Translations under genes and position numbers: made by a program | The notes under the pieces: model-generated | Databases searched by the model: none | What the model was told of the DNA's origin: nothing | Seen by the model: only the letters and a program-made list of their open reading frames with translations | DNA from: Pseudomonas oligotrophica | Lineage (GTDB): Bacteria; Pseudomonadota; Gammaproteobacteria; Pseudomonadales; Pseudomonadaceae | Direction of reading: 5' to 3' | Assembly (NCBI RefSeq): GCF_021726475.1 | Contig: NZ_JAKJRU010000005.1 | Coordinates: forward strand, 124,001 to 188,000 | Length of the DNA stretch: 64,000 bases | Shown: one piece after another, positions 1-64,000 of the stretch | Layout: each line of letters starts with the position of its first letter | How positions within the stretch are numbered: position 1 is the stretch's first letter

Positions 1-245
1 AGGTACCAGGCGAAGGCGATGATCTCGGCGATGGTGCGGTACAGCGCCTCGGGAATCGCATCGCCCAGTTCCATGCGCGCCAGCAGGCGAACCAGGTCGG
101 CGTTCTCGTAGATCGGCACCTCGTGTTCGCGGGCCAGGGCGAGGATGGCCTCGGCCAGCTCGTCGTCGCCCTTGGCGGTGAGGGTCGGGGCGTTCAGTCC
201 GTCGTAGCTCAGCGCGATGGCCTGCCGGGCGTTGCTGTCGGTCAT
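1..245 (-). CDS. FlhB C-terminal-domain-like protein (partial, 3' end outside window)
   Basis: The visible 81 residues resemble only the cytoplasmic C-terminal domain of the flagellar export switch FlhB, with the typical run EVPIYENADLVRLLARMELG and then IPEALYRTIAEIIAF. There is no N-terminal membrane part, which fits the short soluble FlhB-like (FhlB) proteins of about 90-110 residues. The ATG at 245-243 overlaps the stop of the upstream fliK-type gene as ATGA, so the two are translationally coupled. The coupling with a hook-length-control paralogue suggests a role in export-specificity switching, but that is inference. The end of the gene lies off the left edge. Confidence 0.8.
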   Translation of the reverse strand, partial: MTDSNARQAIALSYDGLNAPTLTAKGDDELAEAILALAREHEVPIYENADLVRLLARMELGDAIPEALYRTIAEIIAFAWY

Positions 246-1771
246 GCGGTTTCGTCCACGAAGCGTTGCTCCAGCGAAGTGCGCGGGCCCTGCGGCGGCA
301 TGCCCTGGCGACAATCGAGTTTGCCGACCTGCAGGCCGGCGGCGAGCAGACGGTCGCGCAGGTTCGCCAGCTCGGCGCTGATCAGCCGGGCTGTCGCCTC
401 ACGCTCGGCCCACAGCTGGCTGGACAGGCTGCCGCGCTGGAGCTGGGCTTGCACCTGCAGCGGGCCGAGCGGGGCGAGGTCGAAGGCCAGGTCGACGCGC
501 CAGATCGGCTCGGCCTGTTCCTTGCCGGAATCACGTTGGGCTGTCTCGCGCTGCAGCTTGATCTGCAGCGGGATGATGTCCTGGCGATCGCGCATGGGCA
601 GCTCCAGCTGCCAGGTGGTCAGCTGGTTGCCGTCGGGCAACTGCTGCGACTGCGCCAGGCTCGCCAGTTGGTGCGTCTGCAAGCGGGAAACCGCCGCGGC
701 GGCGAGCTTGAGCAAGGTCTCCAGGTCGGCTTCGCCGTCCATGCCCGGCGGCAGCCGGGCGCCCAGGGGAAAGGCCAGCGCCAGCTGCTGCGCACTGGCC
801 TGGCCAAGCGCACCCAGGGCCTGGCGGGCGAAGGCGGGGAGTGCCTGGCCGAGGCCGGCACTCGCCTGGGCGGCCAGTTGCGTAGTGGCACCCGGCTGGC
901 TCGGCAGCTGCGCCAGCAGGCGCAGCAGTTGGGCCTTGATGTCGGCGGGCGGGCTGCCGACCTGGCCGGCCAGCAGTCGTGCCTCGAGAAACGCGCCGCT
1001 GGCGGCGATGGCTTGCGCCAGCGCCTTGGCATCGCCCAGCTGGGCGACCTCCGGCACCAGGCCGAGCAGTTGCGCCGCCGGCGCGCGCAGCGACTCCGGC
1101 AGGTTGCCGCCGAGGCCCTGCAGCAGGCGGAACACGCCTTCGAGCGAGGCCTGCCGGCCCTGCTGGCTCGCCAGCTGGCGGGACAGCTGCAGCTGGTCGA
1201 GCAGGCCGGTCAGCGGTACGAAGGCCAGCGCTTGGCCGCCCTGGACCTGGGCCGAGAGCAGGCTGCCGAGTGCCAGCGGCTTGCTCGACTCGATCAGCAG
1301 GGTCTGCCCGGACAGCGGCGAGTTGAGCAGCTTCAGGGCAATCTGGAAGGACGGCCGGCCGCTGGCGTCGGTGGTCTGGCCGCTGCCGACGACCTTGCCC
1401 TGCAGCAGCGTGCCGGCCGGCAGCAGGTCCAGGTCCAGGCTCTGCAGCGGCTGGGCGCGGCCGGGTTGCAGGTGCGCCATCAGGCGGCTGTCGGAGAGCG
1501 CGGCGACCGCATAGCTCGCCCCGGGCAGCACCGGTTTAGGGCTGCTCGCCTCGAGGGTGGTCTGGCGGCCGTTGTCCTGGGTCAGGCGCAGCACCAGCTG
1601 GAAGCTTTGCACCGCCTCCCTGACCGAGATGACCTCCGCCTGCGCCGTTTCGCCCGCCGCGAGCAGGCCCTGCATGGGCTGCAGCAGGCGTAGCGCGAGG
1701 TCCACCGCGGCGGTGCTGCCGCGTGTGGCCGCGGTTGGCGCAAGGGCCGGGACGCTCTTGATCTCAGTCAT
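242..1771 (-). CDS. fliK: FliK-type flagellar hook-length control protein
   Basis: This 509-residue protein is rich in Ala, Leu and Gln, with a long low-complexity N-terminal two thirds. Its C-terminal region (about 360-480) has the Flg_hook look, including the stretch LELPMRDRQDIIPLQIKLQR. FliK proteins act as molecular rulers that end hook export through contact with the FlhB C-domain, and here a FlhB-C-like gene overlaps the stop codon. I chose the ATG at 1771 (MTEIKSVPALAP); an in-frame ATG at 1864 would add 31 residues rich in Arg and Lys that do not look like family sequence. Pseudomonads usually carry another fliK in the main fliEFGHIJ-fliK-fliLMN region, so this may be a paralogue. 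Confidence 0.75.
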   Translation of the reverse strand: MTEIKSVPALAPTAATRGSTAAVDLALRLLQPMQGLLAAGETAQAEVISVREAVQSFQLVLRLTQDNGRQTTLEASSPKPVLPGASYAVAALSDSRLMAHLQPGRAQPLQSLDLDLLPAGTLLQGKVVGSGQTTDASGRPSFQIALKLLNSPLSGQTLLIESSKPLALGSLLSAQVQGGQALAFVPLTGLLDQLQLSRQLASQQGRQASLEGVFRLLQGLGGNLPESLRAPAAQLLGLVPEVAQLGDAKALAQAIAASGAFLEARLLAGQVGSPPADIKAQLLRLLAQLPSQPGATTQLAAQASAGLGQALPAFARQALGALGQASAQQLALAFPLGARLPPGMDGEADLETLLKLAAAAVSRLQTHQLASLAQSQQLPDGNQLTTWQLELPMRDRQDIIPLQIKLQRETAQRDSGKEQAEPIWRVDLAFDLAPLGPLQVQAQLQRGSLSSQLWAEREATARLISAELANLRDRLLAAGLQVGKLDCRQGMPPQGPRTSLEQRFVDETA

Positions 1772-1834
1772 CTTCCCCTCAAATGCGCTTACAACCTTTA
1801 ACCTTCGCCACCCTCGGTATCGCGGCTTGGCATG

Positions 1835-1876
1835 TATAATCGCGACCGCCCGGCTGGCCGCCAAATTATAGCGGCC
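1835..1876 (+). promoter_or_regulatory. Putative -10 and leader hairpin before the ccm operon
   Basis: A perfect TATAAT lies at 1835-1840, about 70 bases before the GTG of ccmA. No good -35 is visible at 16-18 bases upstream, so an activator or an upstream TG may compensate. The transcript would begin with an inverted repeat GGCCGC (1856-1861) / GCGGCC (1871-1876) around an A/T-rich loop. Confidence 0.45.
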
Positions 1877-1906
1877 GGGCCTTATTCATCTTGAGGTGCC
1901 GCCAGC

Positions 1907-2542
1907 GTGACAACCCCTTTCCTCGAAGCCGTGGCGCTCGCCTGCGAGCGGGATTGGCGTCTGCTGTTCGACGGCCTCGATCTGCGCCTCGAGCCGGGGG
2001 ATATGCTGCAGGTCGCCGGCCCCAACGGCAGTGGCAAGACCAGCCTTCTGCGCCTGCTCTGCGGGCTGATGCAGCCGACCGCCGGCCAGGTGCTGCTCAA
2101 GGGCGCATCGCTGCAGGCCCAGCGCGGCGAGCTGGCGCGCAACCTGCTGTGGATCGGCCACGCCGCCGGCATCAAGGGCCTGCTGACCGCCGAGGAGAAC
2201 CTGGCCTGGCTCTGCGCGCTGCATCAGCCGGCCAGCCACGAGGCCATCTGGCAGGCCCTGGCCAGCGTGGGATTGCGCGGCTTCGAGGATGTTCCCTGCC
2301 ACACCTTGTCGGCCGGCCAGCAGCGCCGCGTCGGCCTCGCCAGGCTGTACCTGTCGCCGCCGCCGCTGTGGATCCTCGACGAACCCTTCACCGCGCTGGA
2401 CAAGCACGGCGTCGCCCAGCTCGAGGCGCACCTGGCGCAGCATTGCGAGGCCGGCGGCATGGTGGTGCTGACCACCCATCACAGCCTGGCGCAGATGCCG
2501 TCGGGCTACCGCGAACTGGATCTAGGGCAGCGCGCCGCATGA
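1907..2542 (+). CDS. ccmA: CcmA, ATPase of the CcmABCDE heme-handling ABC complex
   Basis: This 211-residue ABC ATPase has a Walker [10 protein letters not shown] near residue 39, the signature [14 protein letters not shown] near 129 and Walker [13 protein letters not shown] near 149. In system I cytochrome c maturation CcmA/CcmB hydrolyse ATP so that holo-CcmE is released from CcmC. It is the first gene of a complete ccmABCDEFGHI operon. The start is GTG at 1907, and its TGA overlaps the ATG of ccmB. Length and motifs are normal for the family. Confidence 0.95.
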
Positions 2543-3210
2543 GCAACGTCTTCACGCTTCTGCTGGCCCGCGAGAGCCGCCTGCTGTTCCGCCGGCCGGC
2601 CGAGCTGGCCAACCCGCTGGTGTTCTTCGCCATCGTCATCGCGCTATTCCCGCTGGCGGTCGGCCCCGAGTCGCAACTGTTGCAGAGCATTTCCCCCGGG
2701 CTGGTCTGGGTCGCCGCGCTGCTGGCCGTGCTGCTCTCGCTGGACGGGCTGTTCCGCAGCGATTTCGAGGACGGCTCGCTCGAACAGTGGGTCGTTTCGC
2801 CGCACCCGCTTCCGCTTCTGGTGCTTGCCAAGGTGCTGGCACACTGGGCGTTTTCCGGCCTGGCGCTGGTGCTGCTGGCGCCCCTGCTCGGCCTGATGCT
2901 GGGCCTGCCGCTGCGGACGCTGCCGGTGCTGCTGCTGTCGCTGCTACTGGGCACGCCCATCCTCAGCCTGCTCGGCGCAGTCGGCGCCGCGCTGACCGTC
3001 GGTCTCAAGCGAGGCGGGTTGCTGCTGGCCCTGCTGATCCTGCCGCTGTACATCCCGGTGCTGATCCTCGGTAGCGGGGCGCTCCAGGCGGCGCTGCAAG
3101 GACTGCCCGCTGCCGGCCATCTGTTATGGCTGGCCAGCCTGACCGCGCTGGCGGTTACTCTGACCCCCTTTGCGATTGCCGCTGGCCTGAGAATCAGCGT
3201 CGGCGAATGA
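2539..3210 (+). CDS. ccmB: CcmB, heme exporter membrane subunit
   Basis: This 223-residue protein is highly hydrophobic with about six predicted membrane spans. It begins [20 protein letters not shown], a typical CcmB start. It pairs with CcmA and CcmC in the inner membrane to load and release heme on the periplasmic chaperone CcmE. The ATG at 2539 overlaps the ccmA stop (ATGA). I chose this start over upstream in-frame codons because those would lie inside ccmA. Confidence 0.95.
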
Positions 3211-3250
3211 GGTTTTTCGACAGCCGGAGGCCCTGCGGCCTCCCCGAGCG

Positions 3251-4018
3251 ATGAGTCTAGCGATGAATTGGACGTGGTTTCACAAGCTGGGTTCGCCCAA
3301 ATGGTTCTATGAGATCAGTGGCCGCTGGCTGCCGTGGCTGGCCTGGGCAGCGCTGCTGCTGATCGCCGTCGGCACCGTCTGGGGGCTGGCTTTCGCACCG
3401 CAGGACTACCAGCAGGGCAACAGCTTTCGCATCATCTATATCCACGTGCCGGCCGCCTTCCTCGCCCAGTCGATCTACGTGATGCTGGCGGTGGCCGGCC
3501 TCGTCGGGCTGGTGTGGAAGATGAAGCTGGCCGATGTCGCGCTGCAGCAGGCCGCGCCGATCGGTGCCTGGATGACCTTCATCGCGCTGCTGACCGGGGC
3601 CGTCTGGGGCAAGCCGACCTGGGGCGCGTGGTGGGTCTGGGATGCCCGCCTGACGTCGATGCTCATCCTCCTGTTCCTGTACTTCGGTGTGATTGCGCTG
3701 GGCCAGGCAATCAGCAACCGTGACAGCGCGGCCAAGGCCTGCGCGGTGCTGTCGATCGTCGGCGTGGTGAACATCCCGATCATCAAGTACTCGGTCGAGT
3801 GGTGGAACACGCTGCACCAGCCGGCCACGTTCAAGGTCACCGAGAAGCCCGCGATGCCGGTGGAGATGTGGTTGCCGCTGCTGGTGATGGTGATCGGCTT
3901 CTACTGCTTCTTCGCCGCGGTGCTGCTGATGCGCATGCGCCTCGAGGTGCTCCGCCGCGAGGCCCGCAGCAGCTGGGTGAAGTCCGAGATCAGAACGCTG
4001 GTGGGGAAAGACGCGTGA
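3251..4018 (+). CDS. ccmC: CcmC, heme lyase/transfer protein for CcmE
   Basis: CcmC is a six-span membrane protein that delivers heme to CcmE. The 255-residue product contains the tryptophan-rich periplasmic signature [12 protein letters not shown] (about 125-136), shared by CcmC/CcmF-type heme handling proteins, flanked by conserved histidines (IYIHVP near 63, TLHQPA near 189). A second in-frame ATG at 3263 ([10 protein letters not shown]) is an equally possible start and matches recalled homologues better. A 40-base gap separates it from ccmB. Confidence 0.95.
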
Positions 4019-4191
4019 ACTTTTCATCCTTCGCCGATTTCATCGCCATGGGCAACCATGGCCTGTACGTCTGGACGTCCTACGGCATCAGCCTGGCGGT
4101 CCTGCTGCTCAACGCCGCGCTGCCGTTGCTGGCGCGCCGGCGCTATCTGCAAGAAGAGGCGCGTCGTCTGCGCCGGGAGGAAATGAAGTGA
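4015..4191 (+). CDS. ccmD: CcmD, small membrane subunit of the heme exporter
   Basis: The 58-residue protein has one membrane span (about 21-38) followed by a basic, charged tail ([16 protein letters not shown]), as in CcmD. CcmD holds CcmE and CcmAB-CcmC together and is needed for release of holo-CcmE. The GTG start at 4015 overlaps the ccmC stop (GTGA), and the stop overlaps the ccmE GTG. An N-terminal stretch [18 protein letters not shown] is the usual family signature. Confidence 0.92.
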
Positions 4192-4655
4192 ATCCGGTGC
4201 GCAAGAAGCGGCTGTTCATCATCCTGGCGATCCTCGCCGGCGTGGGCATCGCCGTGGCCCTGGCCCTGTCGGCCCTTCAGCAGAACATCAACCTCTTCTA
4301 CACGCCCAGCCAGATTGCCGCCGGCGAAGCGCCGCAGGGCACGCGCATCCGCGCCGGCGGCCTGGTGGAGCAGGGCTCGGTCGAGCGCAGCAGCGATTCG
4401 CTGGGCGTGTCCTTCCGGGTTACCGATGGTGCCAGCACGGTGACCATCCGCTACCAGGGCATCCTGCCGGATCTGTTCCGCGAAGGGCAGGGCATCGTCG
4501 CGCTCGGCCGGGTCAACGAACAGGGCGTGCTGGTGGCCGACGAGGTGCTGGCCAAGCACGACGAGAACTACATGCCACCGGAGGTCTCCCAGGCCCTGGA
4601 GAAGAGCGGCATGATGAAGCACTACGAGGGCGGCAAGCAGGAGTACCAGCAATGA
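4188..4655 (+). CDS. ccmE: CcmE, periplasmic heme chaperone
   Basis: The 155-residue protein has an N-terminal membrane anchor (about 8-30) and a periplasmic OB-fold domain. The heme attachment motif [12 protein letters not shown] is present, with the covalent heme histidine at His124 and the conserved Tyr at 128. CcmE carries heme from CcmC to CcmF. The start is GTG at 4188, overlapping the ccmD stop. Nothing is missing for function. Confidence 0.96.
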
Positions 4656-6625
4656 TCCCGGAGCTCGGCCATCTGGCGATGATCCTGGCGCTGTGCCTGG
4701 CCGTGGTGCAGGCGACCCTGCCGCTGATCGGTGCCTGGCGCGGCGACCGGCTGTGGATGGGCCTGGGGCAGCCGGCGGCCTATGGCCAGTTCGTCTTCCT
4801 CGCCTTCGCCTTCGCCTGCCTGACCCAGGCATTCATGGTCGACGATTTCTCCGTCGCCTATGTGGCGCAGAATTCCAACAGCGCGCTGCCCTGGTACTAC
4901 AAGTTCAGCGCCGTGTGGGGCGCCCACGAGGGCTCGCTGTTGCTGTGGGCCTTCATCCTCTCTGGCTGGACCTTCGCCGTGGCGATCTTCTCGCGCCAGC
5001 TGCCCGAGGACATGCTGGCGCGCGTGCTCGGCGTGATGGGCCTGATCAGCGTCGGCTTCCTGCTGTTCCTCATCGTGACCTCCAACCCCTTCACACGCCT
5101 GCTGCCGCAGTCGCCGAGCGACGGCCGCGACCTCAATCCGCTGCTGCAGGACTTCGGCCTGGTGGTCCACCCGCCGATGCTCTACATGGGCTACGTCGGC
5201 TTCTCGGTGGCCTTCGCCTTCGCCATCGCCGCGCTGCTCGGCGGCCGGTTGGACGCCGCCTGGGCGCGCTGGTCGCGGCCCTGGACCCTGGTGGCCTGGG
5301 CCTTCCTCGGCGTCGGCATTGCGCTGGGCTCATGGTGGGCCTACTACGAGCTCGGCTGGGGCGGCTGGTGGTTCTGGGACCCGGTGGAGAATGCCTCGTT
5401 CATGCCCTGGCTGGTCGGCACCGCGCTGATCCACTCGCTGGCGGTGACCGAGAAGCGCGGCGTGTTCAAGAGCTGGACCGTGCTGCTGGCCATCGCCGCG
5501 TTCTCGCTGAGCCTGCTGGGAACCTTCCTGGTTCGCTCGGGGGTGCTGACCTCGGTGCATGCGTTCGCCACCGATCCGGCGCGCGGCGTGTTCGTGCTGG
5601 TGTTCCTGCTGCTGGTGGTCGGCAGCTCGCTGACGCTGTTCGCCCTGCGTGCACCGGTGGTCAAGAGCCAGGTGGGCTTCGGCCTCTGGTCGCGCGAGAC
5701 GCTGCTGCTGGTCAACAACCTGCTGCTGGTGGTTGCCACCGCGATGATCCTGCTCGGCACGCTGTATCCGCTGCTGCTCGACGCGCTTTCCGGCGCCAAG
5801 CTGTCGGTCGGCCCGCCTTACTTCAATGCCATGTTCGTGCCGCTGATGGGCGCGCTGATGGTCGCCCTGGCCGTCGGCGTGCTGGTGCGCTGGAAGGACA
5901 CGCCGCTCAAGTGGCTGCTGGGCATGCTCGCGCCGGTGCTGATCGCCAGCGTGGTGCTCGGCGGGCTCGGCTCGCTGCTCTTCGGCGACTTCAACCTGGC
6001 CGTGCTGGCGGTCTGCCTGCTGGCGGCCTGGGTGCTGCTGGCATCGGTGCGCGACCTGCTCGACAAGACACGTCACAAGGGCCTGCTCAAGGGTATGCGC
6101 AGCCTCAGCCCGAGCTACTGGGGCATGCACCTGGCGCACCTCGGTCTGGCCGTCTGCGCGGTCGGCGTGGTGCTGACCAGCAACCAGAGCGCCGAGCGCG
6201 ACCTGCGCCTGGCGCCCGGTGAGTCCCTCGAACTGGGCGGCTACCACTTCATCTTCGAAGGGGCGGTGCATCACGAGGGGCCGAACTTCACGTCCGACCG
6301 GGCGACCATCCGGGTGCTCGACGAAGGACGCGAGATCGCCACGCTGCACCCGGAGAAGCGCCTGTACACGGTGCAGCAGATGCCGATGACCGAGGCCGGG
6401 ATCGACCCGGGCTTCACCCGCGATCTCTATGTCGCGCTCGGTGAGCCGCTGGGCGACGGCGCCTGGGCGGTGCGGGTGCATATCAAGCCGTTCGTGCGCT
6501 GGATCTGGCTCGGCGGCCTGCTGATGGCCCTGGGCGGTGTGCTCGCGGCGAGCGACCGGCGTTATCGAGTGAAGGTGAAGACCCGCGTGCGCGAGGCGCT
6601 GGGCCTGGCTGGACAAGGAGCCTGA
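4652..6625 (+). CDS. ccmF: CcmF, cytochrome c heme lyase subunit
   Basis: This 657-residue polytopic membrane protein contains the tryptophan-rich signature [20 protein letters not shown] near residues 235-254 and conserved histidines around it. With CcmH/CcmI it attaches heme to the CXXCH of apocytochromes c in the periplasm. The ATG at 4652 overlaps the ccmE stop. A large periplasmic loop near the C-terminus (about 515-610) precedes the final span, as usual for the family. Confidence 0.96.
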
Positions 6626-6626
6626 T

Positions 6627-7160
6627 GTGAGACGACTGTTGCTGTTGCTGCCGCTGGCGATCTTCCTGGTGGTGGCGGTGTTCCTCTACCGCGGGCTGTT
6701 CCTCGATCCGTCGGAGCTGCCATCGGCCCTGATCGGCAAGCCCGTGCCGGCCTTCTCGCTGCCGTCGGTCGACGACGAGCAGCGCCTGTTGACCCAGGAC
6801 GATCTCAAGGGCAAGCCGGCACTGCTCAACGTCTGGGCGACCTGGTGCGTCGCCTGCAAGGTCGAGCATCCGGTGCTCAACGCGCTGGCCGAGCAGGGTG
6901 TGGTGATCCACGGCGTCAACTACAAGGACGACAACGCGGCGGCGCTGAAATGGCTGCGCGAATTCCACAATCCCTACCAGCTCGACATCCGTGACGAGCA
7001 GGGCTCGCTGGGGCTCGACCTCGGCGTCTATGGCGCGCCTGAGACCTTCCTCATCGACCGCCAGGGGGTGATCCGCCACAAATTCGTCGGGGTGATCGAC
7101 GAGCGCGTCTGGCGCGAGCAGCTGGCACCGCTGTACCAGGCGCTGGTGGACGAGAAATGA
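6627..7160 (+). CDS. ccmG: CcmG/DsbE, thiol:disulfide interchange protein
   Basis: This 177-residue membrane-anchored thioredoxin-fold protein has an N-terminal span (about 3-22) and the active site WCVACK with Cys74 and Cys77. It keeps apocytochrome c thiols reduced with electrons from DsbD/CcdA. The family segments GVNYKDD and YGAPETFLIDRQG (cis-Pro loop) are present. The GTG at 6627 starts one base after the ccmF stop. Confidence 0.95.
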   Translation: MRRLLLLLPLAIFLVVAVFLYRGLFLDPSELPSALIGKPVPAFSLPSVDDEQRLLTQDDLKGKPALLNVWATWCVACKVEHPVLNALAEQGVVIHGVNYKDDNAAALKWLREFHNPYQLDIRDEQGSLGLDLGVYGAPETFLIDRQGVIRHKFVGVIDERVWREQLAPLYQALVDEK

Positions 7161-7627
7161 TGCGCTCGCTGGTTGCGACCCTTGGCCTGCTGCTGAGTCT
7201 GGCCGTCCACGCCTCGATCGATACCTACGAGTTTCGCGACGAGGCCGAGCGCGAGCGCTATCGCACCCTGACCGAGGAACTGCGCTGCCCGAAGTGCCAG
7301 AACCAGAACATCGCCGACTCCAACGCGCCGATCGCCATGGATCTGCGCAAGGAAATCTTCCGCATGCTGGAGGAGGGCCAGAGCAACGAGCAGATCGTCG
7401 ACTACCTGGTCGCGCGCTACGGTGACTTCGTCCGCTACCGCCCACCGGTGACCCGCACGACCCTGCTGCTCTGGTACGGCCCCGCGGCGCTGCTGGTGCT
7501 CGGCTTCGGCGTGCTGATCTTCGTCATCCTGCGCCGCCGTCGCGTGGATAGCGCGCCCGCCGCCCAAACCCTCACCGAAGCCGAGCGCGAGCGCCTGGCC
7601 TCCCTGCTGGACAAGAAAGAACCATGA
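7157..7627 (+). CDS. ccmH: CcmH, apocytochrome c thiol reductase subunit
   Basis: The 156-residue protein has a signal peptide/anchor (about 1-20), the redox motif LRCPKCQNQ with Cys44 and Cys47, and a C-terminal membrane span near 107-127. This is the short CcmH form in which the TPR part is separate (CcmI, next gene). It works with CcmG and CcmF on the periplasmic side. The start overlaps the ccmG stop (ATGA). Confidence 0.95.
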
Positions 7628-8838
7628 TCGATTTCTGGATAGCTGCCGGCCTCCTGCTGCTGGCGGCCCTCGCCATCCTGCTGCTGCCCATCCTGCGGGG
7701 ACGCAGGGTCCAGGCGGAAGAGGACCGCACCGCGCTCAACGTCGCCCTCTACCAGGAGCGCCTGGCCGAGCTGGCGAGCCAGCACGACGCCGGCATGCTC
7801 ACCGAGGCGCAGTACCAGGCCGGCAAGGCCGATGCCGCACGCGAGCTGCTGAGCGATACCGAGGATGCCGAGCCGCGGCGCAGCGGCCGGCTCGGGCGTG
7901 GCGTGCCGCTGGTCGCCGCCTTGCTGGTGCCGCTGCTCGGCTACGGCCTGTACCTGCATTGGGGCGCCAGCGACAAGCTGCAGTTGGCTCGCCAGTTCGC
8001 CGAGCAGCCGCGCTCGATGGAGGAAATGGTGACGCGCCTCGAGCAGGCGGTCGAGGCGCAGCCGGATTCGGCCGAAGGCTGGTACTTCCTTGGGCGTGCC
8101 TACATGAGCCAGGAACGCCCGGCCGACTCGGCCAGGGCCTTCGAACGGGTGATCGCGCTGGCCGGGCGCCAGCCGGAGCTGCTCGGGCAGCTGGCCCAGG
8201 CCCGTTACTTCGCCGGCGAGCGCCAGTGGAACGACGAATTGCAGGCACTGGCCGACGAGGCGCTCCGTGGCGACCCGAACGACGTCACTACCCTCGGCCT
8301 GCTCGGTATCGCGGCCTTCGAAGAGAAGCGTTACGCCGATGCCATCGGCTTCTGGGAGCGGCTGGTCGCTACCCTGCCGGAGCAGGACCCGTCCCGCGAG
8401 GCGATCCAGGGTGGCATCGCCCGCGCCCGCCAGGAACTCGGCGATGCGGGTCCGGCGACGGCGGCCAAGCCCGCGGCCGCGCCGGCGGAGGCGGTTCAGT
8501 TGAAGGTGCAGGTCCGGCTGGCGACCGAGCTGGCGGACAAGGTCAGCGCCGAGGACAGCGTGTTCGTCTTTGCGCGTGCGGTCTCCGGCCCGGCGATTCC
8601 GCTGGCGGTCAAGCGTATCCGCGTGGCCGATCTGCCGGCCGAACTGACCTTGGGCGATGCCGACGCGATGATGCCGCAGCTCAAGCTGTCGAATTATGCC
8701 GAGGTCCAGCTGACCGCGCGGATCTCGCGCGAAGGCAATGCAACCAAAGGGCAGTGGATCGGTCAGAGCGAAGTGCTGAAACCGACTGCGCAGGCGGGCG
8801 ACATCCGTCTGGTCATCGACAGTCCCGAGGGGCAATGA
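7624..8838 (+). CDS. ccmI: CcmI (CycH), apocytochrome c chaperone with TPRs
   Basis: The 404-residue protein starts with two membrane spans (about 4-22 and 97-115) separated by a cytoplasmic loop with a leucine-zipper-like region. It continues with a periplasmic TPR domain (about 140-280, for example [20 protein letters not shown]) and a C-terminal beta-rich domain. CcmI binds the C-terminal helix of apocytochrome c and presents it to CcmFH. It is the last ccm gene and its ATG overlaps the ccmH stop. Confidence 0.93.
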
Positions 8839-8864
8839 GGCGCAAGACGCGCGTGGTGAGCATC

Positions 8865-9287
8865 ATGGGCAAGCAAAGGAAAGCCGCCTGGCTGGGGCGG
8901 GGCGGGGCGATCGCGGGGATGGCGCTGCTGCTGAGCGCCTGTGCCGGAACACCCTATGATCATCGACCGGCGCCCGAGCCGTCCCGGCCGATCCCGCGCA
9001 GCGCTCCCAGCGGCCCGGTCATCGCACCTCCGCCGATCCAGACCCCGCAGGCACCGCGCGCGCCCAGCGTGCAGCGCAGCCACCCACGCTATGCGCCGCC
9101 GCCTTACGGCAGCGCCCACTGGGACAATCGCCTTGGCGTCTACGTGGTCGAGGGCACCGAGCTGTTCTACCGCGACCGTCTCTACTATCGCTGGGATGGC
9201 GACTGGTTCTGCGCCGGCCGCCCCGATGGTCCCTGGGAGCCGGTGGCGCCGCCGAGCGTACCGCCCGGATTGCGCGGCCACCGTTGA
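8865..9287 (+). CDS. Small proline-rich lipoprotein of unknown function
   Basis: The 140-residue product begins MGKQRKAAWLGRGG, followed by a hydrophobic core and the lipobox LLSAC, so it is probably lipidated at that Cys. The middle (about 35-80) is Pro/Ala-rich and likely extended. The C-terminal third, with repeated Tyr/Trp (LFYRDRLYYRWDGDWF), looks like a small folded domain. I chose the ATG at 8865, preceded by GGTGAG, because it gives a standard signal peptide. An ATG at 8835 overlapping the ccmI stop would add ten basic residues and is possible. I do not recognise a function. Confidence 0.75.
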   Translation: MGKQRKAAWLGRGGAIAGMALLLSACAGTPYDHRPAPEPSRPIPRSAPSGPVIAPPPIQTPQAPRAPSVQRSHPRYAPPPYGSAHWDNRLGVYVVEGTELFYRDRLYYRWDGDWFCAGRPDGPWEPVAPPSVPPGLRGHR

Positions 9288-9321
9288 GCGCGCCGGCTGG
9301 CACGTTCGGCCCATCTGCCGC

Positions 9322-9348
9322 TAAAGCCGCGCCCGGTGATGCCGATAA
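9322..9348 (+). promoter_or_regulatory. Sigma-28 (FliA) promoter of fliT
   Basis: TAAA at 9322-9325, a 15-base spacer and GCCGATAA at 9341-9348 match the flagellar sigma-28 consensus (TAAA-N15-GCCGATAA) exactly, including spacing. Transcription would start near 9355, about 57 bases before the fliT ATG. Confidence 0.85.
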
Positions 9349-9411
9349 GGAAAGTGTCCGCGCTCGCTACCGAGCGCGGCCCAGCCACTGAGTGCATCGG
9401 AGTCGATCGTC

Positions 9412-9708
9412 ATGAATGCTTGCGTCAAACGTCTCGAGGAAACCGGCAGCGCCTTGCGCAGTGCGCTGGCGAACCAGGACTGGGCGGCGATCAGCATGCT
9501 CGATCGCGAGTGCCGGCTGGCCGTCGAGCAAGCCATGCACGAGCCGCAGCGCGACGAGGCGCTGGTACGCCAGAGCATGCAGGCGTTGCTCGATCTGTAC
9601 CGCGACCTGGTCGGCAGCTGCCAGAGCGAGCAGCGGCGGATCGCCGCCGAACTGCTGCAGCTCAACCAGTCCAAGCAGGGCGCCAAGGTCTATCAGTTGT
9701 TCGGCTGA
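9412..9708 (+). CDS. fliT: FliT-like flagellar export chaperone
   Basis: This 98-residue protein is almost entirely helical and charged, with no membrane segment and the C-terminal QGAKVYQLFG I associate with the FliT protein encoded just before fleQ in pseudomonads. FliT chaperones the filament cap FliD and in enterics also restrains the master regulator. ATG at 9412 has GGAG nine bases upstream. It lies behind a consensus sigma-28 promoter and before fleQ, but without the fliC-flaG-fliD-fliS genes that normally precede it. Confidence 0.75.
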   Translation: MNACVKRLEETGSALRSALANQDWAAISMLDRECRLAVEQAMHEPQRDEALVRQSMQALLDLYRDLVGSCQSEQRRIAAELLQLNQSKQGAKVYQLFG

Positions 9709-10091
9709 AACGCCGATAGCGTTTCCCCTCGCGGCGCAATGTCGCACTCCAGCCTGCGGGCCCTGGCCCAGACATGACGGAACTTTCCTGCCCCTGGCGG
9801 CGACCTAGTTAGAGAGGGTGCGCCGCGCGTGCAATATCCCTGCAATTCGTGGTCTTAATCGCTGTAATTTTGACTGGTTTGCAACCTGGTCCGGCTTTGC
9901 GCGATAGCTGCACGATCAGCGCTGCCGCTCACTCATCTGCTGTGCACATCTACACCTTTAGCCGAAGTGGTCTGTCAGTAATTTGACTCGGTTCTCTTTT
10001 TCTAATTAACTAGCGGCTCGCTGCCGATGGTGATCGTCCTCAGGGATTCGAGCGCAGGCATCCTCCCAGAAATCAGGGCCCTATAAACAAG
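9709..10091. other. 383-bp intergenic region before fleQ
   Basis: No gene is seen. A short hairpin AAACGC-N5-GCGTTT (9708-9724) just after fliT may be a weak terminator. Two TTGACT hexamers occur (9870-9875 and 9983-9988). The second has a poor TTAACT at 17 bases (10006-10011) and is the better guess for the fleQ promoter. The stretch 9830-10010 is more A/T-rich than its surroundings, as expected for a regulatory region. Confidence 0.4.
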
Positions 10092-11558
<1,467 letters not shown>

Positions 11559-11567
11559 TCCTCTGCA

Positions 11568-11588
11568 GGTGACCGTTCGCCGGTCACC
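11568..11588. repeat. Inverted repeat between fleQ and fleS
   Basis: GGTGACCG (11568-11575), loop TTCGC, CGGTCACC (11581-11588) form a perfect 8-bp hairpin about 10 bases after the fleQ stop. There is no T-run, so it could be a weak fleQ terminator or a protein-binding palindrome near the fleSR promoter. Confidence 0.5.
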
Positions 11589-11607
11589 CCGCTGCCTGCG
11601 GCCGGCA

Positions 11608-11623
11608 AGGCACGAACATTGCT
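11608..11623 (+). promoter_or_regulatory. Sigma-54 promoter of fleSR
   Basis: AGGCACGAACATTGCT fits TGGCACG-N4-TTGCW with one mismatch. GG is at 11609-11610 and GC at 11621-11622, exactly 10 bases apart. Established work in P. aeruginosa places fleSR under FleQ and RpoN, which agrees. Transcription should start near 11634. Confidence 0.85.
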
Positions 11624-11669
11624 CCAGGTTCCCGGACGTTCCATTTCTTTGACGGAGCCGAGCGGAGCC

Positions 11670-12854
11670 GTGACCACAGCCGCCAGCCACGCAGTTGCCC
11701 ATCCCCCGAGCGCCACGCCGCCTGAACAGGCGCTGGAAGAGCTGGCACGCCTGTCGCGGCAGCTCGACATTTCCTACGGCCAGGTCGAGGCGCGGGTCGC
11801 CGAGCTGACCGGCCAGCTCGAGGCCGCCAGCGCACAGCGCCGCCAGGATATCGCCGAGAAGGCCCGCCTGGCGCAGCGGCACCAATACCTGCTCGACCTG
11901 CTGCCCGGCGGCGTGGTGGTCATCGACGGCCAGGGCGTGATCGACGAGGCCAACCCGGCCGCCCACGAGCTGCTCGGCGGCGAGCTGGTGGGCCGGCTCT
12001 GGCGCGAGGTCATCGCCCGCTGCTTCGCGCCGCGCGGTGACGATGGCCATGAGGTTTCCCTGCGCGACGGCCGCCGCCTGTCCATCGCCACCCGATCGCT
12101 GGGCGACGAGCCAGGCCAGCTGGTCCTGCTGACGGACCTCACCGAAACCCGGCGCCTGCAGGACCAGCTGTCGCGTCATCAGCGCCTTTCCTCGCTGGGG
12201 CGGATGGTCGCGTCCCTGGCGCACCAGGTGCGTACGCCGCTGTCCGCGGCGCTGCTGTATGCCAGCCATCTGCAGCAAGGTGGCCTGTCCGACGAGCAGC
12301 AGCGACGTTTCGCCGAGCGCCTCAAGGCGCGCCTGGGCGACATGGAGCGCCAGGTGCGTGACATGCTGGTGTTTGCCCGCGGCGACCTGCCGCTCGGCGA
12401 CCGCCTGGGCCCGGCCGAGCTGTTCGACGCCCTGCGCGAGGCCGGCGAACCGCTGGTCGAGGGCTGCCAGCTGCGCTGGCAGTGCGACGCCGGTGCCGGC
12501 GAGCTGTTGTGCAACCGCGAAACCCTGGTCGGTGCGATCTGCAACCTGCTGGAGAATGCCCGGCAGGCCGCCGGCGAGCAGGCCCGTCTGAAGGTGCATG
12601 CCTATCGCCGCGGCGACGAGCTGCGCCTGTGCATCAGTGACAACGGCCCGGGTATCGAGCCGGCTGTACTGGCGCGGCTGGGCGAGCCCTTCTTCACCAC
12701 CCGTGCGGCCGGAACCGGGCTTGGCCTGGCCGTGGCCATGGCGGTCGTCCGAGCGCATCACGGCAGCCTGCGGCTGCGTTCGCGGCTTGGCCGCGGTACC
12801 TGCGTCCAGCTCCGCCTGCCGCTGTTGTTCACGCAGGTGCGTGATGAGCGCTGA
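11670..12854 (+). CDS. fleS: FleS, flagellar sensor histidine kinase
   Basis: The protein (394 residues from this start) is soluble, with no membrane span. It has an N-terminal coiled coil (about 20-60), a PAS-type domain (LLDLLPGGVVVIDGQG, about 73-88), a HisKA box LAHQVRTPLS with phospho-acceptor His near 185, and a HATPase domain with N box LLENARQ, DNGPGIEP and GTGLGLAVA. FleS phosphorylates FleR to switch on the class III hook/basal-body genes. I chose GTG at 11670. A TTG at 11619 lies inside the -12 element of the sigma-54 promoter and cannot be used; TTG at 11649 remains possible. The stop overlaps fleR. Confidence 0.92.
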   Translation: MTTAASHAVAHPPSATPPEQALEELARLSRQLDISYGQVEARVAELTGQLEAASAQRRQDIAEKARLAQRHQYLLDLLPGGVVVIDGQGVIDEANPAAHELLGGELVGRLWREVIARCFAPRGDDGHEVSLRDGRRLSIATRSLGDEPGQLVLLTDLTETRRLQDQLSRHQRLSSLGRMVASLAHQVRTPLSAALLYASHLQQGGLSDEQQRRFAERLKARLGDMERQVRDMLVFARGDLPLGDRLGPAELFDALREAGEPLVEGCQLRWQCDAGAGELLCNRETLVGAICNLLENARQAAGEQARLKVHAYRRGDELRLCISDNGPGIEPAVLARLGEPFFTTRAAGTGLGLAVAMAVVRAHHGSLRLRSRLGRGTCVQLRLPLLFTQVRDER

Positions 12855-14217
12855 GGCCATGGTCCGCATCCTGCTGGTCGAGGACGACGCGGCGTTGCGC
12901 GAGGCGCTCGGCGATACTCTCGAGCTCGCCGGCTACGATTACCACCCGGTCGCCAGTGCCGAGGCGGCGCTGGCAGCGCTCGATACCCAGCGTTTCACGC
13001 TGGTGGTCAGCGATGTGAACATGCCGGGCATGGATGGCCACGGCCTGCTGTGCAGCTTGCGCCGCCAGCATCCCGGGCTGCCGGTGATCCTGATGACTGC
13101 CTTCGCCGAGGTGGAAAAGGCGGTCGAAGCCATGCGCCAGGGTGCGCTGGACTATCTGGTCAAACCCTTCGAGCCGGCTCGGCTGCTGGCGCTGATTGCC
13201 CGTCATGCCGGTGCTGGCGTCCGGTCGCCGGCCGATACCGGCCCGGTCGCACGCGAGCCCGCCAGCCTGCGCCTGCTGGCGCTCGCCGAGCGGGTGGCGC
13301 GCAGCGATTCGACGGTGCTGATTTCCGGGGAGTCGGGCACCGGCAAGGAGGTGCTGGCGCGTTATGTCCATGAGCGCTCGTCGCGCGCCGAGCGGCCGTT
13401 CGTGGCGATCAACTGTGCGGCGATCCCGGACACCATGCTCGAGGCCACCCTGTTCGGCCACGAGAAGGGCGCCTTCACCGGTGCGCTCACCGCGCAGCCG
13501 GGTAAGTTCGAGCAGGCCAACGGCGGCACCCTGCTGCTGGACGAAATCTCCGAGATGCCGCTGGCGCTGCAGGCCAAGCTGCTGCGTGTGCTGCAGGAGC
13601 GCGAGGTGGAGCGGGTCGGCGGACGCCAGCCGGTGCTGCTGGATATCCGCATCCTGGCCACCACCAACCGCGACATCCAGGCGGAAGTCGCCGCCGGCCG
13701 GTTTCGTGAGGATCTTTTCTATCGGCTCTCGGTGTTCCCGCTGAGCTGGCCGCCGCTGCGCGAGCGGCGCGGCGACATCCTGCCGCTGGCCGAGCGGCTG
13801 CTGGCCCGGCATGCGGCGCGCCAGGGGCTGGAGCGGGTGCGGTTGTCGGAACAGGCCGGCCGCAGCCTGGTCGAGCACGACTGGCCCGGCAACGTGCGCG
13901 AGCTGGACAACGCCATCCAGCGTGCGCTGATCCTGCAGCAGGATGGCGTGATCGAGGCGGCCGACCTATTCCTCGGGCGCGCGCCGCTCGTGCCGGAGCC
14001 TGCCGCTGCCGAAGCGGTCGCCGCCGCGCCGGCGAGCCCGCTGGGCGATGACCTGCGACGGCGCGAGTACCAGCTGATCATCGATACCCTGCGCGCCGAA
14101 CGCGGGCGGCGCAAGGAGGCGGCCGAGCGCCTGGGCATCAGCCCGCGCACCCTGCGCTACAAGCTGGCGCAGATGCGCGACGCCGGGCTGGACGTCGAGG
14201 GCGAGCTGTTCGGCTGA
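12844..14217 (+). CDS. fleR: FleR, sigma-54-dependent response regulator
   Basis: This 457-residue NtrC-type regulator has a receiver domain with acidic pocket Asp14/Asp15, phospho-acceptor Asp57 (VVSDVNMPG) and Lys107. Its AAA+ domain contains GESGTGKE (about 162-169), GAFTGA (about 212-217) and [14 protein letters not shown], and a Fis-type HTH closes the protein ([16 protein letters not shown]). With FleS it activates sigma-54 flagellar operons such as fliE onward. ATG at 12844 overlaps fleS by 11 bases. It is followed by tpm, not by fliE as in P. aeruginosa. Confidence 0.95.
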
Positions 14218-14273
14218 GCCCGTTTCCCTGGCCGGTGATACGCTTGCGCGACTCGACATCTGGAGATCGGCTT

Positions 14274-14930
14274 GTGAACGAGGCTTTCTGGCATGAGCGC
14301 TGGTCGCGCAACGAAATCGGCTTTCACCTGAGCGAGGTCAACCCCTACCTGCTGCGCTACTGGTCGTCGCTCGGGTTGCCTGACGGGGCACGGGTGCTGG
14401 TGCCGCTGTGCGGCAAGTCGCTGGACATGGCCTGGCTGCTCAGTCAGGGCTTTGCGGTGCTCGGCGTCGAGCTCAGCGAAAAGGCCGTGCGCGCCTTCTT
14501 CGACGAGCAGGGGCTGGTGCCCGAGGTCGAGCCCGCGGGTGCCTTCCTGCGCTTTCGCGCCGGTGCGCTGGAAATCCTCTGTGGCGATATCTTCGCCCTG
14601 ACAGCCGAGCAGGTTGCCGGCTGCACGGCGGTCTACGACCGCGCCGCGCTGATTGCCCTGCCGCCTGATGCCCGCGCGCGCTATGCCGGACACCTCGGCG
14701 AGCTGCTGCAAGCGCCGGCCCGGCAGCTGCTGATTACCATCGAGTATCCGCAGGAGCAGATGGACGGGCCGCCGTTCTGCGTCGCCGAGGCGGAAGTGTC
14801 GAGTCTCTACGGCCCCGGCTGGCAGATCACCCGGTTGCTGCGTGAGGATGTGTTGCAGCAGAACCGCAAGTTCCTCGAGCGCGGGCTCGGCAGGCTCGAG
14901 GAGTGCGTCTATCGGCTGGAGCGGCGGTGA
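14274..14930 (+). CDS. tpm: Thiopurine S-methyltransferase
   Basis: The 218-residue class I SAM methyltransferase starts [18 protein letters not shown], the TPMT signature in which Trp and Phe stack on substrate. SAM-binding [15 protein letters not shown] (about 42-56) and GVELSEKAV follow. Bacterial TPMTs methylate thiopurines and also tellurite/selenite species. GTG at 14274 is preceded by TGGAG. A bidirectional terminator separates it from htpX. Confidence 0.92.
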
Positions 14931-14952
14931 GCGGTGCCGCGTCGGTTAAACA

Positions 14953-14978
14953 AAAAGGGCGACTCGCGTCGCCCTTTT
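14953..14978. terminator. Bidirectional intrinsic terminator, tpm / htpX
   Basis: AAAAGGGCGAC (14953-14963), loop TCGC, GTCGCCCTTTT (14968-14978) form an 11-bp stem with A-run and T-run on either side. It can end tpm on the plus strand and htpX on the minus strand. Confidence 0.85.
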
Positions 14979-14993
14979 GCGTGCAGCCGGTGA

Positions 14994-15866
14994 TCAGCCG
15001 CGCTGGCGCAGTGCCTCGATGCGGTCGTCCAGCGACGGGTGGGTCATGAACAGGCCGGCCATGCCGTGCTTGAGCGCACCGTTGATGCCGAATGCCTTCA
15101 TGCTGTCGGGCATCTGCACCGGCACGCCCTGTTCCACCTGCAGCCGGCGCAGGGCGCCGATCATGGCTTGGGTGCCGGCCAGCTGGGCGCCGGCTTCGTC
15201 GGCGCGGTATTCACGTTTGCGCGAGAACCACATGACGATGATGCTGGCGAGAATGCCGAGCACCAGTTCGGCGAAGATGGTCGCGACGAAGTAGCCGATA
15301 CCCTGGCCTTCCTCGTTCTTCAGGATGGCCTTGTCGACGAAGTTGCCGAAGATGCGCGCGAAGAACATCACGAAGGTGTTCACCACGCCCTGAATCAGCG
15401 CCAGCGTCACCATGTCGCCGTTGGCCACGTGGCCGATTTCGTGAGCGAGCACGGCGCGCACCTCGTCCGGCGAGAAGCGCTCGAGCAGGCCCTGGCTCAC
15501 GGCGACCAGCGCATCGTTGCGATTCCAGCCGGTGGCGAAGGCGTTCGCCTCGTAGGCGGGGAAGATGCCGACCTCCGGCATCTTGATGCCGGCCTCGCGC
15601 GACAGTTGCTCGACGGTCTGCAGCAGCCACTGCTCGTGGCGGGTGCGCGGCTGGCTGATGATCTCGGTGCGGGTGCTCATCTTGGCCATCCACTTGGAGA
15701 TGAACAGCGAGACGAGCGAGCCGGCGAAGCCGAACACGGCGCAAAACACCAGCAGGCTGCCGTAATTCTGGCCGGTGTAGCGGTCGACCCCGAGAACCTT
15801 CAGGGTGATGCTGGCGATCAGCAGCACCGCGAGGTTGGTGGCCAGGAACAGGAAAATGCGCATCAT
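14994..15866 (-). CDS. htpX: HtpX, inner-membrane heat-shock zinc metalloprotease
   Basis: The 290-residue M48 protease has two N-terminal membrane spans (about 4-22 and 36-57), zinc motif HEIGH (142-146), a second hydrophobic pair (about 157-215) and the third ligand in EYRADEAGA. It starts [16 protein letters not shown], like the enterobacterial enzyme. HtpX removes misfolded membrane proteins together with FtsH. Its upstream region carries a good promoter with sigma-32-like features. Confidence 0.96.
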
Positions 15867-15904
15867 GTTGCGGCTGACTCCAGCGGAAAGAGAGAACGAT
15901 AGGC

Positions 15905-15933
15905 TATATAAGGCCCGGTCCGGGGCGATTCAA
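15905..15933 (-). promoter_or_regulatory. htpX promoter, overlapping sigma-70 and sigma-32-like elements
   Basis: Read on the minus strand, TTGAAT (15933-15928), a 17-base spacer and TATATA (15910-15905) form a good sigma-70 promoter. The same bases also give GTTGAAT-N14-CCTTATAT, close to the heat-shock pattern CTTGAAA-N13/14-CCCCATNT. Both would start htpX transcription about 30-35 bases before its ATG. Confidence 0.6.
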
Positions 15934-15946
15934 CCGAGCGACTATT

Positions 15947-16408
15947 TCAAGCTATGTCGCTTGCCGGGGCCGAGCCAGACGCGGCGGCAGGGCGAAACAA
16001 CCAGCGCGACAGCGCGGCGATCCGCTCGCTGTCGCTATCCCTGAGGGCCTGGCGCAACTGGTGCGCCAGGCTGCCGTTGACGCGGCTGACGCTGGCCGGC
16101 AGCAGGGCGTCGTGGGCAGCGCCGGGAACGGGGCTGGTCAGGCGCAGGAAGCCCTTTTCGCTGAGCACGGCCTGGTCGAGCGCCTCGAAGCGGATGGTCG
16201 TCTCGAAGCGCAGGTAGCCTTCGTCGGCCAGCCACAGCAGCGCGCCGAGGCAGCCCTGGTGGCGCTTGCTCGGCAGGCCGAATTCGTCCGGCTCCTCGCG
16301 GCCGATCAGGTCTTCCACGTAGAGCGCGATCTTGCGCGGAAAGGCCTGGTAGAGCGCCAGCAGGCCTGCGGCCGCATCGCGGTAGAAGTCGTCGATGTGC
16401 AGGTCCAT
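15947..16408 (-). CDS. Conserved hypothetical protein between alaA and htpX
   Basis: The 153-residue soluble protein begins MDLHIDDFYRDAAAGLLALY. The first 100 residues look like a compact alpha/beta domain (winged-helix-like spacing, GALLWLADEGYLRFETTIR), and the C-terminus is helical with a disordered Ala/Ser tail. It starts 5 bases after the alaA stop, so the two are cotranscribed. I recall an unnamed gene in the same place (alaA - x - htpX) in other pseudomonads. No function can be assigned. Confidence 0.8.
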   Translation of the reverse strand: MDLHIDDFYRDAAAGLLALYQAFPRKIALYVEDLIGREEPDEFGLPSKRHQGCLGALLWLADEGYLRFETTIRFEALDQAVLSEKGFLRLTSPVPGAAHDALLPASVSRVNGSLAHQLRQALRDSDSERIAALSRWLFRPAAASGSAPASDIA

Positions 16409-16413
16409 GCCGG

Positions 16414-17625
16414 CTACTGCTGGTAGGTCCGCAGGAAGTTGCCGATGCGGCCGATGGCCTGCTCCAGGTCGTCGACCCGCGGCAGGGTGACGACACGGAA
16501 ATGGTCCGGCCACGGCCAGTTGAAGGCGGTGCCCTGGACGACCAGCAGCTTCTCCGAGAGCAGCAGGTCGAGGACAAACTTCTCGTCGTTGTGGATCGGA
16601 CAGATCTTCGGGTCGATGCGCGGGAACGCGTAGAGCGCGCCCATCGGCTTGACGCAGCTGACGCCGGGGATGTCGTTGAGCAGTTCCCAGCTGCGATTGC
16701 GCTGCTCGAGCAGGCGGCCGGGCGGCAGCACCAGGTCGTTGATGCTCTGGTAGCCGCCCAGTGCGGTCTGGATCGCATGCTGCGCCGGCACGTTGGCGCA
16801 CAGGCGCATGTTGGCGAGGATATCCAGGCCTTCGATGTAGCTCTGCGCCTTCTGCTTCGGGCCGGAGATAGCCACCCAGCCGGAGCGGAAACCCGCCACG
16901 CGGTAGGACTTGGACAAGCCGTTGAAGGTCAGGCAGAGCACGTCCGGCGCCAGCGAGGCGGTGGAAACGTGCACGGCGTCATCGTAGAGGATCTTGTCGT
17001 AGATCTCGTCGGAGAAGATCACCAGGCGGTGCTGGCGCGCCAGCTCGACCATGCCCTCGAGCACTTCCTTCGGATATACCGCGCCGGTCGGGTTGTTCGG
17101 GTTGATCAGCACCAGAGCCTTGGTGTTGGGCGTGATCTTGGCCTTCATGTCCTGCAGGTCCGGCCACCAGTTGGCCTGCTCGTCGCACAGGTAGTGCACC
17201 GGCTTGCCGCCGGCCAGGCTCACGGCGGCGGTCCACAGCGGGTAGTCCGGGGCCGGGATCAGCACTTCGTCGCCGTTGTTCAGCAGCGCCTGCATGGACA
17301 TGACGATCAGCTCGGACACGCCGTTACCGAGGTAGATGTCCTCGATGCCGACGCCTTCGACCTGCTTCTGCTGGTAGTACTGCATGATCGCCTTGCGGGC
17401 GCTGAACAGGCCTTTGGAGTCGCTGTAGCCCTGGGCGGTCGGCAGGTTGCGGATGACGTCCTGGAGAATCTCCTCGGGGGCCTCGAAACCGAACGGCGCC
17501 GGGTTGCCGATGTTCAGCTTGAGGATGCGATGGCCTTCCTCTTCCAGGCGTTTGGCGTGCTTGAGCACCGGCCCGCGAATGTCGTAGCAGACATTGGCGA
17601 GCTTGTTCGATTTGCTGACCTGCAT
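16414..17625 (-). CDS. alaA: AlaA, glutamate-pyruvate aminotransferase
   Basis: The 403-residue fold-type I PLP aminotransferase has NPNNPTGAVYP (about 174-184), SDEIYDKILYDD (about 204-215), the PLP lysine Lys239 in FNGLSKSYRVAGFRSGW and the Arg that binds the substrate carboxylate in HFRVVTLP. It converts pyruvate to alanine with glutamate. The start MQVSKSNKLANVCYDIRGPV is typical. It is transcribed divergently from msrB. Confidence 0.93.
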   Translation of the reverse strand: MQVSKSNKLANVCYDIRGPVLKHAKRLEEEGHRILKLNIGNPAPFGFEAPEEILQDVIRNLPTAQGYSDSKGLFSARKAIMQYYQQKQVEGVGIEDIYLGNGVSELIVMSMQALLNNGDEVLIPAPDYPLWTAAVSLAGGKPVHYLCDEQANWWPDLQDMKAKITPNTKALVLINPNNPTGAVYPKEVLEGMVELARQHRLVIFSDEIYDKILYDDAVHVSTASLAPDVLCLTFNGLSKSYRVAGFRSGWVAISGPKQKAQSYIEGLDILANMRLCANVPAQHAIQTALGGYQSINDLVLPPGRLLEQRNRSWELLNDIPGVSCVKPMGALYAFPRIDPKICPIHNDEKFVLDLLLSEKLLVVQGTAFNWPWPDHFRVVTLPRVDDLEQAIGRIGNFLRTYQQ

Positions 17626-17811
17626 GATTCCAGAATGTCCCGAAGTGACGCGCGCCTGATCCGGACGGGGCCGCGCTGGTTGAACCCGGGCGCCTTGGCA
17701 GCGTGAAACCCCGCTGCCAGACTAGGCGTCGAAGAAGGAACGCATCATACGTGTGGCCCGATGGACGGAAAAGGTACAGATCGGGCTTTTTTCCACAGAC
17801 GAGGTGTATCG

Positions 17812-18210
17812 ATGGAAAAGCTGGACAAGCCGCTCGAGGTCTGGCGCGCCGAGCTCTCCGACGAGCAGTTCCGCATCTGCCGCCTGGGCGCCACCGAGCG
17901 TCCCTTCACCGGTCGCTACAACGACACCAAGACCCCCGGCACCTATCGCTGCGTCTGCTGCGGCGAGCCCTTGTTCGATTCGTCGAGCAAGTTCGATTCC
18001 GGCTGTGGCTGGCCGAGCTACTCGGCACCGGTCAACGCGTCGGCGGTCAGCGAGTTGGACGACTTCAGCCACGGCATGCACCGCACCGAGGTGCGCTGCG
18101 CCCGTTGCGCCGCGCATCTGGGCCATGTGTTTCCCGACGGCCCGGCGCCGACCGGGCTGCGCTACTGCATCAATTCCGCCGCCCTCCAATTGGAGCCACG
18201 CGAGGCCTGA
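17812..18210 (+). CDS. msrB: MsrB, peptide-methionine (R)-S-oxide reductase
   Basis: The 132-residue enzyme has the structural zinc cysteines in CVCC and CARC, the motif SGCGWPSY and the catalytic Cys119 in RYCINSAAL. It repairs Met-R-sulfoxide in oxidised proteins using thioredoxin. ATG at 17812 has GAGG seven bases upstream; an in-frame ATG at 17761 adds 17 unlikely residues. Glutathione peroxidase follows 15 bases later, making an antioxidant pair. Confidence 0.95.
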
Positions 18211-18225
18211 CGGCCGGGGGACATC

Positions 18226-18708
18226 ATGCACGATGCGCTTTTCGACCTGCCCTGCGTCACCATCGACGGCGCCAACCGCACGCTGGCGGACTATCCGGCC
18301 AAGGTCCTGCTGATCGTCAACACCGCCAGCCAGTGCGGCTTTACCCCGCAATACAAGGGGCTCGAGCAGCTCTGGCGGAGTTACCGCGAGCGCGGGCTGG
18401 TGGTGCTCGGCTTTCCCTGCAACCAGTTCGGTGCCCAGGAGCCGGACGCCGAGCCGGAGATCGCCGCGTTCTGCGAGCGCCGCTTCGGTGTCAGCTTTCC
18501 GTTGTTCGCCAAGGTCGAGGTCAACGGCAGCGATGCGCATCCGCTGTTCGTCGAGCTGAAGAAGCGTGCGCCGGGCTTGCTCGGCAGCAAGGCGATCAAG
18601 TGGAATTTCACCAAGTTCCTGGTGGCCGACCAGGGGCGCACCGTGCTGCGCTTTTCCTCGCGTACCGCACCCGAGGCACTGGCCGCGGAAATCGAAAAGT
18701 ACCTCTGA
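18226..18708 (+). CDS. Glutathione peroxidase family protein
   Basis: The 160-residue enzyme has the catalytic Cys37 in NTASQCGFTPQY, the glutamine-containing GFPCNQFGAQEP and the Trp in KWNFTKFLV, so Cys, Gln and Trp of the active site are all present. Bacterial Cys-GPx enzymes usually use thioredoxin to reduce hydroperoxides. A resolving Cys in the FPCNQ loop is kept. It shares a transcript with msrB. Confidence 0.93.
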   Translation: MHDALFDLPCVTIDGANRTLADYPAKVLLIVNTASQCGFTPQYKGLEQLWRSYRERGLVVLGFPCNQFGAQEPDAEPEIAAFCERRFGVSFPLFAKVEVNGSDAHPLFVELKKRAPGLLGSKAIKWNFTKFLVADQGRTVLRFSSRTAPEALAAEIEKYL

Positions 18709-18752
18709 CGCGCCTGGTGCGCGTCATTCCCGAATCAAGCCGGAGTGATCGG

Positions 18753-19643
18753 ATGGATGCCGAACTGAAAGCCTTCCTGCAACGTGCCGAGGCACTGCTG
18801 GCACGGGTCGAACCGCTGTTGCCGGCGGCGGCGCCGGCGCTCGACTGGAGCCAGACGCTGGCGGCGCGCTGGCATCGCAGCGGGCAGGGCGGCTACCTGA
18901 GCCCGTTGCAGATGAGCCTGGACCTGTCGCTGGCCGACCTGATCGGCGTCGATCGCCAGCGCGAGCTGCTCGAGGCCAACACGCGCCAGTTCGTTGCCGG
19001 CCTGCCGGCCAACCACACGCTGCTGTGGGGCGCGCGCGGCACCGGCAAGTCGTCGCTGATCCGCGCGCTGCTGGCCAGCTACGCGGCTGACGGCCTGCGC
19101 CTGGTGGAGATCGAGCGCGACCACCTGGCCGACCTGCCGCGCGTGGTCGAGACCCTCGCTCGCGAGCGTTTCGCCTTCATCCTGTTCTGCGACGACCTGT
19201 CGTTCGAGGCCGGTGAGGGCGACTACCGGGTGCTCAAGAGCGTGCTGGACGGCTCGCTGGAGCGTGCTCCGGAGAACGTGCTGCTGTACGCCACCTCCAA
19301 TCGTCGCCACCTGGTGCCCGAGCGCCAGAGCGACAACGAGAACTGGCAGATGGTCGACGGCGAGCTGCACCCCGACGAGGCCGTCGAGGACAGGATCGCG
19401 CTGTCCGACCGGTTCGGCCTGTGGCTGTCGTTCTATCCGTTCAGCCAGCCGCATTACCTGGATGTAGTCCGTCACTGGATCGACGTGCAGTCGGTCCGGG
19501 TGTCGCTGCAATGGGCGTGGGACGAGGCGCTGGAGAAGGAGGCGATCCGCTGGGCGACCGCCCGCGGCAATCGCAACGGACGCTGCGCCTACCAGTTCGC
19601 CCGGCAATGGGTCGGCAGGCAGCTGCTCGCGTCTGCCCGCTGA
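18753..19643 (+). CDS. DUF815 family AAA-type ATPase
   Basis: The 296-residue protein has Walker A WGARGTGKSS (about 92-101), Walker B FAILFCDDLSFE (about 143-154), a sensor I LLYATSNRRHL and an Arg-rich C-terminus. This is the DUF815 group of single-domain P-loop ATPases, widespread but not characterised. It starts 44 bases after gpx and is probably on the same transcript. An N-terminal helical segment (1-70) precedes the ATPase core. Confidence 0.85.
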   Translation: MDAELKAFLQRAEALLARVEPLLPAAAPALDWSQTLAARWHRSGQGGYLSPLQMSLDLSLADLIGVDRQRELLEANTRQFVAGLPANHTLLWGARGTGKSSLIRALLASYAADGLRLVEIERDHLADLPRVVETLARERFAFILFCDDLSFEAGEGDYRVLKSVLDGSLERAPENVLLYATSNRRHLVPERQSDNENWQMVDGELHPDEAVEDRIALSDRFGLWLSFYPFSQPHYLDVVRHWIDVQSVRVSLQWAWDEALEKEAIRWATARGNRNGRCAYQFARQWVGRQLLASAR

Positions 19644-19676
19644 CGCCGCGCCGCCGGTCGCGACGCGGCGTGCTCC

Positions 19677-20354
19677 TTAGGCGCCGGCTGCTGCGGCCAT
19701 CTCGATGAGCTTGGCATTCATGCGCTGTTCGCCGGGGAGCAGGCTGGCCAGCGTCGCGCCGGACTTCATGCGCGCATAGTGGGCGGCGAGTCGCGGCCAG
19801 CGTGTGTCGTCCAGGACCTCGCCGCCGTGTTCCATGTTGACCAGCTGGCTGGCGATGGCGATGTCGGCCATCGACAGGCGGTCGCCGACGAAGTGCTGCC
19901 GCTCGCCGAGCTGCTGCTCCAGATAATCGAAGTGCCGCGGCAGCTTGTCCAGCAGCGCGTCCTGCACCGCCTGCTCGTTGCAGGGCTGGCCGGCGCTGGG
20001 CTTGAGGATGCGATTGCGGAACACGGTGAAGGTGCACAGCGGCGCCAACTCGTAGTCGGCGTACTTCTCCAGCCAGCGGATGCGCCCGCGCTCGCCTGCG
20101 TCGCTGCCATAGAGCGGCGTGGCCTGCGGGCGGCTTTCCTCCAGGTACTGGCAGATCACGCTCGAGTCGGCCAGGCTCAATTCGCCGTCCTTCAGCGCTG
20201 GGATGCGGCCGAGCGGGTTGAGCTGCAGGTACCACTCCGGCGGCGAGAAGGGCATCACCATTTCCAGGTTGTAGTCCAGGCCCTTCTCCAGCAGGCAGAG
20301 GCGAACCTTGCGCACGAAGGGCGAGAGCGGGGCGCCGAATAGGGTGAGCGACAT
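19677..20354 (-). CDS. Glutathione S-transferase family protein
   Basis: The 225-residue protein begins MSLTLFGAPLSPFVRKVRL with the thioredoxin-like N-terminal GST domain (Ser/Cys-type active site region SPFVRK), cis-Pro in GRIPALKDG and the glutathione gamma-Glu contact LADSSVI. A helical C-domain with FVGDRLSMADIAIAS (N-capping box) follows. Substrate is unknown. It lies 34 bases downstream of the minus-strand gene at 20389-21156 and probably shares its transcript. Confidence 0.9.
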   Translation of the reverse strand: MSLTLFGAPLSPFVRKVRLCLLEKGLDYNLEMVMPFSPPEWYLQLNPLGRIPALKDGELSLADSSVICQYLEESRPQATPLYGSDAGERGRIRWLEKYADYELAPLCTFTVFRNRILKPSAGQPCNEQAVQDALLDKLPRHFDYLEQQLGERQHFVGDRLSMADIAIASQLVNMEHGGEVLDDTRWPRLAAHYARMKSGATLASLLPGEQRMNAKLIEMAAAAGA

Positions 20355-20388
20355 CGTTGTTGTTCTCCTTGGTCGTCAGGCACGCGGG

Positions 20389-21156
20389 TCAGTAGACATT
20401 GTTTTTCTTCCACAGATCGTCATCGTCGAAGCTCTTCATGCCCTCGGCGAGCACGCTTGGCTCGTCGGCCGGGGGCTTGTCGTGCTTGAGCACCAGTGCG
20501 TCGGCGTGGGCCAGCGCCGCCTCGAGCTGGCGCAACTGGCTCTGGTACTCGCCGGGCGAGGGCTGCTTGCGGATGTAGTTGATGGCACGCTCGAACGCCA
20601 GCCGTGCGCGCTGCGGCAGGTTCTGCTGCAGCGCCTGCCTGCCGAGGGCGTTGAAGTAATCGATATGCAGGCGGACCAGCAGGTGCTGGACCTCGCGCAC
20701 CCAGCGCCGGGCTTCGTCCTGGGCCAGCAGGCCTTCCCTGGCTGCGCGCACGATCTGCGCGTGCAGGTCCTCGAGCATGAAGCGGGTTTCCTTGGCCTGC
20801 GCCTCGCTGAGAATCTGCCTTGGCGGGTTGCGCACCTCGATCGGCTCGCCCTTGTGCAGCTCGGCCTGCAGGCCCTGGAGACGGTTGCGCAAGGCCTCGT
20901 TGCCTTTGTCCAGCTTGAGCAGGCGCTCGCCGGCGGCGAGTTCCAGGCGAGCCAGCAGCGCCTTGAGCTCGGCGGACATCAGCTGCCCGGGGAAGGTGTC
21001 GGACAGCTGCTGGCAGCGCTGGCGACGGTCGCTCAGCTCGGCCTTCAACCTGGCCTTCTCCAGCCGGTTTCGCTCGACCAGTTGGTTGATGTAGACAATC
21101 ACCAACAGAAGCAGCACGCCGCCTGTGACCAACCCTGCAATCATGACTGGGGACAC
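20389..21156 (-). CDS. Membrane-anchored coiled-coil protein of unknown function
   Basis: This 255-residue protein has one N-terminal membrane span (about 5-24, GLVTGGVLLLLVIVYI) followed by a long heptad-like region (about 28-130, many Leu, Arg and Glu), then helices with possible TPR-like character (about 150-215), and an acidic/basic tail KSFDDDDLWKKNNVY. It probably projects into the cytoplasm. I do not recognise the family beyond a conserved pseudomonad hypothetical. Confidence 0.8.
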   Translation of the reverse strand: MSPVMIAGLVTGGVLLLLVIVYINQLVERNRLEKARLKAELSDRRQRCQQLSDTFPGQLMSAELKALLARLELAAGERLLKLDKGNEALRNRLQGLQAELHKGEPIEVRNPPRQILSEAQAKETRFMLEDLHAQIVRAAREGLLAQDEARRWVREVQHLLVRLHIDYFNALGRQALQQNLPQRARLAFERAINYIRKQPSPGEYQSQLRQLEAALAHADALVLKHDKPPADEPSVLAEGMKSFDDDDLWKKNNVY

Positions 21157-21268
21157 GAGTGACTCCTTGCCGAGGGGCTTTTTGCCTTCGAGTGTAAAGG
21201 CTGGGATGGCAAGCTGATACCGCTGGCGGCTGGAAGGGCGGTGCTAAAAATTTTTTCGAAACAAGGGG

Positions 21269-21297
21269 TTGACGGTCCGATTGGGCGTCCATAGAAT
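21269..21297 (+). promoter_or_regulatory. Promoter of the tRNA-Glu/tRNA-Gly unit
   Basis: TTGACG (21269-21274), a 17-base spacer and TAGAAT (21292-21297) are near-consensus sigma-70 elements. They are followed by GCGCGCC, a GC-rich discriminator typical of stringently controlled stable-RNA promoters. The start would be near 21304, giving a 76-base leader before tRNA-Glu. Confidence 0.8.
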
Positions 21298-21379
21298 GCG
21301 CGCCACTTGCAGCGATAACCGCGAAGCGGAAGCGGCAAGTTAGTGGGATCGCTTGATGATTCAAGGGGTTCCGGGCAAT

Positions 21380-21455
21380 GTCCCCTTCGTCTAGTGGCCT
21401 AGGACACCGCCCTTTCACGGCGGTAACAGGGGTTCGAGTCCCCTAGGGGACGCCA
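21380..21455 (+). tRNA. tRNA-Glu (UUC)
   Basis: The 76-base cloverleaf starts GTCCCCTTCGTCTAG and ends GGGGACGCCA with encoded CCA. The anticodon TTC is in CCCTTTCACGG and the T-loop GGTTCGAGTCC is standard. Confidence 0.98.
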
Positions 21456-21460
21456 AATCT

Positions 21461-21536
<76 letters not shown>

Positions 21537-21572
21537 AATTCAGTCAGTCGACCAACGACTGGCACAAAAAAT

Positions 21573-21593
21573 CGACCGAAAGGTCGCTTTTTT
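21573..21593 (+). terminator. Intrinsic terminator of the tRNA unit
   Basis: CGACC (21573-21577), GAAA tetraloop, GGTCG (21582-21586), then C and TTTTTT (21588-21593). An A-run precedes the stem. Confidence 0.8.
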
Positions 21594-21654
21594 CGTTTCT
21601 GGCGCCTGTGCTTGAAACGTGCCTTTCGCGCCCGGGCGCAGCCCGTGCCGGGCC

Positions 21655-21930
21655 TCAGGTGTACTTGGTGAAGATGCTGCGCACGCGCTCCAAAGCTTCG
21701 TCCGTGGCCTGGCCGCCATCGGCCAGTGCTTCTTCCAGCAGGCAGGTCAGCATCAGCCGATAGCTCTTCTCCAGCGCGCTGCGCGCAGCGGAAAACTGCT
21801 GGGCGATGGCTTCGCAGTCCTCGCCGCGCCTGATCATCGCCTGGATGCCCCTGATCTGCCCCTCGACCCGTGCCAGGCGCTTGAGCATTGCCTGTTGTTG
21901 CTCGGGCAGCTTGGTGGGCTCGTCATTCAT
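21655..21930 (-). CDS. CsoR/FrmR/CstR-family repressor, histidine-free variant
   Basis: The 91-residue protein has the all-helical family pattern (LKRLARVEGQIRGIQAMI, then GEDCEAIAQQFSAARSALE). Members bind GC-tract palindromes and sense Cu(I), Ni/Co, formaldehyde or persulfide. Only two cysteines are present, Cys39 and Cys63, and there is no histidine at all. A gapless alignment by eye with FrmR/CsoR puts Leu at the metal His position and Ala at the second CsoR Cys position. A metal site is therefore unlikely and thiol sensing is favoured, though the Cys spacing (24) differs from CstR (29). It is divergent from bigR in a sulfur cluster. Confidence 0.88.
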   Translation of the reverse strand: MNDEPTKLPEQQQAMLKRLARVEGQIRGIQAMIRRGEDCEAIAQQFSAARSALEKSYRLMLTCLLEEALADGGQATDEALERVRSIFTKYT

Positions 21931-22031
21931 CTGTCTTCATCCTGGCGATTCAGGGCAGGCGCGGTGGCCTGCATGATAGTCATTAGCATCGCGCATCCTA
22001 ACGAGACTCCTGGCCGATGGCTATGGCCACG

Positions 22032-22071
22032 TTGACACGCGTGGCGTCTAACGATATATATATTAATATAT
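22032..22071 (+). promoter_or_regulatory. bigR promoter with overlapping AT palindrome (operator)
   Basis: TTGACA (22032-22037), a 17-base spacer and TATATA (22055-22060) form a near-consensus sigma-70 promoter. A perfect 14-bp palindrome ATATATTAATATAT (22058-22071) overlaps the -10 and the start site, where a repressor would block transcription. BigR/ArsR-type repressors bind AT-rich palindromes at their own promoters, so autoregulation is the likely role. Confidence 0.75.
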
Positions 22072-22092
22072 TGTTTTTGGTGAAACTGTTTG

Positions 22093-22413
22093 ATGTCCTC
22101 CACGCCGTCACTCGACATGGCGCAGCTGCGTACCAACGCGGCCGCTGCCGGCCAGTTGCTCAAGGCGCTGGCCAATCCGGATCGCCTGTTGCTGCTCTGT
22201 CAGCTTTCGCAGGGTGAGCGCAACGTCAGCGAACTGGAGGCGATGCTCGGCATCGTCCAGCCGACACTGTCCCAGCAGCTGGCCGTGCTGCGTCGCGAGG
22301 GGCTGGTCGCCACTCGCCGCGAGGGGAAGCAGATCTACTACCGGATCAGCAGCGAGCCGGCGCTGGCAGTCATCGAAACACTCTATCGACAGTTCTGCGG
22401 AGGCGAGAAATGA
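22093..22413 (+). CDS. bigR: BigR/SqrR-like ArsR-family persulfide-responsive repressor
   Basis: The 106-residue winged-helix protein has LLKALANPDRLLLLCQL, recognition helix region QPTLSQQLAVLRREGLV and wing TRREGKQIYYRI. Its only cysteines are Cys36 and Cys102, 66 residues apart, exactly the spacing of the redox pair of BigR (Cys42/Cys108), which forms a disulfide or tetrasulfide when sulfide rises. ArsR metal motifs such as ELCVCDL are absent. It leads a plus-strand operon of two YeeE/YedE carriers and DUF2892. ATG at 22093 is chosen; a TTG lies one codon upstream. Confidence 0.88.
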   Translation: MSSTPSLDMAQLRTNAAAAGQLLKALANPDRLLLLCQLSQGERNVSELEAMLGIVQPTLSQQLAVLRREGLVATRREGKQIYYRISSEPALAVIETLYRQFCGGEK

Positions 22414-22844
22414 CCATCGATTGGGCTGGCTTCACCCCCTGGCCAGCGCTGGCCGGCGGAGCGCTGATCGGGCTCGCGGCGGCGCTGTTCGTGCTGCTCA
22501 ACGGCCGCATCGCCGGTATCAGCGGCCTGCTTGGTGGCTTGCTGGAGCGCCACACCGAGGGGCGGGCGGAGAAGGCCCTGTTTGTGCTCGGCCTGGTGCT
22601 CGCGCCGCTGGCATGGGTGCTGTTTGCGCAACTGCCCGAACCGGACTTCCAGGTCGGCTGGCTGGGCACGCTGGTCGCCGGCCTATTGGTGGGCATCGGT
22701 ACCCGCTATGGCTCCGGTTGCACCAGTGGGCATGGCGTCTGCGGCCTGTCGCGTCTGTCGCCGCGCTCACTGGCGGCGACCCTGGCCTTCATGGCGGCCG
22801 GTTTCGCAACCGTCTTTGCGCTTCGTCATCTTTTCGGGGGTTGA
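22410..22844 (+). CDS. YeeE/YedE-family sulfur-compound carrier, first half
   Basis: This 144-residue membrane protein (about four spans) has the family motif [12 protein letters not shown] near residues 101-112. YeeE/YedE (DUF395) proteins are thiosulfate or other sulfur-species carriers whose conserved cysteines relay the substrate. In this half-size form two genes together probably equal one full-length carrier. The ATG overlaps the bigR stop (ATGA). Confidence 0.9.
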
Positions 22845-22846
22845 AC

Positions 22847-23266
22847 ATGCGCAAACTCACTGCATTCGTCGCCGGCCTGGTGTTTGGTTTCGGCCTGCTG
22901 CTGTCAGGCATGGCCGATCCGGCCAAGGTGGTCGGCTTCCTCGACCTGGCCGGTAGCTGGGACCCGTCCCTGGCGCTGGTGATGGCTGGTGCGATCGGAG
23001 TGGCGCTTCTGCCGTTCACCTGGGCCAGGCGTCGCGAGCGCAGCCTGCTCGGGGCGCCGATGGCGCTGCCGCGCAAGCGCGAGCTGGATGGACGGCTGAT
23101 CGGCGGCAGCCTGCTGTTCGGGGTCGGTTGGGGCATCGCCGGCATCTGTCCGGGGCCTGCGCTGGCGCTGCTGGTGACCGGCTACTGGCAAGTGCTGCTG
23201 TTCGTGTTCGCCATGCTCGGCGGCATGGCGCTGTTTTCCGCGCTGGAACACCGGCGCAACCACTGA
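22847..23266 (+). CDS. YeeE/YedE-family sulfur-compound carrier, second half
   Basis: This 139-residue membrane protein starts MRKLTAFVAGLVFGFGLLLSGM, with motif GMADPAKVVGFLD and the conserved Cys in GWGIAGICPGPAL (about 103-115). It begins two bases after the first half. In BigR-controlled clusters the same two halves are usually found together, and they are thought to move thiosulfate, sulfite or a related product across the inner membrane. Confidence 0.9.
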   Translation: MRKLTAFVAGLVFGFGLLLSGMADPAKVVGFLDLAGSWDPSLALVMAGAIGVALLPFTWARRRERSLLGAPMALPRKRELDGRLIGGSLLFGVGWGIAGICPGPALALLVTGYWQVLLFVFAMLGGMALFSALEHRRNH

Positions 23267-23281
23267 CCCGGGGAGGTCATC

Positions 23282-23473
23282 ATGAAAAGCAATGTCGGAA
23301 TGGTCGATCGTACGCTGCGGATCCTGGTCGGACTGGCGCTGATCGCGCTCAGCCTGACGGGCGTGATCGGGGCTTGGGGCTGGATCGGCCTGCTGCCCCT
23401 GGCCACGGGCATCTTCCGCGTTTGCCCTGCCTATTCGTTGCTGGGCATCAGCACCTGCGGACGCAAGGCCTGA
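23282..23473 (+). CDS. DUF2892 (YgaP transmembrane-domain) protein
   Basis: The 63-residue protein starts MKSNVGMVDRTLRILVGLAL with two predicted membrane helices and the ending CPAYSLLGISTCG. DUF2892 is the membrane part of YgaP-like rhodaneses and is often a free protein in persulfide clusters. A good Shine-Dalgarno (GGGGAGG) lies nine bases upstream. It closes the plus-strand sulfur operon. Confidence 0.88.
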   Translation: MKSNVGMVDRTLRILVGLALIALSLTGVIGAWGWIGLLPLATGIFRVCPAYSLLGISTCGRKA

Positions 23474-23478
23474 AGGTC

Positions 23479-23510
23479 CAGGGCCGTCGACCAGGCGGTC
23501 GACGGCCCTG
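23479..23510. terminator. Strong hairpin between convergent sulfur operons
   Basis: A perfect 14-bp stem (23479-23492 with 23497-23510) with loop AGGC lies between the stops of the DUF2892 and DUF2141 genes. There is no T-run, but its position suggests a shared bidirectional terminator. Confidence 0.6.
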
Positions 23511-23517
23511 CCATCAC

Positions 23518-23943
23518 TCAGTAGCGCATCTGCAGGTCGATGTGCACCGCTTGTGCACCGACCTCGAAGGCACTGTCGTCGAATCCCGGCGGCCCCATCA
23601 CCTTCGGGTTGTTGGACAGGGCGTAGCCCTCGGTGGGGAACATGCCGAGGCGCCTGTCCAGTTCGCCGTTGCCGTTCTCGTCGTGGTAGGCCATGACCGC
23701 GTAGCGCCCGGGCGGTAGCGCGTCGAACACCACCGTAACCTCGCCGGCGGCGGCCGGGACCTTCTTCGTCACGTAGGCCAGGCGTTCCTTGCGAAAGGTC
23801 TTGGGCTCGGCATAGACCCCGACGCTCAGTTGGCCGCGCTCGTGCTCCACACCCTGCAGCGTCACCCTGAGTTCCTGCGCCTGGCCGGCGCCGGCTGCCA
23901 TGGCGCCCAGCGCGCCGATCATGAGGATCGCTCGTTTCATCAT
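23518..23943 (-). CDS. DUF2141 periplasmic protein
   Basis: The 141-residue protein has a signal peptide (MMKRAILMIGALGAMAAGAGQAQ) and then a beta-rich DUF2141 domain (LRVTLQGVEHERGQLSVGVY, then DALPPGRYAVMAYHDENGNG), including an acidic DENGNGELD loop that looks like a calcium or metal site. Function is unknown. It is last in the minus-strand sulfur operon, 19 bases after the rhodanese. ATG at 23943 or 23940 can be the start. Confidence 0.85.
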   Translation of the reverse strand: MMKRAILMIGALGAMAAGAGQAQELRVTLQGVEHERGQLSVGVYAEPKTFRKERLAYVTKKVPAAAGEVTVVFDALPPGRYAVMAYHDENGNGELDRRLGMFPTEGYALSNNPKVMGPPGFDDSAFEVGAQAVHIDLQMRY

Positions 23944-23962
23944 TGCTTGCGGTTCCAGTCGT

Positions 23963-24343
23963 TCAGTCGAAATCGATTCCGGCCGGCCTGGCCACGGGCA
24001 TCTGCGCGGCGCACCAGGCATCGAAGCCGCCGGCCAGCGAGGCAACCTGCAGGTATCCCATGTCCTTGAGTGAGGCGGCCGCCAGCGCGGCGCGCCCGCT
24101 GGTCTTGCAATAAATAAAGATAGCCAGGTCGCGGGATTCGAGTTCCGGCATGCCGGTGAGCTTGAATTCCAGCACGCCACGTGGAATGTTCACGGCGCCG
24201 GGTATATGCCCGGCAGCGTATTCGTCGGCCTCGCGGACGTCGATCACCACATCGGCCGCGTTGATCGCTGCCTGGGCATCGTTGAGGGTGACTTCGTGGA
24301 TTCGGCTCCTGGCCTGCTCGACCAGATCATGGGCGGTTCGCAT
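23963..24343 (-). CDS. Single-domain rhodanese (sulfurtransferase)
   Basis: The 126-residue cytoplasmic protein has one rhodanese domain with VVIDVREADEYAAGHIPGAVNIPRG-type features (written here in outline) and the active-site loop with Cys79 (IYCKTSGRA). It probably moves persulfide sulfur between glutathione persulfide and other acceptors. Its start overlaps the end of sulP by 17 bases, so it is translated from the same mRNA. Confidence 0.92.
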   Translation of the reverse strand: MRTAHDLVEQARSRIHEVTLNDAQAAINAADVVIDVREADEYAAGHIPGAVNIPRGVLEFKLTGMPELESRDLAIFIYCKTSGRAALAAASLKDMGYLQVASLAGGFDAWCAAQMPVARPAGIDFD

Positions 24344-26120
24344 GGTGGGTTCCTCGGTGGTGCTCCGGAGTGGGCGAGGGCGTGCCCGCCGTTCCGGGCG
24401 ATTCGGTTGTGCTGGCCGGGTCCAGGCAGGCCAGCGCCTCGTACTGGCTGATGAATACCTGGCCGCCGAAGTGTTGCAGGAAGGACGCGCGGCGCAGTTG
24501 ATCCATCACCGGTCCCTTGACCTCCGACAGGTGCAGCTGGATGCAGGCCGCATGCAGGCGCAGGGCGATGGCTTCGAGGCTCTCCAGCGCGCTGGCGTCG
24601 ATGAGGTTGACCCCCGAGCACATCAGGACCAGGTGGCGCGTCCGCGGACGGGCCTCGACCAGCGCGGCGACGCGATCTTCGAGGTAGCGGGCGTTGGGGA
24701 AGTACAGGCTCTCGTCGACGCGTACAGAGAGCACCGACTCGCTCTGCTGCACGGCAAATCGTTCGACATTGCGAAAGTGCTGCGTGCCGGGCAGCAGGCC
24801 GACCACGGCGATGTGCGGTTGGCTGGTGCGCCAGAGGAACAGCAACAGCGACAGCCCGACGCCGAGCAGGATGCCGGCCTCGACGCCGATGGTCAGCACG
24901 CCGAGCATGGTGGCGATCATCGCGCTGGCGTCCTGGCGCGAATAGCGCCAGGTGCGCCTGAGCGCGCCGAGGTCGACCAGGCTGAGCACTGCGACGATGA
25001 TGGTCGCCGCCAGCACCGCATGCGGCAGGTTGCGGAACAGCGGGGTGAAGAACAGCACGGCCACGGCGATGCCGATCGCGGTCAGCGCCCCAGCGAGTGG
25101 GGTTTGCGCGCCGGCGTCGAAGTTCACCACCGAGCGGGCGAAGCCTCCGGTGACGGGGAAGCCGCCGCTGAATGCCGCAGCGATATTGGCGCTGCCGAGG
25201 GCGACCAGTTCCTGGTTCGGTTCGATGCGTTCGCGCCGCTTGGCGGCCAGCGTCTGGGCCACGGAGACGGATTCGACGAAGCCGATCAGGCTGATCAGCA
25301 CGGAGGCCGGCAGCAGGGTCTCGGCAAGCTGCAGGTCCAGGGTCGGCAGGCTGAAGGGCGGCAACCCGCCGGGGATCGCGCCGACCACCTTGACGCCTTG
25401 CTCGGCCAGCCCCAGCAGGCTGACGGCAGCGATCGACAGCAGCAGCGCCAGCACCGGGCCGATGCGTGCCAGGGTGCTGGCCAGCTCCCGGCGCATGCCG
25501 AGCGTCATCAGCCAATTCGAGGCGGAACGACGCATCAGGTAGAGAAAGCCGAGGCTGGTGGCTCCGATCGCGAGGGTCGGCCCGTGCAGCTGCGGCAGGC
25601 CGGTGACCAGGTTGCGCAGCAGCGTCTGGGCGTTGTCGCCTTCCAGGGCGATGCCGAGGATGTGCTTGAGCTGGCCGAGGGCGATCAGTACGGCCGAGGC
25701 GCTGATGAAGCCCGACGTCACCGGGTGGCTGAGGAAGTTGGCGAGAAAGCCTAGGCGCAGCGCTGCCATCAGCAGCATGAACAGGCCGGAGAGTGCGGCC
25801 AGCAGCAATGCGGCGCCGGCCTGTTCGGCGCTGCCCGGGGCGAACAGCGGGGCGATGGCCGTGGCGGTCATCAGCGAGACCACGGCGACCGGCCCGACCG
25901 CCAGGGTGCGGCTGGTGCCGAACAGCGTATAGGCCAGCAACGGCAGGATGCTGGCGTAGAGTCCGGAGACCGGCGGCAGCCCGGCGAGCATGGCGTAGGC
26001 CAGGCTCTGCGGAATCAGCATCAGGGTGACGATCAGCGCCGCAATCAGGTCCTTGCCGGCCGTGCTCCGGTCATAGCGGCGCAGCCAGGTCAGGCACGGC
26101 AACAGGCGGCTGGCGCGCAT
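24327..26120 (-). CDS. SulP-family anion permease with STAS domain
   Basis: The 597-residue protein has about 12 membrane spans starting with DLIAALIVTLMLIPQSLAYAMLAGLPPVSGLY-type SulP sequence and a C-terminal STAS domain (about 440-560, with LMCSGVNLIDASALESLEAI). SulP proteins carry sulfate, bicarbonate or organic anions. In this operon, sulfite or sulfate export or import is the likely job. The ATG at 26120 is 48 bases after the dioxygenase stop. Confidence 0.92.
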   Translation of the reverse strand: MRASRLLPCLTWLRRYDRSTAGKDLIAALIVTLMLIPQSLAYAMLAGLPPVSGLYASILPLLAYTLFGTSRTLAVGPVAVVSLMTATAIAPLFAPGSAEQAGAALLLAALSGLFMLLMAALRLGFLANFLSHPVTSGFISASAVLIALGQLKHILGIALEGDNAQTLLRNLVTGLPQLHGPTLAIGATSLGFLYLMRRSASNWLMTLGMRRELASTLARIGPVLALLLSIAAVSLLGLAEQGVKVVGAIPGGLPPFSLPTLDLQLAETLLPASVLISLIGFVESVSVAQTLAAKRRERIEPNQELVALGSANIAAAFSGGFPVTGGFARSVVNFDAGAQTPLAGALTAIGIAVAVLFFTPLFRNLPHAVLAATIIVAVLSLVDLGALRRTWRYSRQDASAMIATMLGVLTIGVEAGILLGVGLSLLLFLWRTSQPHIAVVGLLPGTQHFRNVERFAVQQSESVLSVRVDESLYFPNARYLEDRVAALVEARPRTRHLVLMCSGVNLIDASALESLEAIALRLHAACIQLHLSEVKGPVMDQLRRASFLQHFGGQVFISQYEALACLDPASTTESPGTAGTPSPTPEHHRGTHHANRP

Positions 26121-26167
26121 CACCGCTGGCTCCGCTGCGGAGCGCCGACGGGCGCCGGCGTGGCCAT

Positions 26168-27031
26168 TCAGAGCACGTCCAGCGGGATCTTCAGGTAGCG
26201 GGTGCCGTTGTCCTCCGGCTCCGGCAACTGGCCGGCGCGCATGTTGATCTGCACCGACGGCAGGATCAGCGCCGGCATGCCGAGGCTGGCGTCGCGCTCG
26301 TGGCGCATGGCGACGAACTCGTCCTCGCTGATGCCGTCGTGCACATGCACGTTGCGCTGACGTTCCTCGCCGATGGTGGTCTCGTAGAGAAATTCCTCGC
26401 GCCCCGGCGCCTTGTAGTCGTGGCACATGAACACGCGGGTGAAGTCCGGCAGCTGGAACAGCCGCTGGATCGAACGGTACAGGGTGCGTGCGTCGCCGCC
26501 GGGAAAGTCGCAACGGGCAGTACCGTAGTCCGGCATGAACAGGGTGTCGCCGACGAAGACGGCGTCGCCGACCAGGTAGCTCATGCACGCCGGGGTGTGC
26601 CCGGGCGTGTGGATGGCCATGGCCTGGAGTCCACCGATGCGGAAGGTCTCGCCGTCGGCCAGCAGGCGATCGAACTGGCGGCCGTCGGTGGCAAAGCCCG
26701 CGCCGGCATTGAACAGCCGGCCGAAGGTCTGCTGGACCCGGGTGATCTGGTCGCCGATGGCGATCTTCCCGCCCAGTTGATGGCGGATGTAGGCCGCGGC
26801 GCTCAGGTGGTCGGCATGGACGTGGGTCTCGAGCAGCCACTGCACCTCCAGGCCCTGCTCGCGCACGTAGGCGATCAGCCGGTCGGCGTTCTGGTGCGAG
26901 GTGCGCCCCGAGGCCGGGTCGTAGTCCAGCACCGGGTCGATCACGGCGCAGGCGCGTGTCTGGGGGTCGCTCACCACGTAGCTGTAGGTGAAGGTGGCGG
27001 TGTCGAAGAAGGCTTCGATATGGGCGTACAT
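26168..27031 (-). CDS. Metallo-beta-lactamase-fold persulfide dioxygenase (Blh/ETHE1-like)
   Basis: The 287-residue protein has the metal motif THVHADH (His70, His72, Asp74, His75), the second ligand in HTPGHTPACMSYLVGD, the Asp ligand region FVGDTLFMPDYG and a late His in VFMCHDYKA. ETHE1/PDO enzymes use one Fe(II) to oxidise glutathione persulfide to sulfite. Blh, the partner of BigR, has this architecture. It is first in the minus-strand operon with sulP, rhodanese and DUF2141. GAGG precedes the ATG. Confidence 0.92.
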   Translation of the reverse strand: MYAHIEAFFDTATFTYSYVVSDPQTRACAVIDPVLDYDPASGRTSHQNADRLIAYVREQGLEVQWLLETHVHADHLSAAAYIRHQLGGKIAIGDQITRVQQTFGRLFNAGAGFATDGRQFDRLLADGETFRIGGLQAMAIHTPGHTPACMSYLVGDAVFVGDTLFMPDYGTARCDFPGGDARTLYRSIQRLFQLPDFTRVFMCHDYKAPGREEFLYETTIGEERQRNVHVHDGISEDEFVAMRHERDASLGMPALILPSVQINMRAGQLPEPEDNGTRYLKIPLDVL

Positions 27032-27046
27032 GGCGACCTCGTCCTG

Positions 27047-27062
27047 ATACCCGCGGGGGTAT
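27047..27062 (-). promoter_or_regulatory. Perfect palindrome ATACCC-N4-GGGTAT before the dioxygenase gene
   Basis: ATACCC (27047-27052), GCGG, GGGTAT (27057-27062) is a perfect 6+6 inverted repeat in the 5' UTR, 15 bases before the dioxygenase ATG. G/C tracts flanked by A/T are typical operators for the CsoR/FrmR/CstR family, and a member of that family is encoded at 21655-21930. Confidence 0.6.
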
Positions 27063-27092
27063 GTTTCGAGTCAGATGTTAACCGGATATTTG

Positions 27093-27121
27093 GTTATATG
27101 CTTAGTCGTATTTGTTATTAA
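27093..27121 (-). promoter_or_regulatory. Putative promoter of the persulfide dioxygenase operon
   Basis: Minus strand: TTAATA (27121-27116), 17-base spacer, TATAAC (27098-27093). The -10 lies within an AT-rich imperfect palindrome (27086-27099, ATAT at both ends) that resembles the bigR operator. Transcription would start near 27086. Confidence 0.5.
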
Positions 27122-27149
27122 TGGCTTGGAAGGCTCTGGCTCGCGGTCA

Positions 27150-29091
<1,942 letters not shown>

Positions 29092-29093
29092 CG

Positions 29094-30275
29094 TCAGCGC
29101 TCGAGCGAGGGCAGCGGTTGCAGGCGCACGCGTACCCGCTGGCCGGGCTCGGCATCCTCTGCCAGCACTCGGTCGCCGGCATCGAGCCCGTCGACGATTT
29201 CGCTCATGGCGCTGCCGAGCAGCCCGAGGCGCACGCTGGTGCGCTCGACACGACCGTCGCGCACGCGCAGCACGTCGGCCTGCGCGCCATCACGGCGGCG
29301 CAGCGCGTCGTTGGGCAACACCAGCGCCTGCTCGCGGCGGCCGGTCTCGATGTTCACCGAGACGGTCATGCCCTGGCGCAGTTCGACGGCATCTTCGAGC
29401 AGCTCCAAGTGTACGTCGATGGTGCCACGGCCCGGGTCGACGCTGGGCGCGATGAAGCTCACCCGCGCGGTGAAGGCACGCGCCGGGTAGGCATCGGCGA
29501 TCACTGCGGCCTGCTGGCCGAGCGCTACCGGCGCCAGATTCTTCTCGTCCAGCGGCAGGAGGATCTCGCGGCTGTCGGCGCGGCTGATCTCCAGCAGCGT
29601 GTGCCCGGGCTGGACCAGGTCGCCGGGCTCGACGTTGCGGGCCTGCACGATGCCGTCGAACTGGGCATGGATGCGCGTGCGCGCCAGTGCCGAGCGAGCC
29701 GCCTCGAGGCGCTGCTCGAGGATGCGCTCCTCGCTGCCGCCCGTGGCCAGGGCCTGCGCAGCCAGGCGCGCGCGGTCGCGCAGCAGGCGTGCGGAAACCT
29801 CGGCGCGCCGTGCCTGCTCCAGGGCTTCGGCCGAGAGCAGCTGGCGCGCCGACAGCTGTTCGCGTCGCTGGCGCTCGCGGCGTGCCTGCTCGAGGCTGCT
29901 CTGCGCATCGGCGAGGGCGGCCTGGGCCTGCGGCCGGCTGGAGTCGACCAGCTGGCGCAGGGCGGCTTCGGCCTCGCGCAGGCGCGCCTGCTGCTCGTCG
30001 TCGCGCAGCTCGATCAGCAGGTCGCCCTGGCGCACCGGATCGCCTTCGCGCACGTGGCGCGCGGCGACCACGCCGGTGATCTCGCTGCCGACCAGGGCGA
30101 TGGACTGATGGTCCACCTCGCCGCTGGCCACCACGCGCTGCACCAACGGACGTGTCTCCAGTTGGTAGGCTGTCAGCAGCGGGCCGCGCCACTGCTGCCA
30201 GGCGATCCAGGCGACCGCGAGCACCACGAGCGAGACGAGCAGGTAGGCGGGGCGAAGCGCTTTGGCGAGGGGCAA
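29094..30275 (-). CDS. HlyD/MacA-type periplasmic adaptor protein
   Basis: The 393-residue membrane-fusion protein has an N-terminal anchor (about 9-26), lipoyl-like half motifs (GEVDHQSIALVGSEITGVV and DGIVQARNVEPGDLV), a long coiled-coil hairpin (about 85-190, very rich in Ala, Arg, Glu and Gln) and a beta-barrel domain. It would link the MacB-like pair to an outer-membrane protein encoded elsewhere. TTG at 30275 has AGGAG about ten bases upstream and gives a standard anchor; an ATG at 30356 would add 27 residues. Confidence 0.87.
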   Translation of the reverse strand: MPLAKALRPAYLLVSLVVLAVAWIAWQQWRGPLLTAYQLETRPLVQRVVASGEVDHQSIALVGSEITGVVAARHVREGDPVRQGDLLIELRDDEQQARLREAEAALRQLVDSSRPQAQAALADAQSSLEQARRERQRREQLSARQLLSAEALEQARRAEVSARLLRDRARLAAQALATGGSEERILEQRLEAARSALARTRIHAQFDGIVQARNVEPGDLVQPGHTLLEISRADSREILLPLDEKNLAPVALGQQAAVIADAYPARAFTARVSFIAPSVDPGRGTIDVHLELLEDAVELRQGMTVSVNIETGRREQALVLPNDALRRRDGAQADVLRVRDGRVERTSVRLGLLGSAMSEIVDGLDAGDRVLAEDAEPGQRVRVRLQPLPSLER

Positions 30276-30469
30276 GGGGGACGACTCCTGAGGATGCGGC
30301 GCCGCGAATACACGCAAGCTTAAGGTCAAACCGAGGCGGTGGTACACCGCGGGCATGGCGACATGCTGTCTGCCCAGCAGGGCGGCGTCGCGTCTATCGG
30401 GGCCATAGGCGGATTGCCCGCAGGGCCGCGGCTACAATAGCGCCAACGCTCACCGCAAGGCAGTCTGAC

Positions 30470-31399
30470 ATGGCAAACACCCCCAGTCCCGTTTCGACCC
30501 TGCGCTCGGCCTGGATCGCCCAGGCCCAGGCCAGCCCCTGGATCGCGGCCGGGCTCGGCGGCTCGCTGCTGGCAGTGCTCGTGCTGCTGCTGGCCAGCGG
30601 CTACAACGCCCTGGACAACGGCGACCAGGGCAATCTGCGCTACGCCCTCGGCGGTGGCACAGCGGGGTTCGCCGCGACCACTCTCGGCGCGCTGCTGGCC
30701 ATCGGCCTGCGCAGCGTGTCGCAGCGGGCCCAGGACAGCATGCTCGGCTTCGCCGCCGGCATGATGCTGGCGGCGTCATCCTTCTCGCTGATCCTGCCGG
30801 GGCTGGCGGCCGGCGAGGAAATCTTCGGCAGCCGCGTGCTCGGCGCGGCCAGCGTGGTGGTCGGGCTCGGCCTCGGTGCCTTGCTGATGCTCGGGCTGGA
30901 TCGCTTCACCCCCCACGAGCACGAGAGCACCGGCCCCTGCGGGCCCGACTGCGACCGGATCAACCGGGTCTGGCTGTTCGTCTTCGCCATCGCCCTGCAC
31001 AACCTGCCCGAAGGCATGGCCATCGGCGTGAGCTTCGCCGATGGCGACATGCGCGTCGGCCTGCCGCTGACCACCGCGATTTCCATCCAGGACATTCCCG
31101 AAGGGCTGGCCGTGGCCCTGGCGCTGCGCGCTGTCGGCCTGTCGGCGCTGGCCTCGGCACTGGTCGCCGGGGCATCGGGGCTGATGGAGCCGCTCGGGGC
31201 GCTGGTCGGCATGGGCATTTCCACCGGCTTCGCAATCGCCTATCCGGTGGCCCTCGGCCTGGCGGCCGGGGCGATGATCTTCGTGGTTTCCCACGAGGTG
31301 ATCCCGGAGACCCACCGCAACGGCCACCAGACGCCGGCGACCATCGGCCTGATGATCGGTTTCGGCGTGATGATGTTCCTCGACACCGCGCTCGGCTGA
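30470..31399 (+). CDS. ZIP-family (GufA type) divalent metal transporter
   Basis: This 309-residue membrane protein has about eight spans and both metal motifs: HNLPEGMAIGVSFAD in TM4 (about 177-191) and QDIPEGLAVALALRA in TM5. A conserved HEVIPETHR occurs near the end. GufA-like ZIPs take up Zn, Fe or related ions. The loop HEHESTGPCGPDCDR may bind metal. It stands alone, with a TACAAT -10-like sequence at 30433-30438. Confidence 0.92.
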   Translation: MANTPSPVSTLRSAWIAQAQASPWIAAGLGGSLLAVLVLLLASGYNALDNGDQGNLRYALGGGTAGFAATTLGALLAIGLRSVSQRAQDSMLGFAAGMMLAASSFSLILPGLAAGEEIFGSRVLGAASVVVGLGLGALLMLGLDRFTPHEHESTGPCGPDCDRINRVWLFVFAIALHNLPEGMAIGVSFADGDMRVGLPLTTAISIQDIPEGLAVALALRAVGLSALASALVAGASGLMEPLGALVGMGISTGFAIAYPVALGLAAGAMIFVVSHEVIPETHRNGHQTPATIGLMIGFGVMMFLDTALG

Positions 31400-31406
31400 G
31401 CGCGCT

Positions 31407-32099
31407 TCAGGGCGCGGTCTGCATCACCAGCTCGACGCGCCGGTTGCGCGCCCGCCCGTCGGCGGTGGCGTTGTCGCCGAGCGGCCGGGTCTCGGCGAAA
31501 CCGGTGGCGCTCATCCGCGTCGCGGCGATGCCGTTGAGCTGCAGGTAGCGCACCACGCTGCTGGCGCGGGCTGCCGACAATTCCCAGTTCGACGGAAAGC
31601 GCGCGCCGCTGATTGGCACATCATCGGTGTGGCCTTCGACCAGGATGCGGTGGCCGCCGGCGGCCAGCGTCGGTAGCAGGCGGTCCAGCACGTCCAGGCC
31701 GGCATCGGCCAGTTCGGCTTCGGCCGAGGCGAACAGCAGCTCGCTGCTGATGCGAAAGCTGACGCTGCCCTGGTTGACCACCACCTCGATGTCCTCGCCC
31801 AGCGCCTGCGCCCACGCCGCCTCCGGCGCGGCCGGCGCCGGCTGTGCGATGCCGGCGATGATCGGCTGCAGCGGTGCGGCATCGGCGGCGGGTGCGACGG
31901 GTGCTGCGCCCGCGGCGCTGGCGGCCGTCACCGGCGCCCGTTCGCCCTGGCCGGCCAGCGCCAGCAGCACCACGAGCATCACCAGCAGCAGGGTGATGGT
32001 GTCCAGGTAGGTCAGCAGCCAGCCTTCCTGCTCCTCCTCGCGTGGCGGTTCGACGTGCCACTTGCCGAAGCGGCCGCCGCCGCTGCCCGATCCGTTCAT
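31407..32099 (-). CDS. MotB-like stator subunit with OmpA peptidoglycan domain
   Basis: The 230-residue protein has a short cytoplasmic N-terminus, one membrane span (about 28-47) with the proton-channel Asp33 in LTYLDTITLL, a Pro/Ala-rich plug/linker (about 50-105) and an OmpA/MotB domain (VEGHTDDVPI, SNWELSAARASSVVRYL, RARNRRVEL). It is shorter than enteric MotB (about 300). ATG at 32099 begins one base after the motA-like stop, so the two form one stator operon. Confidence 0.87.
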   Translation of the reverse strand: MNGSGSGGGRFGKWHVEPPREEEQEGWLLTYLDTITLLLVMLVVLLALAGQGERAPVTAASAAGAAPVAPAADAAPLQPIIAGIAQPAPAAPEAAWAQALGEDIEVVVNQGSVSFRISSELLFASAEAELADAGLDVLDRLLPTLAAGGHRILVEGHTDDVPISGARFPSNWELSAARASSVVRYLQLNGIAATRMSATGFAETRPLGDNATADGRARNRRVELVMQTAP

Positions 32100-32100
32100 C

Positions 32101-32916
32101 TCAGGCCTGCTCGGTGCGTGCACGAGAGGCCGGGCGCGCGGTCTTGCCGTCGCGGATCTCGTCGTCATGGTGGGCGATGAACGACTTGAGCGTCTCGCGC
32201 ATGTACGCCGGGCTGCGCTTGTTGCACATCATCGAGACGCCCTGCATCACCAGGTTCATCAGCGCGACACGCTGCTCGGTGCGCCGCTCGAGCTTCACCG
32301 CGACCGGCTTGAGGATCAGGTTGGCCAGCAGTACGCCGTAGAAGGTGGTCATCAGCGCCACCGCCAGGCTGCGGCCGATTTCCGCCATGTCGCCGCTGCC
32401 GAGCAGGAACATCAGGTTGATCAGCCCGACCAGCGTGCCGATCATGCCGAACGCCGGCGCGTAGCTGGCCATGGCACGGAACAGCTGCGCCTCGGCGGCT
32501 TCGCGGGCGCGCAGGCGGGCGATGCGCCACTGCAGCAGGTCGATGATGTCCTCTTCCGGGGTGTTGTCGATGACCAGTTGCACGCCGGTGCGCAGGAAGG
32601 GGTTGCCGACCTGCTCCAGCGCCCGCTCCACCGCCGGCAGGTCGCCGCCGATCCACAGCCGGGAGATCTGCACCAGTTCCTCGAGGTCCTGGCGGGTGTA
32701 CAGGCGCTCGTTGCGCAGCACCGTCCAGATCAGGCCGAACACGCGCATCACCTCGCGCAGCGGGTAGCTGATGAAGGTTGCCGCCAGGGTGCCGACCAGC
32801 ACGATGCCGAGGCTGGGCAGGTCGATGAACAGCGCCGGGTCGCGCGCGGCGAAAAGCATCACCACGGCCAGCAGCGCGACGCTGGCGAGAATGCCGATCA
32901 GGGTGGACGGGTTCAT
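32101..32916 (-). CDS. MotA/PomA-like stator subunit
   Basis: The 271-residue MotA/TolQ/ExbB-family protein has four membrane spans (about 5-23, 32-50, 147-170, 182-202) and a large cytoplasmic loop. The family motif PAFGMIGTLVGLINL covers TM3. It looks closer in size and sequence to PomA/MotC than to the longer MotA with an N-terminal extension. Together with the MotB-like gene it would form an ion-driven flagellar stator. A sigma-28 promoter precedes it, which supports a flagellar role over a TolQ role. Confidence 0.87.
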   Translation of the reverse strand: MNPSTLIGILASVALLAVVMLFAARDPALFIDLPSLGIVLVGTLAATFISYPLREVMRVFGLIWTVLRNERLYTRQDLEELVQISRLWIGGDLPAVERALEQVGNPFLRTGVQLVIDNTPEEDIIDLLQWRIARLRAREAAEAQLFRAMASYAPAFGMIGTLVGLINLMFLLGSGDMAEIGRSLAVALMTTFYGVLLANLILKPVAVKLERRTEQRVALMNLVMQGVSMMCNKRSPAYMRETLKSFIAHHDDEIRDGKTARPASRARTEQA

Positions 32917-32964
32917 GAGGGCTCCGGAGCGAACGGCGCCCGCAGGCGCGTGGGATCATCCGGA

Positions 32965-32991
32965 GATTCGGCCGGCAGCCGGGCAACTTTA
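32965..32991 (-). promoter_or_regulatory. Sigma-28 (FliA) promoter of the motAB-like operon
   Basis: Minus strand: TAAAGTTG (32991-32984), then 11 bases, then GCCGAATC (32972-32965). Compared with TAAAGTTT-N11-GCCGATAA this is 7/8 plus 6/8 with exact spacing. The start would be near 32958, about 42 bases before the ATG. Confidence 0.8.
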
Positions 32992-33030
32992 GCCCGGCGC
33001 CATGCGGAAGGCTGCCCCGGGTGGGCCGCC

Positions 33031-34020
<990 letters not shown>

Positions 34021-34211
34021 TTACCTCTTCGCTGGTGACGCTGCGTACGGATGAATGCGCGGCGCTAGCATCAATATATGACCGCTGTACGAGCCTGATG
34101 CTCATCCTCGAACAGACCGCCCGTCCTTGCCTAGGGGGCGATGGTATAAACAGCCCAACGGCCGCTCTGCCGAAGTGTGCCGCAGCGCATGCCGGCGGCT
34201 GCAAGCAGAGG

Positions 34212-34239
34212 TTGTAAGTTGAAGCCAAGCCGGTACAAT
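34212..34239 (+). promoter_or_regulatory. ffs promoter
   Basis: TTGTAA (34212-34217), 16-base spacer, TACAAT (34234-34239), followed by the GC-rich GCGCCGCTCGCC discriminator. It lies 32 bases before the mature 4.5S RNA, fitting a short processed leader. Confidence 0.65.
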
Positions 34240-34270
34240 GGCGCCGCTCGCCGCAAGGCGGGTTCGTTAT

Positions 34271-34382
34271 GGTGGCCCTGCCGGTCCCCCCGCAACGATC
34301 AGCCGTGAACCCGGTCAGGCCCGGAAGGGAGCAGCCGCAGCGGTGACATTGTGTGCCGGGGTGTGGCTGGTGGGGTCACCTC
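34271..34382 (+). ncRNA. ffs: 4.5S RNA (signal recognition particle RNA)
   Basis: The sequence has the SRP RNA hairpin core GGTCAGGCCCGGAAGGGAGC with the conserved GGAA tetraloop, and symmetric loop halves AGCAGCC and TGTGTGCCGGGGTGTGG. The outer ends pair (GGTGGCCC with GGGTCACC). It binds Ffh to target membrane proteins. Ends are estimated from pairing, so a few bases of error are possible. Confidence 0.93.
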
Positions 34383-34508
34383 CATAACGCCTTCTCGAAT
34401 TACCCCTTCTTCTTTGCATTCATCGGTCTTTGTCGGCCGGTGAGCTGTTCGCATATCCTTACGCCCCTTTCAGACTGCACGCCTGGCGCGTGGCATCAGG
34501 AGCGACTC

Positions 34509-35648
34509 GTGTCGGTAAAGGCCAGCTGGGACATCTTCTGCGTCGTGGTGGACAACTACGGCGATATCGGCGTGACCTGGCGCCTGGCGCGGCAGCTGGT
34601 CGCCGAATACGGCCAGCGGGTGCGGCTGTGGGTGGATGACCTGGAGACCTTCGCACGCCTGTGTCCCGGCGCCAGCGCCGAGGTGGCGCAGCAGTGGCAG
34701 CAGGGCGTGGAGATCCGCCACTGGTCGCAGCCATGGTGCGCTGCCGAGCCGGCCGACGTGGTCATCGAGGCCTTCGCCTGCAACCTGCCGCAGCCGTACA
34801 TCAATGCCATGGCCGCCAGTGGCCGGCGCATCCTCTGGCTGAACCTCGAATACCTGAGCGCCGAGGACTGGATCGTCGGCTGCCATGCGCTGCCGTCGCT
34901 GCAGTCCGGCGGGCTGCAGAAGTATTTCTTCTTCCCCGGCTTCGAAGCGACCACCGGCGGCCTGATCCGCGAGGCTGACCTGCTCGCCCGGCGCGACGCG
35001 TTCCGCAGCGGCGGCCAGGACGCCGAGGCGTTCCTCGCCAGCCTCGGCGCCAGCCGGGTAGCCGGTGCGCGGCTGTTGTCGCTGTTCGCCTACGAGAACG
35101 CCGCGGTGGCCGGCTGGCTGGATGCGCTGGCCGAGGACGCGCGGCCCAACCAGCTGCTGGTACCGGAGGGGCGGGTGCTGGCCGATGTCGCCGCCTGGCT
35201 CGGCGAGGCGAAGCCGGCCGCCGGCCAGCGCTTCGTGCGCGGCGCGCTGACGCTCGATGTGGTGCGCTTCATGACCCAGGAGGAATACGACCAACTGCTC
35301 TGGTGCTGCGATTTCAATGCGGTACGCGGCGAGGAGTCGTTCATCCGCGCGCAGTGGGCGGGGCGACCGCTGGTCTGGCACATCTATCCGCAGGAGGACG
35401 ATGCCCACTGGGTCAAGCTCGAGGCCTTCCTCGACCTCTACTGCCACGGCCTGACGCCGCCGGCCGAACAGGCGCTGCGCGGGTTCTGGCGTGCCTGGAA
35501 CGGTGGCGCGGGTAGCGCCGAGGCGTGGCGTGGCCTGCTGGAGCACTGCGACGAGCTGCTCGGCCATGCCGAGCAGTGGACGGGCAAGCAGGTGGCCAAT
35601 GGCGACCTGGCCGGAAAACTGGTGTTCTTCTACAGCGATTGGCTATGA
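34509..35648 (+). CDS. earP: EarP, EF-P arginine rhamnosyltransferase
   Basis: This 379-residue GT-B enzyme has the N-terminal [19 protein letters not shown] with the catalytic aspartates (Asp15, Asp19 here; Asp13 and Asp17 in P. putida) and the C-terminal TDP-rhamnose site region [20 protein letters not shown]. EarP puts rhamnose on Arg32 of EF-P so that ribosomes stalled at polyproline can resume. The GTG at 34509 has AGGAG seven bases upstream. Its substrate gene efp follows 43 bases later. Confidence 0.96.
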
Positions 35649-35691
35649 TGTGCGGCCTGTTTTTTGTCTCCCATCTTCTTCGGATATTCGT

Positions 35692-36258
35692 ATGAAAACC
35701 GCACAAGAGTTTCGTGCCGGCCAAGTGGCCCTGATCAACGGCGAACCCTGGGTCATCCAGAAGGCCGAATTCAACAAGTCCGGCCGCAACGCTGCCGTGG
35801 TCAAGATGAAGCTGAAGAACCTGCTCAACGGCCAGGCCACCGAAACCGTGTACAAGGCCGACGACAAGTTCGAGCCGGTCATCCTCGAGCGCAAGGAAGT
35901 GACCTACTCCTACTTCGCCGACCCGATGTACGTGTTCATGGACACCGAGTTCAACCAGTACGAGATCGAGAAGGAAGACCTCGGTGACGCGCTGAACTTC
36001 GTCGAAGACGGCATGCAGGACGTCTGCGAAGCGGTGTTCTACAACGACCGCGTGATCTCCGTCGAAATGCCGACCAGCATCGTGCGCCAGATTGCCTACA
36101 CCGAGCCGGCCGTGCGCGGCGACACCTCGGGCAAGGTGATGAAGACCGCCAAGCTGAACAACGGCTACGAGCTGAAGGTGGCCGAGTTCTGCGACATCGG
36201 CGACTACATCGAGATCGATACCCGCACCGGCGAGTACAAGTCCCGCGCCAAGGTCTGA
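35692..36258 (+). CDS. efp: Elongation factor P
   Basis: The 188-residue three-domain factor (KOW-like, then two OB-fold domains) ends [18 protein letters not shown]. The loop tip is NKSGRNAA with Arg32, the rhamnosylated residue in the EarP-type system, in place of the lysine modified by EpmA in enterics. It binds between P and E sites to rescue polyproline stalling. Pairing with earP is the expected arrangement. Confidence 0.97.
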
Positions 36259-36281
36259 AGACCGAGCGCTCGAGACGCAAG

Positions 36282-36309
36282 AAGCCCGGCCATCGTGCCG
36301 GGCTTTTTC
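36282..36309 (+). terminator. Intrinsic terminator of efp
   Basis: AAGCCCGGC (36282-36290), loop CATCGT, GCCGGGCTT (36297-36305) and a T-run. It sits about 25 bases after the efp stop. Confidence 0.88.
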
Positions 36310-36380
36310 TTGCCTGCTCGCCAGGCACCTCCTGGCGGCTGTTGCCCCGTCCAGCCGCAGGCCGGGCGGGGCGATTGGGC

Positions 36381-37730
36381 TCAGGCGGCGCGCAGCTGCT
36401 TGAGCGTCTCGGCGATCATGAACGCCAGTTCGAGCGACTGGTCGGCGTTGAGCCGCGGGTCGCAGTGGGTGTGGTAGCGATCGCTGAGGCCGGCCTCGGT
36501 CACCGGGCGCGAGCCGCCGATGCACTCGGTGACGTTCTGCCCGGTCATCTCGATATGGATGCCGCCCGGGTAGCTGCCCTCGGCGCGATGCACCTCGAAG
36601 AACTGCCGCACCTCGGCGAGGATGCGCTCGAAATCGCGCGTCTTGTAGCCACTGGAGGCCTTCATGGTGTTGCCATGCATCGGGTCCGAGCTCCAGAGTA
36701 CCTGGCGGCCCTCGTTCTGCACCGCGCGGATCAGCCGTGGCAGATGCTCCTCGACCTTGTCCGCACCCATGCGCACGATCAGGTTCAGGCGGCCGGAGTC
36801 GTTGTCCGGGTTGAGGATATCGATCAGGCGGATCAGTTCATCGCTGGCGATGCTCGGCCCCACCTTGACGCCGATCGGGTTGCCCACGCCGCGCAGGAAC
36901 TCGACGTGCGCGCCGTCGACCTGGCGGGTGCGGTCGCCGATCCAGAGCATGTGCGCCGAGCAGTCGTAGTAGTGGCCGGTGAGGCTGTCCTGGCGCACGA
37001 AGGCCTCTTCGTAGTTCAGTAGCAGCGCCTCGTGGGCGGTGAAGAAGCTGGTCTCGCGCAGTTGCGGTGCGCTGTCCAGGCCGCAGGCGCGCATGAAGCG
37101 CAGGGTTTCGTCGATGCGCGCGCCGAGCTGGTGGTACTTCTCGGCCAGCAGCGAGTTGGCGATGAAGTCCAGGTTCCACTGGTGGACCTGGTGCAGGTCG
37201 GCGAAGCCGCCCTGGGCGAAGGCGCGCAGCAGGTTCAGCGTGGCAGTGGACTGGTGGTAGGCCTGCAGCAGGCGCTCGGGGTCCGGCACGCGGCTGGTGC
37301 TGTCGAAGCCGATGCCATTGACGATGTCGCCGCGGTAGGCCGGCAGGCTCACGCCGTCGATGGTCTCGCTGCCGGCCGAGCGCGGCTTGGCGAACTGGCC
37401 GGCCATGCGCCCGACCTTCACCACCGGGCAGCCGGCGGCGAAGGTCATGACGATGGCCATCTGCAGCAGCACCTTGAAGGTGTCGCGGATCTTCATCGCG
37501 GAGAACTCGGCGAAGCTTTCGGCGCAGTCGCCGCCCTGTAGCAGGAAGGCGCGGCCCTGGGTGACCTCGGCGAACTGCCGGCGCAACTCGCGGGCCTCGC
37601 CGGCGAACACCAGCGGCGGCAGTGCGGCCAGGTTCTGCTCGACGCGCGCCAGGTGGGCGGCGTCGGGGTATTCGGGTTGTTGCTCGATGGGCTTTTCGCG
37701 CCAGCTGGACGGGCTCCAGGAAGTGTTCAT
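36381..37730 (-). CDS. Class II (plant/AroAII-type) DAHP synthase
   Basis: The 449-residue enzyme starts [21 protein letters not shown] and has [39 protein letters not shown]-like [18 protein letters not shown] and [17 protein letters not shown]. These are class II motifs for the shikimate entry enzyme (PEP + erythrose 4-phosphate to DAHP). It is unrelated in sequence to the AroF/G/H type I enzymes. It has no phenazine genes near it, so a housekeeping role is likely. Confidence 0.94.
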
Positions 37731-37839
37731 GGTCGTTCCGGGTCAGAAGAATGCGGGGGATGTTAACGCAACGGCCCGGCGCTCGCTGATAGCCGATACC
37801 TATCGCTTGCTAAGATGCGCCGTCTCGAGGAGGGCGCAG

Positions 37840-38589
37840 ATGCACAGAGAAGAACGGCTGCTGGCCGAGGTGACCGACGAATATGGGCTGATCCGCGTGC
37901 TTGAGGTGGGCGACTACCGCTTTCTCGAGTTCGGCGCCGAGGTCGAGCAGAGCTGCGTGTTCAGTGCCGATCCGGCCTGGCTGGAATATGACTACACCCG
38001 TGCCATGCTGCTCGGCGCGCTGGCCCACGAGGCACCGGAGACTGCGCTGTTCCTCGGCCTGGGCGCCGGCAGCCTGACCCAGGCCTGCCTGAAGTACCTG
38101 CCGCTGGAGGATGTCGAGGCGATCGAGCTGCGCCCGGCGGTGGTCGAGCTGGCGCGGGCCCACCTGGGCCTGGCCGACGACCCGCGGCTGTACATCCGCA
38201 TCGGCGATGCGCAGCAGCTGCTCGACAGCGCGGAAACGGCGGACCTGGTCTTCCTCGATCTCTACACCGACAGCGGGCCTGCCGCCGCGCACCTGGCTTG
38301 GGACTTCCTGCGCCGCTGCCAGGCCAAGCTCAATCCCGGCGGCTGGCTGGTGATCAACCAGTGGGGCACCTCGGAGAACAAGCCGCTCGGCGCGGCGCTC
38401 CTGCGCGGGCTGTTCCATCGCCATTACTGGGAGTGCCCGGTCGCCGAGGGCAACGTGGTGCTGCTGGTGCCGGCCGACCTGCAGCAGACCCTCGACCGGG
38501 AATGCCTGCAGGCGCGCGTCGAGGCGCTGGCGCCGCGGCTGGGCTATTCGCTGCAGGCGCTGCTCGACGTCCTGCGCCCGGCAAGCTGA
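37840..38589 (+). CDS. Spermidine-synthase-like SAM-fold protein
   Basis: The 249-residue protein has a Rossmann-like core: TALFLGLGAGSLTQACLKYLP (about 67-87), VEAIELRPAVVELAR (about 91-105), IRIGDAQQLL and LVFLDLYTDSGPA. This resembles SpeE, but the N-terminal beta domain is short and the aspartates for putrescine are not obvious, so it may be a methyltransferase-like paralogue. A strong GAGGAGGG precedes ATG at 37840. It is divergent from the DAHP synthase gene. Confidence 0.82.
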   Translation: MHREERLLAEVTDEYGLIRVLEVGDYRFLEFGAEVEQSCVFSADPAWLEYDYTRAMLLGALAHEAPETALFLGLGAGSLTQACLKYLPLEDVEAIELRPAVVELARAHLGLADDPRLYIRIGDAQQLLDSAETADLVFLDLYTDSGPAAAHLAWDFLRRCQAKLNPGGWLVINQWGTSENKPLGAALLRGLFHRHYWECPVAEGNVVLLVPADLQQTLDRECLQARVEALAPRLGYSLQALLDVLRPAS

Positions 38590-38703
38590 GGCGCACCAGC
38601 CTGGGGCTCGCCTCGAAGGCTTGGTGCGCCTGGCGCACGCTTTCGGTGCGCGCTCTGCCGTTTGCGCGGGAAGCGGCGCCGTAGAGCGGCTGCGCTGGGA
38701 TTG

Positions 38704-38719
38704 TGGCCGGCTAATTGCA
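38704..38719 (+). promoter_or_regulatory. Candidate sigma-54 promoter of the chemoreceptor gene
   Basis: TGGCCGGCTAATTGCA has GG (38705-38706) and GC (38717-38718) exactly 10 bases apart and a good TTGCA -12. The -24 box deviates from TGGCAC at two positions. The start would be near 38730, 30 bases before the gene. Confidence 0.45.
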
Positions 38720-38759
38720 AAGTGCCAGCTCTGCATTCTACGGCGACAAGGAGCTGCCC

Positions 38760-40943
38760 GTGCCCTCACTCAAAAGCGAACGCATGCATCTTTCGGCCGG
38801 CGAGCGACGCTGGCTGCCCTGGTTCGGCCAGACCGGCAAGCTTGCGCTGGGCTGGTCCTGCTGGCTGAACCGTGGCGTCTATCCGACCGTCGAAAACGTC
38901 TTCGCAGGCATCGCCGAGACCCGCGTGCGGCTGCTCGACCATTGGGTCGCCGCCCACTGGCAGCACCTGGCCGATATGGTGGCAGGCCTGGGCGAGGAGG
39001 CCATCCGCGCCGACGCCGCGACCCTCGAAGGCAAGCGCGCTCAGTTGCCGGACATCGCCGAGCTGTTCCTGGTCGACCCCGCTGGTTGCGTGATCGCCTC
39101 GACCTGCGCGGCGCAGGTGGGCCAGCGGGTCGATCCGCGCGCACTGGCCGAAGGGCTGCGGCGGCCATTCCTGCACGGCCCCTACCGCGACCCGGTGACG
39201 CTGCGGCTGGGGCCGACCACTTCGCGCTTCCACGACAGCGTCACGCTGATGTTCTACCAGCCGCTCGAAGCCGGCGGGCGGGTGCTCGGCTGCCTCTGCG
39301 CACGGGTGCCCAACGACGTGCTCGGCGACCTGATCCAGCGCGAGGCCGGGCACATCTATCCCGAGTCCGGCGACAACTACCTGTTCATGGTCGAGTCGCG
39401 CTTCGACCGCGGCATCCTGCCGGGCACCGCCTTGTCGCGCTCGCGCTTCGAGGACGCCACCTTCAGCCACGGCGAGAACCTGAAGAGCGGCGTGCATACA
39501 CGCTGGGGCACGGTGCGCGTGCAGGCGCACACCGAGCTGGAGCTGCGCTTCACCGACCCGGCCACCGGCCAGTTGCACCCGGGGGTGCGCGAGACCATCG
39601 CCCAGGGCGACAACCTCTTCGTCAGCTATCCCGGCTACGCGGACTACCGTCACATCCCGGTGGTCGGCAAGGGCGTGACCTTCCAGCTGGCCGGCTCGCC
39701 CGACCGCTGGGGCATGATGTGCGAGGCCGATTTGCAGGAGGTCTACCGGCGCCGCTCGCTGTCGGTCGGGCTGATGCGTACCTACCTGGCGACGGTCACC
39801 ACGCTGTTCTGCCTCGGCACGCTGCTGCGCACCTTCAGTGGCCTGCCGGAACCGGCGCTGGTCCTGCTCGAGGCGCTGCTGCTGGCCGCCGGCGCCACGC
39901 TGTTCGCCGCCTGCGGCCCGCGCCGGCTGGCCGCACGCATGCAGGCGCTGACCGGGGTGATCCGCACGCTCGCCGAAGGCGAGGGCAACTTGCGCCAGCG
40001 TGTCGACACCCAGCGCATGCCGCGCGACGAGAGCGCCGAGCTGGGGCGCTGGCTGAACAGCTTCGTCGACAGCCTGGACACGGTGGTCGGCGAGGTGATC
40101 CACGTGTCGCAGCATGTGCGCCAGGACAACGAGCTGATGCTGCGGCGCAGCGGCGAGGCGGGGCAGACCACGCGCGAGGTGGCCGATTGCATTCATCAGC
40201 TGCTGGTGCTGGTCGAGCAGCAGCTGGGCGAGATCCAGCAGGCCTCGATGACCGCCGAGCAGATGAAGGCGGCGATGGACGAGGTGGTCGCGCGCGCCCG
40301 CGAGCGCTTCGAGACGGTGCGCCAGGGCACCGAGTCGATCCGCGACGTGGTGTCGCGTTCGGCGCGCAGCGTCCAGCAGCTCGACAGCCGCATGTCCGAG
40401 ATCGACGAGATTGTCGGGCTGATCAGCGACATCACCACCCAGACCAACCTGCTGGCGCTCAACGCGGCCATCGAGGCGGCCCGTGCCGGCGAGCACGGGC
40501 GCGGCTTCGCGGTGGTCGCCGGCGAGGTGCGCTCGCTGGCACAGCGCACCGCCGGCGCCGCCGAGGATATTCGTCGCAAGGTCGAGAGCCTGCAGGCCGA
40601 GACCCGCCAGGCGGTGTCGTTCATGGAAGGCGGCGTGCGCGATGTCGACGCCAGCCTCAGGCTGACCGAGGAGGCGACGTCGGAAAACCTCCACCTGCAC
40701 CAGGCTGTCGAGCGCATGTTCGAGATCATCAAGCAGCTCAACGAGCGCAGCCTGCACTACGGCCAGACCATCCGCGGCGTCGACCAGGCCTCGGGCGAGA
40801 TGGGCCAGACCCTCGGTGTGCTGCAGGACAGCGCCGAGCGTGTCCGGCATACCGCCGGCAAGCTGCAGCAGTTGGTCGGGCGCTTCCGCGTCAGCGCCGC
40901 CAACGAGGGGCGGCCGGCCGACCTGCGTGGCTCGCTCGGCTGA
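38760..40943 (+). CDS. Methyl-accepting chemotaxis protein with atypical topology
   Basis: The 727-residue protein ends in a normal MCP signalling domain with hairpin [21 protein letters not shown] and then [17 protein letters not shown] (about 555-595). Its N-terminal 330 residues include a PAS/Cache-like segment ([19 protein letters not shown]), yet no clear hydrophobic span precedes them. The only strong spans are a pair at about 340-360 and 365-386, right before the signalling part. The sensor may therefore be cytoplasmic. GTG at 38760 with AAGGAG seven bases upstream is preferred over ATG at 38715. The ligand is unknown. Confidence 0.85.
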
Positions 40944-41256
40944 GCGTCGCTGCCGCCAGGCGCGCGGGTGGCCGAGGCCAAGGCCGCCCGCTCGGTGCCC
41001 CGCGCTGCGAGCCCGGCGGCCGTTGGCCCGCGCTTATGCAAAATACCGCACAGGCCCGCGTTTATTCCGGTATAGTACGCGCCGGCTGAAACCCAGCCTG
41101 CGTTCAGGTACTGCAACACACGAAGCGCCGCTTCGGCTGCTGTTCGCCCCGCGCGAACTATCCTTGACGATTCATCATCCATACGTTTTCGCAACCCCGC
41201 CGACCAGGCTGCCAGGGTGACCTTCGGGTTTTGCACGGCATGCGCAGCTTCGGAAC
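40944..41256 (+). promoter_or_regulatory. deaD promoter and long leader region
   Basis: No gene is seen in the 345 bases before deaD. TATAGT (41071-41076) in CCGGTATAGTACGCGCC is the best -10; the -35 (around GCACAG) is poor. Transcription from near 41083 would give a leader of about 206 bases, as is known for cold-shock helicase mRNAs. A small hairpin GAAGCG/CGCTTC lies near 41126-41140. Confidence 0.5.
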
Positions 41257-41292
41257 ATGGGTCTTGCGGAGCATCAGAGACAAGACCCATGA
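41256..41292 (+). promoter_or_regulatory. Start-codon hairpin and 11-codon upstream ORF of deaD
   Basis: CATGGGTCTTG (41256-41266) and CAAGACCCATG (41281-41291) form a perfect 11-bp stem around a 14-base loop, and the deaD ATG is the end of the 3' arm. The left arm also starts a short ORF, ATG 41257 to TGA 41292, coding [11 protein letters not shown], whose stop overlaps the deaD ATG as ATGA. Its own ribosome site is weak (GGAA one base before). Translation of the helicase can thus be occluded by the stem or coupled to the short ORF. Confidence 0.55.
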
Positions 41293-42974
41293 CCCAGGAA
41301 ATCGGCGGCTTTGCCGCACTCGGTATTCATTCCGCTGTTCTGGCTGCGATCAGCGCAGTCGGCTATGAAGAACCGTCCCCCATCCAGGCCCAGGCGATCC
41401 CGGTGATCCTCGACGGCCACGACATGATCGGCCAGGCGCAGACCGGCACCGGCAAGACCGCGGCCTTCGCGCTGCCGATCCTGTCGAAGATCGACCCGGC
41501 CAAGCGTGAGCCGCAGGCACTGATCCTCGCGCCGACCCGCGAGCTGGCGCTGCAGGTGGCCACCGCGTTCGAAACCTACTCCAAGCAGCTGCCGGGCGTC
41601 GGCGTGGTCGCCATCTACGGTGGCGCGCCCATGGGCCCGCAGCTCAAGGCGATCCGCCAGGGTGCGCAGATCATCGTCGCCACCCCCGGCCGCCTGGTCG
41701 ACCACCTGAGCCGTAACGGCGAGCTGCTGTCGACCATCCGTTTCCTGGTGCTCGACGAAGCGGACGAGATGCTCAAGCTCGGCTTCATGGATGACCTCGA
41801 AGTGATCTTCGAGGCCATGCCGGAAAGCCGCCAGAGCGTGCTGTTCTCGGCGACGCTGCCGCATTCGATCCGTGCGATTGCCGAGAAGCACCTGCGCGAG
41901 CCGAAGCACATCAAGATCGCGGCCAAGACGCAGACCGTCGCGCGCATCGAGCAGGCCCACCTGATGGTCCACGCCGACCAGAAGATCCCGGCCGTGCTGC
42001 GCCTCTTGGAAGTCGAGGACTTCGACGCGCTGATCGCCTTCGTGCGCACCAAGCAGGCCACGCTGGACCTGGCCGCTGCGCTGGAAGCCAAGGGCTACAA
42101 GGCCGCTGCACTCAACGGCGATATCGCGCAGAACCAGCGTGAGCGCGTGATCGAGTCGCTCAAGGATGGCCGCCTGGACATCGTGGTGGCCACCGACGTC
42201 GCCGCCCGCGGCATCGACGTGCCGCGCATCACCCACGTGTTCAACGTCGACATGCCGTACGACCCGGAATCCTACGTGCACCGCATCGGGCGTACCGGCC
42301 GTGCCGGCCGCGATGGCCGCGCGCTGCTGCTGGTCACCCCGCGCGAGCGGCGCATGCTGCAGGTCATCGAGCGCGTCACCGGGCAGAAGGTCGCCGAGGT
42401 GCGCCTGCCCGATCCGCAGCAGGTGCTCGATGCGCGTATTCGCCGGCTGACCGAGAGCCTGCGGCCGCTGGTGGCCGATGCCGAGGCCAGCCATGGCGAA
42501 CTGCTCGACCGGCTGATCGCCGACATCGGCTGCTCGCCGCGTGCGCTGGCCGCCGCGCTGCTGCGCAAGGCCACCAACGGCCAGGCGCTGACCCTGGCCG
42601 AGGTGCAGAAGGAGCAGCCGCTGGTGCCGGTCGGCGGCCCGCGCGAGCGCTCCGACCGCTCCGATCGCGGGGAGCGTGGTGAGCGCTCCGAGCGTGGCGA
42701 CCGTGAGCGTCGCGCGCCGATGCCGCTGGCCGAAGGCCGCGTGCGCTGCCGGACCGCGCTGGGTGCGCGTGACGGCATCGCCGCGCGCAACCTGCTGGGG
42801 GCCATCCTCAACGAAGGCGGCCTGGCCCGCGAAGCCATCGGCCGCATCCAGGTGCGCGACAGCTTCAGCCTGGTCGAGCTGCCGGAAGAGGGCCTGGAGC
42901 GCCTGCTCGGCAAGCTCAAGGACACCCGCGTCGGCGGCAAGCAGCTCAAGCTGCGTCGCTACCGCGAGGACTGA
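41289..42974 (+). CDS. deaD: DeaD/CsdA-type DEAD-box RNA helicase
   Basis: The 561-residue helicase has the Q motif, Walker A AQTGTGKT (about 49-56), [24 protein letters not shown], and in domain 2 [11 protein letters not shown] and [12 protein letters not shown] basic/acidic [20 protein letters not shown] linker (about 455-477) and a C-terminal DbpA-type RNA-binding domain (about 480-555) follow. It helps ribosome assembly and unfolds mRNAs in the cold. ATG at 41289 is chosen; the weak AGAGA is the nearest Shine-Dalgarno. An unusual hairpin covers this start. Confidence 0.95.
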
Positions 42975-42988
42975 TCCGCAGCGGTTGG

Positions 42989-43016
42989 AAAAAGGCGAGC
43001 CTCGGCTCGCCTTTTT
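42989..43016 (+). terminator. Intrinsic terminator of deaD
   Basis: AAAAAGGCGAGCC (42989-43001), loop TC, GGCTCGCCTTTTT (43004-43016). The stem is 13 bp including A-T pairs and lies 15 bases after the stop. Confidence 0.9.
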
Positions 43017-43275
43017 CGTTTCTGGACTGGGGGGTGTGGTCGGCGGATATCCGACCGTTGAGCAGGGTCAAATACGCAACCTTGCCGTTTTCGGGCTAGG
43101 ACTAAAAGAAGAGCTACACCCCGGCTCGCTCGCGCGAGCCTGTGTCTGTCGGGCGCTTTGGTGGGAGGCCAGCGCGGGTCGTGCGGTTGCGGCGGCCGGG
43201 CCTCGGGTTGGTATGGGTACGCCTGAAGGACAGGGGGTTCCACAGCGCTGCAACCTGACAGACAGAGGTAACGCC
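43017..43275. other. Intergenic region before acs
   Basis: No gene is seen. It holds a perfect palindrome CGGATATCCG (43044-43053) flanked by GGTC and GACC arms (43038-43056), a hairpin GGCTCGC-TCGC-GCGAGCC (43123-43140) and an A-rich stretch GGACTAAAAGAAGAG (43099-43113). I cannot name a promoter with confidence. GACAGAGGTAACGCC gives the ribosome site for acs. Confidence 0.35.
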
Positions 43276-45231
<1,956 letters not shown>

Positions 45232-45250
45232 GCCGGCGCCGCGCGCGAAG

Positions 45251-46345
45251 CTACTGGTTGGCCGCCGGCTTGGCCTGGGGCATGCCGGCGACGCTGAGCT
45301 CCGGCAGCTGGCCGCCGATGAACTCGACGCTGCGGGTGGGGAAGGCGAAGCTCACGCCCAGTTCGCGCAGGCCATCGAGCAGGCCGAGATTGATCTCCTG
45401 CTGGGCGTCCATGTACTGGTTGTAGTCCGAGGTCTGCATGATATAGACGACCTCGAAGGTCAGCTGGCTGTCGTCGAAGGCGAGGAAATGCGCGCGGTCG
45501 AACCTGGCCTGCTCCACTCCGTCGATGATGCGCTTGACCAGTTGGCCCACCGCGCGAACCTTGTCGCTCGGCGTGTTGTAGGTGATGCCGAACTTGAAGA
45601 CGATCCGCCGGGTGTTCATGCGCTTGTAGTTGTGCACGATCTGCCGGAGCAGGTCGGCGTTGGAGCAGACCACCTGTTCGCCGCTCAGCGAGCGAATGCG
45701 CGTGCTCTTCAGGCCGATGTGCTCGATGTTGCCGGCAACCTCGCCGAAGACCACGAAGTCGCCGATCTCGAACGGCTTGTCGATGCCGATCGACAGCGAG
45801 GCGAACACGTCGCTGAGCAGGGTCTGCACCGCCAGGGCGATGGCGATGCCGCCGACCCCGAGGCTGGCGACCATGGCGGTGATGTTGACCCCCAGGTTGG
45901 CGAGGATCGACAGCAGCATCATGGTCCACACCACGATGCGCAGCATGATGCCGATGATCGTCGTGGTCACCGGATTGCGCGCCTTGCCGTCGCGGGTCAG
46001 GCTGTCCATCCACAGGCGCACCGCGGTGTCCAGCCAGAGGGCGATCTGGAACGCCAGGGCGATGAACCAGCCATGGGACATGGTCAGTTCCCAGCGCGGC
46101 GGCAGCTCCACCACCTTGAGCCCGATCAGCAGCGAGAAGGCGAACAGCAGCAGGTTGCTGGTGTGCTCGAGCATCTCCGCGGCGATTGCGGTGAAGCCGC
46201 TGCGCGATTCGCCCGCCATGGCGCGCAGGCGCCGCTTGATCAGCGCCAGGGCGCTGCGCAGCAGCCAGAAACTGACGAAGGTCACCGCGATCACGATGGC
46301 GGCGTTGATCCACAGGGTGTCGTCCAGCAGCACGTCCCAATTCAT
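45251..46345 (-). CDS. MscS-family mechanosensitive channel
   Basis: The 364-residue protein has four or five predicted spans, a pore helix region TAMVASLGVGGIAIALAVQTLLSD (given here only as the family signature span near 160-185), the MscS beta-domain hallmark FEIGDFVVFGEVAGNIEHIGLKSTRIR-type sequence and a cytoplasmic C-domain. It opens on membrane tension to release solutes. ATG at 46345 (MNWDVLLDDTLW) is preferred; upstream in-frame residues look non-coding. It is convergent with acs. Confidence 0.92.
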   Translation of the reverse strand: MNWDVLLDDTLWINAAIVIAVTFVSFWLLRSALALIKRRLRAMAGESRSGFTAIAAEMLEHTSNLLLFAFSLLIGLKVVELPPRWELTMSHGWFIALAFQIALWLDTAVRLWMDSLTRDGKARNPVTTTIIGIMLRIVVWTMMLLSILANLGVNITAMVASLGVGGIAIALAVQTLLSDVFASLSIGIDKPFEIGDFVVFGEVAGNIEHIGLKSTRIRSLSGEQVVCSNADLLRQIVHNYKRMNTRRIVFKFGITYNTPSDKVRAVGQLVKRIIDGVEQARFDRAHFLAFDDSQLTFEVVYIMQTSDYNQYMDAQQEINLGLLDGLRELGVSFAFPTRSVEFIGGQLPELSVAGMPQAKPAANQ

Positions 46346-46606
46346 TGCCTCGAACCTCCAGGCGGCCAGGTGTGGGGTGAAAACCAAGGGTGCGTGCCGC
46401 GACCGTGCCCTTGCGGGCGAGCGCTTGTGGATTCGCGGGAATCGACCGGATGAATGCGCCGGCGCAGCGGGCAACCGGTGCAGGCCCACAGGCTCCATCG
46501 GAGGCTGTAGCCGACAGGGTGATGGAGCAGGACGCACCCAGAGTTTCGGGTGCCAGGCCGCGGATAAGTTCAATCGGCGGGCCGGTGCAGGGCCCTGCCG
46601 CGCGCC

Positions 46607-46969
46607 TTAGTCGGCGTCGACCAGCGGGGCCAGCTCGCTGTAGCCGCCGGCGTTGATCACCTGGCGGTAGCCCAGCGACTCCAGCAGCTGCTGCGCTTCG
46701 CCGGCGCGGCGGCCGGTGCGGCAGTAGAGCACCACCGGGGCGTCCTTGTCGGGCGCCACCTCGGCGATCTGCGCGGCAAGGTCGGCGGTCTCGATGTTGA
46801 GCGCGCCGGGCAGGGCGCCGTCGGCGAATTCCTCGGGGGTGCGCACGTCGATCAGGGTCGCGTCGGGGTGTTCCAGCGCCTGCATGGCGGCCGCTCGCTC
46901 GGCTTCGCCGGCAGCAGCGGGGAGGCTCAGCAGGCTCGACAGCAGGGCGGCAAGTAGCAGTTGGCGCAT
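46607..46969 (-). CDS. Periplasmic single-domain rhodanese
   Basis: The 120-residue protein has a signal peptide (MRQLLLAALLSSLLSLPAAA) and one rhodanese domain with ATLIDVRTPEEFADG, GALNIE and the active loop VLYCRTGRRAG, Cys83 being the catalytic residue. It resembles PspE-type sulfurtransferases. It is not linked to the sulfur island 20 kb away. A small membrane-protein gene precedes it by 21 bases. Confidence 0.9.
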   Translation of the reverse strand: MRQLLLAALLSSLLSLPAAAGEAERAAAMQALEHPDATLIDVRTPEEFADGALPGALNIETADLAAQIAEVAPDKDAPVVLYCRTGRRAGEAQQLLESLGYRQVINAGGYSELAPLVDAD

Positions 46970-46990
46970 GGTGGTTACCTTCTGGAACGC

Positions 46991-47086
46991 TCAGCCGAAC
47001 AGGCGGCTGAGATTGGGCAGAATCAGCACGACAGCCGTGGCCAGCAGTATAAGCGTCGCCTGCCGGACTTTCTTGTGTTTGAACAT
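46991..47086 (-). CDS. 31-residue single-span membrane microprotein
   Basis: ATG at 47086 is preceded by AAGGGC at good distance and opens MFKHKKVRQATLILLATAVV followed by LILPNLSRLFG. It has a basic N-terminus and one hydrophobic span (about 10-24), as in small bacterial membrane proteins. The stop is 21 bases before the rhodanese start, so they may be cotranscribed. An ATG at 47101 would add five residues. Function unknown. Confidence 0.55.
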   Translation of the reverse strand: MFKHKKVRQATLILLATAVVLILPNLSRLFG

Positions 47087-47346
47087 GGCTCGGCCCTTCA
47101 TTGTTATCGATGCGCGACAGGCGCCAGAGGCCGCGGCAGAGCGGCGCATCGGTTGTTGGCGGGATGCCGGCGCCGCCCTGTGGGGCGGCTTTCGGTCGCT
47201 GATACCGGCCTGGATCCGTCCGTGTGTTACTGGCTGGTCGAGCAAGTTTTGTACCGCAGGCTCGACCGTTGGGGCGGCCTGCGACCTTTTGCACTCCCGG
47301 GCGCCTGTCGCTGTCCATTTGACAGATGCACCCAGGAGACGACCTC

Positions 47347-47772
47347 ATGACCAGGCCAACCTTCGTTTTACCCCTGATGCTCGCCGCCGCCATCACCGGC
47401 CCGGCGGCTGCCCAGGATGCCGAGCCCTCGCTGCAGCAGGAGCGCGAGCGTATCGGTGCCGAACTCACCGAAAGCCGCGAGCAGACCGGCCGCGATATCA
47501 ACGAGATCCGCGAGCGCCCGCTGGATGATTCCAACCGCCTCGACGAAGGGACGCGACCCTTGCCGGGCCAGCCGCGCGGCAGTGGCAGCACGGTGCGCCA
47601 GCCGGAGCGACCGGTGGCGCCGGCCACGCGCAGCGAGCCGGGCCGGCCGTTGACCACGCCACAGCCGGGCGGCGCCGACCAGCTCCCGGGCACGTCGGGC
47701 AATGGCGGCGCAGCCTCGGGGGCGGGTGGTGCGGCCACCGGCGGCCCGCAGGGTGGTGGGGCCGATCGCTAG
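47347..47772 (+). CDS. Secreted low-complexity protein of unknown function
   Basis: The 141-residue product has a signal peptide (MTRPTFVLPLMLAAAITGPAAAQ), a charged helical part (about 28-65, Glu/Arg-rich) and a disordered Pro/Gly/Thr-rich tail ending GAATGGPQGGGADR. CAGGAGACGACCTC gives the ribosome site. The stop overlaps the mocR stop on the other strand within a CTAG. No family recognised. Confidence 0.65.
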   Translation: MTRPTFVLPLMLAAAITGPAAAQDAEPSLQQERERIGAELTESREQTGRDINEIRERPLDDSNRLDEGTRPLPGQPRGSGSTVRQPERPVAPATRSEPGRPLTTPQPGGADQLPGTSGNGGAASGAGGAATGGPQGGGADR

Positions 47773-49199
47773 TCCCGCTCGCCGGGGCCGAGAAACGAGC
47801 GCAGGATGCGCCCGAGCAGGGCCATGGCGTCTTCGCTCTGCGGCGTCCATGGGTGGCCGTGGTTGAGCCGGGCGCAGTGGCCGAAGCGCCGGCTGGCCGA
47901 GAAGATCGGCCCCGGCGCCAGGCTGATGCCCTGGGCCAGCGCCAGGCGGAACAGCTGCAGCGAGTCGACCTGCTCGGGAAACTCGAACCAGAGAAAGTAG
48001 CCGCCGGTGGGGCGGGTCACCCGTGTCTGCCGCGGGAAGTGCCGTGCCGCCGAGGCCAGCATGGCGCCCTGCTGCATCTCCAAGGCATGGCGCAGGCGGC
48101 GCAGGTGGCGGTCGTAGCCGCCGTGCTGCAGGTAGTCGGCGATGGCCGCCTGGGCCGGCACCGAGGGCGACAGCGTGGTCATCAGCTTCAGCCGGCTGAT
48201 CTGCTCGGCATGGCGCCCGCCGGCGACCCAGCCGACGCGATAGCCCGGCGCCAGGCTCTTGGAAAAGGAGCCGCAGTGCATCACTAGGCCGTCGCGGTCG
48301 AAGCTCTTCACCGGCCGCGGCGGCTGCTGGCCGTAGTACAGCTCGGCGTAGACATCGTCCTCGATCAGCGGCACCTGGTGGCGCTGCAGCAACTCGTAGA
48401 GCGCCGCCTTGTTCGCTTCGCTCAGGCTGGCGCCGAGCGGGTTCTGCAGGCTGCTCATGATCCAGCAGGCCTTGATCGGCAGGCGCTGCAGGCTGTCGGC
48501 CAGCGCCTTGAGGTCGATCCCCTCGCGCGGGTGCACGGGGATTTCCACGGCCTTGAGCTTGAGCCGCTCGAGCACCTGCAGGCAGGCGTAGAACGCAGGC
48601 GACTCGATCGCCACCAGGTCGCCCGGCCGGGTCACGCATTGCAGGCAGAGGTTCAGCGCTTCCATTGCGCCGTTGGTGATGACCAGCTCCTCCATCGGCA
48701 GCAGCACGCCACCGGCCATGTAGCGCAGGGCAATCTGCCGGCGCAGGTCGGGGTTGCCGGCGGTCATGTCGGCGATGACCTCGTGCGGCGACAGTGTGCG
48801 CAGGCCGTGCGCCATCGAGCGCGCCAGGCGTGCCAGCGGAAACAGGTCGGGGCTGGGGAAGGCCGAGCCGAACGGCACCGTCTGCGGGTCCTTCAGCGAG
48901 CCGAGCACGGAGAACACCAGCTCGCTGACGTCGACCTCGGTGGTCTGCGGCGCCAGGCTGCCGGGTTCCGGCTCGGGCAGCGGGCGCTGGGCGTGCTCGC
49001 GGACGAAATAGCCCGAGCGCGCCCGCGCCTGGATCAGCCCGCGATCCTCCAGCAGGTAGTAGGCCTGGAACACCGTGGAGGGGCTGACGCCATGCGCGCG
49101 GCTGGCGTGGCGCACCGAAGGCACCCGCTGGCCGGGCGCGAGCACGCCGCTGCGAATCAGCTCGGCAATTTCGTCGGCAAGTTTCTCGTAGCGCTTCAT
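47769..49199 (-). CDS. MocR-type GntR/aminotransferase transcription regulator
   Basis: The 476-residue protein has an N-terminal GntR winged helix (LADEIAELIRSGVLAPGQRVPSVR, shown as the region about 6-60) and a fold-type I aminotransferase domain with NPLGASLSEANKAAL, EDDVYAELYYG and the PLP lysine in GSFSKSLAPGYRVGW. MocR proteins sense PLP-linked ligands to control PLP or amine metabolism genes. No target gene is obvious beside it. ccoG lies 72 bases upstream. Confidence 0.92.
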   Translation of the reverse strand: MKRYEKLADEIAELIRSGVLAPGQRVPSVRHASRAHGVSPSTVFQAYYLLEDRGLIQARARSGYFVREHAQRPLPEPEPGSLAPQTTEVDVSELVFSVLGSLKDPQTVPFGSAFPSPDLFPLARLARSMAHGLRTLSPHEVIADMTAGNPDLRRQIALRYMAGGVLLPMEELVITNGAMEALNLCLQCVTRPGDLVAIESPAFYACLQVLERLKLKAVEIPVHPREGIDLKALADSLQRLPIKACWIMSSLQNPLGASLSEANKAALYELLQRHQVPLIEDDVYAELYYGQQPPRPVKSFDRDGLVMHCGSFSKSLAPGYRVGWVAGGRHAEQISRLKLMTTLSPSVPAQAAIADYLQHGGYDRHLRRLRHALEMQQGAMLASAARHFPRQTRVTRPTGGYFLWFEFPEQVDSLQLFRLALAQGISLAPGPIFSASRRFGHCARLNHGHPWTPQSEDAMALLGRILRSFLGPGERD

Positions 49200-49271
49200 G
49201 CGGGCCCTGCTGGAACAGGCGGACGGCCGACACTCTACGTCGACCGCCGCGTCGGTGGAATGCCGGGCGCC

Positions 49272-50684
49272 TCAGCGCGCCGGCGCGATGAAGGTGCTGT
49301 CGGTCACCACGCGACCCTCCGGCGCATCGAGCGGGACCACCTCGAAATACAGCGGGCGGGCGCTGCCCTTGCCGTCTTCCACCAGCCGCGCCACGCTCAC
49401 CGGTACGTCGCGGATCTCCCCTGCGGCCAGGCGCAACTCGCCGGGGCCCTGCAGCGCCAGCCCGTCCGAGTCGGTCAGGGCGATCAGGTAGCGCTGCGGG
49501 GCCTGCGTCTTGTTGATGACCTTCAGGCTGTAGATGTTCTCGATCTGGCCGGCGGCATTCTCGCGGAACAGCCCGCGATCACGCGTCACGTCCAGCGACA
49601 CCAGCGGCCGCGCGGCCAGCGCCCAGGCGAAGGCGCCGATCATTAGCAGCAGGGCGGCGGCATAGCCGACCAGGCGCGGTCGCAACAGGCGCGTGCGTTC
49701 GCCGGCCAGTTCGGCTTCCGAGCCGTAGCGCACCAGGCCGCGGGCGTAGCCAAGCTTGTCCATGACGCTGTCGCAGGCGTCGATGCAGGCGGCGCAGCCG
49801 ATGCATTCCAGCTGCAGGCCGTCGCGGATGTCGATCCCGGTCGGGCAGACTTGCACGCACAGCGTGCAGTCGACACAGTCACCCAGCCCCTGCGCCTGGG
49901 CGTCGCTGTCCTTGCGCCGGGCGCCGCGGGGCTCGCCGCGGGTCGCGTCGTAGGCGATGGCCAGGGTGTCGCGGTCGAACATCACGCTCTGGAAGCGCGA
50001 GTAGGGGCACATGTCGCGGCAGACCTTCTCGCGCAGCCAGCCGGCGTTGAGGTAGGTCGCGGCGGTGAAGAACGCCACCCAGAACGCGCTGGCGCTGTCC
50101 AGGCGCAGGCCGGCGAGGTCGGCAAGCAGCGGGCGGATCGGCATGAAGTAGCCGACGAAGGTTACCGCCGTGGCCAGGGCGATGCCGAGCCAGAGCCCGT
50201 GCTTGGCGGTGCGCCGAGCCAGCTTGGCGGCCGACCAGGGCGCGGCGTCGAGCTTCAGGCGCTGGCCGCGGTCGCCTTCGCTGACCTTCTCGGCCCACAT
50301 GAACATCCAGGTCCAGACACTTTGCGGGCAGGCGTAGCCGCACCACACGCGACCGGCGAACACGGTGATGGCGAACAGGCCGAAGGCGCAGATGATCAGC
50401 AGCGCCGAGAGCAGGACGAAATCCTGCGGCCAGAAGGTCGCGCCGAAGATGTGGAACTGGCGGCCTTGCAGATCCCAGAGCACCGCCTGGCGACCGTTCC
50501 AGTTCAGCCAGGCGGTGGCGAAGAACAACAGCATCAGCGCGCCGGCGCCGAGCAGGCGCAGGTTGCGAAAGCGTCCGCGGAAGCCGCGGGTGTGGATCGG
50601 CCCGCCGGCCTGGGCCGGGGTCAGGCGTACGGGGCGCCGGGGGTCGAGCGTCTCGACGGCCCGTACGGGGATTCGATCGTTCAT
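49272..50684 (-). CDS. ccoG: CcoG (FixG/RdxA), cbb3 oxidase assembly copper reductase
   Basis: The 470-residue membrane protein has an N-terminal span pair, the conserved VWCGYACPQSVWTWMF, two [4Fe-4S] motifs CVDCTLCVQVCP and CIGCAACIDAC, and a C-terminal periplasmic Ig-like domain (about 365-470). CcoG reduces Cu(II) for insertion into cbb3 cytochrome oxidase. Start ATG 50684 (MNDRIPVRAVE) fits family starts; ATG 50696 would add four residues. No cco structural genes are in the window. Cbb3 oxidases contain c-type subunits matured by the ccm genes here. Confidence 0.94.
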   Translation of the reverse strand: MNDRIPVRAVETLDPRRPVRLTPAQAGGPIHTRGFRGRFRNLRLLGAGALMLLFFATAWLNWNGRQAVLWDLQGRQFHIFGATFWPQDFVLLSALLIICAFGLFAITVFAGRVWCGYACPQSVWTWMFMWAEKVSEGDRGQRLKLDAAPWSAAKLARRTAKHGLWLGIALATAVTFVGYFMPIRPLLADLAGLRLDSASAFWVAFFTAATYLNAGWLREKVCRDMCPYSRFQSVMFDRDTLAIAYDATRGEPRGARRKDSDAQAQGLGDCVDCTLCVQVCPTGIDIRDGLQLECIGCAACIDACDSVMDKLGYARGLVRYGSEAELAGERTRLLRPRLVGYAAALLLMIGAFAWALAARPLVSLDVTRDRGLFRENAAGQIENIYSLKVINKTQAPQRYLIALTDSDGLALQGPGELRLAAGEIRDVPVSVARLVEDGKGSARPLYFEVVPLDAPEGRVVTDSTFIAPAR

Positions 50685-50921
50685 GGGGGTATCCATCAGG
50701 CAGTTTCGGACGCGCGCATCTTCGGCCAGCCGCTGTTTGCATTACAGACTCAGGTTGCGCTGCAAAAAGCGGATCAGATGGCGGCGCGGTGTTTTCCGGG
50801 AGCGGCTGATCCGGCTTTTTCCGACGTGACTGAGGCTGTCTGCCGGGCGTGCCCTGCGGCATAGTGGCGGGTCGCGCCGGGCCTGCCTCGGCGCGAGCTG
50901 GACAGAATAAGGAGAACAACG

Positions 50922-51275
50922 GTGTTGAAAGGCCTTTTCGTGCTGGTACTGCTGCAACTGCTGGGGGCGACCGCCAGCGCGCTGTGGTTGCCGATGCTGC
51001 CCGGCCCCATCATCGGGCTGATGCTGTTGCTGGTCGGACTGATGTTCCGCGGCAGCGTCCCGGAGCCGCTGCAGCAGGCGGCGGCCGTGCTGCTCAAGTA
51101 CCTGCCGCTGCTGCTGATGATCCACGCCGCGGGCATCATGACCAGCTATGAGCTGCTGCTCGGCGAGCTGGGTGTGGTCATGGCCGCGCTGCTGGCCTCG
51201 CTGCTGGTGACCATCCCGGTGTGCGGCTGGCTGCTGCAGTTCCTTGCCAGGCGCATGGGAGCGATGGACAAATGA
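50922..51275 (+). CDS. lrgA: LrgA/CidA-family holin-like protein
   Basis: The 117-residue protein has four membrane spans starting LFVLVLLQLLGATASALW with the family segment LPGPIIGLMLLLVGLM and PLLLMIHAAGIMTSYELL. LrgA/CidA proteins modulate murein hydrolase activity, and related proteins act in pyruvate or glycolate transport. GTG at 50922 has AAGGAG upstream. The stop overlaps lrgB. Confidence 0.9.
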   Translation: MLKGLFVLVLLQLLGATASALWLPMLPGPIIGLMLLLVGLMFRGSVPEPLQQAAAVLLKYLPLLLMIHAAGIMTSYELLLGELGVVMAALLASLLVTIPVCGWLLQFLARRMGAMDK

Positions 51276-51964
51276 GCGCCTGGCAGAGCTTCATCGAACA
51301 TCCGCTGTTCGCCATCGGCCTGACCCTGCTGGCCTTCCAGGCCGCCGTGGCGCTCTACCAGCGCAGCGGCTGGCTGGTGCTGCAACCGGTGCTGGTGGGC
51401 ATGCTGCTGATCGTCGCGGTACTCGTCCTGTGCGGCATCGACTACCGCGACTACCGCCAGGATGCCGAGCCGATCGCCTGGCTGCTCGGCCCGGCCACCG
51501 TGGCCCTGGCCGTGCCGCTGCGGCAGAACCTGGCGCGTATCCGCCAGCTGTTCTGGCCGATCGTCATCACCCTGGTGGTCGCCGGCGTGCTGACCGTCGC
51601 GGTGACGCTCGCCATCTGCTGGCTGCTGGGCGCCAGCGATGCCCTGGCCATGAGCCTGGCGCCCAAGTCGGTGACCATGCCGATCGCCATGCTGGTGGCC
51701 GAGCAGATCGGCGGCGTCGCCGCGCTGGCCGCGGTGATGGTGATGCTCACCGGCGTGATCGGCACCGCCCTCGGGCCGCTGCTGCTCGGCCTGGCGCGCG
51801 TCGAACACCCGGCCGCCCGCGGCTTCAGCTACGGCCTCAACGCCCACGCCATCGGCACCGCCCACGCCCTGCAGGAAAACCAGGAATGCGGCGCTTTCGC
51901 CGCCCTGGCGATGAGCCTGCTGGGCGTGGTCACCGCCGTGCTGATGCCCTGGTTGCTGGGCTGA
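51272..51964 (+). CDS. lrgB: LrgB/CidB-family membrane protein
   Basis: This 230-residue protein has about seven spans, with family motifs LGPATVALAVPL, LAPKSVTMPIAML and RGFSYGLNAHAIGTAHAL. It forms a unit with LrgA (ATGA overlap). Together they resemble the plant PLGG1 glycolate/glycerate and bacterial pyruvate transporter pairs, so transport is as likely as autolysis control. Confidence 0.92.
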   Translation: MSAWQSFIEHPLFAIGLTLLAFQAAVALYQRSGWLVLQPVLVGMLLIVAVLVLCGIDYRDYRQDAEPIAWLLGPATVALAVPLRQNLARIRQLFWPIVITLVVAGVLTVAVTLAICWLLGASDALAMSLAPKSVTMPIAMLVAEQIGGVAALAAVMVMLTGVIGTALGPLLLGLARVEHPAARGFSYGLNAHAIGTAHALQENQECGAFAALAMSLLGVVTAVLMPWLLG

Positions 51965-52049
51965 GCCGTCCGGCCTGACCGGCGGGGCGAACGGTCGTTC
52001 GGTCGAACCCTCCAAATTCAGACTGGACGACTGATAAGCGAGGCGAGCC

Positions 52050-52262
52050 ATGGCCAGCGAGAAAGCATCGGACCCGATCATCCCCGGCAGCCCCGAGCTG
52101 CCGGGCCGCGGGCGTACCGACCTGAACCCTAGCGACGAGGCGGGCATCGACGAACTGCCCGGCAACGAAGGCAACCTCCCCCGCGAGCGTGGCGACGACA
52201 CCAGGCTGCCGGATACCGACCCGGATAACGCGGAGAGGGAGGGCACTCCCGGCCCGCGCTGA
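52050..52262 (+). CDS. 70-residue disordered acidic protein
   Basis: The product is rich in Asp, Glu, Pro, Gly and Arg (for example GSPELPGRGRTDLNPSDEAG) and has no hydrophobic segment. It resembles small hydrophilic stress-type proteins but no family is recognised. A clear terminator follows 27 bases after the stop, which supports it as a real transcribed gene. Confidence 0.6.
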   Translation: MASEKASDPIIPGSPELPGRGRTDLNPSDEAGIDELPGNEGNLPRERGDDTRLPDTDPDNAEREGTPGPR

Positions 52263-52288
52263 GTCCTGGGTTTTCCCGGCACAAAGAA

Positions 52289-52320
52289 AAAGCCCCTGAG
52301 TCGCGAAACTCAGGGGCTTT
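52289..52320. terminator. Bidirectional terminator, 70-aa gene / tRNA-Ser
   Basis: AAAGCCCCTGAG (52289-52300), loop of 8, CTCAGGGGCTTT (52309-52320). The 12-bp stem has A-run and T-run flanks, so it can end transcription from both sides. Confidence 0.88.
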
Positions 52321-52325
52321 CGATG

Positions 52326-52415
52326 TGGCGGTGAGGAAGGGATTCGAACCCTTGATACGGTTTCCCGTATACACACTTTCCAGGCGTGCTCCTTCAACCA
52401 CTCGGACACCTCACC
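52326..52415 (-). tRNA. tRNA-Ser (GGA)
   Basis: On the minus strand a 90-base class II tRNA starts GGTGAGGTGTCCGAGTGG, has anticodon GGA in CCTGGAAAG, a long variable arm (TATACGGGAAACCGTA) and ends CCTCACCGCCA with encoded CCA. Confidence 0.97.
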
Positions 52416-52450
52416 GGATCTCGACGGGCTGCTGTCCGTCGAGGCGCGCT

Positions 52451-52479
52451 AATTTAGCCGAACGAATTTTGAATGGCAA
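52451..52479 (-). promoter_or_regulatory. tRNA-Ser promoter
   Basis: Minus strand: TTGCCA (52479-52474), 17-base spacer, TAAATT (52456-52451), followed by AGCGCGCC, a GC-rich discriminator. Confidence 0.7.
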
Positions 52480-52700
52480 AAACTTTTTGAGTTTTTTCAT
52501 GGATTTATCCGGCTGTGGCGACCGGTGCGGGCAAGCGCGTGGGCCCCTCGTGCGGCGCTCGGGCTGGCGGGGGAGCGTGCGCGAACGGCGGCGAACAGGG
52601 CGCGAAACGTGACCCGGCGGTCAGTCACGGCGCTTTACCGGGCTCTTTCGGCTGGGTAACGTCGGCGCACCCAAAACAAGACCCACCAAAGGACGCCGCC

Positions 52701-54736
<2,036 letters not shown>

Positions 54737-54789
54737 TACACGACCGGAGCGGCCCTGCCGCTCCTTCACATTGCGAGAGAGCGATTCCG

Positions 54790-55071
54790 ATGAGCGACAG
54801 CCTGCAACTGATTCTGGAAGATACCGACGGCACCCAGCTGGTGACCTCCTGCACCCGTTTTGCCGTGATGTGGCAGGGCCGCGAAGTGTGGATCCAGCAG
54901 GTCGGCAACGACCAGCTGATGATCGGCGTGGACGTGGAGGAGGGCGATACCGAGTACGCCAACCTGCTGCTGCGTCCGCTGGCGACCAACCTGGTCAGCC
55001 TGGAGCTGGAAATGGAGCCGATCGAGGCCGATGACGACGGTCACGTCCACGGGCCTGACTGCAACCACTGA
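54790..55071 (+). CDS. Small acidic protein with His/Cys tail
   Basis: The 93-residue protein has a beta-rich predicted core (LQLILEDTDGTQLVTSCTRF, REVWIQQVGNDQLMIGVDVE) and ends in DDDGHVHGPDCNH, a compact cluster of His, Cys and Asp that could bind metal. AGAG before the ATG acts as ribosome site. It is 53 bases after aruC. I recall no named function. Confidence 0.75.
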   Translation: MSDSLQLILEDTDGTQLVTSCTRFAVMWQGREVWIQQVGNDQLMIGVDVEEGDTEYANLLLRPLATNLVSLELEMEPIEADDDGHVHGPDCNH

Positions 55072-55139
55072 GGTCGCAACGATCTCCGTGCCGGTGACGC
55101 GCACATCCTGGCCGTCACCGCGGGCTGAAATACCGCCCG

Positions 55140-55172
55140 GCCCGGCGCAATGCGAAGCGTGTTGCGCCGGGC
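55140..55172. terminator. Hairpin between convergent genes
   Basis: GCCCGGCGCAA (55140-55150) and TTGCGCCGGGC (55162-55172) form a perfect 11-bp stem with an 11-base loop, followed by CTTCTCCTT. It lies between the stops of the small acidic-protein gene and ptrB. Confidence 0.7.
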
Positions 55173-55215
55173 CTTCTCCTTCGGCGGGCCCGGCCGCTGC
55201 CCACCGTGCGCTATG

Positions 55216-57255
55216 TCAGTTTCCGCCGGTCAAGCCGAACACCTTGAGGATGAAGGCGTACTCCAGCGCCACGTCCTTGAGCGCCTGGTAGCGACCGCTC
55301 ATGCCGCCGTGACCGGCGCCGAACTCGGTCTTGAGCAGCAGCAGGTTGTCGTCGGTGCGGGTGGCACGCAGCTTGGCGACCCACTTGGCGGCCTCCCAGT
55401 ACTGCACGCGGCTGTCGTTGTAGCCGGCCACGGCCAGCAGCGGCGGGTAGGCCTGGGCGCGGACGTTCTCATAGGGCGCATAGGCGCGGATGCGTTCGTG
55501 CACCTCGGGCTGGTTCGGGTCGCCCCATTCGTCGTACTCGGTCACGGTCAGCGGCAGGTCGGCGTTGAGCATGGTGTTGAGCACGTCGACGAAGGGCACC
55601 TCGGCGATCGCCGCACCGAACAGATCCGGACGCAGGTTGAGCACGGCACCGATCAGCAGGCCGCCGGCACTGCCGCCGCTGATGGCCAGGCGTGGCGAGG
55701 TGGTGTAGCCGTCGGCCAGCAGCTGCTCGGCGCAGGCGATGAAGTCGCTGAAGGTGTTCGGCTTGTGTTCCAGCTTGCCGGCGCGGTACCAGGCCTCGCC
55801 CAGATCGCCGCCGCCACGCACATGCGCGATGGCGAAGACGAAGCCGCGGTCGAGCAGCGACAGCCGCGCGTGGGAGAACCAGGGGTCGAGGCTGTGACCG
55901 TAGGCGCCGTAACCGTAGAGGTATAGCGGTGCGGGCTTGCCGAAGCTGTCGCGGCGGCCGACCAGGCTGATGGGAATCTGCGTACCGTCCTGGGCGGTGG
56001 CCCAGATGCGCCGACTTTCATAGGCGTCCGCATCGAAGGGACCTTCCACCGGGGTTTCCTTGAGCACCGCCTGCGTGCCGTCGGCCAGGGTCAGCTGGCG
56101 GATCTGCGCCGGGCGATTCAGCGCCTCGTAGCGCAGGCGGATCACCGTGCTGGTGAATTCCAGTGAGTTCTGCACGTGCAGGCTGTAGGCCGCATCGGGC
56201 AATTGCAGGCGATAGGGTTGGATGCCCTGCGGTCGTACCTCGATCACCGGCAGGCCGCTCTCGCGCAGGGTCAGAGTGATTGCCTCGGCGTTCAGGCTGA
56301 CATCCTCGAGCATCACCGCATCGTCATGCGGGACCAGCTCCTGCCAGTGCTCGCGGCCTGGCTCGGCCTCGCTGGCGTGATAAAGGGCGAAGTTGATGCC
56401 CGCCTGGTTGCTGCGGATCAGCCAGCGCCACTGGCCTTCGTACAGGCCATGATCGGGGAAGTACTCGTGATCCTCCTGGCGCGGTGCCAGGCAGGTCCAG
56501 CTGCCCTCCGGCTGGTCCGCCGACAACACCCAGGCTTCGCTGGTGGTCTTGCTGTGGGAAAGGATGACCAGCTGGCGCTCGGAGCTGGCGCGGTAGCAAT
56601 GCACGAAGAAGCGCCCGTCCGGGTCGTGATAAACCTCGCTGCTGTCCGTATCGCCAAGGCGGTGGCGGTAGATCCGGTGCGGGCGGTGGGTGTCGTCCAG
56701 CTCGCCGTAGAACAGGGTCTGGCTGTCGTTGGCCCAGGTCATGCTGCCGTCGCAGTTGTCGAAGGGCAGCTCTGTTATCGCGTCGCTGGCCAGGTCCTTG
56801 ACGTAAAGCCGGTAGATCTCGTCGCCTTCGCGGTCGAGGCTGTAGGCGAGCTTGCCGTGGTCCTGACTGACGCTGAATGCGCCCAGCGAGAGGAAGCCGC
56901 CACCGGCCAGCTCGTTGGGGTCGAGCAGCAGCTGTTCGGCGCTTTCATCGACGTTCAGCGAACCATCCAGCGGGCGCGGGCAGCGGTAGTGCCGCGGATA
57001 CTCGTCGCCCGCGGTGGTGCGCTGGTAGTACAGCCACGGGCCCCAGGGGGCGGGCAGTGACAGATCGGTTTCGCGGATGCGGCCCTTGATCTCCTGGAAC
57101 AGCGTCTCGCGCAGGTCGGCCTGGTCGGCGAGCTGTTCCTCGAGATAGGCATTCTCCGCCTTGAGGTGGTCGAGGACTGCCGGGGTGTCGCGATTCTCCA
57201 GCCAGCGATAGGGATCGGCGCCGGTGTCGGTGCGGGCGATGGGGGGACGGGACAT
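55216..57255 (-). CDS. ptrB: Oligopeptidase B (S9A serine peptidase)
   Basis: The 679-residue enzyme has an N-terminal seven-bladed propeller domain (about 60-390) and a C-terminal alpha/beta-hydrolase domain with nucleophile Ser529 in SGGSAGGLL, AGYNDSRVQYWE (Asp region) and GAGHGGMSGRY (His). It cleaves peptides after Lys or Arg. The acidic pair for basic P1 residues should lie in YRAGKLEHK... region. ATG at 57255 (MSRPPIARTD) is chosen; the in-frame extension to 57390 lacks family character. Confidence 0.94.
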   Translation of the reverse strand: MSRPPIARTDTGADPYRWLENRDTPAVLDHLKAENAYLEEQLADQADLRETLFQEIKGRIRETDLSLPAPWGPWLYYQRTTAGDEYPRHYRCPRPLDGSLNVDESAEQLLLDPNELAGGGFLSLGAFSVSQDHGKLAYSLDREGDEIYRLYVKDLASDAITELPFDNCDGSMTWANDSQTLFYGELDDTHRPHRIYRHRLGDTDSSEVYHDPDGRFFVHCYRASSERQLVILSHSKTTSEAWVLSADQPEGSWTCLAPRQEDHEYFPDHGLYEGQWRWLIRSNQAGINFALYHASEAEPGREHWQELVPHDDAVMLEDVSLNAEAITLTLRESGLPVIEVRPQGIQPYRLQLPDAAYSLHVQNSLEFTSTVIRLRYEALNRPAQIRQLTLADGTQAVLKETPVEGPFDADAYESRRIWATAQDGTQIPISLVGRRDSFGKPAPLYLYGYGAYGHSLDPWFSHARLSLLDRGFVFAIAHVRGGGDLGEAWYRAGKLEHKPNTFSDFIACAEQLLADGYTTSPRLAISGGSAGGLLIGAVLNLRPDLFGAAIAEVPFVDVLNTMLNADLPLTVTEYDEWGDPNQPEVHERIRAYAPYENVRAQAYPPLLAVAGYNDSRVQYWEAAKWVAKLRATRTDDNLLLLKTEFGAGHGGMSGRYQALKDVALEYAFILKVFGLTGGN

Positions 57256-61035
<3,780 letters not shown>

Positions 61036-61117
61036 GCCGCGCTGACTGACAGCCGCGATCGACTGGGCTAGGCTGTCGCCAGTCGTTCGTCGCTGTACGA
61101 ATGCCGTTGAGTCATCA

Positions 61118-61145
61118 AAAGCCGGGGGCTACCTTCCCCGGCTTT
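61118..61145 (+). terminator. Intrinsic terminator after fadA
   Basis: AAAGCCGGGG (61118-61127), 8-base loop, CCCCGGCTTT (61136-61145). The DUF1653 gene begins 18 bases later, so read-through could serve that gene. Confidence 0.8.
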
Positions 61146-61163
61146 GCATTTCTGGAGGTTCGC

Positions 61164-61391
61164 ATGCAGGTCCAGCCAGGGCGCTATCGTCACTACAAGG
61201 GGCCGGAATATCGGGTGTTCGCCGTGGCGCGTCATTCGGAAACCGAGGAGTGGATGGTGTTCTACCAGGCGCTGTATGGTGATCAGGGGCTGTGGGTCCG
61301 CCCGCTGTCGATGTTCGTCGAATCGGTCGAGGTCGATGGCAAAAGCGTGCCTCGTTTCGCCCTGGTCGAGGCCGAGCCCGGCCGTTTCTGA
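61164..61391 (+). CDS. DUF1653 family protein
   Basis: The 75-residue protein starts MQVQPGRYRHYKGPEYRVF and includes the family hallmark YHYKG-like RHYKG, ETEEWMVFYQALYGD and LWVRPLSMF. It is small, soluble and beta-rich. Function is unknown. GGAGG lies at ideal distance from the ATG. The position between fadA and topA matches my recollection of P. aeruginosa gene order. Confidence 0.88.
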   Translation: MQVQPGRYRHYKGPEYRVFAVARHSETEEWMVFYQALYGDQGLWVRPLSMFVESVEVDGKSVPRFALVEAEPGRF

Positions 61392-61426
61392 GCGTCCCGG
61401 GCGGTCGGTTGCGCGGCGCTGGCCGC

Positions 61427-61456
61427 TTGACCTTGCCGCCATCGCCACTATATATA
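61427..61456 (+). promoter_or_regulatory. topA promoter
   Basis: TTGACC (61427-61432) with TATATA at 61449-61454 (16-base spacer) or 61451-61456 (18-base). The run TATATATAGC allows both registers. This gives a leader of about 170 bases before topA. Confidence 0.7.
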
Positions 61457-61631
61457 GCGGTGCTTTTCCGGCAGGGAGGTCACCGGGTCCGCATGGCGGC
61501 TCGACACGGCGACCGGCCCGGCAAGGTCCCGCACGACCTGCCACGCGGTTCGCCCGAGCACTCCGGGCGGCGCATTCCGGGCTTCGCAAGCTCGCCTTCG
61601 TTCACTTCTCGATTCAGGAAATCTCCTCTCC

Positions 61632-64000
61632 ATGGGTAAATCGCTGGTCATCGTGGAATCACCGGCCAAGGCCAAGACCATCAACAAGTACCTGGGCAAC
61701 CAGTACGTGGTGAAGTCGAGTATCGGCCACATCCGCGACCTCCCCACCAGCGGCTCGTCCAGCAAGGAGCCGGCCAAGCGCGGCAAGTCGGCCGAGACCT
61801 CGGCGCTGTCGCCGAAGGAGAAGGCCAAGCGCCAGCTGTTCGCCCGCATGGGCGTCGACCCGGAGCATGGCTGGAAGGCCAAGTACGAGATCCTCCCGGG
61901 CAAGGAAAAGGTGATCGAGGAGCTGCGGCGCCTGGCCAAGGAAGCCGACACCATCTATCTCGCAACCGACTTGGACAGGGAAGGGGAGGCCATCGCCTGG
62001 CACCTGCGCGAATCCATCGGCGGCGACGACGAGCGCTACAAGCGCGTGGTGTTCAACGAGATCACCAAGAAGGCCATCCAGGAGGCCTTCTCCCAGCCGG
62101 GCGAACTGGACATCAACCGGGTCAATGCCCAGCAGGCGCGGCGTTTCCTCGACCGCGTGGTGGGCTACATGGTCTCGCCGCTGCTCTGGGCCAAGATCGC
62201 CCGCGGCCTTTCGGCCGGGCGCGTGCAGTCGGTGGCGGTCAAGCTGGTGGTCGAACGTGAGCGCGAGATCCGCGCCTTCGTCCCGGAAGAATACTGGGAA
62301 GTGCACGCCGACCTGGCCACCGCGCAGCAGGCCAAGGTGCGCTTCGAGGTCGCGCGGCAGAACGGCGAGGCCTTCAAGCCGCTGAACGAGGCGCAGGCCA
62401 ATGCCGCGCTGGCCAAGCTCAAGGGCGCCAGCTACACGGTTTCCAAGCGTGAGGACAAGCCGACCAGCAGCAAGCCGTCGGCGCCGTTCATCACCTCCAC
62501 GCTGCAGCAGGCGGCGAGCAATCGCCTGGGCTTCGGCGTGAAGAAGACCATGATGATGGCTCAGCGCCTGTACGAGGCCGGCTACATCACCTACATGCGT
62601 ACCGACTCGACCAACCTGTCGGCCGATGCGCTGGCCATGGCCCGTGGCTTCATCGAAAGCGAGTTCGGCAGCCAGTATCTGCCGGAGAAGCCCAACCTCT
62701 ATTCGAGCAAGGAAGGCGCCCAGGAGGCCCACGAGGCAATTCGCCCGTCCGACGTCAACCTGCGGCCGAACCAGCTGTCGGGCATGGAACGCGATGCCGA
62801 GCGCCTCTACGAGCTGATCTGGCGCCAGTTCGTCGCCTGCCAGATGCCGCCGGCGCAGTACCTGTCCACCAGCGTCACGGTCAGCGCCGGCGAGTTCGAG
62901 TTGCGTGCCAAGGGCCGCATCCTCAAGTTCGACGGTTACACCCGGGTGATGCCGCAGCAGAGCAAGACCGGCGAAGACGACGTGCTGCCGGAGATGAAGC
63001 AGGGCGAGGCGATGAGCCTGCTGGCACTCGACCCCAGCCAGCATTTCACCAAGCCCCCGGCGCGCTATTCCGAAGCGAGCCTGGTCAAGGAGATGGAGAA
63101 GCGTGGTATCGGCCGGCCATCCACCTATGCGGCGATCATCTCCACCATCCAGGATCGCGGCTACGTGTCGCTGCACAACCGTCGCTTCTACGCCGAGAAG
63201 ATGGGCGAGATCGTCACCGAGCGCCTCTCCGAGAGCTTCGAGAACCTGATGGACTACGGCTTCACCGCCGGCATGGAAGAGCATCTGGACGACGTCGCCC
63301 AGGGCGAACGCGAGTGGAAGCACGTGCTCGACGAGTTCTACGGTGACTTCCGCCGCAAGCTCGAGGTGGCCGAGTCGCCGGAAAACGGCATGCGCGCCAA
63401 CCAGCCGACCCTGACGGATATCCCGTGCAAGGTCTGCGGCCGGCCGATGATGATCCGTACCGCCTCGACCGGCGTGTTCCTCGGCTGCTCCGGCTACAGC
63501 CTGCCGCCGAAGGAACGCTGCAAGTCGACCATCAACCTGATTCCCGGCGACGAAATCGCTGCCGACGACGAAGGCGAGTCCGAATCCCTGGTGCTCTTGG
63601 GCAAGCGCCGCTGCCCGATCTGCAGCAACGCCATGGACGCTTACCTGGTCGACGAGAAGCACAAGCTGCACATCTGCGGCAACAACCCCGACTGCAGCGG
63701 CTATGAGGTCGAGGAAGGCCAGTTCCGCATCAAGGGCTACGAAGGCCCGAGCCTGGAATGCGATAAGTGCGGTAGCGAGATGCAGCTCAAGACCGGTCGT
63801 TTCGGCAAATTCTTCGGTTGCACCAACGCCGAATGCAAGAACACCCGCAAGCTGTTGAAGAACGGCGAGCCGGCGCCGCCGAAGATGGATGCGGTGAAGA
63901 TGCCGGAACTCAAGTGCGAGAAGGTCGACGACACCTACGTGCTGCGTGACGGTGCTTCCGGGCTGTTCCTTGCCGCCAGCCAGTTTCCGAAGAATCGCGA
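61632..64000 (+). CDS. topA: DNA topoisomerase I (partial, 3' end outside window)
   Basis: The visible 789 residues start [20 protein letters not shown] (Toprim), with acidic triad [26 protein letters not shown] and the active-site Tyr321 in [10 protein letters not shown]. Three Cys4 zinc-ribbon motifs follow (CKVCG with C-N-terminal partner near 597-620, CPICS near 658, CDKCG near 710). It relaxes negative supercoils. The frame stays open to the window edge, so the C-terminal end is not seen. It has a strong A/T-rich promoter. Confidence 0.97.

Follow-up and report, generated by a model that had tools for sequence, protein, structure and literature searches.

A sulfur-detoxification island with two probable, separate cysteine-repressor circuits, BigR at the carrier genes and a CsoR-like protein at pdo

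Several described systems, compared here through the accessible parts of the cited sources, come close to the locus studied. ScCsoR of Streptomyces coelicolor is a CsoR-family repressor which binds the 16-bp site ATACC-N6-GGTAT upstream of pdo, the persulfide dioxygenase gene, is released by polysulfide through two cysteines (37 and 66, spacing 29), represses itself and has a rhodanese and an exporter linked to its circuit, and copper CsoR sites also resemble this operator (PMC7533328). CstR of Staphylococcus aureus and Streptococcus pneumoniae (7MQ1-3) has the same family, fold and sulfur-detoxification targets (PMC9774590). In Bacillus licheniformis the CstR-like repressor YrkD, with both CstR cysteines, acts on a sulfur-oxidation cluster together with the two-component system NreBC in a cascade (PMC9918477), while TTHA1953 of Thermus thermophilus, CsoR-like and with C39/C68, recognises TAC/GTA half-sites and controls distant sox genes, with no response to NaHS seen there (PMC10318464). 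BigR or SqrR operons of Xylella and Acinetobacter rely on a repressor with two sensing cysteines that also controls a dioxygenase gene, Blh or PDO2 (PMC5823870, PMC7315123). Acinetobacter baumannii has two persulfide-sensing systems per cell: FisR, which is encoded elsewhere in the genome and works as a sigma-54 activator, and BigR, which stands on yeeE-yedE and keeps pdo2 (PMC7315123).

The island described here, which belongs to a bacterium related to Stutzerimonas and lies within the window (the whole 64,000-nucleotide stretch of DNA that was analysed), shares with the ScCsoR circuit the operator frame, the linked rhodanese and transporter, and a regulator with two cysteines, but these are at 39/63 (spacing 24), csoR has no self-repression site, and the locus has a BigR partner, none being described for ScCsoR in the accessible text (PMC7533328). 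The second cysteine of CstR is found five residues later in the helix, at column 68, where the CsoR-like protein (31-37% identical to CstR in structure alignments) has Ala (PMC9774590). The pairing of a CstR-like repressor with a second regulator recalls YrkD and NreBC, and the two cysteines beside sulfur oxidation genes recall TTHA1953; the cysteine positions of both, the cascade of the former, and the half-sites and distant targets of the latter differ. As in Acinetobacter, the BigR-type repressor accompanies YeeE carriers; however, pdo here belongs to another operon than bigR, preceded by a CsoR-type operator, and the other sensor is a CsoR-family repressor divergent from bigR (PMC7315123).

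The earlier note had read the block 21655-27121 as a reactive-sulfur island with divergent repressor genes, and both points hold: in profile searches all nine named genes are present and open, each matching its family (Table 1), and csoR and bigR lie on opposite strands, divided by one 159-bp gap that contains an AT palindrome. The same layout, DUF2141 apart, recurs in 20 of 80 related loci, and therefore the island is not a chance arrangement. The pdo product has the metallo-beta-lactamase fold and the Blh dioxygenase domain match of an ETHE1-like persulfide dioxygenase; NF040641 Blh is matched over positions 142-423 of 423 (401.6 bits, the two-domain model's cut-off being 625), this being only its dioxygenase half, and no DUF442 transferase domain was seen in pdo.

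Table 1. Features of the island, with positions in the window
Feature	Position	Strand	Basis or remark
csoR-like gene for a 91-aa repressor of the Cys39/Cys63 subfamily	21655..21930	-	PF02583, alignment, count, tree, three-helix model
Inferred bigR promoter: TTGACA, 17 nt, TATATA	22032..22060	+	read from sequence
AT-rich palindrome ACGATATAT-N6-ATATATTGT, proposed BigR operator	22051..22074	.	conserved upstream of bigR
bigR, ArsR-family persulfide-type repressor	22090..22413	+	TTG start listed; ATG at 22093
YeeE/YedE half-carrier 1	22410..22844	+	PF04143, weak: 27.5 bits vs cut-off 27
YeeE/YedE half-carrier 2 (DUF6691)	22847..23266	+	PF20398
DUF2892 / YgaP-like membrane (TM) protein	23282..23473	+	PF11127
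DUF2141 protein, sporadic member	23518..23943	-	PF09912
Rhodanese, single-domain, CKTSGR loop	23963..24343	-	PF00581; loop read from translation
SulP-family transporter with STAS domain	24327..26120	-	PF00916, PF01740, TIGR00815
pdo, persulfide dioxygenase, ETHE1-like, stand-alone	26168..27031	-	PF00753, NF040641 C-terminal half
Putative CsoR-type operator ATACCCGCGGGGGTAT (ATACCC-N4-GGGTAT)	27047..27062	.	15 nt upstream of pdo ATG
Proposed pdo -10, TAACAT (TAAGAT in many relatives)	27075..27080	-	upstream regions of relatives; inference
Conserved block ACTAAGCATATAACC over expected -35 of pdo, possible activator site	27092..27106	-	conservation

The operator before pdo is the sole perfect match to ATACCC-N4-GGGTAT in the 3.98 Mb genome, and its frame, ATACC-N6-GGTAT, is that of a CstR/ScCsoR-type circuit; four more sites match the pattern at one mismatch, with no recognisable sulfur gene near them by eye. 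Genome and family scans, in which the reversed motif served as control, led to the rejection of a chance origin. At no more than two mismatches and within 300 nt of the gene, the operator is present in 53 of 66 pdo loci taken from 64 genomes that have csoR and in 1 of 40 taken from 37 genomes that lack it, a contrast with a Fisher p of 1.5e-16 and a genus-stratified z of 4.9. These counts score one pdo per locus, leaving second copies elsewhere mostly outside; pdo rows below 60% identity were excluded from them and from the phylogenetic pair test, the csoR-negative loci were chosen down the identity order to G121 with fragmented or partial genomes omitted (G205, G073, G118, G097, G104, G081), and the pdo of G099 and G113, whose csoR lacks the cysteines, stands outside the comparison. 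Among the 13 csoR-positive loci without the operator at pdo, nine have it at yeeE1; in L103, L104 and L110, the three genomes that are left, the csoR locus carries a perfect site ahead of DUF2892. The phylogenetic test on pdo only was not significant (three independent pairs agree, none disagree, six show no difference, p 0.25), while on the operon head, pdo or yeeE1, seven pairs agree, none disagree and two show no difference (p 0.016). At two cysteine-free csoR orthologues (L098, L100) a symmetric site, ATACTC-N4-GAGTAT, persists downstream of csoR, and the operator is therefore independent of the cysteines. As for the conserved block over the expected -35, TCTAAGCATATAACC has its sole genome match at no more than two mismatches at pdo, which leaves a role as general sulfur-starvation site unsupported; its conservation suggests a further input to pdo.

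The bigR product matches HTH_5 and the BigR model NF040642 (E 4.6e-31, 106.8 bits, below the curated cut-off of 155), its PDB matches are the 6O8 series and BigR 3pqj (6O8N is named SqrR in the accessible part of PMC9774590), and in the alignment to the 13ct/6o8l chain a cysteine stands opposite each of the two that sense in SqrR, C41 and C107; the BigR relatives listed have both as well. The AT palindrome overlaps the putative -10 of bigR-yeeE-yeeE-DUF2892 (a sigma-70 scan, which accepts only T as the final base of the -10, listed no promoter), and its consensus at no more than three mismatches has a sole genome match, at 22051-22074, with none at pdo. At that threshold it is present in 23 of 23 csoR-positive rows with bigR of at least 60% identity; where csoR lies inside the yeeE operon, 10 of 10 loci have the CsoR-type operator and lack the palindrome. 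Seven bigR rows of one csoR-negative genus (g18) are without it, and three relatives retain it with no bigR in the locus.

The operators thus track their regulators, and the most probable reading, held with fairly high confidence, is a sulfur-detoxification island with two separate cysteine-repressor circuits, BigR on the carriers and the CsoR-like protein on pdo. The proposal in the earlier note that each operon has its own sensor finds good support, as a prediction, in operator anatomy and in the comparison of about 100 genomes. BigR would bind the palindrome over its own -10 and repress its operon, predicted to serve sulfur carriage, and the CsoR-like protein would bind immediately downstream of the proposed pdo -10 and repress pdo-sulP-rhodanese, plus DUF2141 in this island. 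The two-input control suggested in the earlier note is conjectural, as both proteins are predicted cysteine-based sulfane-sulfur sensors. Persulfide or polysulfide would react with each cysteine pair and release the repressor. In the CsoR-like protein this pair would be Cys39 and Cys63, which in the monomer model lie ~36 Angstrom apart along one helix, and any link must therefore form between protomers.

The identity of this sensor has to be weighed, since PF02583, to which the protein belongs (E 7e-20, 71.7 bits, cut-off 22.8, as for the CsoR/RcnR family), includes copper, nickel and formaldehyde sensors. That it is a metal or formaldehyde sensor adjoining sulfur genes by accident might be argued from the fold search with its three-helix monomer model (10-35, 39-70, 76-90), where the top 20 PDB rows are InrS, CsoR, FrmR and CstR and the former three stand level with or ahead of CstR. 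We consider this very improbable. Ranked by E-value, 7MQ3 (CstR) comes first among the PDB sequence matches. Alignment places Leu at column 64 in 81 of 81 orthologues and Ala, Thr or Val at column 68 (Ala here), whereas the CsoR-, RcnR- and FrmR-like rows used for comparison show His at 64, or Tyr in a single row, and Cys, His, Glu or Thr at 68, with signatures CDHC, CGHH and CSHT for CsoR-type, RcnR and FrmR. The operator stands at pdo and yeeE, away from efflux or formaldehyde genes, and shares its 16-bp frame with that of a sulfane-sulfur sensor in the accessible text of PMC7533328. Copper, nickel and formaldehyde sensing were rejected on columns 64 and 68, and, with the second cysteine at 63 instead of column 68 (CstR pair 39 and 68, C31/C60 of S. 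aureus), the protein is by its residues no canonical CstR either. It resembles a Gram-negative form of an already described sulfur sensor in which one of the two key cysteines has been relocated; 79 of 81 orthologues retain the pair, and both cysteines are missing from the other two (80 of 88 non-own orthologues were used, omitting G249, G176, G110, G219, G223, G245, G233 and G040).

Two further readings concern how the circuits relate. A cascade, in which BigR directly controls csoR too, could draw on the palindrome in the gap common to both genes and on the weak CsoR-type site which precedes csoR in related loci and is absent before csoR here, so that another factor may set its level; we regard it as unlikely, as the palindrome covers the bigR -10, on the far side of the csoR promoter region expected from relatives, and pdo has none. 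Redundancy of the two repressors, both sensing the same persulfide pool, with the split a by-product of two joined mobile cassettes, deserves real though lesser credence: both have cysteine pairs, and some genomes have BigR-type sites at the carriers where others have CsoR-type sites, as if the regulators were exchangeable. Its wiring is the same as in the best explanation. The neighbourhood survey for co-occurrence proposed in the earlier note found each regulator often alone (csoR only in 34 and bigR only in 64 of 298 genomes), but 27 genomes retain the divergent pair, so that some benefit of having both is likely.

On balance we lean towards a separate Gammaproteobacteria clade of CsoR-family sulfur sensors with the cysteine pair relocated to 39/63. 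In Stutzerimonas such a sensor would work beside BigR, and transport by the carriers would be switched independently of the removal of sulfane sulfur by the dioxygenase; in the course of evolution the regulators would exchange operons, and some relatives would have this operator ahead of a cytochrome bd-type oxidase operon as well. The csoR tree used few columns, cysteine columns included, and its bootstrap had not settled. Among the matches listed in open-licence PMC literature, no title concerned a CsoR-family pdo regulator in Pseudomonadaceae. If true, the range of the CstR-type sensor would take in the Gram-negative bacteria studied here, and its cysteine geometry would differ in them, a natural test of where two thiols can sit while still sensing sulfane sulfur. 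The partitioned island would offer a one-cell setting for asking why bacteria retain two sulfur repressors, and for the 89 genomes with this csoR, among 298 sampled from the family, the operator allows a regulon to be predicted at once.

DUF2141 was rejected as a core member: only 5 of 80 related loci have it at a distance of up to 8 kb from csoR, and it is a sporadic passenger or occasional neighbour uncharacteristic of the island. The earlier remark on it stands as to presence, whereas the acidic loop is not special to the island copy, DENxNGELD occurring in four of five other copies found. A DUF442-FAD fusion gene had no match in the host genome at E <= 1e-40 and was found in one of eight genomes searched; in relatives it sits between pdo and sulP.

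All nine genes named by the earlier note were found in place, each matching its family, and the csoR-like gene and bigR are divergent, as it had said, with a gap of 159 bp between them. Downstream of bigR lie the two YeeE/YedE half-carriers (the first being yeeE1), then a DUF2892 protein; pdo (persulfide dioxygenase), sulP, rhodanese and DUF2141 make up another run, on the minus strand. The genome (3.98 Mb, 20 contigs) contains one PF02583 protein and one BigR (E ≤ 1e-12). Directly before the island start there are two tRNA genes, and 7 of 15 scanned related loci have a tRNA-Gly no more than about 0.3 kb from csoR.

Positions of the regulatory genes, sites and neighbouring tRNA genes in the window
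Feature	Position	Strand
tRNA-Glu and tRNA-Gly	21380-21536	
csoR-like gene	21655-21930	minus
AT-rich palindrome	22051-22074	
bigR	22090-22413	plus
ATACCC-N4-GGGTAT (CsoR-type operator)	27047-27062	
Conserved block over the pdo -35	27092-27106	

A perfect CsoR-type operator lies 15 nt upstream of the pdo start, and it is the sole perfect match in both the window and the genome. With one mismatch allowed the genome has five sites (reversed control: two), and by eye no recognisable sulfur gene was seen in the 1.5-kb flanks of the other four. The AT-rich palindrome, the proposed BigR operator, overlaps the inferred bigR promoter TTGACA-N17-TATATA; nowhere else in the genome is ACAATATAT-N6-ATATATTGT matched at ≤3 mismatches. 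With one at pdo and the other at bigR, the two operator types are divided between the operons. The wiring proposed earlier, with one sensor for the carrier operon and the other for the dioxygenase operon, is thus supported at the sequence level, by this partition and by the comparison across genomes.

Of the 298 family genomes sampled, 89 (csoR+; the others, csoR-) have an orthologue of the csoR-like gene at E ≤ 1.4e-29, further PF02583 matches starting only at E 1.5e-8. In 45 of 80 fetched loci, pdo (≥60% identity) lay within 8 kb of csoR (loci are given L-numbers below, each with its own coordinates). When a CsoR-type operator within 300 nt of pdo was scored at ≤2 mismatches, it was present in 35 of 46 csoR-linked loci, window included, in 18/20 pdo loci elsewhere in csoR+ genomes, and in 1/40 in csoR- genomes. 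Pooled, this gives 53/66 versus 1/40 (Fisher p 1.5e-16, genus-stratified z 4.9), with the reversed motif reaching 2/66 and 0/40 at the same threshold. Among the 13 csoR+ exceptions, nine carry the operator upstream of yeeE1; the remaining four pdo rows belong to three genomes, whose csoR loci (L103, L104, L110) carry a perfect site before DUF2892, and both pdo copies of one of them (G100, locus L103) are among these rows. In phylogenetically independent pairs, pdo alone gave 3 agreeing, 0 disagreeing and 6 without difference, which is not significant (p 0.25); with the yeeE1 head counted, the result was 7, 0 and 2 (p 0.016).

For bigR (≥60% identity), counted only where it lay inside the fetched stretch, the AT palindrome (≤3 mismatches) precedes the gene in 23/23 rows of csoR+ genomes and in 9/16 of csoR- genomes, all seven misses being from a single genus. 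In the ten loci with csoR in the carrier operon (L066, L071, L074-L076, L079, L081, L083, L090, L101), the palindrome is absent from all (≥5 mismatches) and a CsoR-type operator is present in all (≤1 mismatch); therefore, the same carriers appear to have changed regulator. Three loci (L040, L047, L048) retain the palindrome in the csoR-yeeE1 gap with bigR missing, and a more distant BigR (56-57% identity) was found elsewhere in these genomes. Across the family, 55 of 298 genomes have both csoR and bigR (cut-offs E 1.4e-29 and 1e-35), 34 have only csoR, 64 only bigR and 145 neither. Spacing could be scored from positions in 28 of the 55, csoR having no neighbouring bigR of 60% identity in the other 27; the pair is divergent and ≤1.5 kb apart in 27 genomes, all of the window's genus, so the arrangement is recurrent and not a one-off.

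Cys39 and Cys63 of the CsoR-like protein are conserved in 79 of 81 orthologues, both being lost together in L098 and L100, and all 81 have Leu at column 64. The group's residues at columns 39/63/64/68 are C C L and Ala/Thr/Val, compared with C D H C (one C K H C) in copper CsoR-type rows, C G H H in RcnR, C S H T in FrmR and C E A C in S. pneumoniae CstR (7MQ3). The cysteine spacing here is 24, whereas it is 29 in CstR (C31/C60), ScCsoR (C37/C66) and TTHA1953 (C39/C68). A class-wide search (E ≤ 1e-10) matched 14 of 274 genomes, two of them of the window's own genus; six of the remaining proteins (L261-L266) carry the same pair, four with yeeE, pdo or sulP within 1.5 kb and two (L261, L266) having the operator at one mismatch. 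The nearest row outside the group, L267, has Cys39 but Thr63, and in a tree built on few columns, the cysteine columns included, the proteins that have the pair, together with L098 and L100, form one side of a branch (support 98/91). The AlphaFold2 model (mean pLDDT 85) places Cys39 and Cys63 on the same helix (residues 39-70), therefore about 36 Å apart within a protomer by helix rise, and we infer that any Cys39-Cys63 link would have to be between protomers.

According to PMC7533328, Streptomyces ScCsoR binds ATACC-N6-GGTAT, the same 16-bp frame as the operator here, upstream of its own pdo, and polysulfide releases it, with both cysteines required. By analogy, the likeliest reading is that the CsoR-like protein acts on pdo-sulP-rhodanese as ScCsoR does on its pdo. 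Acinetobacter BigR controls yeeE-yedE-pdo2 (PMC7315123), whereas here BigR would keep the carriers without the dioxygenase. Sulfane sulfur would then release both repressors, after which the carriers would transport and PDO would oxidise. The proposed arrangement would amount to CstR-like control in Gram-negative bacteria, with one cysteine relocated and BigR alongside; no paper on it was found among the open-licence papers listed.

In same-genus loci that share this layout (L032-L049, L051, L052, L054-L056), csoR has a weaker CsoR-type site upstream (commonly ATGCCCCTACCCGTAT; ≤3 mismatches) in 22 of 23 cases, the sole miss being L032; at the same threshold it is absent from the window too, and shuffled controls gave 80 hits in 1620 trials. 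A good -35 is lacking from the pdo promoter, and the conserved block at that position reads TCTAAGCATATAACC, or TCTATGCATAGAACC in others. The block may be an activator site and also lies near pdo in 3/40 csoR- rows (≤2 mismatches), so a third regulator is possible.

By inspection and without a control, CsoR-type sites in some relatives also lie upstream of a small gene and cytochrome bd-type oxidase genes. One-mismatch sites are at 11821 in L102 (region 8834-11836; oxidase genes PF01654 and PF02322), 3582 in L050 (region 1731-3597) and 2962 in L059 (region 1114-2977), the last two gene sets being named by resemblance. In the cysteine-free L098 and L100, cytochrome bd oxidase genes (Pfam) follow csoR (7980-11350), with a symmetric ATACTC-N4-GAGTAT (two mismatches) at 8370 between them. 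Such genes are also near csoR in L104 (10591-11727); the orthologues of L102, L050, L059 and L104 have intact cysteines. Perfect sites lie near genes that resemble peroxiredoxins by eye (L106, 13494; L060, 7803). In L078 (7986-9616) and L085 (7989-10268), csoR is first in another operon, with rhodanese, a TauE-type exporter and a distant metallo-beta-lactamase protein, and in L078 a perfect operator lies upstream of csoR. A gene fusing DUF442 to an FAD oxidoreductase-like domain (Pfam), with no match in the window's genome (E ≤ 1e-40), is sited between pdo and sulP in L033 (12087-13835) and L105 (5246-6994), and gap size suggests it there in other relatives.
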